Of a stretch of 34,083 bases of DNA, positions 1 to 34,083 are shown piece after piece; within the stretch, counting starts at the first letter, position 1, and each line of letters starts with the position of its first letter. The stretch is from the NCBI GenBank assembly GCA_013377075.1, contig JACABD010000003.1, positions 77,916 to 111,998 of the forward strand. The letters are read 5' to 3'. The position numbers and the translations under genes were made by a program. The stretch is from Geobacteraceae bacterium (GTDB lineage Bacteria; Desulfobacterota; Desulfuromonadia; Geobacterales; DSM-12255). Below the pieces are notes generated by a model that was not told where the DNA came from, searched no databases, and saw nothing but the letters and a program-made list of their open reading frames with translations.

Positions 1-734
1 CGAAGCTTTTGACGGATAGGGTCGGAGAGATTTTTCACGTATCCCTTTTCTTCTTCCAACTGCTTTCGCCGCAACTGCAATTCAAATAGTCTCTGCTGGG
101 CCAGGTTAATCTCTTTAAAGACCTGACCGGAATCTACATTAACGACCGAACTCTTTTCATTTTTGTATTTACTGACTTCAGACTCTTTCTGAACAACCTT
201 CTCCTTATAGGAACTAATCTGCTGCTCCAGGAAATTGGTGGCATCATATGACCCCGTACGTTTGGAACTGACTTCATTTTCAATGTAGTGACGCACCAAG
301 GAATTGACGTAGTCTCTGGCGACTTTGGGATCTGTGTGCCTGAACTTCACCCTGAAAATATCCTTGTCCGCCATCCTGATTTCGGTGTTTTTCTGAATTT
401 CGGCAATCAGGTTCTCAATGGCCGCATCGTTCATGGATTTCAGATTAAAATCAACATCAGCAACGGCTTTAAGAATCAGATTCCTGCTGCTCATTGCCGT
501 GGTTAAAGCCTGAATAGAGGCATCTGTAGCCGGGGTAATGGCTATCCCCTTAACCAGCTCGTTGATGACGGTCTTTTCGATAAAAACCGTACTGCTTGCT
601 TCGTATTTCTTCGGCACAACATAGGTATAAAACACACCCAATGTCATTATCGTAAAGGCAATGATGAAAAACAGTACCTTGTGCTTTGTAAAGATACTCA
701 GATAGGCATCAATATTTATCGGTGCGTCGGCCAT
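1..734 (-). CDS. Wzz-type polysaccharide chain-length determinant, XrtA/PEP-CTERM type (partial)
   Basis: Open reading frame entering from the left edge on the minus strand, about 244 residues visible from the N-terminus (MADAPINIDAYLSIF...). A transmembrane segment lies near residues 18-37 (KVLFFIIAFTIMTLGVFYTY), followed by the proline and KKYEASSTVFIEK start of the periplasmic Wzz domain. Residues from about 165 onward are rich in Glu/Lys/Gln and look like the long coiled coil of Wzz/GNVR chain-length proteins. The start at 734 lies 13 bases after the upstream SLBB gene, and a GGAGAAAC Shine-Dalgarno is visible. Family knowledge: these inner-membrane proteins set polymer length together with a tyrosine kinase and an outer-membrane export protein. 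The C-terminal second membrane segment and any fused kinase are outside the window, so the exact subfamily is inferred from the neighbours. Confidence 0.88.
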   Translation of the reverse strand, partial: MADAPINIDAYLSIFTKHKVLFFIIAFTIMTLGVFYTYVVPKKYEASSTVFIEKTVINELVKGIAITPATDASIQALTTAMSSRNLILKAVADVDFNLKSMNDAAIENLIAEIQKNTEIRMADKDIFRVKFRHTDPKVARDYVNSLVRHYIENEVSSKRTGSYDATNFLEQQISSYKEKVVQKESEVSKYKNEKSSVVNVDSGQVFKEINLAQQRLFELQLRRKQLEEEKGYVKNLSDPIRQKL

Positions 735-747
735 CGTTTCTCCAGAA

Positions 748-1566
748 TTAGAATATGCTTTCGTCGACTATAACAAAATCTCCAGGTTTCAATTTGACAT
801 TCTGGCTGAAATCAACATTGCGGATTAGTTTTTTACCTTTTACGGCAATAATTAAATCATGACCATCTTCTTTTCTGACAACTCTGGTTTCATCAGGACT
901 GGCAAACTTGCTGAATCCCCCAGACTCAAGAATTGCCTCCATTACCGAAAGTCCTTCACGGTATTCGATTGCTTTTGGATTATTTACACCACCGACAACA
1001 TAAACATTCTTATCAGTATGTTGAGGTATAAATATTGAATCATTTGGCTCAATTTGCATATCCTGCTCAATATCGCCAAGCATAAAGAGCATATAGAACC
1101 CTACTTTAACCTTCTCTCTGTTTCTTAGAAGATAAGCTCTTTTAAGATCCGCTGTCTTAATGTCACTCAGACTGCAAAGAATCTGTAAAAGGGTTGTTTT
1201 GCGGTTGATATCGTAAACAGCAGGCTTTGTCCCGCTCCCAAAAACAAAAACCTTATTATTGGTGATATCAGTCACTGTAACGGTAACTAGAGGATTTTTC
1301 ACCAAATCCTTCAGTTTGACAGTCAGTTCTTTTTTTAACTCCTCAGGCATTCTCCCACTGGCAATCACATCGCCTACTCCAGGCACTGTAATCATTCCGT
1401 CAGGGCGAACCTTTACCTCAAAATTCAGGCTTGCTACTCCCCAGACCGAAATCTGAAGTTTATCGCCCTCACCCACAACATAACTTCCTGCTTTGGCTTT
1501 TGAGGTAATTAAAAAAACAAGAAGAAACCCAAAAACACAAAGTGATTTTAATAAGTTAAATCTCAC
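748..1566 (-). CDS. polysaccharide export (Wza-like SLBB) periplasmic/outer-membrane protein
   Basis: 272 residues. A cleavable signal peptide (hydrophobic residues 8-20, cleavage near AKA-G at 26-27) is followed by the poly_export motif YVVGEGDKLQISVWG (29-43) and two SLBB-like segments (about 105-170 and 188-265, including VYVVGGVNNPKAI). The start codon is GTG at 1566, preceded by a strong GGAGG that overlaps the TAG stop of the sugar transferase gene, only 3 bases upstream. This implies tight translational coupling. Family role: periplasmic and outer-membrane conduit for exopolysaccharide export. Unlike classical Wza there is no lipobox cysteine at the cleavage site; the only early Cys is residue 10, inside the hydrophobic core. 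It may be a soluble or beta-barrel-partnered export protein. Confident on family, unsure of exact subtype. Confidence 0.9.
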   Translation of the reverse strand: MRFNLLKSLCVFGFLLVFLITSKAKAGSYVVGEGDKLQISVWGVASLNFEVKVRPDGMITVPGVGDVIASGRMPEELKKELTVKLKDLVKNPLVTVTVTDITNNKVFVFGSGTKPAVYDINRKTTLLQILCSLSDIKTADLKRAYLLRNREKVKVGFYMLFMLGDIEQDMQIEPNDSIFIPQHTDKNVYVVGGVNNPKAIEYREGLSVMEAILESGGFSKFASPDETRVVRKEDGHDLIIAVKGKKLIRNVDFSQNVKLKPGDFVIVDESIF

Positions 1567-1569
1567 CGG

Positions 1570-2946
1570 CTACCTCCCTCCAAACTGAGAAAAGATTACT
1601 CTTATGGTCTTCAGCAGTATTACTGTATCAAGCATCAGATTCATGTTTTTAAAATAGTAGAGGTCGTAGCGCAGCTTTTCGAATGACTCTTCTACCGAAG
1701 CACCATAAGGGTGCTTGATCTGCGCCCAACCAGTCAGCCCAGGTTTCAGGAAATGCCTCTTTGAATAAAAGGGGATCAGCTCCTGCAGTTTACGGACAAA
1801 CTCAGGCCGCTCCGGTCTGGGACCGATGAAGCTCATATTGCCTATCAGCACATTGTACAATTGCGGCAATTCATCGAGGCGAGATTTGCGCATAAATCTT
1901 GCTATCGGTTTGATCCGACCGTCATTTTCGGCAGCCCAGACAGCTCCCGTACCTATTTCAGCATCAACATCCATAGTCCTGAATTTGTAGAGTGTAAAAT
2001 GACTGCCGAGTCGCCCTACCCTCACCTGCCTGTAAAATACCGGTCCGGGTGAGTTCAGCTTCACCAACAGAATGAATATTGGGAAAAGTGGCAATGTGAG
2101 AAAGATTCCGGTCAATGAAACAGCAATATCTATAAAACGTTTTACGATCAGAACTGTCCTGCTGCACTTGAAGCCATTAGAATAGATCATTGAATTCATA
2201 TCAATTTTTTCAAGCATCAGCTTCTCTGATACAGACTCGAAATAGGTTGGCACATCTGAGATCTCAACGCCGAGAAGCTTACTGTTTAAGAGCAGGTTCT
2301 GAAAAAACGGATTATTCATATACGAAGGGGTTGTAATAATTATTTTGGTAGCAGAGACCTTTGTTATGATTTCGAGAAGCTGCTCCATTTCGCCAAGAAT
2401 CTTCTCATGGGGCACGACAACCGTATCCTCACTGCAATCGTCACTAACGATAAAACCTTCAAGTTTATGATTTACTCCCTCTGCAGCCTCAATCATCATG
2501 GCTACTATATCTGCATCACAGCCAGTTCCGACTATGATGATATGCTCTGAGAGATACGGCATACCAAATACAGAACGGAAAATTATGTGCCATGCAAATT
2601 GAAATGAGATGAAAAGCGTCAGTGTTATTGCCAAAAGTCCCCGCCCAATCATCCATTCTGGGTTCAGGAAAAACAGTGCCGAGAGAACAAAGAAACCGAC
2701 GCAGTTTGATTGCAGTATTTTATTAAATACATCAAATCTGTTTTTCTTCTTTGACACATTGTATACATCAAAAATGTACGCGACAGTTATTAACACAATC
2801 GTAAATAAAATCACCCTGATTACAGGCAAGCTATGCAACTCATTATGTGCTAGATCAAAACCAAAACGAAAGTTAAGCGCCAGGTAGAAAGATATTGCTG
2901 CGAAAAAAATGTCACCGACTATAAGCGTTTTCAATTTGAAGTTCAT
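1570..2946 (-). CDS. undecaprenyl-phosphate glycosylphosphotransferase (EpsB-like, PEP-CTERM-associated type)
   Basis: 458 residues. The N-terminal half has several hydrophobic segments (about 7-25, 42-60, 82-95, 102-120) and a nucleotide-binding-like segment HIIIVGTG (135-142). The C-terminal half is a bacterial sugar transferase domain with the family landmarks KFRTMD (321-326), RLDELPQL (356-363), GPRPERPEF (375-383) and KPGLTGWAQI (401-410). The ending KHPYGASVEESFEKLRYDLY is typical of the sugar transferase group found in exosortase/PEP-CTERM exopolysaccharide loci (from memory of TIGR03013). Reaction: transfers a sugar-1-phosphate to undecaprenyl phosphate at the inner membrane, the first step of repeat-unit assembly. 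An AGGAGG ribosome site precedes the ATG. The donor sugar cannot be read from sequence. Confidence 0.93.
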   Translation of the reverse strand: MNFKLKTLIVGDIFFAAISFYLALNFRFGFDLAHNELHSLPVIRVILFTIVLITVAYIFDVYNVSKKKNRFDVFNKILQSNCVGFFVLSALFFLNPEWMIGRGLLAITLTLFISFQFAWHIIFRSVFGMPYLSEHIIIVGTGCDADIVAMMIEAAEGVNHKLEGFIVSDDCSEDTVVVPHEKILGEMEQLLEIITKVSATKIIITTPSYMNNPFFQNLLLNSKLLGVEISDVPTYFESVSEKLMLEKIDMNSMIYSNGFKCSRTVLIVKRFIDIAVSLTGIFLTLPLFPIFILLVKLNSPGPVFYRQVRVGRLGSHFTLYKFRTMDVDAEIGTGAVWAAENDGRIKPIARFMRKSRLDELPQLYNVLIGNMSFIGPRPERPEFVRKLQELIPFYSKRHFLKPGLTGWAQIKHPYGASVEESFEKLRYDLYYFKNMNLMLDTVILLKTIRVIFSQFGGR

Positions 2947-2970
2947 GGCATGCCTCCTACTTTCTTTTCA

Positions 2971-5592
2971 TTACCGGTTTTGATTAGTCTGCGCTGCTTG
3001 GGCCATGGCAAGATGGGCTGAGATGGCCGAGTCATCAGGCATGAGAGTCTTTGCCTTCTCCAACATTTTTACAGCATCTGAACTGAAACCGTTTTTAGCG
3101 AGCGCATAACCGAGAGTATCCATTACCGCAGGGCTCTCTGGTGCCAGCCTGAATGCGGAAAAAGCCATTCTGAGACCCTCTTTATGCTTTCCACCTTTTT
3201 CATCATCAACATAAATGTAAGCAAGATTGTTTATCGCAGGCATAAAAGTCTCGGACTTCATTAATATTTCCCTATATTTCTGCGTTGCAGCTGCTTTGTT
3301 TCCACCACTCTCCATCAATACGGCCTGTGCGAAAAGTGCGGGTAGATACTCACTATCAAGCGCATATGCCCTTTCGTAAGCATCCATTGCAAACTTTCTT
3401 TCATTTTTTCTTGCATAAAGATTACCCAGCTCAACAAGTGACCTGCTGCTGGTAGGATCGGCTTTAAGCCCACTTTTAAGTGAATCAATAGCTGAATCCA
3501 GTCTGTTCTGTTTCTCAAAAACTGCGGACTGAAGAAGGTATCCAAAAGCGGAATATGGTTTGACGGCTATGTATCTTCGAGCCTCTTCATCGGCTTTTGC
3601 AAAGTTATTCATCTCCATATACAGGGCAATCTTGTGATTAATGCCAAGGTCTTGATTAAATGAATAGATTTCGTCATATATCTTCAGTGCTTCCTTATAT
3701 TTTTTCTCAACAGCAAAAAGTCTGGCCTTAAATTCCAGAGCCTCAACATTGCGGGATATCTGAGATATTGCTTCGTTGAGAACTTCGTGAGCTTTTTTAT
3801 TCTCTTTTTTCTTCACATAATAACTAGCAAGTGAAAGATAGGCTGGGCCACTCTTTGTTGTTACCCCGAGCTTGTATAGTTTGTAGGCTTCGGCATCCTG
3901 ACCTTTCATTTCATACATTGCAGCCATGCTCATGATTGCTTTGAGATTATTCGGTTCTCTTTTGAGAATAGAGCGATACTCGTTTAATGCTTTTTCATGA
4001 TCACGCGCAGCGGCATAAAATACAGCAAGATTGAAGTAAGCTGACAGATAGTCCGGATCGGCCTCTTTTGACTTGAGAAGATAGGAGAGTCCGTCTGTCA
4101 TGTTACTGCGGGTAAACATAATGGCAGCCAGATTGTTATACAGAACTGCATCCAGTTTTTTACCGCTAACACCCTGTTTCAGCAACACAACAGCTTTATC
4201 ATCCTTATGCTGGCGCATGTAGTATGATGCAAGCAGCAACCTAGTGCTTAGCAGTTCCGGAGCTATATTTACTGCACTCACAAGCTCGGTTTCCGCCTCT
4301 TTCAACTGGCCCTTACTGAAGAAGAACACACCTTTTTTCATGTGTGCATCCACTATCTTCGGATCAAGTTCAAGAGACCTGTTCAACTCCTTCATCCCTT
4401 CATCATACAGCCCCTTGGCCATATACGAACTGCCAAGAATGTTATGAGCAAGAGCAAAACCAGGGTTTATCTGAAGGAGCTTTCTCAGTTCTGCAATTGA
4501 ATCATCAACTCGCTTCTGTTTGAGCAGGATAATGCCAATAAGGAGGCGTGCTTGCGGGGCTGACGGGTTTACATCGAGGATTCGTCGGAACTGACTAAGC
4601 GCCAGTTCCAGATTATTTTGATTGTAATAGCAGAGACCAAGATAATAGAAGGCTTCGGGAACAGGCTGGAGAGTTATCGACTTTTGCAGCAGTGGTATGG
4701 CATCTGCATAATTTTTCGTCTGGAAATTTACCAATCCCTGTAATCTGGTGCCTTCAGAGCACTTTGGGAATCTGCTGACCAGGTCGTTTGCAGACTGTCT
4801 TGCACTTTCCACATCCCCTTTTTCTATAAGCAATAGCCCTCTTTTATAAGAAGCTGACGGGTCAAGTGGATTTGTTTGCGCTGCCAGCCTGTAAATTTCC
4901 AGAGCCTTATCGCGATGCCCTTCAGAAACCTCCAGGTCTGCAAGCATACTGTAAGCCCTGAAATTTTGAGGTGAATCTTTTATAACCTCGTTGAGCAATT
5001 TTCTTGTTTCTGTACTTTTTCCAAGTTCAATGTAGATACCTGCTAATTCGAGTTTGGAAACTATACGCTTTGGCTCAAGCCTGACAGCTTCACTGAGGGA
5101 AAACTCAGCTTCCTTGAATCTCTTCTTAAGGAGATACGCCCTACCACGAAGCTCAAATTTATCCGCAGAATCAGTCTTAACCTTTTCAAGCTCCAACAGA
5201 GCCTGATCAGGTTGCGAGGAACCGATATAAATTTTGGCAAGTTCCAGAGGAATATCGCTGAGAGAAGGGTTTTGCAGAGCAACTTTCTTAAACTCTTTTT
5301 CTGCAAGTTCGTATTTACCAAGAGATTGGTATGCCTTTGCAAGCTGGTAGCGCGCGTCCTGATAGTTAGGATCCTTTTCCAGCGCACATTTATAAAGTAC
5401 CACTGCACCGGGAAGATTTGCTTTTTCTGCCTCATGTAGACCTTCGGAATAAAGAATCTCTTTTGTTTTGCTCTTGCATGAAGACAAAAAAACAACAAGT
5501 AACAATGACAGTATTGTCAGTTGAGTTATTTTAAAGATTCTGCGCATAACCTGATGCAGAGATCGTGTTATGTGAATGAGTTTATTAGACAT
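2971..5592 (-). CDS. PrsT-like TPR-repeat lipoprotein of the exopolysaccharide/PEP-CTERM system
   Basis: 873 residues from the first ATG. A hydrophobic stretch ends in the lipobox FLSSC (Cys39), so the protein is a lipoprotein. The alternative ATG at 5547 (residue 16, MRRIFKITQLT) gives a more normal 23-residue signal and is the likelier start, although neither start has an ideal ribosome site. The rest is an almost unbroken array of TPR units of about 34 residues each (YQDARYQLAKAYQSLGKYE, AFYYLGLCYYNQNNLELALS, AYFNLAVFYAAARDHEKALN and so on), roughly 22-24 repeats by eye. Length and layout match the PEP-CTERM system TPR lipoprotein family (TIGR02917, about 900 residues). Probably a periplasmic scaffold for assembly or export. 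It lies 25 bp before the sugar transferase gene and 75 bp after the regulator gene. Confidence 0.88.
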   Translation of the reverse strand: MSNKLIHITRSLHQVMRRIFKITQLTILSLLLVVFLSSCKSKTKEILYSEGLHEAEKANLPGAVVLYKCALEKDPNYQDARYQLAKAYQSLGKYELAEKEFKKVALQNPSLSDIPLELAKIYIGSSQPDQALLELEKVKTDSADKFELRGRAYLLKKRFKEAEFSLSEAVRLEPKRIVSKLELAGIYIELGKSTETRKLLNEVIKDSPQNFRAYSMLADLEVSEGHRDKALEIYRLAAQTNPLDPSASYKRGLLLIEKGDVESARQSANDLVSRFPKCSEGTRLQGLVNFQTKNYADAIPLLQKSITLQPVPEAFYYLGLCYYNQNNLELALSQFRRILDVNPSAPQARLLIGIILLKQKRVDDSIAELRKLLQINPGFALAHNILGSSYMAKGLYDEGMKELNRSLELDPKIVDAHMKKGVFFFSKGQLKEAETELVSAVNIAPELLSTRLLLASYYMRQHKDDKAVVLLKQGVSGKKLDAVLYNNLAAIMFTRSNMTDGLSYLLKSKEADPDYLSAYFNLAVFYAAARDHEKALNEYRSILKREPNNLKAIMSMAAMYEMKGQDAEAYKLYKLGVTTKSGPAYLSLASYYVKKKENKKAHEVLNEAISQISRNVEALEFKARLFAVEKKYKEALKIYDEIYSFNQDLGINHKIALYMEMNNFAKADEEARRYIAVKPYSAFGYLLQSAVFEKQNRLDSAIDSLKSGLKADPTSSRSLVELGNLYARKNERKFAMDAYERAYALDSEYLPALFAQAVLMESGGNKAAATQKYREILMKSETFMPAINNLAYIYVDDEKGGKHKEGLRMAFSAFRLAPESPAVMDTLGYALAKNGFSSDAVKMLEKAKTLMPDDSAISAHLAMAQAAQTNQNR

Positions 5593-5667
5593 GCCTTAAA
5601 GCTAACATGTATAATATTTTTTTCATGTAGGGAATGTTTGACAAATGTGACTTTTAATCTGTTTTTT

Positions 5668-6315
5668 TTAAGTTGGCGGAGTAACTCCGTGACTTACAGC
5701 AAACTTTACCAGAGATGAGAAACTATTAACCCCAAGCTTATTCATAAGCCTGGAGCGATAAGTTTCAATACTTTTGGGGGAAAGAAAAAGGATTTCTGCA
5801 ACTTGCCTACTGGTCTTACCCTCGACAACAAGCTGTAAAACCTCACGTTCACGCTGGCTTAAAATTTCAAGGGGAATTTTTAGGTTAACCTGCTTTTTTT
5901 TCAATGTAAAATCAGGAGGTGCCTTTATGCCGGGACCAAAATAGAATTGCCCCTTTGTAACAGCCTGAATAGCCTTGATAACCCAGACGCCTGAAGACTC
6001 CTTGCTCAGGTAAGAACGTGCCCCGGCAGAAATTGCATTGGCCACATACTCTCTGGAGAGGTGCATAGATAATATGACTATTTTCACATCATGATTACGC
6101 TTACAAATTATTCTGGTAGCTTCGATCCCGTTGAGCATAGGCATTGAGATATCCATTATAATAACATCAGGTGACAACTGCTCATGCATCTTAATCGCTT
6201 CTTTGCCGTCAATGGCTTCTCCAACAACAGTCATGCCGTCAAAACCATCAATAATCATTCTTAATCCTTCACGAACTACTGAATGATCATCAGCAATTAA
6301 TACCCTGATAGGCAT
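5668..6315 (-). CDS. NarL/FixJ-type response regulator
   Basis: 215 residues. The receiver domain spans about 4-120, with acidic pocket D9-D10, phospho-acceptor D55 (IIMDISMP), switch residue S83 and invariant K105. The C-terminal LuxR helix-turn-helix spans about 150-207 (LSQREREVLQLVVEGKTSRQ, then IETYRSRLMNKLGV). All canonical phosphorylation residues are present, so it should be a normal two-component output regulator. No histidine kinase gene lies in the window, making it an orphan here. It sits upstream of, and on the same strand as, the exopolysaccharide genes, and so is a candidate regulator of them. The longest receiver-LuxR reading starts at the ATG at 6315, preceded by GAGGATAATT. 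Confidence 0.93.
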   Translation of the reverse strand: MPIRVLIADDHSVVREGLRMIIDGFDGMTVVGEAIDGKEAIKMHEQLSPDVIIMDISMPMLNGIEATRIICKRNHDVKIVILSMHLSREYVANAISAGARSYLSKESSGVWVIKAIQAVTKGQFYFGPGIKAPPDFTLKKKQVNLKIPLEILSQREREVLQLVVEGKTSRQVAEILFLSPKSIETYRSRLMNKLGVNSFSSLVKFAVSHGVTPPT

Positions 6316-6381
6316 AATTATCCTCTTAAATTCATATTTTAATCGGCCTGTATCTTTCTGAACAATAGCTTATTATTTTAC

Positions 6382-6408
6382 ATTATACCAGAAACTGGCA
6401 ATTCTGGT
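6382..6408 (-). promoter_or_regulatory. extended -10 promoter with overlapping inverted repeat upstream of the response regulator
   Basis: On the minus strand there is a perfect TATAAT (6382-6387) with the extended -10 TG two bases upstream (TGGTATAAT). No good -35 is present, as expected for extended -10 promoters. A 7-bp inverted repeat ACCAGAA...TTCTGGT (6387-6393 and 6402-6408, 8-base spacer) overlaps the upstream edge of the -10 and could be an operator. It lies about 67 bases upstream of the regulator start. Confidence 0.55.
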
Positions 6409-6509
6409 CTCCTGTTAGGAAGTTTGAATCTGCGCATCGCAGCAAAAATGTGTGCTATGATTCGCAGCATCAGTGAATGGTTGTTTTGTATAAATTAAGG
6501 ACTGTCTCC

Positions 6510-7292
6510 ATGCTGATCAGCACGACACATACTCGCCCGCTTATAATAGGTCACCGTGGAGCATCACATGATGCTCCTGAAAACACCCTCGAAGCCTTTC
6601 GTCTGGCATGGGAGCAGGGAGCTGACGGCATTGAGGCTGATTTCCGCCTCACTGCCGATGGGCGGATCGTCTGCATGCACGATGAGGTGACGACGCGGAC
6701 TACGGGTGTTGCGCTTAAAGTAGCGGATACACAACTGGAGTCGCTGCAACGTCTTGATGCCGGGAGCTTTAAAGGAGCCGATTGGTCAGGCGCGGTAATC
6801 CCCACGCTTGATGAAATACTTTCTGAGATGCCATATGATAGCTGGTTTTTCATCGAACTCAAGTGCGGCCCGGAAATTATCGTTCCTCTGGAACAGCTGC
6901 TGCTGTCATCGGGACATTCTCCCGAGCGGATCAGGCTGCTGTCGTTCAGTCTCCCGCTGATTACAATGATCAGGCAACGGCTTCCGAAGTGGTACGCCTG
7001 CTGGAACAGCGATTACAAATACAACATATTGAACAATATCTGGCGCCCTTCCCAAACTGAGGTACTCGTTGCACTGCAAAGCTCAGTGGCTGACGGACTT
7101 TCGAGCGCTGACCGGACAATTCTGGATCAGAAACTGGTTGATGCTCTGCGAGAACAGGGCAAGGAGATACATGTCTGGACCGTCGACCGGCTTGATGCAG
7201 CAGAGCGTCTCAGGCATCTTGGGGTGAATTCGATCATGACCAACCGCCCAGGCTGGCTACGCAAGCAGATGGCAGAGGTTCAAACGCCATGA
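6510..7292 (+). CDS. glycerophosphodiester phosphodiesterase
   Basis: 260 residues from the ATG at 6510, chosen because AAGGA lies 8 bases upstream; an in-frame ATG at 6477 lacks a ribosome site. GDPD landmarks: HRGA at 15-18 and PENT at 23-26, metal ligands E42 and D44 (IEADFRLT), second catalytic H57 (CMHDE), and FIELK near residue 117. The C-terminal IHVWTVD and MTNRPGWL are typical family endings. Reaction: hydrolysis of glycerophosphodiesters (deacylated phospholipids) to glycerol-3-phosphate and an alcohol. There is no signal peptide, so it is predicted cytoplasmic. Its TGA overlaps the ATG of the next gene (ATGA, 7289-7292), so the two are translationally coupled and probably act on the same lipid pool. 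Confidence 0.93.
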   Translation: MLISTTHTRPLIIGHRGASHDAPENTLEAFRLAWEQGADGIEADFRLTADGRIVCMHDEVTTRTTGVALKVADTQLESLQRLDAGSFKGADWSGAVIPTLDEILSEMPYDSWFFIELKCGPEIIVPLEQLLLSSGHSPERIRLLSFSLPLITMIRQRLPKWYACWNSDYKYNILNNIWRPSQTEVLVALQSSVADGLSSADRTILDQKLVDALREQGKEIHVWTVDRLDAAERLRHLGVNSIMTNRPGWLRKQMAEVQTP

Positions 7293-9439
7293 GTTCATTC
7301 GCCTATCTGGCCACAGGTCGGATGATAGCTCTCATGCAGAGCCTGTCAAAGATCAGGGTAGTCTGCCATGGCCAGGAGTCACTTCCCAGCGGATCCATTA
7401 TTTTTGTCGTAAATCATTTCACCCGCATTGAAACTCTCCTTCTCCCCTATCATATCTTCACCCACACGAAAACGCCGGTCTGGTCCCTTGCTCACAGCTC
7501 TTTTTTTGAAGGCTCAATGGGCAGTTTCCTCGGTAAAATCGGTATGGTTTCCACTCGGGATCCTGATCGGGATCGCTTGATCGTCAAGACGCTTCTTACC
7601 GGTGAAGCCAACTGGATCATTTATCCGGAAGGGCGCATGGTCAAAGATAAGGAGGCCGTAGTCAGCCCCTCTTTTTTCGGCCTGCACCTAGGAAGGCAGA
7701 GGGGTGCACACACAGGCGCGGCAAATCTGGCACTCCGCACCGAATTTTACCGCAAAAGAATCAATTACCTGCTGACTGAGAACTCTCTGGAAGCAGAACG
7801 ACTGATGAACATGTTTCAAATCGAAAATATGATGCCGGTTCTGACAGAAACGACCTGGATCGTCCCGATCAACCTGACCTATTACCCCTTCAGAGCACGG
7901 GAAAACGTACTGAGTACACTGGCAAGGCGTTTTAGCGATAAAATACCGGATCGGTTGCAAGAGGAGCTGTTAACCGAGGGGACCATGTTTTTCGAGGGGG
8001 TGAATATAGATATCCGCTTTGGCAAGGCAATAGCTGTTGCGGAATCGCTAACCTCTTCACTGATCGAACAGGACATGTTTTCTCTGCAACGGATTGATTT
8101 TGACGACATATTGCCATCCCTGCCCAGATTGCGTCGTGAAGCAACCAGACTGATGCACCGCTTCATGACTGACATCTACGGCATGACAACGGTCAACCAC
8201 GATCACCTCTTTGCCTCGCTACTCAAGGCACTACCTTTAAACAGAATCTCCGAAATTGATTTCAGACGGCGCGTTTTTCTGCTGACCGACCTTGTGCCAG
8301 GCAAAACAGGGATCTTTTGCCACCGAAGTCTGGAAACCAGTCAGATTGCCCTGCTGACAGACGATCGGCATCATAAATACCGGGAATTTCTTGAGCTTGC
8401 CCGCGACACCGGCGTAGTCAGATGTGCCAAAGGGGTTATCCAGAGAATATCTGCCAACCTTTCTGCAGAGTCCGAATTCAGCCGGATTCGCATAGATAAT
8501 CCCATCGGTGTGGCAGCCAATGAAGTACAGCCCCTTTCGCTTCTTAAACGCAGAGTACGCTGGCTCGCGTGGATGCCGGAGATACTGATAAGAAGTAAAG
8601 TCGTCGATGTTTTGCTAAGGCAGGCAAACGAGCAGTTTGACGCTGATTACTCCGAATTTCATCGTGCCGGTGAATCCAGGGAACAGACAGTCGGAGCTCC
8701 GCTGCTGCTGAAGGGGAGTTCACAAAAACTGGGAGTAGTACTTGTTCACGGCTTTCTTGCCGCACCTCTCGAAATGCTCGAACTGGCTACTTATCTGCAA
8801 AAAAGAGGCTTTTGGGTCTACTGTCCCCGTCTACGCGGACATGGCACAAGCCCTGAAGATCTTGCCACACGTAAATGTGACGATTGGGTTGACTCCGCCG
8901 ACCTGGGCTATGCCCTGATGAGTACAATCTGCTCGAAAGTCGTCATCGGCGGTTTCTCTTTCGGCGGAGGTCTTGCCCTTGACGCTGCCGCCCGTCTGAC
9001 TGGCCTTGCCGGAGTTTTTGCGGTCTCCCCACCCTTTCGTTTGCAGAATATATCCTCCCGCTTTGCAGCTGCAGCCACAACCTGGAACAGAGTCATGGAA
9101 AAAATTCACCTTCACGGAGCCACCAAAGAGTATGTCGAAATTTTTCCTGAAAGGCCCCATATCAACTATTCACGGGTTCCGGTAGCAGCATTGGCAGAAA
9201 TGGATCATTTTATGAACAATCTCAGACCACGACTGGCCGATATTAAGTCGCCGACACTGGTCGTTCAGGCTCTCGGTGATCCGGTTGTCAAAGCTGAAGA
9301 GACGAAGCTTATTTTCGACAGCATTGCCGCCGGGCAAAAAAAATACACCACCTTTGACTTCAATCGTCATGGCATTCTTGCAGGAAAAGACTCTGAAAAG
9401 GTACATGGGGAAATCGCTGAATTTATCGATACGTTGTGA
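7289..9439 (+). CDS. fusion of PlsC-like acyltransferase and alpha/beta hydrolase (lipase/esterase)
   Basis: 716 residues in two parts. The N-terminal part (about 1-260) resembles a glycerolipid acyltransferase: NHFTRIE at 42-48 corresponds to the NHX4D catalytic motif, but with Glu48 in place of Asp, and YPEGRM (112-117) matches the FPEGTR block. A middle region (260-470) has no motif I recognise. The C-terminal part (about 478-716) is an alpha/beta hydrolase related to monoacylglycerol-lipase/carboxylesterases: HGF 487-489 (oxyanion region), nucleophile S557 in GFSFGG, acid D664 (ALGDPVV) and H694 (NRHGIL). No signal peptide is seen. The gene is coupled by ATGA overlap to the upstream phosphodiesterase, suggesting acyl exchange or turnover of glycerophospholipids. 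Each domain is clear; the substrate is unknown. Confidence 0.85.
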   Translation: MSSFAYLATGRMIALMQSLSKIRVVCHGQESLPSGSIIFVVNHFTRIETLLLPYHIFTHTKTPVWSLAHSSFFEGSMGSFLGKIGMVSTRDPDRDRLIVKTLLTGEANWIIYPEGRMVKDKEAVVSPSFFGLHLGRQRGAHTGAANLALRTEFYRKRINYLLTENSLEAERLMNMFQIENMMPVLTETTWIVPINLTYYPFRARENVLSTLARRFSDKIPDRLQEELLTEGTMFFEGVNIDIRFGKAIAVAESLTSSLIEQDMFSLQRIDFDDILPSLPRLRREATRLMHRFMTDIYGMTTVNHDHLFASLLKALPLNRISEIDFRRRVFLLTDLVPGKTGIFCHRSLETSQIALLTDDRHHKYREFLELARDTGVVRCAKGVIQRISANLSAESEFSRIRIDNPIGVAANEVQPLSLLKRRVRWLAWMPEILIRSKVVDVLLRQANEQFDADYSEFHRAGESREQTVGAPLLLKGSSQKLGVVLVHGFLAAPLEMLELATYLQKRGFWVYCPRLRGHGTSPEDLATRKCDDWVDSADLGYALMSTICSKVVIGGFSFGGGLALDAAARLTGLAGVFAVSPPFRLQNISSRFAAAATTWNRVMEKIHLHGATKEYVEIFPERPHINYSRVPVAALAEMDHFMNNLRPRLADIKSPTLVVQALGDPVVKAEETKLIFDSIAAGQKKYTTFDFNRHGILAGKDSEKVHGEIAEFIDTL

Positions 9440-9453
9440 GGACACTACATAAA

Positions 9454-9489
9454 AATGGGTATAGTTCATAACCTTGAACTATACCCATT
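9454..9489 (-). terminator. intrinsic terminator of the minus-strand secreted-protein operon
   Basis: Perfect 15-bp stem (AATGGGTATAGTTCA / TGAACTATACCCATT) with a 6-base loop. On the minus strand the stem is followed by TTTTTAT, a classic U-tract. On the plus strand it is followed by ACCTAAATT, so it acts mainly for the gene ending at 9534, but it also lies between the two converging genes. Confidence 0.85.
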
Positions 9490-9533
9490 ACCTAAATTGC
9501 AACAGTTTATCGTTTCGCCGATAAAGTGTTGCT

Positions 9534-10316
9534 TCAGCCCTGTTTATTGTCAATGAACTGACCCACCTTAATGTCAATGCCACTGGTTACGCTCTTATCT
9601 TTTACATTAACCGGCGATGCCATCTCTCCACCATAAATACCAAGGATTTCACCGTTCACCGGACGGCCAACACCATAATTAGCACGCACTGCTAGATAAT
9701 ACGCACCTTCATGATCTATCTTGACAATAAACTTCCCGTCTTTTCCGGTTTTATACGATACATAGCAGGGCTTTCCCTTAACATCCTCATTGATATAAAC
9801 CTGAACAAATGCATCAGCCAGAGGCGTGCCTTCAAAAGTTGTTAAAGTCCCGGTTATAGCAGTCACGCCATCAGTAATCCTGACTGCCGGGGATTTGAAA
9901 ACTGTGGCTTGCCGCAAGACTACATGATCAGTAATTACACCGCTCTTCACCGTATATTTGACAGGGGATCCTTTTTCATCCCTGCTCAAGGCATGTAAAT
10001 CTCCCTCCTCTGGTGGTCCAGGAGCCGGACCTGCTGCTTTTTTCCAGCTAGTCAGATAGTAGGTCCCTGCAGGAAGTCTCAGCGAAAATTTGCCCTCGGA
10101 GTCTGTTAAGGCAAGAGCATCGGGCAGATGACGGGAACCATCAATATCCGGAGGTGAGCCGGAATCAGTATTGAACGCATAGATAATGCCACCTGATATC
10201 GGGCCCATATTCGGGGGGATCCATACTCCTGCTATGCCACCGGCAACGTTTTCATTGGCAACTGCTACGGAACTATAGAGCAGCATGATAAAGAGTGCTG
10301 ACAAGTAACGGTTCAT
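9534..10316 (-). CDS. secreted protein with carboxypeptidase-regulatory-like domains
   Basis: 260 residues with a clear signal peptide (MNRYLSALFIMLLYSSVAVA, cleavage near ANE). Two beta-sandwich segments resemble CarboxypepD_reg/prealbumin-like folds: one near 25-130 (ALTDSEGKFSLRLPAGTYYL) and one near 140-255 (ITGTLTTFEGTPLADAFVQV, then GKDGKFIVKIDHEGAYYLAV). The TDxxGKFxxxLPAGxYYL pattern is the usual signature. No catalytic motif is visible, so it probably acts as a binding or structural module in the periplasm or at the cell surface. An AAGGAG ribosome site precedes the ATG. It is the last gene of a three-gene unit with the tandem sulfatase-fold gene, 57 bp after the related 407-residue protein, and is followed by a strong terminator. 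Confidence 0.8.
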   Translation of the reverse strand: MNRYLSALFIMLLYSSVAVANENVAGGIAGVWIPPNMGPISGGIIYAFNTDSGSPPDIDGSRHLPDALALTDSEGKFSLRLPAGTYYLTSWKKAAGPAPGPPEEGDLHALSRDEKGSPVKYTVKSGVITDHVVLRQATVFKSPAVRITDGVTAITGTLTTFEGTPLADAFVQVYINEDVKGKPCYVSYKTGKDGKFIVKIDHEGAYYLAVRANYGVGRPVNGEILGIYGGEMASPVNVKDKSVTSGIDIKVGQFIDNKQG

Positions 10317-10373
10317 GATTTTTTACTCCTTTTGATGTTTATTAGTTTTTGCCTGACTCTTTCGTGTGAGATG

Positions 10374-11597
10374 TCAGCGGTTTCCGGAAAGCCCCATTTT
10401 CTTCGACAACCTGTTCACAATGATCACGACGTCAGACCTGGATTCACCGCTTTTTATATTAATCGAGTGATCGCTACTCCCGTCCCAGGCGCCAAACCAC
10501 CCCCCCTCCGCAGGAGAGCCGTAACCGCTCCTGGCGCTAAGAAAATATTTCCCTGGAATAGGCACGGGGAATTTGAACCGGCCATCGGCACCGGTCGGCT
10601 CGGACCTGAACAGGGAGCGACCGGACATATTAGTTTTGTCGTAGAGGGCTGCATAGGCACCGGAAACAGGGTGGCCGTCAAGGTCTACAATTCGGCCCTC
10701 AATTATTCCCGGCAATAAAGCGGATGACTCAGCGCGTGACTTGACCATCTTCAGCCGAACCAGCGGTATGGCTGACGGAACAAAGCTCCCCTTGACAACA
10801 GTTACCGGGTTCCCTGGATAGAAACCGAGCAGGTCCTCTTTATGCAGAGGGCCTATATCAACACTGTTGTCAGACCTCAGCCGGGCCAGCAGATAGTACT
10901 CATCCGGCGACAGGTTGAGCACAAACTCACCATTGATATCAGTACGGACAACTGAGTGAAAATCGTCCCCCTTGAAACCTGAACCGCTCTTGGCATATGC
11001 ATAAACACCGACATTGGCAACGGGAACGCCATTGTGTGTCACCCGTCCGAAAATGCCGGTCCCCTTCGGAGAAGCAGTCGACGGTGGCAAAGGGACCTCT
11101 TCAAGTATCAGCGTAATCGCCTCGCTGGTCTCTGTCGACACAAGAAGCGGATTGCCTCCAAACCAGGCAAACCGGTCACCGGCTCGCCTTGGCCGGTTAA
11201 AATCACCATCAGGTCGCCAGTCGGCAGTCAGAAAGTACGAACCGGGTTCTGGTCTGAAGTTGGCAGTGCCAACGCCGATGGTATTGCCGGATAGTACCGG
11301 CGTTACATCTTCGACATGGCGACGCCATTCAATTCGGACTTTAGTCAGTGGAGCATCCTTCCATATCGTCCTGACAAGGTATGTTCCGGGCCTGGTCGTT
11401 GGCCTGGCCGACATCCTGCCAGTGCCAAGATAAATTTGCCCCTCAGCAGCATTCGTCTTCTCACCCTGAAGCACTGGGACGCTATCTCCCATCGAGTTTG
11501 CGGACAGCACCAACGATGAATTGAAAAGTAAGGTTAATGTTAAAGCCACCGCATTGGCGACTTGTCTAATTTTCAGCATATGAATTACCCGCCTCAT
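10374..11597 (-). CDS. secreted protein with multiple carboxypeptidase-regulatory-like domains
   Basis: Up to 407 residues. The first ATG (11597) overlaps the TGA of the upstream gene (ATGA). The second ATG at 11579 (MLKIRQVANAVALTLTLL) gives a neater signal peptide ending near LSA, with GAGGCGGG upstream, so either start is possible. Three beta-sandwich modules are suggested: about 55-165, 180-265 (GIFGRVTHNGVPVANVGVYA, DINGEFVLNLSPDEYYLLAR) and 300-395 (IEGRIVDLDGHPVSGAYAAL, GADGRFKFPVPIPGKYFLSA). It is clearly related in style to the next gene, including the G-Y-Y-L-x-A-R strand and the LGFYPGNPV/LGIYGGEMASPV block. Non-enzymatic periplasmic or surface partner of unknown function. Confidence 0.8.
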   Translation of the reverse strand: MRRVIHMLKIRQVANAVALTLTLLFNSSLVLSANSMGDSVPVLQGEKTNAAEGQIYLGTGRMSARPTTRPGTYLVRTIWKDAPLTKVRIEWRRHVEDVTPVLSGNTIGVGTANFRPEPGSYFLTADWRPDGDFNRPRRAGDRFAWFGGNPLLVSTETSEAITLILEEVPLPPSTASPKGTGIFGRVTHNGVPVANVGVYAYAKSGSGFKGDDFHSVVRTDINGEFVLNLSPDEYYLLARLRSDNSVDIGPLHKEDLLGFYPGNPVTVVKGSFVPSAIPLVRLKMVKSRAESSALLPGIIEGRIVDLDGHPVSGAYAALYDKTNMSGRSLFRSEPTGADGRFKFPVPIPGKYFLSARSGYGSPAEGGWFGAWDGSSDHSINIKSGESRSDVVIIVNRLSKKMGLSGNR

Positions 11598-14593
11598 GGA
11601 TAGGGGATGATGTAGCGTTTTTCACCGCTCCGGCTATAGGGAGACTTTCTCTTCTCTACATCGGCGTCCCACTCCAGCAGCCTGGCCTTGAGCTCTGCGG
11701 CTATCCCGGGGTTCTCTGCCACAACGTTGCGCGTCTCGCGCGGATCCACGGCCAGGTCGTAAAGCTCGGTGTCAACACTTGGATACAGCTTCCCGGTGAT
11801 GAAGCCGGGCCAGGAGACCTTTTCAAGCTGACGCGGGTTCTTGCGGTAAATCAGTTTCCACTTGTTTGTCCTAATGGCGATGTCACCGGACGGATATGCC
11901 TCAGGGGGGAACTCCTCCTGAAGCATCTTCTCGTATTCAATGATGGCCTGATCTTCAGATGGCGGATGATTTGGGGTCTGTGGATCGTGGAACTTGAATT
12001 CGAGGAAATAACGGCTCATCCAGTGCTCCCATAGCGGGATCCTGTCAATGAAGGCATATTCGCTCCCCTTGGCTCCGGCATCGCCACGCACCAGCGGCAT
12101 CAGGTCGATCCCCTGCATGTCTGCCGCTATTGGGATATTCAGATAACTGAGCAGTGTCGGCAGAATGTCTATGCCCTGGGTCTGGTCGGGAATCCGCTTT
12201 CCCGCGTACTTGCCATCCGGAAAGCGGATGATCAGGGCGTTTTTCAGTTCGGCTTCAGTAAGGTCAAAATTGATGAACATGTCACGTTCACCTAAGGTCT
12301 TGCCGTGCACCGAGTAAAGAACCAGAATGGTATTTTTCAGCAGACCGGTCTTTTCAAGTTTGTCGACCAGTTCACCGACAAACTTGTCAGTATAGTGGAC
12401 ACCGGCATCGTAGCGACCGTTGATGTAGGCAATATCTTCAGGGGTCAGCTTGTGAACCGGCTGGAAGCCCTGATAGTAGTTTCCGTTCCAGAGACGCATC
12501 AACACATCAATGGTAGGATCTTCCGGGGTTCCTTCGTTACCCGAGACCGGGAAGAATTTCTGCCAGAACGGTGTGTACCCCGGAGTATCGTACATGTACC
12601 TGTCTGGCGCAGGAACCGTTGCCGCATAAGGTGGGTGGAGAGTCCCGGGAGCTATCCAGAGGAAAAATTTCTTCTCCTTGTTTTTTTCGATCCACTCCAG
12701 GGATTCTGTCGGCACCACGCGCAGGGAAGAACCGCTACGGCGGCGCGACCAGAGGTATTCGTCGAACGATCTAGAGAAAACGTCACGGAGGTTGACTGTC
12801 TTTCCGGACTCACCGTCGAAACGCATGAAAAACTCGGGTGTGCTCAACACAGCAGCAGTGGTATAACCGTATGCCTTGAGTACCTCCGGCATTGTCCTGG
12901 CCGAGACAGAATCCTTGGTAATATCGAATGAGACCATGCCGTTGACGCGCGGATACTGGGATGTCAGCGCAGCCATCATCGCCGTTGGCGTCAGGTTGGT
13001 CTGGGCAATTGAGTTATCGAACATAACCGCCGACTTGGTCAAACGATCCATATTTGGCGTCGTATCACGTTTATAGCCGTTGATCCCCATATGATCGGGA
13101 CGCAGGCATTGTAGCGATACAAAGATGACGTTAGTGTTCTCGAATCCAGGAGTAGCAGCCTTCTTCTTGTACCCCTTTGCCTGCGAGTCGTAGACCGGGC
13201 TCAAGCCTGTCTCCCTCGGCATTGAAAGATCCTGTCCAAGGGTTTTGAACTTCGCAAACAGCTTCTGCTCAAGCTCGTATGCCAGACGCGGCTCTTTCTC
13301 AACCAGATTCTGTTGCTCTCCCGGATCCTTCACCAGATTGTAAAGCTCACGGCCTTTAGACTCGATTGTGTAGATAAACTTCCAGCCATCTTTGGTTGTG
13401 ACTGAGCGTTTGAAGGTAAAGAGGCGGTAGTCGGTCTCGGAATAGGTATCCTCGGCCACCGGTTCTCCATGGAGGGCAGGAACAAGGCTTTTGCCGCGCA
13501 TCTGCCTGGCAAGGGTATCATTCACCGGAACATCGAGCAGATCGAGGACGGTCGGCATCACGTTGATCGAGCTGACCCGATCAGGAATCGTCATCCCCCC
13601 TGCAACACCTGGGAGCCTGATCACCAGAGGCACATGCACCAGCTCTTCATAAAGGCTGAAACCATGGTCGAACCGCTTGTGCTCATGGAACTCTGTCCCA
13701 TGGTCAGCTGTCAGGACGAAGATCGTCTTCTCCATCAGCCCCATCCTGGTCAGTTCGGCAATAAACTTTTTAAAGCGACCATCTACCCGGTTGATCTTCT
13801 CGTCGTAGACCGCACGCCAGAATACCACATCCTCGTCGCGCATTGTGACGCTGCCCTTTGCGAGCCCCTCTTCACGAAGCGCTTCCTGTTCCTCGGCAGA
13901 ACCGGTGTACTTGCGGTCGTACTTCGGATCAACAAAACGGTAATCCAGTCCTTCAGCCGGGACATTCTGGCCGTGGGAGTCGTAGCCGTGCAGGAAGAGG
14001 AAAAACTTCTTCTCCTTGTTCTGCTCAACCCACTCAAGAGCCCGCGGCACACTCTGATCCATACCGCCGAACTTTGTCTTGTCATAGTAGGCATCAAAGC
14101 CGGAGCCATAACCAAAGATGGAGTTGACACCGGCATCGCCGGTAAAGCCGCCGGTTGCGTAGCCGTTCTTTTTGAGTACCTCGGCAAGTGTTACAATATT
14201 CGGAGAGAGCTTTTTCAGGTTGGTGATGACCTGCTTCTCAGGTGGGTCGTATTCGACGAACTTATTGAGAAGCCGATGCTCAGATGGGTAGTTGCCAGTG
14301 AACCAGGTCATGGATGCCGGCACAGTCCACGATGCTACTGACTCGACCGTAGAAAAGCTGAAACCGCTTTTGGCCATTGCATCAATGGTCGGCGTAATAT
14401 CGCGCGGATATCCAAGCGAATGTACGTGAGCCGCCTGCATCGCATCGAAACTGACAAAGACGATATTGTAGTCCTTGAATTTCAGCGGCATTATTTCTGC
14501 GGCATTAGCGAATCCCGCAATAGACAATATCAAAATAGCACTAACCTGAATCGTCACACACCGTTGGGATATCCAGCTGACATTCTTATTCAT
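11594..14593 (-). CDS. tandem sulfatase/alkaline-phosphatase-fold protein with degenerate second domain
   Basis: 999 residues from the ATG at 14593, chosen for its AAGGAGAG site; an upstream in-frame ATG at 14626 has no ribosome site. Signal peptide about 1-32 (AILILSIAGFANA). Domain 1 (about 40-450) has the metal-site Asp D50 (VSFDAM), a Thr at the nucleophile position (SWTVPA, T90; CxPxR sulfatases have Cys or Ser there), D297-H298 (TADHG) and H310. Domain 2 (about 485-985) keeps the fold (GYKRDTTPNMDRLTKSA, GIDILPTLLSYLNIP, ELYDLAVDPRETRNV) but has Q495, L534 and V762 at the three equivalent positions. Domain 1 could be a sulfatase or phospho-/phosphoglycerol-transferase-like hydrolase; the Thr favours the phosphotransferase side. 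Domain 2 is probably inactive. First gene of the operon with the two secreted proteins. Confidence 0.85.
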   Translation of the reverse strand: MNKNVSWISQRCVTIQVSAILILSIAGFANAAEIMPLKFKDYNIVFVSFDAMQAAHVHSLGYPRDITPTIDAMAKSGFSFSTVESVASWTVPASMTWFTGNYPSEHRLLNKFVEYDPPEKQVITNLKKLSPNIVTLAEVLKKNGYATGGFTGDAGVNSIFGYGSGFDAYYDKTKFGGMDQSVPRALEWVEQNKEKKFFLFLHGYDSHGQNVPAEGLDYRFVDPKYDRKYTGSAEEQEALREEGLAKGSVTMRDEDVVFWRAVYDEKINRVDGRFKKFIAELTRMGLMEKTIFVLTADHGTEFHEHKRFDHGFSLYEELVHVPLVIRLPGVAGGMTIPDRVSSINVMPTVLDLLDVPVNDTLARQMRGKSLVPALHGEPVAEDTYSETDYRLFTFKRSVTTKDGWKFIYTIESKGRELYNLVKDPGEQQNLVEKEPRLAYELEQKLFAKFKTLGQDLSMPRETGLSPVYDSQAKGYKKKAATPGFENTNVIFVSLQCLRPDHMGINGYKRDTTPNMDRLTKSAVMFDNSIAQTNLTPTAMMAALTSQYPRVNGMVSFDITKDSVSARTMPEVLKAYGYTTAAVLSTPEFFMRFDGESGKTVNLRDVFSRSFDEYLWSRRRSGSSLRVVPTESLEWIEKNKEKKFFLWIAPGTLHPPYAATVPAPDRYMYDTPGYTPFWQKFFPVSGNEGTPEDPTIDVLMRLWNGNYYQGFQPVHKLTPEDIAYINGRYDAGVHYTDKFVGELVDKLEKTGLLKNTILVLYSVHGKTLGERDMFINFDLTEAELKNALIIRFPDGKYAGKRIPDQTQGIDILPTLLSYLNIPIAADMQGIDLMPLVRGDAGAKGSEYAFIDRIPLWEHWMSRYFLEFKFHDPQTPNHPPSEDQAIIEYEKMLQEEFPPEAYPSGDIAIRTNKWKLIYRKNPRQLEKVSWPGFITGKLYPSVDTELYDLAVDPRETRNVVAENPGIAAELKARLLEWDADVEKRKSPYSRSGEKRYIIPYP

Positions 14594-14752
14594 TTTTCTC
14601 TCCTTGCCTCTCGGCTTCGGATGCAACTCTACTGTTTGAGGCCTAACGCGCCCATTGTTAACAAAACAGCAGAGTGCAGAACGACCCGAAGTTACCGGCG
14701 TAAATCCCGATTGTTACTTCGGGCTACAAATTTGGAGGTGAAATAATTAGAA

Positions 14753-15073
14753 TCAGACTGGTGATGCGCGTGAAGGGAATAAACGGATAATATTTAAACG
14801 TGGATTGATCTGTTCAACAGCTGTAGAAGTGTGAAAGGTTACAAACGTAAGTGGTTGTGGCAAAATATAGGGAGCAATGGTTATCGAGGTCAAGATTAAT
14901 GGCTTAATCTTGACATTATCCATATCGAGGTTATTGCTATCTGCACTATCAATATGAACATTAATAGCATCATGGTAATCTGAAAAATCCCAGGCATTTG
15001 AAATACCTATCCCGGAAATTGCGAATACCAGGAACATTGAGATTATGTAAGCATGGAACGGTCTTACCTTCAT
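14753..15073 (-). CDS. small secreted protein of unknown function
   Basis: 106 residues: a signal peptide or N-terminal anchor (about 8-27, AYIISMFLVFAISGIGISNA) and a short mature part with no cysteine and a tail LNIIRLFPSRASPV. I do not recognise a family. It lies downstream of the terminator that closes the metal operon, so it needs its own promoter. A GAGG lies about 11 bases before the ATG, which is rather far. Its reading frame and signal peptide make a real gene plausible, and small secreted proteins are often found beside heavy-metal efflux operons, but the assignment is tentative. Confidence 0.5.
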   Translation of the reverse strand: MKVRPFHAYIISMFLVFAISGIGISNAWDFSDYHDAINVHIDSADSNNLDMDNVKIKPLILTSITIAPYILPQPLTFVTFHTSTAVEQINPRLNIIRLFPSRASPV

Positions 15074-15212
15074 GTAACCATATCCTCGAAGCGAGCGGCT
15101 TTTAGCTTGCAGGGCTAGTTTTAATTAGGCCATATCCCTAGGCAATCAGTCAACAATATATTATTTATTTCCCCCCAATTAAATAAGTTAATAAAATGCT
15201 TTAAAAAAAACA

Positions 15213-15239
15213 GGGACAATTAGAACATCTAATTATCCC
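15213..15239 (-). terminator. intrinsic terminator of the metal-efflux operon
   Basis: 12-bp stem with one mismatch (GGGACAATTAGA / TCTAATTATCCC) and a 3-base loop. On the minus strand it is followed at once by TGTTTTTTTTAA, 23 bases past the stop of the His/Met-rich protein gene. Confidence 0.88.
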
Positions 15240-15262
15240 CCTGAAAAATCAAATGGAAAAAT

Positions 15263-15730
15263 CTACTTCACCGTATACCAGAACTTTGTGCTTCTTACCT
15301 TTCCGTCCGGCAGCTTGAACCGGCACATGACACCGTATTTACCCTTGGCTTTCATCTCAAAATCAGCACCGAAATGACCATGCATTGCCGGGAGATCCTT
15401 TGTCTGCTCGGTTTTATCAGGAGCCTGTACCTTTATCGTCACATCGCCCTTTTCTACCGACTTGCCGGTCTTCATGTCATTGAAAGAGACGGCAATGTGA
15501 TGGGTCTCCTTCACCCCTTTGGGCATCTCCATCCCCATATCCTTCATGGCCTCGGCCATGGTCTTGACATTGAAAGTAGCCTTGATACCATCTACCACTT
15601 CCTGATGGGCGTTGTTCGGAGAACTGTTACCGAGATAATTCATACCGTGACCGGTGTGGTCATGCTCTGCGGCCAGTACAGGGACTGCTGCCAGTGCTAC
15701 CATCATTGCTGCGAATACGAGTTTTTTCAT
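15263..15730 (-). CDS. His/Met-rich periplasmic protein, YtkA/FixH-like
   Basis: 155 residues from the ATG at 15730, which follows a perfect AAAGGAGAATCG site; an upstream in-frame ATG at 15769 falls inside the inverted-repeat element and is rejected. Signal peptide 1-20 (VALAAVPVLAA). The mature part has likely copper ligands: H23, H25, H28, M30 (EHDHTGHGM), a Met-rich MKDMGMEMP (62-70), H77-H78, and M116-H117-x-H119 (PAMHGHF). The second half reads as one beta-sandwich (IKVQAPD..., FEMKAKGKYGVMCRFKLPDG), like YtkA-like/FixH-type domains. It is the last gene of the Cus operon, directly before a terminator. A periplasmic copper or silver chaperone for CusCBA is the natural inference, although it is not CusF by sequence. 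Confidence 0.75.
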   Translation of the reverse strand: MKKLVFAAMMVALAAVPVLAAEHDHTGHGMNYLGNSSPNNAHQEVVDGIKATFNVKTMAEAMKDMGMEMPKGVKETHHIAVSFNDMKTGKSVEKGDVTIKVQAPDKTEQTKDLPAMHGHFGADFEMKAKGKYGVMCRFKLPDGKVRSTKFWYTVK

Positions 15731-15766
15731 TTTCGATTCTCCTTTAGGAATGATCAGCCAGGTTTT

Positions 15767-15896
15767 CATAACTCCTCCTGTCCTCCCCTTATCTTAAGGG
15801 GAGGGACGCTATAAAAAGTTTTCAGGCAAAACTTTCACCTCTCTCCATCAGTTACGTCCCCCCTTTTAAGCTAAGAGGGGGACAGGAGGCGTTATG
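15767..15896. repeat. 130-bp MITE-like element with 42-bp terminal inverted repeats
   Basis: The left arm (15767-15808, CATAACTCCTCCTGTCC...GGGACG) and right arm (15855-15896, ACGTCCCC...GGACAGGAGGCGTTATG) are near-complete reverse complements, with a few mismatches. Each arm also folds on itself through CCCCTTA/TAAGGGG-type pairing. Between them lies a perfect 8-bp hairpin AAAGTTTT-CAGGC-AAAACTTT (15815-15835). No coding capacity. It occupies almost the whole spacer between CusA and the His/Met-rich gene. Confidence 0.8.
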
Positions 15897-15907
15897 GGCC
15901 GTTGTTG

Positions 15908-18900
15908 TTAGTGCTTCATACCGCTATACTTCAAAGTTCCCTTCTTCAACTCCCGCTTTTTCATCAACACAAATATCACCGGCGTCATAATAAGCACATG
16001 CACCGCCGACGAAATCATGCCGCCGATCATCGGTGCGGCAATCGGTTTCATCACATCCGCGCCTGTTCCTGTTGACCACATGATAGGGATCAGGCCGAGG
16101 AGCGCCACTGCCACGGTCATCAGCTTCGGTCTTAAGCGGAGGACAGCCCCTTCAAAGGTGGCATCGTAAATATCCTGCTCGGTAATCACCCCGTTTTTCA
16201 GCTTTTTATCCAGTGCCTCGTGCAGATAGATGACCATGACAACCCCGGTCTCGACAGCTATGCCGTATAGGGCTATGAATCCGACCCAAACAGCCACTGA
16301 CAGGTTGTAACCCAGCGCTGAGACCAGATAGACACCGCCCACAAGGGCAAAGGGGACGGAGAGCATGACCATGCTCGCCTCAAGAGCCGAATGGAAGGTG
16401 AAGAAGAGCAGGATGAAGATGATCACCATACCGAGCGGAATGAGGATCTGCAGGCGTGCCTTGGCTCTGATCTGGTTCTCCCACTGACCTGACCAGGCGA
16501 CATAATAGCCGGGAGGAAGTTTCAGATTTTTCTCCAGCACCTGTTTTGCCTCGGTGACAAAGCCCCCCATGTCACGGCCACGGACATTGAGGAATACCAG
16601 GGATCGAAGCAGCCCCCCTTCACTGTTGATTTCCGGCGCGCCGGTGGAGATTTTCAGCTTCGTTACCATGGAGAGCGGCACCTGTGCCCCCTCCATACCG
16701 GCAACGAGAATTCGGCGGATTGCCGGGATGTTGTCACGGTAGTCACGGAGATAGCGAATGCGGATCGGGAAACGGTTGCGCCCTTCTACAGTGGTTGAGA
16801 GCATTTCGCCGCCAAGGGCTGTCTCGATGACGTCCTGAATGTCACCGACGTTGACGCCGTAGCGCGCAGCAGCCTCCCGGTCGACGTCGATATCTATATA
16901 ATTGCCGCCGGTAACCCGTTCGGCAACCACATCGGCAGCGCCATGAATCGGCTTGAGGATCGTTTCAGCCTGAATTGCCAGATCCTTTAGCACATTGAGG
17001 TCGTTGCCAAAGATCTTAACGCCAAGGTCGGTACGCACTCCGGTGGAGAGCATGTTGATGCGGTTGATAATCGGCTGGGTCCAGCCGTTACGCACTCCGA
17101 TCTGCTGGAGTTTAGAATCCAGCTCGGCAACGATGTCAGCTTTTTTGAGCCCCGGTCGCCACTTATCCTTGGGCTTAAGGATGATGATACTTTCGAACAT
17201 GGATACCGGTGCCGGATCGGTGGAGGTCTCGGCGCGGCCGACCTTACCAAGGACATGCTCAACCTCTGGCACGCTCTTGATAATGGTATCCTGCACCTGT
17301 ATCAAACGTTTCGCCTCGGTGATGGAGATATTGGGAAGGGTCACCGGCATATAAAGGAGCGAACCCTCATCAAGCGGCGGCATGAATTCAGTCCCCAACT
17401 TCATGAACATGGGGACGGCAATGGCAAGGGCAATGATATTGAGAGCAATAGTGGTCTTTTTCCAGACCAGTACCCAGCGAATGACCGGCGAATAGAGTCT
17501 GATGAAGAAGGTAGAAACCGGATTGGCGCTCTCAGGCGGCATTTTGCCCCGCATGAAGAAGTACATCAAAACCGGAACGAGAGTAATGGCGATGATTGCC
17601 GAACCCATCATGGAGAAGGTCTTGGTGAAGGCCAGCGGGTGAAAGAGCTTACCCTCCTGTCCTTCCAGCATGAAGACCGGCACAAAGGAGAGAACAATGA
17701 TGGCAAGGGAGAAGAAGATAGCCCGGCCAACCTGTTTAGCTGAGGTGATGACTACATCAAGCCGCTTTGCATCCCGCTCTTCAGGGGGCATCTCCGAAAG
17801 GTGCCTGTAGCAGTTCTCCACCATGATGACCCCGGCATCCACCAGTACACCGATAGCAATGGCAATGCCACCAAGGGACATGATGTTGGAGCTGACGCCG
17901 AGCAGTTTCATGGAGATAAAGGCAATCAGCACCGATACCGGCAGGGTCAGAACAATGACCAGTGCGCTTCGCCAGTGGAGGAGGAAAAGAAGAATTACCA
18001 GAGAAACAACGATAGACTCCTCCAGCAGGTTTTTCTTTAAGGTATCGATAGCCCGGGCTATCAGGTCGGATCGATCATAGGCAACCATAATCTTAACCCC
18101 TGGGGGCAGACCTTTCTCCAACTCCTTGATTTTGACCTTGACCCGGTCAATGACATCCTTGGCATTTTCGCCATAGCGCATAACCACAATGCCGCCAACG
18201 GCCTCACCCTCGCCGTTCATGTCGAGCATGCCACGGCGGATTGCGCCACCCATCTGCACTGTGCCGAGATTTTTCAGGTAGATCGGTGTGCCGCGTTTGT
18301 CAGCAGCGATGACGATGTTTTCCAGATCGGCCTTGGACTTGACATAGCCGCTCCCCCTGATCAGGTACTCGGCATCAGCCTGCTCGATCAGCTTGCCGCC
18401 GACGTCCTTGTTGGAGACCTTCACCGCCTCCATGACCTTGCTTACCTTGATGTTATAGGAAAAGAGCTTGGCAGGATCGAGGTCAATCTGATATTCCCGC
18501 ACCAGACCACCGATGGAGGCGACCTCGGCCACTCCCTGGACGGTGTTTAACTGGTAGCGGACAAACCAGTCCTGTAGCGTGCGCAACTGCTCAAGGTCGT
18601 ACCCCTTACCTTCGATGGTGTACCAGAAAACATGACCGACACCGGTACCATCGGGCCCAAGGGTAGGTACGACACCTGGCGGCAACAGGGATGCGGCATA
18701 ATTGAGCCGCTCCAGCACCCGTGTTCTCGCCCAGTAGATGTCAGCCTTATCCTCGAAGATGACGTAAATCATGGAGAAGCCAAAAGCTGATGAAGCCCGT
18801 ACAGCGCGGACCTGCGGCAGTCCCTGCAGGTTAACCGCCAGTGGATAGGTAACCTGGTCCTCCACTACTTGTGGCGAACGTCCGGGGTAGTCGGTAAAGA

Positions 18901-19045
18901 CAATCACCTGGTTGTCGGAGAGATCCGGAATGGCATCCACCGGCGTCCGGTAGACCGCCCATGTCCCCCAGACAATGATCAGACCGAAGAGCATCAGGAC
19001 AATGACCCGGTTGCGGGCGGAATATTCAATAATTTTTTCGATCAT
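15908..19045 (-). CDS. cusA: CusA-type Cu(I)/Ag(I) efflux RND pump
   Basis: 1045 residues, full length for heavy-metal RND transporters. There are twelve membrane helices in the usual 1+5 / 1+5 arrangement, with N-terminal IIEYSARNRVIVLMLF and the helix-4 block GGIAIAIGVLVDAGVIMVEN (392-411), which carries the proton-relay acid D403. The three methionines that bind copper in E. coli CusA (M573, M623, M672) correspond to M566 (LLYMPVT), M616 (PVSMFES) and M665 (INMLSTG), with 50- and 49-residue spacings identical to E. coli. This favours a monovalent Cu/Ag substrate over Zn/Co/Cd. Inner-membrane engine of a tripartite pump with the CusB- and CusC-like proteins encoded just upstream. Ribosome site AGGGA. 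Confidence 0.95.
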   Translation of the reverse strand: MIEKIIEYSARNRVIVLMLFGLIIVWGTWAVYRTPVDAIPDLSDNQVIVFTDYPGRSPQVVEDQVTYPLAVNLQGLPQVRAVRASSAFGFSMIYVIFEDKADIYWARTRVLERLNYAASLLPPGVVPTLGPDGTGVGHVFWYTIEGKGYDLEQLRTLQDWFVRYQLNTVQGVAEVASIGGLVREYQIDLDPAKLFSYNIKVSKVMEAVKVSNKDVGGKLIEQADAEYLIRGSGYVKSKADLENIVIAADKRGTPIYLKNLGTVQMGGAIRRGMLDMNGEGEAVGGIVVMRYGENAKDVIDRVKVKIKELEKGLPPGVKIMVAYDRSDLIARAIDTLKKNLLEESIVVSLVILLFLLHWRSALVIVLTLPVSVLIAFISMKLLGVSSNIMSLGGIAIAIGVLVDAGVIMVENCYRHLSEMPPEERDAKRLDVVITSAKQVGRAIFFSLAIIVLSFVPVFMLEGQEGKLFHPLAFTKTFSMMGSAIIAITLVPVLMYFFMRGKMPPESANPVSTFFIRLYSPVIRWVLVWKKTTIALNIIALAIAVPMFMKLGTEFMPPLDEGSLLYMPVTLPNISITEAKRLIQVQDTIIKSVPEVEHVLGKVGRAETSTDPAPVSMFESIIILKPKDKWRPGLKKADIVAELDSKLQQIGVRNGWTQPIINRINMLSTGVRTDLGVKIFGNDLNVLKDLAIQAETILKPIHGAADVVAERVTGGNYIDIDVDREAAARYGVNVGDIQDVIETALGGEMLSTTVEGRNRFPIRIRYLRDYRDNIPAIRRILVAGMEGAQVPLSMVTKLKISTGAPEINSEGGLLRSLVFLNVRGRDMGGFVTEAKQVLEKNLKLPPGYYVAWSGQWENQIRAKARLQILIPLGMVIIFILLFFTFHSALEASMVMLSVPFALVGGVYLVSALGYNLSVAVWVGFIALYGIAVETGVVMVIYLHEALDKKLKNGVITEQDIYDATFEGAVLRLRPKLMTVAVALLGLIPIMWSTGTGADVMKPIAAPMIGGMISSAVHVLIMTPVIFVLMKKRELKKGTLKYSGMKH

Positions 19046-19062
19046 TTATTGAATCCCTGGTT

Positions 19063-19147
19063 GAAGGCTGAAGACTGAAGGTAAAAGCTTAAGATTCTGA
19101 TCAACCAAAAGGTTGTGACTTACCTTCAGCCTATAACCTTCAGCCTT
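19063..19147. repeat. GGCTGAAGG-type inverted repeat in the cusB-cusA spacer
   Basis: The left arm GAAGGCTGAAGACTGAAGG (19063-19081) pairs imperfectly with the right arm (19120-19147, ACCTTCAGCC twice). A short CAACC-AAAA-GGTTG hairpin (19102-19115) lies in the middle. The unit GGCTGAAGG/CCTTCAGCC recurs several times. It fills most of the spacer and ends just before the cusA ribosome site. Confidence 0.7.
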
Positions 19148-19159
19148 CGGCCTATTAAC

Positions 19160-20545
19160 CTACATCTTCATATCATCCATCTTCAACGTATCTTTCTTCG
19201 CCGGTGCAGCCGGATTCCCACCCTTGGCATCAGGCTTGGCTCCACCTGTATGCTGACTGTGATCCACAGTACCGCCACCCTTGAGCTGTGATTCGGAATC
19301 GATCAGATAGCCACCGGAAACTGCTACCTTGTCACCTTGTTTGAGCCCGGAAAGTATCTGCACCTTTTCTTCAACCCGCTCTCCGACCTGCACGTCACGG
19401 GGTTCGAACATCCCCGCTGCAGTCTCAATCCAGACCACCTGCCGTTTGCCGGTATCAATAACAGCCGTTACCGGGATGACAATCCCCTTGACCAGCGGAA
19501 CTTTGATAATGGCATTAACGAACATGTCCGGCTTCAGCCGCATTCCCGGATTTGCCATCTCGACGCGAGCCTTGACTGTGTGGGTTTTCGGATCATGGAA
19601 CGGGTAGATGAAGCTGATCGTTCCCCGTGATGAAACCTTATGTTCGGCTGATGAGTTGATTTCCACCTGCTGCCCGACCCTTATGTAGGGAACCTCATTT
19701 TCAAAAACATCGATTTCAATCCAGACTTTTGACAGGTCGGCGATATTGAATAGTACCTCACCTGTGTTGACATACTGCCCCTGCTGTACCATTTTTTCGA
19801 TTACAATCCCGGAAAGGGGTGTGTAGATCGGGAGCCTGATATTCGGCTTGCCGGCCTTTTCCAGGGCAGCGATCTGACTCTCCTTGACACCGAAGAGCAT
19901 CAGACGCTGCTTTGACGATGCAACCAGACCGTCGCCACTCTGGGAGATGGAGGGTATCGGAGAGCTTTTCAACTGGTCACGGCTCTTTATAGCAAGAAGG
20001 TACTCCTGCTGAGTCGACAGTAGATCAGGTGAATAGACCTCAGCCACCGGTTTATCCTTGGAGACGATTGCGCCGACGCTATTGACATGGAGCTGGTCGA
20101 TGCGACCGGCGATCCAGGCAGTAACCTTGGCCTGGCGCGTCTGGTCGAACTGGACGATACCAACGGCATTTATCTCCTTACTGAGTGTGCCGTTTTTAGC
20201 CTCGACAGTGGCAACATTGGCCATGACCCGCTGTGTCGGCGAAAGTGAGACATGGCCGAGCATATCGACCTGTGCTTTTTGCTCGGCAGTCTGTGGAGCA
20301 CCGCCAGCTGAGGCATCGTCGATTTTCTTGATCAGTTCCATGCCGCAGATAGGGCAGGTTCCCGGCTTGTCCTTGACGATGAAGGGGTGCATGGAGCAGG
20401 TCCATTGCTGCACCTTGTGTTCAAGCTTGGAATGGCCGTGGCCGTCCTTTTCAAACCAGCCTGTTTTATAGAGCCAACCGCCAGTAGCTGCCAGTAGGGC
20501 AACAATCAGGATTAACGGGAGTAGTATTTTCTTTTTTAAAACCAT
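19160..20545 (-). CDS. cusB: CusB-like periplasmic adaptor with N-terminal heavy-metal-binding domain
   Basis: 461 residues. An N-terminal anchor (about 6-27) is followed by a HGHSKLEH segment and a heavy-metal-binding domain (48-75: WTCSMHP at 48-54, CPICGMEL at 64-71). The membrane-fusion core then follows: a barrel-sandwich region near 140-265 (VTAWIAGRIDQLHVNSVGAI; IYTPLSGIVIEKMVQQGQYV) and a beta-barrel region (WIEIDVFENEVPYI). The C-terminal 40 residues are a low-complexity tail rich in His, Lys and Met (DHSQHTGG..., KMDDMKM). Family role: links the RND pump to the outer-membrane channel and hands metal to it. An AGAGG site precedes the ATG. Upstream is cusC-like and downstream cusA, with repeat-filled spacers on both sides. 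Confidence 0.93.
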   Translation of the reverse strand: MVLKKKILLPLILIVALLAATGGWLYKTGWFEKDGHGHSKLEHKVQQWTCSMHPFIVKDKPGTCPICGMELIKKIDDASAGGAPQTAEQKAQVDMLGHVSLSPTQRVMANVATVEAKNGTLSKEINAVGIVQFDQTRQAKVTAWIAGRIDQLHVNSVGAIVSKDKPVAEVYSPDLLSTQQEYLLAIKSRDQLKSSPIPSISQSGDGLVASSKQRLMLFGVKESQIAALEKAGKPNIRLPIYTPLSGIVIEKMVQQGQYVNTGEVLFNIADLSKVWIEIDVFENEVPYIRVGQQVEINSSAEHKVSSRGTISFIYPFHDPKTHTVKARVEMANPGMRLKPDMFVNAIIKVPLVKGIVIPVTAVIDTGKRQVVWIETAAGMFEPRDVQVGERVEEKVQILSGLKQGDKVAVSGGYLIDSESQLKGGGTVDHSQHTGGAKPDAKGGNPAAPAKKDTLKMDDMKM

Positions 20546-20595
20546 GTGAACACCTCTAGGGATAGCATTTTTGAATCTCGCACTACTTCAAAGCT

Positions 20596-20688
20596 AACCC
20601 CTCTAAATCTCCCCTTAACAAGGGAGACTTCAAAGCAAATCCTCCCCTGCTTGTCTCCTCCCCTGTCAAGGGGAGGTCGGGAGGGGTT
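20596..20688. repeat. nested hairpin repeat in the cusC-cusB spacer
   Basis: An outer pair AACCCCTC/GAGGGGTT (20596-20603 and 20681-20688) encloses two hairpins: TCTCCCCTT-AAC-AAGGGAGA (20608-20627, one bulge) and a perfect CCTCCCCT-GTCA-AGGGGAGG (20657-20676). Similar pyrimidine-rich CTCCCCTT/AAGGGGAG units make up the element at 15767-15896. No U-tract follows, so it is not a classic terminator. Confidence 0.7.
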
Positions 20689-20714
20689 GGGGTTGATGGG
20701 CGTTATGACACGCA

Positions 20715-21998
20715 CTACCTAAGCTCCACCCCGACAGCCGCCTCAAGCTTTGCCAGGGCAATCATATATTCAGCCTTTGAATCGTACAGCTCTCTCTCAA
20801 AGGTGAACAGGTTCATACGGCCATCAAGCAGGGTGAGGAAGTCGACCTTGTTAACCCGGTAGCTGATGAGCGCCGACTCCAGCGACTGCTCCGCCTGGGG
20901 AACCATACCGCCGCTGTAGAGCTCCACCAGCTTGCGGCGGCGTTCCAGCTGGGCAAGGTTATCATTTATACTGTAGGAAATGCTGTTCTTAAGTCCGTTC
21001 AATTCTTCAGTCGCCATGTTTGTCTCCGAAGTCGATTCTGCCAGCATGGCATGACGGCGTTCCCGCTGAAATGGCAGATTAAAGGTCACACCGACTGAAA
21101 ACATGTCGAAGCCAGGATCAGTGACCATATCGGTGGAGATCCTCTCACGCTGCATATACTCGAAAGAAAGATTGAAATCTGGATAAAACTCTTTCTCAGC
21201 CAGACGATGAGATGCTTCACCTTTGCGGGTCAATATGCTCAGGCTTTTTACCTGGGGACGATTCTCCAGCGCCTTACGATTCAGCTCCTCAGCAGAGAAT
21301 TTAAGTTGCGGCAGGCTGAAATCAGGGATCGGTCCCACCGGAGTATCTCCTGGACGATAAAGCAGATAATTGAGATTAGCCTCAAGACTCTTTCGCTGCT
21401 GCCCAAGGTTAATCTGCATGTCGAGCATTTTTGATTTTTCCAGCCCGGCCTTGTAGATATCCTGCTGCACCCCTTGCCCGACCGAATATTTCGATTCGGC
21501 AATGGTCACAAAATCGGTCAGTATGCCGAGGTTTTTAGAAACTATCTCCAGCGCTCTGTCCACGGCATAGAGCTGGTAGTAGGTCTCATTTACCATCCGT
21601 GTCAGTTCCAGTTTGCGCTCTTCCAGAGTCCATTTATAGGATTCCGCCTCATAACCGGCAATCTCCTGCTTCAGGTCACGCTTTCCCCAGAACGGAATAG
21701 CTTGCGTGATGCCGATCACCTTTGCGGTCTGCGGATCCCTGTCAAATGCCGTTGGACGGCGCACCATGAGACTTTGCAGCTTAAGCATAAGCATCGGATC
21801 TTCAAGGGATGCAGCCTGCTTTGCCTTGCTGGCGTACATCTGCCAGCGGGCCCGGGATGATTTAAGTTCGGGATTATTTTTGAGTGCTGTTTCAACAAGT
21901 GTGGATAGTGATTCTGGAGATGGAATATCAGAGGCAGCGGCCAGGGTGGTTGTTAAAATAAGTGTGGCTAATATTGTCATCCTGATTTTCAGCTTCAT
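20715..21998 (-). CDS. cusC: CusC/TolC-family outer-membrane efflux protein
   Basis: 427 residues. Signal peptide about 1-22 (MTILATLILTTTLAAAS). The body is an alternating helical-barrel protein with two OEP repeats: LVETALKNNPELKSSRARWQ (about 34-53) opens repeat 1, and LNRKALENRPQVKSLSILTR opens repeat 2 (about 240-259), with ALNNxxEL/ALENRPxxK-type motifs. No lipobox Cys is seen after the signal, unlike E. coli CusC. Role: outer-membrane exit duct for the Cu/Ag RND pump. It is the first of the three efflux components in transcription order and follows the ABC ATPase gene by about 90 bp, so the two modules are probably one transcript. GAGGTGCAGG precedes the start. Confidence 0.9.
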   Translation of the reverse strand: MKLKIRMTILATLILTTTLAAASDIPSPESLSTLVETALKNNPELKSSRARWQMYASKAKQAASLEDPMLMLKLQSLMVRRPTAFDRDPQTAKVIGITQAIPFWGKRDLKQEIAGYEAESYKWTLEERKLELTRMVNETYYQLYAVDRALEIVSKNLGILTDFVTIAESKYSVGQGVQQDIYKAGLEKSKMLDMQINLGQQRKSLEANLNYLLYRPGDTPVGPIPDFSLPQLKFSAEELNRKALENRPQVKSLSILTRKGEASHRLAEKEFYPDFNLSFEYMQRERISTDMVTDPGFDMFSVGVTFNLPFQRERRHAMLAESTSETNMATEELNGLKNSISYSINDNLAQLERRRKLVELYSGGMVPQAEQSLESALISYRVNKVDFLTLLDGRMNLFTFERELYDSKAEYMIALAKLEAAVGVELR

Positions 21999-22086
21999 CC
22001 TGCACCTCGCGTCTACTCATCTGAACCATTAATTATTTTATAAATTTAACACAGAAACATTAGATAGCCAGTCACTACACCAACAT

Positions 22087-22752
22087 TCAGACAATTACCC
22101 CATCCCTCAAAACAATACTTCTGTCAGCATAGCGGCCGTTCTCCGGGTTATGGGTCACCATGACCACTGTCTGACCGGCATCGTTCAGCTCGCGAAAGAG
22201 AGCCATAACCTCTTCGCTGGTTTTCGAATCCAGATTGCCGGTCGGCTCATCGGCCAGCAGAATTTTCGGGCTGTTAACTATTGCCCTGGCAATGGCCACC
22301 CGCTCCTGTTCGCCACCGGAGAGCTGATTAGGGAGACGATCAAGTTTTCCTCCCAGACCGACCCGCTCCAGCGCCTGCCTGGCCGCACTTTTCCTGGCCT
22401 CAGCAGCCATCTTCACTATGGCCAGTGGCAGCATGACATTCTCCATGGCAGTCAGATAAGGGATCAGGTGGAACGACTGAAAGACAAAACCGAGATTCTG
22501 CGCCCGGAAATCAGCCAGTTTCTCGCTGGAGAGCTGATAGAGCTTCACCCCGGCCATCTCCACATCCCCTTCTGTCGGATGATTCATTCCGCCAAGAACT
22601 GAAAGCAGCGTGCTCTTGCCTGAGCCGGACTGCCCCATGATGGTGATAAATTCTCCGACCTCGATGCTTATATCAACACCACTTAGCGCTTCAACAATAT
22701 CATCGCCGCTGCGGTACTGCTTCTTTACATTTTTAATTTCAATAAGTGCCAT
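22087..22752 (-). CDS. ABC transporter ATPase, MacB/LolD type
   Basis: 221 residues from the ATG at 22752 (GGAG six bases upstream). Walker A GQSGSGKS (40-47), Q-loop FVFQSFHL (89-96), signature LSGGEQERVAIARA (144-157), Walker B ILLADEP (164-170) and H-loop VTHNPE are all present. It is the LolD/MacB-like class that pairs with FtsX-type permeases. It lies 34 bp after its permease gene and just before cusC. In P19/Ftr-type iron systems (Campylobacter cj1660-cj1663, from memory) an FtrD-like protein, one or two such permeases and this ATPase form a module, and the same set is seen here. Energises the permease rather than importing through it. Confidence 0.93.
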   Translation of the reverse strand: MALIEIKNVKKQYRSGDDIVEALSGVDISIEVGEFITIMGQSGSGKSTLLSVLGGMNHPTEGDVEMAGVKLYQLSSEKLADFRAQNLGFVFQSFHLIPYLTAMENVMLPLAIVKMAAEARKSAARQALERVGLGGKLDRLPNQLSGGEQERVAIARAIVNSPKILLADEPTGNLDSKTSEEVMALFRELNDAGQTVVMVTHNPENGRYADRSIVLRDGVIV

Positions 22753-22786
22753 GTTTAACTCCAGAATCAAAAACCGTAAACCGTAT

Positions 22787-23947
22787 TTAAAGAGCTCTTA
22801 AAGCCTCTGTCGGATCCATCTTGCTGGCATGCAACGCCGGGTACAAACTAGCCAACACCCCCAAAGTCAGCGCCAGTCCGACCGAGCCAAAAGCAATTGC
22901 ACTGTCCCAGACCAGATGGGCATTCTTGCTCTCCGCCATGAACGGCAGCGCCAGCTTTGCTCCCCCCATACCGACTCCGTAGCCGAGAAACCCTGCCAGC
23001 AGGCTGACCAGAGCAGCCTCCAGCAAAATGATCCGCATGATGTGGCTTTTCCTGAAGCCGATTGCTCGAAAGACGCCGATTTCCGTTGTCCGCTCGTTGA
23101 CGCTCCCCATCATGGTGACAAAGACTATCAGCGAGCCGATAAAAATAACTACAGCAGCCATTGCATAGGAGAAACGTTTAAACTGATCAAGGGCCTTCAG
23201 TCGCCCCTCTACAACCTGCTGGATAGCAGATACTTTGGCATCGGGCAGTTTCTCTGCAATCTGCAGTACCATGTCACCGATTGGACAGCCTGAGCAGAGG
23301 GCGGCAACCTCGGCAAGGGTTATCTTCCCCTCCTTGCCAAGAATTTTCTGAGCCCTGGGGAGTGCTGCAAAGATGAGGGCGTCATCCTGGGAACCGGTCT
23401 GTTCGAGGATCCCGGCCACAATAAACTTTTCTCCCTTCAGCTCAAGTTGGTCGCCGGTTGAAACATTGAGAACCTTTGCAGCATCGCTACCGAGAAGAAG
23501 TTCGCTTACATTCTGTGGGGTTTGACCAAACACCTTCCACCACTGCTTCAACTTCAGTTCGCTGTCAAAATTCACCCCAACAAGGAGCACATCATGGTTT
23601 GCAACCTCGATCCCGCCAACAACTTTTGGCGAAATGACAGAAACATTTTTGTGATTGGCAATGGTCTTTATCCGGGCAAGATCGGACTCCTTTATCTCCC
23701 GCTGATCGAAGCTGACACCGCCAAGACTGATGCCGCCGTAGTTCATGGCAAGGCCGTTGCTCTGTGGCGTGATAAGAATATTGGCGCCAAATTCATCCAT
23801 CTTCCGCTCGATATCGCTGGACATGGAGCGGGTCAGGGTCACCAGGGTAACAATCGTGGCAATGCCGACTGTCAGGCCGATTGTCAGAAAAGCCATCTTC
23901 GCTTTGCGCCTCTTCAGGTTATTGATCGAGATGGTATGCAGCTTCAT
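22787..23947 (-). CDS. FtsX/MacB-type ABC permease with periplasmic CxxC
   Basis: 386 residues with four membrane helices in the FtsX layout: one at about 18-40, a large periplasmic domain 45-265, then helices near 270-290, 315-335 and 350-370. The C-terminal ALHASKMDPTEALRAL is the standard ending, and ERTTEIGVFRAIGFRKSHIM is the coupling motif. The periplasmic domain contains CSGCPIGD (C218, C221), unusual for MacB/LolC-type permeases and suited to metal or redox chemistry. The gene start coincides with the stop of the FtrD-like gene (23947), so the two are translationally coupled. Likely works with the ATPase gene downstream. Confidence 0.88.
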   Translation of the reverse strand: MKLHTISINNLKRRKAKMAFLTIGLTVGIATIVTLVTLTRSMSSDIERKMDEFGANILITPQSNGLAMNYGGISLGGVSFDQREIKESDLARIKTIANHKNVSVISPKVVGGIEVANHDVLLVGVNFDSELKLKQWWKVFGQTPQNVSELLLGSDAAKVLNVSTGDQLELKGEKFIVAGILEQTGSQDDALIFAALPRAQKILGKEGKITLAEVAALCSGCPIGDMVLQIAEKLPDAKVSAIQQVVEGRLKALDQFKRFSYAMAAVVIFIGSLIVFVTMMGSVNERTTEIGVFRAIGFRKSHIMRIILLEAALVSLLAGFLGYGVGMGGAKLALPFMAESKNAHLVWDSAIAFGSVGLALTLGVLASLYPALHASKMDPTEALRAL

Positions 23948-24405
23948 TAGAAGTATCTCGCACCGTTCTTGATATCTTCAACCTTGACTGAAAGAGTGCT
24001 CCCGTTAACCTGGCTGGGGAGGTAACCGGGATTGCAGCCACCTGTAGCGTTCGGACCGAGTTTACTGATGGCGAACTTCTGGTTGCAGTTTTTACAGTTC
24101 ATCCTGTCCCCAGCCTGCTCGTAACCTTTTTTCGACTTGTAACAGGAGTCACAGGCGTCAAAAGCGGTCTTGTAGCTGCCGTCAGTTGCCTTGGCAGCAA
24201 AAAAGGTAATCTCCTTGCCGCCCTCCTCTAACTTGTAAAAATGCGCCTTACCATCTTTTAGCCTGGCAGTATCTATGGTGACAATACCGCCGCTCACCTT
24301 CGCCTTCTCGTATTTACCGAGGGAAAAGGCATTAACCGCCATAACTCCGGCAAACAGAACAGTCAGAACAGCCACTGCAACAAATGCTAATCCTTTGATC
24401 TTCAT
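23947..24405 (-). CDS. FtrD-like (DUF2318) membrane-anchored CxxC protein
   Basis: 152 residues from the ATG at 24405 (AAAGGAGAG site); a longer in-frame reading from 24498 overlaps the upstream gene and is rejected. An N-terminal anchor or signal spans about 5-27. The mature part has the family's cysteine pattern C85-x2-C88 (ACDSCYKSKKGY), C104-x2-C107 (MNCKNCNQKF) and C124 (TGGCNP). These match my memory of FtrD-like/DUF2318 proteins of ferrous-iron (Ftr) and P19 loci, where a metal or Fe-S role is proposed. Its stop overlaps the permease start by one base. The FTR1 permease and P19 protein of the full system are not in the window. Confidence 0.85.
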   Translation of the reverse strand: MKIKGLAFVAVAVLTVLFAGVMAVNAFSLGKYEKAKVSGGIVTIDTARLKDGKAHFYKLEEGGKEITFFAAKATDGSYKTAFDACDSCYKSKKGYEQAGDRMNCKNCNQKFAISKLGPNATGGCNPGYLPSQVNGSTLSVKVEDIKNGARYF

Positions 24406-24406
24406 T

Positions 24407-24592
24407 TTACTCTCCTTTAGCTTTGTCAGCGGCGCAGCCGCCGCCCTTATTGGCACAGCACCCCTTGGATACATACTGGCTTCTGCCACCAGGGTCACCG
24501 CTTTCGCCGGTCCTGACCCTGAATGCCAGATTCACCAGCAGGGCTACCGCAATTACAACCAGAAGCGTTGTCGATACGATCTTGTATCTCAT
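24407..24592 (-). CDS. small Cys-rich membrane-anchored peptide, head of the metal operon
   Basis: 61 residues. One membrane helix (about 5-25, IVSTTLLVVIAVALLVNLAF) is followed by a short tail holding KGCCANKGGGC (C45, C46, C53). A textbook AAAGGAGGATTTGCA ribosome site supports translation. Its stop lies one base before the FtrD-like gene start, so the two are coupled. I do not know a named family. The Cys cluster outside the membrane and the position suggest a metal- or thiol-binding accessory. It is the first gene after the divergent control region. Confidence 0.75.
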   Translation of the reverse strand: MRYKIVSTTLLVVIAVALLVNLAFRVRTGESGDPGGRSQYVSKGCCANKGGGCAADKAKGE

Positions 24593-24727
24593 TGCAAATC
24601 CTCCTTTGCATTTTCACAGATATATATCAACTATTGTGCCAAACGAGACCATATCGGTAACAGACTGTTTTCTTTATTGTTTAATGATGGACTGACTTCT
24701 AGTGGAAAGAATTGGGATGGAATTAAG

Positions 24728-24757
24728 GAGAATATTCTCTCACTGTGTAGAATATTC
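24728..24757. promoter_or_regulatory. tandem AGAATATTC operator candidate
   Basis: A perfect 12-base palindrome GAGAATATTCTC (24728-24739) and a second AGAATATTC (24749-24757) whose palindromic cores are centred exactly 20 bp apart, i.e. two helical turns. It lies about 140 bp upstream of the Cys-rich peptide gene. The regulator is unknown. Confidence 0.45.
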
Positions 24758-24770
24758 AACAGTCAACTAA

Positions 24771-24789
24771 AACTTGCCAGTGGCAAGTT
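24771..24789. promoter_or_regulatory. perfect palindrome AACTTGCCA-G-TGGCAAGTT, CueR/MerR-like operator candidate
   Basis: Nine-base arms around a single central base. The half-site CTTGCCA resembles the CTTGCC half-sites of pseudomonad CueR boxes (from memory), though the centre is two bases shorter. It sits immediately upstream of the tandem AGAATATTC pair with respect to the metal operon. A TATTCT -10-like hexamer (minus strand, 24749-24754) lies within reach but has no convincing -35. Confidence 0.5.
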
Positions 24790-24914
24790 CGCATGTAAAA
24801 GAAATATCTCACCGCTATCGGCACGATGACCTTCGCCCCTTGGACAATCCGTATGCTTATCTTCTGGTCACGATTTAAAAAAATCATTGACAAAAGTTCA
24901 AGGCATCTGATATT

Positions 24915-24933
24915 GAACATGAAAATCATTATC
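24915..24933. promoter_or_regulatory. Fur-box-like site
   Basis: The plus-strand sequence GAACATGAAAATCATTATC matches the classical Fur consensus GATAATGATAATCATTATC at 16 of 19 positions, with the whole right half exact. It is followed 8 bases later by TTGACA (24942-24947). Placed between the metal operon and the porin, it could control either or both. Confidence 0.6.
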
Positions 24934-25048
24934 TGAATTATTTGACATACAAGCAAACGTTCTTTTCAAATCAGGATAAGTTTGCTTTCAGTCAGTTCAG
25001 CTTTAAAACTCATAAAGGCCATCAATGGCTCTTTTTTTCGCCCACGTA

Positions 25049-25077
25049 TTGATAATGACATTCAGTTTCTTTATCAC
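25049..25077 (+). promoter_or_regulatory. possible sigma-70 promoter of the porin gene
   Basis: TTGATA (25049-25054), 17-base spacer, TATCAC (25072-25077), about 32 bases before the porin ATG. Moderate match only. Confidence 0.35.
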
Positions 25078-25109
25078 AAAAAGCACCACAAATTCAAAGG
25101 AGACAACAA

Positions 25110-26345
25110 ATGAAAAAAAATGGTTTGATAACAGCAGTTATGGTCGGGTTATTAGCTCTTGCCTCTTCTTCCTACGCTGAAGAGGTCTCAGACTTGCAGC
25201 GGCAACTTGACGAGATTAAAGGCAAGATTCAGGAACTTCAGGCGCAAAAGAAAGTTGAAGCGGCTACCGGGAGCAGTGACCATCTAAAGAGTCTGTTAGG
25301 CAGTACCAAGATCAGTGGCTATGGAGAACTGGATTATATCTTCACACGGAGCAATCGCAATGGCAATGGAGGCAATACTCTAGACCCGCACAGGGTGGTT
25401 CTTAACGTGTATTCCGAACTGGCTGACTGGATTGACTTCAATTCAGAGCTGGAATGGGAAAACGGCGGCAGTGATGGTGGTGCAGAGGGCGGCATTTCGG
25501 TAGAACAGGCATATCTGACCTTTAAGATCAACCCTTCATTAAAGATCAATAGCGGTGTCATGTTGCTGCCCATGGGGGCAATCAACCAGAATCATGAACC
25601 GACAAACTTCTATTCCAGCGCTCGGCCGGCTCTTGATACTTATCTTATACCGTCTACCTGGCAGGCAATGGGGTTAGGTATATCCGGTGTAGTAGCCGAC
25701 AGGGTCGATTATCAATTAATGGCAGTAACCGGTCTCGACGGCAGCAAGTTCGACGCAGAAAATGGCGTGCGTGAAGGGAGACAAGACTTTGGCAAGGTTA
25801 GCAATAACAGTTTTGGCGTAACCGGCAGGCTTGATGTCCGGCCCTTGCAGAATCTGCGTACATCGTTGTCGCTCTATACAGGCAATTCGGCTCCAAGCGG
25901 CAGCCCGTCAGCATATACCACAATTGCAGCAGTTGACGGACGTTATCGCTTCAGCGATTTTGAGCTGGCCGGAGAATACGTACATGTCTACCAGGATCGT
26001 CCTGAGATACTGAACACAGAGATTGGCAGGAATATGTCAGGATACTGGGTTGAGGGTGACTGGCATGCAATGCCAAAGGCCTGGAAACAGGGAAAACTGG
26101 GAAATGCCGATGCAGTGCTTTTTGCACGCTACTCTGAGCTGAACACACAAAATGGCGGCGCCATAGACCCGGGCAGGACCTCTGGCAGGTTTAACCGCAA
26201 CTACACTACGTTTGGCATTTCGTTCATGCCGGTCCCTTCGGTGGCCATCAAGGCGGACTACCAGATCTATGGCGATCATAGTGCAGCAGGGGAAACTCCT
26301 ATCGGCAATGACAAGTTTCAGGTGACAATAGGATTTGTCTTCTAG
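25110..26345 (+). CDS. outer-membrane porin with N-terminal coiled coil
   Basis: 411 residues. Signal peptide 1-23 (VGLLALASSSYA-EE), then a short coiled coil (about 26-48, LQRQLDEIKGKIQELQAQKK) typical of trimeric porins, then alternating amphipathic strands (VVLNVYSELADWIDFNSELE; FGVTGRLDVRPLQNLRTSLS) ending in the C-terminal aromatic signal FQVTIGFVF. AAAGGAGA precedes the ATG. It resembles the OprO/OprP-style or DcaP-like porins widespread in Geobacter; the substrate cannot be told. Divergent from the metal operon across a shared control region containing a Fur-like box, so the two may be co-regulated. Confidence 0.85.
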   Translation: MKKNGLITAVMVGLLALASSSYAEEVSDLQRQLDEIKGKIQELQAQKKVEAATGSSDHLKSLLGSTKISGYGELDYIFTRSNRNGNGGNTLDPHRVVLNVYSELADWIDFNSELEWENGGSDGGAEGGISVEQAYLTFKINPSLKINSGVMLLPMGAINQNHEPTNFYSSARPALDTYLIPSTWQAMGLGISGVVADRVDYQLMAVTGLDGSKFDAENGVREGRQDFGKVSNNSFGVTGRLDVRPLQNLRTSLSLYTGNSAPSGSPSAYTTIAAVDGRYRFSDFELAGEYVHVYQDRPEILNTEIGRNMSGYWVEGDWHAMPKAWKQGKLGNADAVLFARYSELNTQNGGAIDPGRTSGRFNRNYTTFGISFMPVPSVAIKADYQIYGDHSAAGETPIGNDKFQVTIGFVF

Positions 26346-26354
26346 GAAACAAAA

Positions 26355-26392
26355 AAGGCCGCTTCACCGGTAGTATCCGGTAGAGCGGCCTT
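26355..26392. terminator. bidirectional terminator between the porin and serA
   Basis: An outer 9-bp stem AAGGCCGCT/AGCGGCCTT with an inner ACCGG/CCGGT stem and TAGTAT loop. On the minus strand it is followed by TTTTTTGTTTCC (good U-tract, serves serA); on the plus strand by GTCTTAATT (weaker, serves the porin). Confidence 0.88.
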
Positions 26393-26415
26393 GTCTTAAT
26401 TCTCAAAACACCGGA

Positions 26416-28014
26416 CTACTTCACAGGCAGATGTATAGCCTTGATGAATGAGGCATCGGTGGCCTGGCCGATCTCGGCAACAACCTCTTTGGGTACAGCC
26501 GAGTCCAGTGAGAGAATGACCATTGCCTCCCCCTTTTTCTCGCTTCGGCCAAGATTCATTGAGGCAATATTGATCTCGTGCTTGCCCATGATGGTACCGA
26601 TCTTGCCGATCATGCCGGGTCTGTCACCGTAGTGAAGAAGGAGCATATGTTCAGCAGGGGTGAAGTCCATGGAGTAGTCGCGAAGGCGGACTATGCGGGG
26701 TTTGCCTTCGAAAAGTGTTCCGGAGATAAGTCTTTTCTTGCTGTCAGCTCCCTCTATTACCAGTGTCACAAGGTTTGAAAAGGCGTCGGAGTGGGTAGAC
26801 TTTGCTTCATCAACGACAATCCCCATCTGCTCGGCAATAAGTGAGGCATTGACCATGTTCACATCCTGATCAACCATACGGTTGAGGAGTGCGGAGAGGC
26901 CGAAAACCGTAAGTGGTGAGCAGTCGTAATGGGCAATCTGGCCGGTGTAGCCGAAAGTCACCTTGGACGGGTTGGAGTCAACAAGCTGGATGCCGAAGTC
27001 GCACATGACGCGGATGAGGTTCATAAAAGGCCTCATCTGATCCATCAGCGCCAGATCGAAGCGCGGGATATTGACAGCATTTTCAAGGGGCTGCTCGTCC
27101 AGATAGTTGAGGATCTCTCTGGAAACATCAACAGCAACATTTATCTGTGCCTCGAAGGTGTTTGCACCAAGGTGGGGAGTTACTATCAACTTCTCCTGGG
27201 AGATGAGCTCCTTGAGAGTGTCACTTTTAGGGGGCTCGGCACTGTAGACATCGATGGCAGAGAGGCCGATCTTGCCGTTCTTCAGATTCTCAAGCAGTGC
27301 CTCCTCGTTGATAACACCACCGCGGGCGACGTTGAGAACGATAACCCCATCCTGCATCATGGCAAACTCGCGATTGCCGATCATGTCCCTGGTCTCATCA
27401 TTGAGCGGTGTATGCACGGTTATTATGTCGCAATTCTTGTAGATCTCTTCGTGGGACACAAGTTTGACACCGAGGTCATGGGCTCTTTTCACAGCAATGT
27501 AGGGATCGCAGGCAAGAACTTCGCATTCAAAAGCTTTCAGACGGGTGGCAACCCGGCCGCCGACCTTACCAAGGCCGATGACACCGGCTGTTTTACCTTT
27601 GAGCTCAACACCGGTAAAGGGGCCACGTTTCCACTCGCCGCTTTTGAGGCTGGCATTTGCCTTGGTAACATTGCGGCAGACCGAGAGAAGCAGCGCCATG
27701 GTATGCTCGGCAGCGCTGTTGGTATTGCCGAACGGTGCATTGACGACAATGACACCGCGGCTGCTGGCATAATCGACATCAACATTGTCGATACCGACCC
27801 CGGCACGGGCAACAAGCTTGAGCTTTTTGCCGGCATCGAGAAGATCCTTGTCGACGTTGGTGCCGCTGCGGGTAATGATAACTTCGTAATCACCTATGAG
27901 CCCAAGCAGTTCCTCCTTGGAGAGGCCAAGACGCATATCCATCTCGATCCTCGGATCCTGCTCAAGAAGCGCCAACCCTTCTGCGGCAACCTCGTCGGTA
28001 ACAATAACCTTCAT
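26416..28014 (-). CDS. serA: D-3-phosphoglycerate dehydrogenase (long form)
   Basis: 532 residues, the usual length of the long SerA class. A catalytic and NAD domain spans 1-315, with the dinucleotide motif GLGKVGG (147-153), NVARGG carrying the catalytic Arg (near 232), and PHLGANTFEAQ carrying the catalytic His (near 281). An intervening ASB domain (about 320-450) and a C-terminal ACT domain (about 455-530, LLLHYGDRPGMIGKIGTIMG) follow; ACT domains of this class can bind serine. Reaction: 3-phosphoglycerate to 3-phosphohydroxypyruvate with NAD, the first step of serine synthesis, cytosolic. Monocistronic, with its own promoter and terminator; AAGGAGAG precedes the ATG. Confidence 0.97.
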   Translation of the reverse strand: MKVIVTDEVAAEGLALLEQDPRIEMDMRLGLSKEELLGLIGDYEVIITRSGTNVDKDLLDAGKKLKLVARAGVGIDNVDVDYASSRGVIVVNAPFGNTNSAAEHTMALLLSVCRNVTKANASLKSGEWKRGPFTGVELKGKTAGVIGLGKVGGRVATRLKAFECEVLACDPYIAVKRAHDLGVKLVSHEEIYKNCDIITVHTPLNDETRDMIGNREFAMMQDGVIVLNVARGGVINEEALLENLKNGKIGLSAIDVYSAEPPKSDTLKELISQEKLIVTPHLGANTFEAQINVAVDVSREILNYLDEQPLENAVNIPRFDLALMDQMRPFMNLIRVMCDFGIQLVDSNPSKVTFGYTGQIAHYDCSPLTVFGLSALLNRMVDQDVNMVNASLIAEQMGIVVDEAKSTHSDAFSNLVTLVIEGADSKKRLISGTLFEGKPRIVRLRDYSMDFTPAEHMLLLHYGDRPGMIGKIGTIMGKHEINIASMNLGRSEKKGEAMVILSLDSAVPKEVVAEIGQATDASFIKAIHLPVK

Positions 28015-28049
28015 GTATGCTCTCCTTGTTTTCCGTTTGAAAAAATTGC

Positions 28050-28078
28050 ATAATATCCCCCCAAGTCAGAAATTGCAA
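28050..28078 (-). promoter_or_regulatory. sigma-70 promoter of serA
   Basis: On the minus strand TTGCAA (28073-28078), exactly 17-base spacer, TATTAT (28050-28055), 35 bases before the serA ATG. It shares an 80-bp divergent gap with trmL. Confidence 0.65.
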
Positions 28079-28094
28079 GACCGACCGGAGTAAA

Positions 28095-28565
28095 ATGATA
28101 CACAATCCCCCATTTCATATAGTACTGATTGAACCGGAAATCCCTCCAAACACCGGCAATATCGCCAGATTGTGCGGCGCCACAGGCACAGTTCTCCATC
28201 TTGTCGGCAAACTCGGTTTTTCAACCGACGACCGCTACCTGAAGCGGGCCGGCCTTGACTACTGGAGTGAAGTAGATATCCTCTACTGGCCTGATCTGGA
28301 GGCACTGCAAGCTGCATATCCTGCGGCAAGGCTCGTCTGTACAAGTAAAAAGGTGGCAACACCCCATATGGCATTCAACTTTATTGCAGGCGATTTTATT
28401 GTTTTCGGCAAGGAAACTAAAGGTCTGCCGGATAAACTTATAGAAGCCAATATTTTAACCAGCATTCGCATACCGATGTCTGGGAAAGTACGTAGCCTCA
28501 ACCTCTCTACTGCCGCCGGGATAGTGCTTTACGAAGCACTGCGGCAGACAGACCAGCTTGAATAG
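28095..28565 (+). CDS. trmL: tRNA (cytidine/uridine-34 2'-O)-methyltransferase
   Basis: 156 residues, the usual TrmL length. SPOUT-family motifs: EPEIPPNTGNIARLC (14-28), FGKETKGLP (motif 2, near residues 103-111) and IPMSGKVRSLNLSTAAGIVL (motif 3, near 125-144), which form the knotted SAM site. Reaction: 2'-O-methylation of the wobble nucleotide in tRNA-Leu isoacceptors using SAM. GGAG lies 4 bases before the ATG. Divergent from serA. It ends 9 bp before moaC and probably leads the molybdopterin/tungstate operon, a chance pairing rather than a functional one. Confidence 0.95.
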   Translation: MIHNPPFHIVLIEPEIPPNTGNIARLCGATGTVLHLVGKLGFSTDDRYLKRAGLDYWSEVDILYWPDLEALQAAYPAARLVCTSKKVATPHMAFNFIAGDFIVFGKETKGLPDKLIEANILTSIRIPMSGKVRSLNLSTAAGIVLYEALRQTDQLE

Positions 28566-28574
28566 GAGTTTATA

Positions 28575-29057
28575 ATGAGTTTTAATCACTTCGACAGCGC
28601 CGGACAGGCAATCATGGTTGATGTCAGCCATAAAGCGCCTACCATGAGGACAGCAACGGCTTCAGCCGCTGTACATCTGAAAGCGGAGACTGTACGGGAC
28701 ATCATCGACGGCAGAACCACAAAAGGTGATGTCCTCTCGGTTGCCAGAATTGCCGGTATCGCTGCGGCCAAAAAAACACCGGACCTTATCCCTCTCTCCC
28801 ATCCGCTGGCGATCCATCATGTCGCCATCGAGTTCACGGTTGATGCCGATGGCGGCACAATAACAGCTGAAGCAACTGTCAGGGCTTTCGAGCGGACAGG
28901 TGTTGAAATGGAGGCAATGACCTCTGCTGCTGTTGCCGCCCTGACCATCTACGATATGTGCAAAGGGGTGGACAAAGGAATCACCATCGGCGAGATAAAG
29001 CTGCTTTTCAAGGAGGGTGGCAAGTCCGGCACCTACCGGCGCGAGGATTTAAAATGA
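28575..29057 (+). CDS. moaC: cyclic pyranopterin monophosphate synthase
   Basis: 160 residues, full length. Family motifs: MVDVSHKAPTMRTATA (14-29), PDLIPLSHPLAIHHV (active-site SHPL) and GVEMEAMTSAAVAALTIYDM, then MCKGVDKG with the catalytic Lys and Asp. Converts the MoaA product 3',8-cyclo-GTP to cyclic pyranopterin monophosphate in the first stage of molybdopterin synthesis. AGGAG site upstream. Its TGA overlaps the ATG of the mogA-mobB fusion (ATGA, 29054-29057). Confidence 0.97.
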   Translation: MSFNHFDSAGQAIMVDVSHKAPTMRTATASAAVHLKAETVRDIIDGRTTKGDVLSVARIAGIAAAKKTPDLIPLSHPLAIHHVAIEFTVDADGGTITAEATVRAFERTGVEMEAMTSAAVAALTIYDMCKGVDKGITIGEIKLLFKEGGKSGTYRREDLK

Positions 29058-30064
29058 AAACCGCCATCCTTATATTGAGCGACAAGGGTTCACGGGGCGA
29101 ACGAATAGACACCAGCGGCCCGACCCTGGAAAAGTGGCTGACTAACAAAGGTGTCGAAGTGGTGCGCACACTGATAATCCCTGACGATGCAGCTCAGATC
29201 GAGGAAACTCTCATTGAGTGGGCTGACTCCGGGCAATTGGATCTCATCGTCACCTGCGGCGGCACCGGAGTCTCTCCCCGCGATGTTTCTCCCGAAGCAA
29301 CCAGAAGAGTTCTCGACCGGGAGATTCCCGGCCTTGGCGAAGAGATGCGCCGGGCAAGCGCCGCCATAACCCCCCATGCCCTGCTTTCACGGGCCATAGC
29401 CGGTATCCGCAACGGGACAATGATAGTCAACCTGCCGGGGAGCCCGAAAGGTGCCATTGAAAACCTCTCTGCCATCTGGTCAGCAATACCCCACGGAGTC
29501 GCAAAAATGAAGGGTGACCCCTCTGACTGCGCCGATTCTCATCCCAAAAAGAGAATATCCCCCCCTGCCCTCTCTTTTGTTGCCAAATCAGGAACAGGGA
29601 AGACAACACTGCTTGAGAAAGTAATCCCTCTGCTTAAGAACAGGGGCTGGAAAGTCGGACTGATCAAGCATGATGCCCACCGTTTCGACATCGACCATCC
29701 GGGAAAAGACTCCCATCGCCTGACCGTTGCCGGGGCAGAAACCATGCTGATCTCATCACCGGAAAAACTGGCCCTGGTTAAAAAACACGATGCATCGCCA
29801 CCCATAGAGGAGCTTATTTCAACCTACTTCAGGGATGTTGACATAGTCCTTACCGAAGGGTTCAAACATGGCGGTCTGCCGAAGATCGAACTCCACAGGA
29901 AAGAGCGTAGCAGTGAATTGATCTGCCGTGGTGAAAGCCATGACGTAACCCTGATTGCCGTTGCCAGCGATACCGGGATCGAGCTGGACGTCCCTGTTCT
30001 TGATCTCAATTCAGCCGAAGCTGTTGCCACGTTCATTGAATCCAGGTTTCTTGGTAAAGGGTAA
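29054..30064 (+). CDS. MogA-MobB fusion, molybdopterin adenylyltransferase / MGD accessory GTPase
   Basis: 336 residues from the ATG at 29054; a longer in-frame reading from 28958 lies inside moaC and is rejected because of the ATGA coupling. The N-terminal MogA domain (1-155) has ILSDKGSRGERIDTSGP, TCGGTGVSPRDVSPEAT (67-83) and NLPGSPKG (126-133). A linker (155-170) follows, then a MobB domain (171-336) with the P-loop AKSGTGKTT (177-185), KDSHRLTVAGAE, and LTEGFKHGGLPKIELHRK. MogA adenylylates molybdopterin before metal insertion; MobB supplies nucleotide-binding help to MobA in MGD formation. Fusing the two puts early and late cofactor steps on one chain. Domain identities are clear. Confidence 0.93.
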   Translation: MKTAILILSDKGSRGERIDTSGPTLEKWLTNKGVEVVRTLIIPDDAAQIEETLIEWADSGQLDLIVTCGGTGVSPRDVSPEATRRVLDREIPGLGEEMRRASAAITPHALLSRAIAGIRNGTMIVNLPGSPKGAIENLSAIWSAIPHGVAKMKGDPSDCADSHPKKRISPPALSFVAKSGTGKTTLLEKVIPLLKNRGWKVGLIKHDAHRFDIDHPGKDSHRLTVAGAETMLISSPEKLALVKKHDASPPIEELISTYFRDVDIVLTEGFKHGGLPKIELHRKERSSELICRGESHDVTLIAVASDTGIELDVPVLDLNSAEAVATFIESRFLGKG

Positions 30065-30072
30065 TATAGATA

Positions 30073-30771
30073 ATGGCGCTTATCCTTGACGGCTTAATCG
30101 AAGGGCTGAAACTTCTCCTGACACTTGACCCGGAGGTCTGGAGCATCACCCTGCTCTCTCTCAAGGTTTCAGCAATTGCAACCCTGTCGACACTGATAAC
30201 CGGCATTCCTCTCGGAGTCTTTCTGGCTCTCTCCAGCTTTCCGGGCAGACGTTTTTTCATATCAATTGTCAACACCGGCATGGGTCTGCCACCGGTTGTT
30301 GTCGGTCTTGTGGTGACAATCTTTCTCTGGAGAAACGGGCCCCTTGGGTTCATGGAGATGCTCTACACCCCACTGGCAATGATTCTCGCCCAGGCAGTGA
30401 TCGCCGCACCGATTGTCACCGGCATCACCATCGCTGCAATCCAGCAGCTGCCGTCAAACTTGAAACTGCAGGTGCGGGCACTTGGCGCAACTAAAGCACA
30501 GACCGTCTGGATCCTGGTCAGGGAGGCAAGACTGCCGCTCCTTGCCGCTGTCATGGCAGGGTTTGGCGGCGTCATCTCCGAAGTCGGCGCATCCATAATG
30601 GTTGGCGGCAACATCAAGGGGCAGACGAGGGTTCTGACCACGGCAACGGTCATGGAAAGCGGTAAGGGAAATTTCGAGGTGGCAATCGCCCTCTCATTCA
30701 TCCTGCTGCTGCTGACCTTTGCAGTAAATTATTTTCTTACGATGATCCAGCAGAGAGAGCGACCGCGATGA
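30073..30771 (+). CDS. tupB: TupB-like tungstate/molybdate ABC permease
   Basis: 232 residues with about five membrane helices and the permease EAA loop ALGATKAQTVWILVREARLP near 136-155. It reads like TupB/ModB-related permeases (GMGLPPVVVGLVVTIFLW; GASIMVGGNIKGQTRVLTTA), the latter block being characteristic of tungstate-type permeases as I know them. It follows the MobB domain gene by 8 bp, and its stop overlaps the ATPase start (ATGA). With moaC and mogA-mobB, the obvious role is oxyanion import for tungsten or molybdenum enzymes. Tungstate versus molybdate is inferred from family resemblance. Confidence 0.88.
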   Translation: MALILDGLIEGLKLLLTLDPEVWSITLLSLKVSAIATLSTLITGIPLGVFLALSSFPGRRFFISIVNTGMGLPPVVVGLVVTIFLWRNGPLGFMEMLYTPLAMILAQAVIAAPIVTGITIAAIQQLPSNLKLQVRALGATKAQTVWILVREARLPLLAAVMAGFGGVISEVGASIMVGGNIKGQTRVLTTATVMESGKGNFEVAIALSFILLLLTFAVNYFLTMIQQRERPR

Positions 30772-31538
30772 ACCGTAAACCACTGCTTGAAGCAACCAAC
30801 CTTAAAGTCTTTCGTGGCGGGGCACAGGTCATTGATATCCCCCATCTCTCCTTACCTGAAAATGGCAAGGTGGCTATCATCGCCCCTAATGGCGGCGGGA
30901 AGTCATCACTCCTTCTGACCCTTGCCTGCCTGCTACCAAGAACAGAGGGGACTATCTGTTTTGCCGGTAAAACAGTTGAGCAAAAGGATGAGACCGGGTT
31001 CCGACGCACCATAGCCATGCTCTTTCAGGAACCGCTGCTGTTTGACACAACGGTTCTCGATAATGTTGCCGAAGGTCTGAGAATAAGGGGAGTTGAGAAG
31101 AAAGCCGCCCGGGAGGAGTCAATGGCGGCGCTGGAGCTGTTCCGGGTGGCCCATCTGGCAAGCCGCTCGGCCCACAAACTCTCCGGTGGTGAAGCGCAGC
31201 GGGTCAGCCTTGCCCGGGCTTTTGCCATAAAACCGAAGCTGATCCTGATGGATGAGCCATTTTCAAGTCTTGATCTGCCGACACGGATAAAACTTGCCGA
31301 AGAACTGGGAGAGATACTGAATAATTCAGGGACAGCCGCTCTTATCGCCACCCATGAAAGGATCGAAGCGCTGCGCATGGTGGAACACCTGTTAGTGATG
31401 GATGCAGGGAGAATAATTCAGTCCGGCGATCCGACCGATGTGATCGAAAACCCGGTAAACGAATTTGTAGCAGCATTCAAGAGGACAAGTCACGGCCCGG
31501 TTCACCATGGCGAAAACAGTCGACAGTATGGTCGTTGA
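30768..31538 (+). CDS. tupC: TupC-like tungstate/molybdate ABC ATPase
   Basis: 256 residues. Walker A APNGGGKS (about 43-50), Q-loop LFQEP, signature LSGGEAQRVSLARA, Walker B LILMDEPFSSLD and H-loop ATHERIEA are intact. It lacks the C-terminal mop/TOBE-type domain of ModC, in line with the short TupC type. The ATG overlaps the tupB stop. Last gene of the operon; its final 62 bases overlap the converging tag gene. No substrate-binding protein (TupA) gene is nearby in the window. Confidence 0.9.
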   Translation: MNRKPLLEATNLKVFRGGAQVIDIPHLSLPENGKVAIIAPNGGGKSSLLLTLACLLPRTEGTICFAGKTVEQKDETGFRRTIAMLFQEPLLFDTTVLDNVAEGLRIRGVEKKAAREESMAALELFRVAHLASRSAHKLSGGEAQRVSLARAFAIKPKLILMDEPFSSLDLPTRIKLAEELGEILNNSGTAALIATHERIEALRMVEHLLVMDAGRIIQSGDPTDVIENPVNEFVAAFKRTSHGPVHHGENSRQYGR

Positions 31539-32091
31539 CCATGCCTATTGCCTGCATGAAAGCATAGATAATCGTCGAACCGACAAAGTTGAATCCCCTC
31601 TTTTTCAGATCTTTGCTGATCCTATCCGACAACTCAGTAGACGCAGGAACTTCTGAAAGCCCGGCTCGGCTGTTCTGCAGCGTTTTGCCATCAACAAATC
31701 CCCAGATATAATTGGCAAAACTGCCAAACTCCCTCTGCACGGCAATGAACGCCTTTGCATTACTGATGGCTGAGCGGATCTTCAGTCTGTTACGCACAAT
31801 CCCGGCATTTGCCAGGAGTTCGGCAACTTTCGCCTCATCATAGCGGCTGACAGTTTCAACATCAAAATTATCAAAAGCAACCCGGTAAGCCTCCCTCTTT
31901 CTGAGAATAGTTATCCACGAAAGCCCGGCCTGGGCCCCTTCAAGGATCAGAAACTCGAAAAGCAGCCGGTCATCCCGCACCGGCACTCCCCACTCATTAT
32001 CGTGGTAGGCACAATAGAGCGGATCAGTCCCGGCCCAGCCGCAGCGAATCGGCTGTGAGTTATTGGATACTGTTTTTAAATCCTGTGGCAT
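31477..32091 (-). CDS. tag: DNA-3-methyladenine glycosylase I
   Basis: 204 residues from the ATG at 32091, preceded by GGAGG at 5 bases; the in-frame ATG at 32103 is part of that ribosome site and is rejected. The structural zinc ligands of E. coli Tag (C4, H17, H175, C179) correspond to C17, H30, H188 and C192, each shifted by exactly 13. The YHDNEWGVP block, AGLSWITILRKREAYRVAFD and GFNFVGSTIIYAFMQAIGMV are hallmark Tag motifs. Function: excises 3-methyladenine from DNA. Convergent with tupC, overlapping it by 62 bases, with no terminator between them. Confidence 0.96.
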   Translation of the reverse strand: MPQDLKTVSNNSQPIRCGWAGTDPLYCAYHDNEWGVPVRDDRLLFEFLILEGAQAGLSWITILRKREAYRVAFDNFDVETVSRYDEAKVAELLANAGIVRNRLKIRSAISNAKAFIAVQREFGSFANYIWGFVDGKTLQNSRAGLSEVPASTELSDRISKDLKKRGFNFVGSTIIYAFMQAIGMVNDHTVDCFRHGEPGRDLSS

Positions 32092-32339
32092 AAATTCCTC
32101 CATATTGATTAGCGGCGGGCTGAGACTAAGCCATCAGGATTGCCTGGAGAGCGGAGAGATAACACCTTTTGACGGGCGGATTCTTGTTAGTGGCAGCTTT
32201 GTCAAAGATATGGTAAGAGCAGAACATTAATTGTGCTTGGTAGGGTTGCTTTCAGAACTACACGATCCTTCAGTTGGAATCCAATATTTGAATACGGTAA
32301 AAACGATCACTGTTTCACATCAGCTTGCAAATCATCCTG

Positions 32340-32870
32340 CTAAGCAATATTCACCTCATTTGAGAGGATTAGACGTGGAGCAGCACCCTTTACCCCAAGG
32401 ATTTCAGCAAAACTGGACATCCCTTCCTGTACACTTGTGAGGCACTCATCTGTCATTTCTTCAAGACCTCTTACCAGCAGACTTTGAGCAACGTCAGGCG
32501 CGATCTCAACAAGTTTGTTTCCTTTAGCTGTCAACTCAACATCGACAACCCTGCGATCTTTAGTTGATCTGATCCGTTGGACAAGCCCCTGCAATTCAAG
32601 ACGGTCAATAATCCCTACAACAGTTGCCGGATGAAGATACATACGCCTTGAGAGGTCAGAAACCCTTATGGAACTGCTTTCGAAAATAACCTTTACCGCC
32701 CAGAGCTGTGAACCGGTAAGACCTGTCGCACGTTCGGCATGCCTGGAAAAATCACTGATTGCCTGAAATATGCGCCTTAAGTCATCAATGGTTTCAGCGA
32801 CGAGTTTTCCCCTGTCAAGATCCTGTCCATTGACACGATAACTTTCACTGATTACAGGATTATTTTCCAT
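32340..32870 (-). CDS. MarR-family transcriptional regulator
   Basis: 176 residues from the ATG at 32870, which has GGAGATT nine bases upstream; longer in-frame readings to 32960 have no ribosome site. A winged helix lies at about 50-120 (LTGSQLWAVKVIFESSSIRV, SDLSRRMYLHPATVVGIIDR, VQRIRSTKDRRVVDVELTAK), with the DRR/D wing typical of MarR. The flanking helices (15-45 and 125-165) would form the dimer. Divergent from the IclR gene; TTTGCAT-type palindromes in the gap are candidate operators. Ligand unknown; whether it controls itself, the IclR gene or both is inference. Confidence 0.9.
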   Translation of the reverse strand: MENNPVISESYRVNGQDLDRGKLVAETIDDLRRIFQAISDFSRHAERATGLTGSQLWAVKVIFESSSIRVSDLSRRMYLHPATVVGIIDRLELQGLVQRIRSTKDRRVVDVELTAKGNKLVEIAPDVAQSLLVRGLEEMTDECLTSVQEGMSSFAEILGVKGAAPRLILSNEVNIA

Positions 32871-32952
32871 AAAAGCAATCTCCATCTGATAGGGTGGAGA
32901 AAAGATAAACAATAAACCTTCTGCTTGCAAATAAAATATCGTTATACAATTA

Positions 32953-32998
32953 ATTTGCATATCAAATAATTTTGTTCTATATTTATTTGCATTACAAA
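32953..32998. promoter_or_regulatory. pair of TTTGCATnnCAAA palindromes, MarR operator candidates
   Basis: ATTTG-CATAT-CAAAT (32953-32967) and TTTG-CATTA-CAAA (32986-32998) are the same half-sites 32 bp apart. The first sits in the spacer before a TATAAC -10-like hexamer (minus strand, 32941-32946) of the marR gene. A third half-site TGCAAAT lies at 32926-32932. Confidence 0.45.
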
Positions 32999-33139
32999 CT
33001 ATGTGTATGCAGTATACATATTAACATTTCAACTTCAACCTCACATCATACTGTTATTATTATTCATTTAACTGCAACAAACTATCAATAGAGACAAAAT
33101 GCCACTTGAATTAATTTAATTCATAAAGAGAGAGTTGTT

Positions 33140-33925
33140 ATGAAACGAGCTCCAATATCAGCGCCAGACTATCGGATAGCCACAGTTGAAAAGGCAATAG
33201 CAGCCATTGAGCTCCTTTCTGATCCAATTTGCGAAAATCATAACCTCGTTTATATTGCCGAAAAACTTGGACTTTCCCGTCAAAAAACATTTCGAATTCT
33301 CAGCACGCTGATAGAGCTTGGGATTGCAGACAAAGATGATACCCGTGGGACCTACAGCCTTGGATTACAGGCATTCGAGTTTGCACGCAAAATGCTAAGG
33401 CCAGCCGCAGTAATTAACAATGCCCACCCTATAATCGAGGAGCTGGCCAGAAAACATAAGGAAGATGTCTACCTGACCGTTCTTCAGGACAAAGATGTAC
33501 TGTTCCTTGACATGGCAGACTGTGAGCAGGAGGTAAAATCTTTGCCACTTATCGGTAAACGTTACCCGTTTTTTAACACTGCCGCAGGCAAAGTAATTGC
33601 GGCGATGGGTGTATCACTTGACCATGTAGCTTCACTATTAGGAAAAGGCTGCCGTAACAATCCGGCAATAAGTCTGGAAGTTCTTGATCAGGAGCTGGCA
33701 CAGATAAGAAGCGATGGGGTAGCTGTTGATGAAAACTTACTTGGGGAGGGGGTGGTCAGCATATCTGTCCCTTTTAAGGACTACGCAGGCAAAGTAGTCG
33801 GTGCAATCACCCTTTTAGGCCCTGCATTCAGGCTTCTTGCTGATCGCATTGAAAACGAGATAATTCCGTCTCTGTTAGAGGAAGCTGACCTGCTTTCGCT
33901 AAAATTTGGCTACGCAAAATACTAG
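33140..33925 (+). CDS. IclR-family transcriptional regulator
   Basis: 261 residues, full length. The N-terminal winged helix (about 12-72) reads VEKAIAAIELLSD...LVYIAEKLGLSRQKTFRILS, followed by TYSLGLQAFEF. The C-terminal effector domain (about 85-255) has the usual PFFNTAAGKVIAAMG and ISVPFKDYAGKVVGAITLLG. An AGAGAGAG-type purine tract precedes the ATG. It is followed at 118 bp by a gene start that looks like DUF485. In Geobacter, IclR repressors of this kind sit beside acetate symporter genes (from memory), so control of acetate uptake is the likeliest role, but it is inferred. Confidence 0.92.
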   Translation: MKRAPISAPDYRIATVEKAIAAIELLSDPICENHNLVYIAEKLGLSRQKTFRILSTLIELGIADKDDTRGTYSLGLQAFEFARKMLRPAAVINNAHPIIEELARKHKEDVYLTVLQDKDVLFLDMADCEQEVKSLPLIGKRYPFFNTAAGKVIAAMGVSLDHVASLLGKGCRNNPAISLEVLDQELAQIRSDGVAVDENLLGEGVVSISVPFKDYAGKVVGAITLLGPAFRLLADRIENEIIPSLLEEADLLSLKFGYAKY

Positions 33926-34043
33926 GCAGGTAAGGAAAATTCGACAAAAAATAATAAAAGGGGGTCTGTAGAGAGGCACAATAACGCAGGGCGGGACGCT
34001 GCCCTTCAACGCAATCAAATTCGTATAAAAAGGAGTACTAACC

Positions 34044-34083
34044 ATGGCAGAAAAGCAGTATGACTGGAAAGCAATAGCCCAAA
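34044..34083 (+). CDS. probable DUF485 (YjcH-like) small membrane protein (start only)
   Basis: Only 13 codons are visible (MAEKQYDWKAIAQ) before the right edge, with an AGGAG site 8 bases upstream. The YDWKAIA opening resembles DUF485 proteins that precede acetate/cation (ActP-type) symporters in Geobacter. Tentative because so little sequence is present. Confidence 0.4.
   Translation, partial: MAEKQYDWKAIAQ

Follow-up and report, generated by a model that had tools for sequence, protein, structure and literature searches.

An FtrD/ABC gene module joined to Cus pump genes in a Geobacteraceae bacterium: a probable copper or silver defence operon with a candidate sigma54-type switch

DUF2318/FtrD proteins and their ABC transporter partners are named after iron systems and have no settled biochemical function. 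In Campylobacter, FetA-FetD are required for iron-limited growth, according to the available part of PMC10783030. What do such genes do when they stand in one run with those of a CusCBA copper pump? We addressed this question for a 34,083-nucleotide stretch of DNA (the window) from a Geobacteraceae bacterium, a relative of the metal-reducing Geobacter. The original prediction for this locus saw a Cus pump in the place of the FTR1 permease and P19 of an Ftr module, and suggested that the ABC module works in copper handling or metal-redox stress.

Layout of the gene run

The predicted run of eight same-strand genes is real: the list of open reading frames (ORFs) of the window contains eight ORFs on the minus strand that span positions 24592 to 15263. 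From upstream to downstream, these genes and the sites flanking them are:

24730..24757, minus strand, operator-like tandem palindrome GAATATTC-N12-GAATATTC, exact match
24626..24641, minus strand, sigma54-like -24/-12 element TGGCAC-N5-TTGAT, no mismatch to the search motif, 88 bp downstream of the operator
24407..24592, minus strand, 61-aa anchor with Cys-rich tail (GCCANKGGGC), remnant of an HMA protein without the HMA domain
23947..24405, minus strand, small FtrD-like protein, 152 aa, PF10080 at 1.8e-31
22787..23947, minus strand, FtsX/MacB-type permease (Pfam FtsX and MacB_PCD) with CSGCP (C218, C221) in the outer domain
22087..22752, minus strand, ABC ATPase of LolD/MacB type (ABC_tran), ATG 22752, longer TTG form from 22770
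20715..21998, minus strand, CusC-like outer-membrane channel (OEP, PF02321)
19160..20545, minus strand, CusB-like adaptor (HlyD_D23 and HMBD) with N-terminal heavy-metal-binding domain
15908..19045, minus strand, CusA-type Cu(I)/Ag(I) RND pump, TIGR00914 at 1185 bits (cut-off 701)
15263..15730, minus strand, His/Met-rich protein, ATG 15730, longer form from 15769
15212..15240, minus strand, candidate intrinsic terminator downstream of the last gene, stem of 13 pairs and T-run

One base separates the stop codon of the first gene from the FtrD ATG, and the FtrD and FtsX reading frames overlap. Between the ABC and Cus genes lies a gap of 88 bp. An internal promoter and terminator that would split the run into two halves were looked for in this gap, and no terminator-like, sigma70-like, operator-like or sigma54-like site was found there. 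Since the Cus genes of the window have no operator of their own, co-transcription was assumed, and we infer that the module and the Cus genes lie on one transcript. The candidate terminator contains the longest stem listed; it is weak, because the scan yielded 12 sites compared to 11.6 in shuffled sequences and thus no excess. The sigma70 promoter scan (11 sites found, 12.0 expected) was dropped as evidence. The start of FtrD is most likely ATG 24405; GTG 24498 and, for the ATPase, TTG 22770 were set aside as less likely because a later ATG exists in each case. For the Cys-rich first gene product and the His/Met protein, no Pfam or NCBIfam family match was obtained at E<=0.001.

The pump genes

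In the CusA protein of the window, M566, M616, and M665 align opposite the methionine triad of E. coli CusA, which we take to be M573/M623/M672, and the motif spellings of the triad were matched in 28, 27, and 21 of 31 CusA relatives scoring >1000 bits. The operon thus shares CusA with the Met triad, CusB, and CusC with E. coli CusCFBA, but differs from it by an adaptor with HMBD, the ABC module, and a sigma54-like promoter, whereas E. coli Cus is controlled by CusRS. It also lacks CusF, for which no match was found among the operon ORFs; CusF was found in the copper island of a relative. An alignment of 26 sequences, a structural model, and a Foldseek search gave a predicted Ig-like fold for the His/Met protein and a resemblance to periplasmic copper proteins.

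The module differs from P19 iron loci

FTR1 and P19 had been predicted to be absent, and a search of the host genome (95% complete) indeed gave no match to either, with one FtrD-like match in the same genome. In the class, 9 of 271 genomes have P19 and 13 of 271 have FTR1, compared to 180 of 277 with FtrD, so FtrD without FTR1 or P19 is the rule there. None of the 100 loci described below contains P19 or FTR1, partly because the FtrD matches listed for locus choice reach down to about 109 bits, above the 101 bits of the one FtrD of a P19 locus that was scanned; the genome-wide counts are unaffected.

The idea that Cus replaced FTR1 and P19 in an Ftr module did not survive a comparison with the true P19 loci of the nine genomes, which are built differently (FTR1-P19-large FtrD-FtsX-FtsX-ATPase). 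Two permeases are present in eight of the nine, the ninth (L162) being cut by a contig end, whereas the window has one; their FtrD ORFs comprise 481 to 518 aa instead of 152. The FtrD domains of P19 loci formed a separate group (100/100) in a tree of 123 columns and 128 rows, which has long branches and was used only for this group and for two starred pairs from the genus of the host. An iron locus in which FTR1 and P19 were swapped for Cus was therefore rejected on both architecture and FtrD grouping.

With fetMP-fetABCDEF (P19) of Campylobacter jejuni and its homologues, the window shares the FtsX/MacB-type permease, the ABC ATPase, and the five-Cys DUF2318/FtrD domain, one of the features that define P19/Fet clusters. 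According to the available part of PMC10783030, those systems possess FTR1, P19, two permeases, thioredoxins, and an eight-TM FetA with YHS. We found a YHS domain in the one P19-locus FtrD scanned, and the FtrD of the window is not a large polytopic FetA; its operon has a CxxCP permease, an HMA partner, and the Cus pump instead. Judged by sequence, the ABC part is a separate family (HMA chaperone-FtrD-FtsX-ATPase) that is widespread in the class, and an iron role for it is not supported.

Conservation of the module and its neighbours

For the set of 100 loci, 99 class neighbourhoods were hand-picked among the FtrD matches listed, mostly one or two per genus; L134 was left out because it overlaps L050, and 39 of the 100 loci have <9 kb on one side. 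Outside the class, we used 20 of 67 genomes with a match, mostly the best-scoring ones.

Directly upstream of FtrD, 80 of the 100 loci have a gene for an anchored HMA protein whose tail is Cys-rich, and Pfam HMA was found in all three representatives scanned. The original prediction of a Cys-rich peptide as the first gene product was thus right regarding the tail, but the protein is a remnant of an HMA-domain chaperone rather than a simple peptide. Two of three genus relatives of the host also have an HMA-less first gene. The domain was apparently lost in this genus, twice over. Cys 85, 88, 104, 107, and 124 of FtrD, numbered from ATG 24405 (31 higher from GTG 24498), are invariant in 100/100 aligned sequences. 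CxxCP in the outer domain of the permease occurs in 88/88 module permeases and 20/20 outside-class permeases compared to 0/17 permeases of P19 loci.

The permease, with an FtsX core and a MacB-type outer domain, has a predicted fold best matching LolE/MacB, and the best NCBIfam matches of the ATPase are LolD/MacB, below the cut-offs of those families; these are the features of type VII (MacB/LolCDE) ABC transporters. Unlike MacAB-TolC and LolCDE, the operon has neither a MacA gene nor a known lipoprotein substrate, and its CxxCP is extracytoplasmic. FtsX is missing in 11 of the 100 loci (one, L121, at a contig end), including seven HMA-FtrD pairs, and in the named loci L209, L228, and L246 FtsX, ATPase, and Cus genes are present with no FtrD nearby, so the parts of the module are separable.

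A CusA gene (>=350 bits) was found no more than 10.5 kb from FtrD in 39 of the 100 neighbourhoods; of the 61 that extend >=9 kb to either side, 27 have one. Chance proximity would be about 1.5%, a rough yardstick based on 33 CusA-family genes over the cut-off in ~46 Mb and on that family only; no p value is given because the loci are related. Any Cus gene was found within this distance in 47 loci (32 of the 61 with full flanks) and none in 53, of which 29 are full-flanked. Outside the class, 9 of the 20 loci have CusA or CusB next to the module. Among the named loci, the best 80 of 399, which overlap the other genomes surveyed and are therefore not an independent replicate, contain CxxCP (80/80), FtrD (70/80), an operator-like site (70/80), HMA upstream (54/80), and CusA (47/80). 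Culturable relatives in which the set is complete include Geobacter argillaceus ATCC BAA-1139 (L202, L236) and Pelotalea chapellei DSM 13688 (L259).

A candidate sigma54-type switch

The tandem GAATATTC element (<=2 mismatches) is present in 79 of the 100 loci compared to 7 of 2000 mononucleotide shuffles, and 61 of these 79 loci carry a sigma54-like site (<=1 mismatch) compared to 19 of 2000 shuffles; as the loci are related, these controls overstate independence. The spacing between the two elements is mostly 78-81 or 87-90 bp, and the -12 element is mostly TTGA, whereas the canonical one is TTGC. The host genome contains a single exact tandem copy and four more sites with 2 mismatches.

Another 41 operator-like sites were found in the loci: 27 before CusC (<=300 bp from, or overlapping, the longest-ORF start), 3 before the His/Met gene, 3 before the kinase, 1 before FtsX, and 7 before other genes or none. 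Relatives with a longer ATPase-CusC gap often have such a site before CusC; these 27 sites, in loci where the pump stands apart, would split the halves yet place both under one control. Outside the class, only 2 of 20 loci have the operator, each with 2 mismatches, and operator-like sites occur in two of the nine P19 loci, L156 (1 mismatch) and L161 (2 mismatches).

At another site (G000:C24), the host genome encodes a matching pair of a kinase and an NtrC-type regulator, and Pfam Sigma54_activat was found on one orthologue of the response regulator. The -24/-12 element, the tandem upstream sites, and a sigma54-activator response regulator in the genome are sequence features of a sigma54/NtrC regulon. 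By neighbourhood, this pair is the candidate regulator of the operator.

Proposed function and alternatives

Copper or silver handling by the operon is well supported by these comparisons, and for the ABC module itself, as predicted, it is very probable, because in many genomes the module and Cus are neighbours and have a regulatory site in common. We consider it probable that the run is an operon for envelope defence against copper or silver and represents one of the layouts of a conserved regulon, with the following switch and relay. Periplasmic Cu(I) would activate the membrane kinase, its NtrC-type partner would bind the GAATATTC palindromes, and sigma54 polymerase would transcribe module and pump jointly. 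The anchored HMA/Cys-tail protein would hold Cu(I) as a thiolate; in the host lineage, which has no HMA domain, the Cys tail alone would perform this first binding. Cu(I) would then move to FtrD and to the CxxCP site of FtsX. A MacB/Lol-type conformational stroke, driven by ATP hydrolysis, would pass the metal on to CusB/CusA, or to the His/Met protein, with final expulsion through CusC. We infer this mode of action of the module, in which thiolates relay Cu(I) and a MacB/Lol-type engine powers the relay. More tentatively, it may represent a new class, an ATP-powered periplasmic copper relay (HMA/Cys-tail, FtrD, and CxxCP ABC transporter feeding Cus) with its own class-wide sigma54/NtrC copper-sensing regulon, in which one genus lost the HMA domain and works with the Cys tail that is left.

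The conserved CxxC in both FtrD and FtsX would also suit a thiol-redox engine, which supplies the periplasm with reducing power or a thiol compound so that metal sites (FtrD CxxC pairs, CusB/CusA, copper proteins) stay reduced, and which does not move copper itself. The available part of PMC10783030 describes DUF2318 with two CXXC motifs and predicts a relay of reducing power that starts at FetBCD and passes through FetA. However, the commonest partner of the module is an HMA metallochaperone, and we regard this explanation as rather unlikely. The fold and profile matches to LolE and LolD/MacB would fit an exporter that frees a metal-binding lipoprotein or peptide, such as the Cys-tail protein, from the membrane, with an indirect role in copper; the invariant CxxCP would have no evident use in it, and we consider it improbable. 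Finally, the module might serve iron as in P19/Fet systems and stand in a Cus operon by chance or via copper-stress damage to iron-sulfur proteins. FtrD, FtsX, and ATPase are homologous to FetA, FetBC, and FetD, which sustain the growth of Campylobacter under iron limitation (PMC10783030, available part), but P19 and FTR1 are unmatched in the host and rare in the class, FtrD group and locus architecture are separate, and the operator is common to module and Cus, making an iron function very improbable.

The probable copper reading ties a large FtrD family to copper via its neighbours, conserved thiols, and common regulatory site, and gives it a testable function; it also points to a candidate sigma54 system for copper sensing among metal-reducing bacteria and related organisms, and it cautions against taking an FtrD annotation as a sign of iron uptake. 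In the titles and abstract openings of open-licence literature, we found no description of the GAATATTC switch or of the HMA-FtrD-FtsX-ATPase module. The available part of PMC7726332 covers czcABC of G. sulfurreducens (GSU2135-2137) with a PII gene and does not name FtrD/ABC genes. In Firmicutes of the gut, DUF2318 and HMA-DsbD_2-DUF2318 proteins were computationally assigned to the CsoR copper regulon (PMC4938975, available part). They resemble the present case in the pairing of HMA with DUF2318 and the inferred copper regulon, and differ in being fused or stand-alone and in phylum and regulator, with an ABC/Cus module not mentioned in that part. In the copper island of the relative G001, CusF and the His/Met gene flank an exact operator copy, and cupredoxin and multicopper oxidase genes adjoin.

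Operon layout and upstream switch

As judged from sequence comparison, the window operon is a real, conserved copper/silver system, whose components (Cus efflux, type VII ABC, FtrD proteins) are of known kinds. The eight-gene same-strand run claimed in the original prediction is present, with two elements upstream of it:

24757-24730, minus strand: operator-like tandem palindrome GAATATTC-N12-GAATATTC, upstream of the operon
24641-24626, minus strand: sigma54-type -24/-12 element TGGCACAATAGTTGAT; 33 bp lie between its end and the first ATG
24592 down to 15263, minus strand: genes for a Cys-rich peptide, FtrD-like protein, FtsX/MacB permease, ABC ATPase, CusC, CusB, CusA, and a His/Met-rich protein

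The first gene encodes a peptide of 61 aa; one base separates its stop codon from the FtrD ATG, and the FtrD and FtsX reading frames overlap. The ABC and Cus genes are separated by 88 bp, and scans of this gap revealed no site resembling a terminator, a sigma70 promoter, an operator, or a sigma54 promoter. Terminator-like stems were detected at chance level overall; the longest one listed is directly past the His/Met gene (15240-15212). A 106-aa ORF directly downstream of the operon (14753-15073) matched no family in a profile search and has a relative only in L041 among the loci; also downstream, a 1010-aa ORF (11594-14626) appears by eye to consist of two tandem sulfatase-type halves.

We read 99 FtrD neighbourhoods of the same bacterial class together with the window (100 loci) and searched for the operator within 1.5 kb upstream of FtrD, allowing at most 2 mismatches and a spacer of 8-16. 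The tandem palindrome was found in 79 of the 100 loci; among 2000 mononucleotide-shuffled segments, 7 had it. Within 260 bp after the operator, 61 of these 79 loci contain a sigma54-like site (no more than 1 mismatch), versus 19 of 2000 shuffles. In most cases the two elements are 78-81 or 87-90 bp from each other, and these two spacings differ by roughly one helical turn. The window's own genome contains a single exact operator, that of the operon, and four more sites with two mismatches. Within the loci, 41 further operator-like sites were located before CusC (27), the His/Met gene (3), the kinase gene (3), FtsX (1), or other or no genes (7). The copper island of G001, a relative of the same genus, carries an exact operator copy between CusF and the His/Met gene, adjoined by genes for a cupredoxin, a multicopper oxidase, and CusA. 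Directly upstream of the window operator, a 19-bp inverted repeat with 8-bp arms, AACTTGCCACTGGCAAGTT (24789-24771, minus strand), was noticed by eye; possible roles are a second regulator site and a terminator.

An NtrC-type response regulator (at least 550 bits) was encoded near FtrD in 36 of the 100 loci and a histidine kinase (at least 350 bits) in 45. The L049 regulator shares 68-84% identity with 34 others. From this co-location, we infer that the kinase/NtrC-type pair binds the palindromes. No such pair is present locally at the window operon; orthologues of both occur together elsewhere in the same genome (G000:C24), the kinase with 549 bits and the regulator as two pieces with 66 and 68% identity, other long matches listed in the genome reaching at most 49%. 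A run of N lies inside this regulator gene (L190:5965-7176).

The module and its separation from P19 iron loci

Directly before FtrD, 80 of the 100 loci encode a protein that has an N-terminal anchor, a heavy-metal-associated (HMA) domain, and a Cys-rich tail. The motif GMTCGSC occurs in 41 of 87 HMA proteins, a close variant in 16, and another form in 30, and 74 of the 87 have exactly three Cys within the last 32 residues. FtrD, with five invariant Cys in 100 of 100 loci, is followed by FtsX in 87-88. The permease carries the invariant residues C218 and C221 in the domain that separates the first two long membrane helices in its model, and the fold of the model matches LolE and MacB. Outside the class, all permeases of 20 loci read contained CxxCP, with FtrD adjoining in 19 and CusA or CusB nearby in 9.

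The original prediction had the Cus pump standing in for FTR1 and P19 beside the FtrD/ABC genes, but derivation from a P19 locus was not borne out. The window's genome has one FtrD match, and searches of it for FTR1 and P19 matched neither; among class genomes, FtrD occurs in 180 of 277, compared with 9 (P19) and 13 (FTR1) of 271. In all nine P19 loci (L155-L163) FtrD adjoins P19; these FtrD ORFs comprise 481-518 aa (FtrD plus YHS in the single one scanned), and all eight loci without a contig-end cut have two permeases. This layout matches fetMP-fetABCDEF as described in the accessible text of PMC10783030. P19-locus FtrD scores only 40-50 bits against window FtrD, CxxCP is present in 88 of 88 module permeases (>300 bits) but absent from 17 P19-locus permease pieces, and a tree built from 128 FtrD domains places the P19 copies in a single group (support 100/100). 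Based on this different build, the low FtrD score, the missing CxxCP, and the separate tree group, the window module is a sister system to the P19 type, not an iron locus with exchanged parts.

Evidence for copper or silver

Window CusA aligned with E. coli CusA at 1058 bits, compared to 640 bits for ZneA, a CzcA-like pump, and all three triad methionines are present. The His/Met protein was modelled as an Ig-like domain (mean pLDDT 82; low confidence for residues 1-37) with eight PDB matches at E≤0.001: four chains of FetP/P19 and FtrA, PmoD, two of Helicobacter CrdA, and a DUF4426 protein of unknown function; CopC came next (E 0.013). As identity is 12-14%, this likeness concerns the fold only. 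The common neighbourhoods also contain HMA domains, CusF, cupredoxin, and multicopper oxidase, which likewise point to copper/silver. For gut Firmicutes, an independent inference in the accessible text of PMC4938975 assigned DUF2318 proteins to the CsoR copper regulon. The copper role proposed originally is upheld by the CusA triad, the His/Met fold, the common operator, and the copper-gene neighbours.

Possible mechanism

At the sequence level, the comparison establishes gene content, conserved thiols, and a common regulatory element. In the proposed mechanism, FtrD and the CxxCP site of FtsX would receive Cu(I) from the HMA/Cys-tail protein, and movement of the FtsX outer domain by the ATPase, as in MacB/Lol systems, would deliver Cu(I) to CusB/CusA. 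Alternatively, the module might be a reducing-power relay, as already proposed for FetABCD in the accessible text of PMC10783030, or a Lol-like release step. Any proposed mechanism must account for the separability of HMA-FtrD and FtsX-ATPase: FtsX is absent from 11 of the 100 loci and named Geomonas and Citrifermentans loci have no FtrD nearby. No description of the module-pump combination or of the switch was found in the open-licence literature searched.

Variation of the module

Within the genus (window 24592-24407; L036, L037, L038), the HMA domain is missing in three of four genomes, the protein before FtrD retaining anchor and Cys tail (window, 61 aa; G001, 65 aa; G002, 56 aa); G003 has a full-length HMA protein. 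Since the window pairs with G001 (98/90) and G002 with G003 (100/97) in the FtrD tree, the domain was apparently lost twice with anchor and tail kept, which suggests that the Cys tail may work on its own.

An HMA-FtrD pair without FtsX/ATPase occurs in L059, L060, L061, L062, L064, L065, and L067, followed in all but L062 (6/7) by a conserved hypothetical gene. FtsX/ATPase/Cus without nearby FtrD was seen in L209, L228, and L246, all within the named set (best 80 of 399). In other families of the class (L105, L106, L109, L111, L128), the HMA protein upstream of FtrD comprises 287-321 aa; in L105, the single one scanned, the HMA domain is followed by a SurA-like region, which suggests a chaperone/foldase fusion. 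Nine loci (L106, L112, L113, L119, L120, L125, L127, L128, L129) encode, directly after the ATPase, a small membrane protein whose C-terminus bears a zinc-ribbon-like motif; the single one scanned gave a zinc-ribbon match below Pfam's cut-off. L235, also of the named set and filed under a Rhodoferax metagenome bin, combines FtsX, FtrD, ATPase, CusC, kinase, regulator, and operator, a placement that may reflect contamination or transfer.
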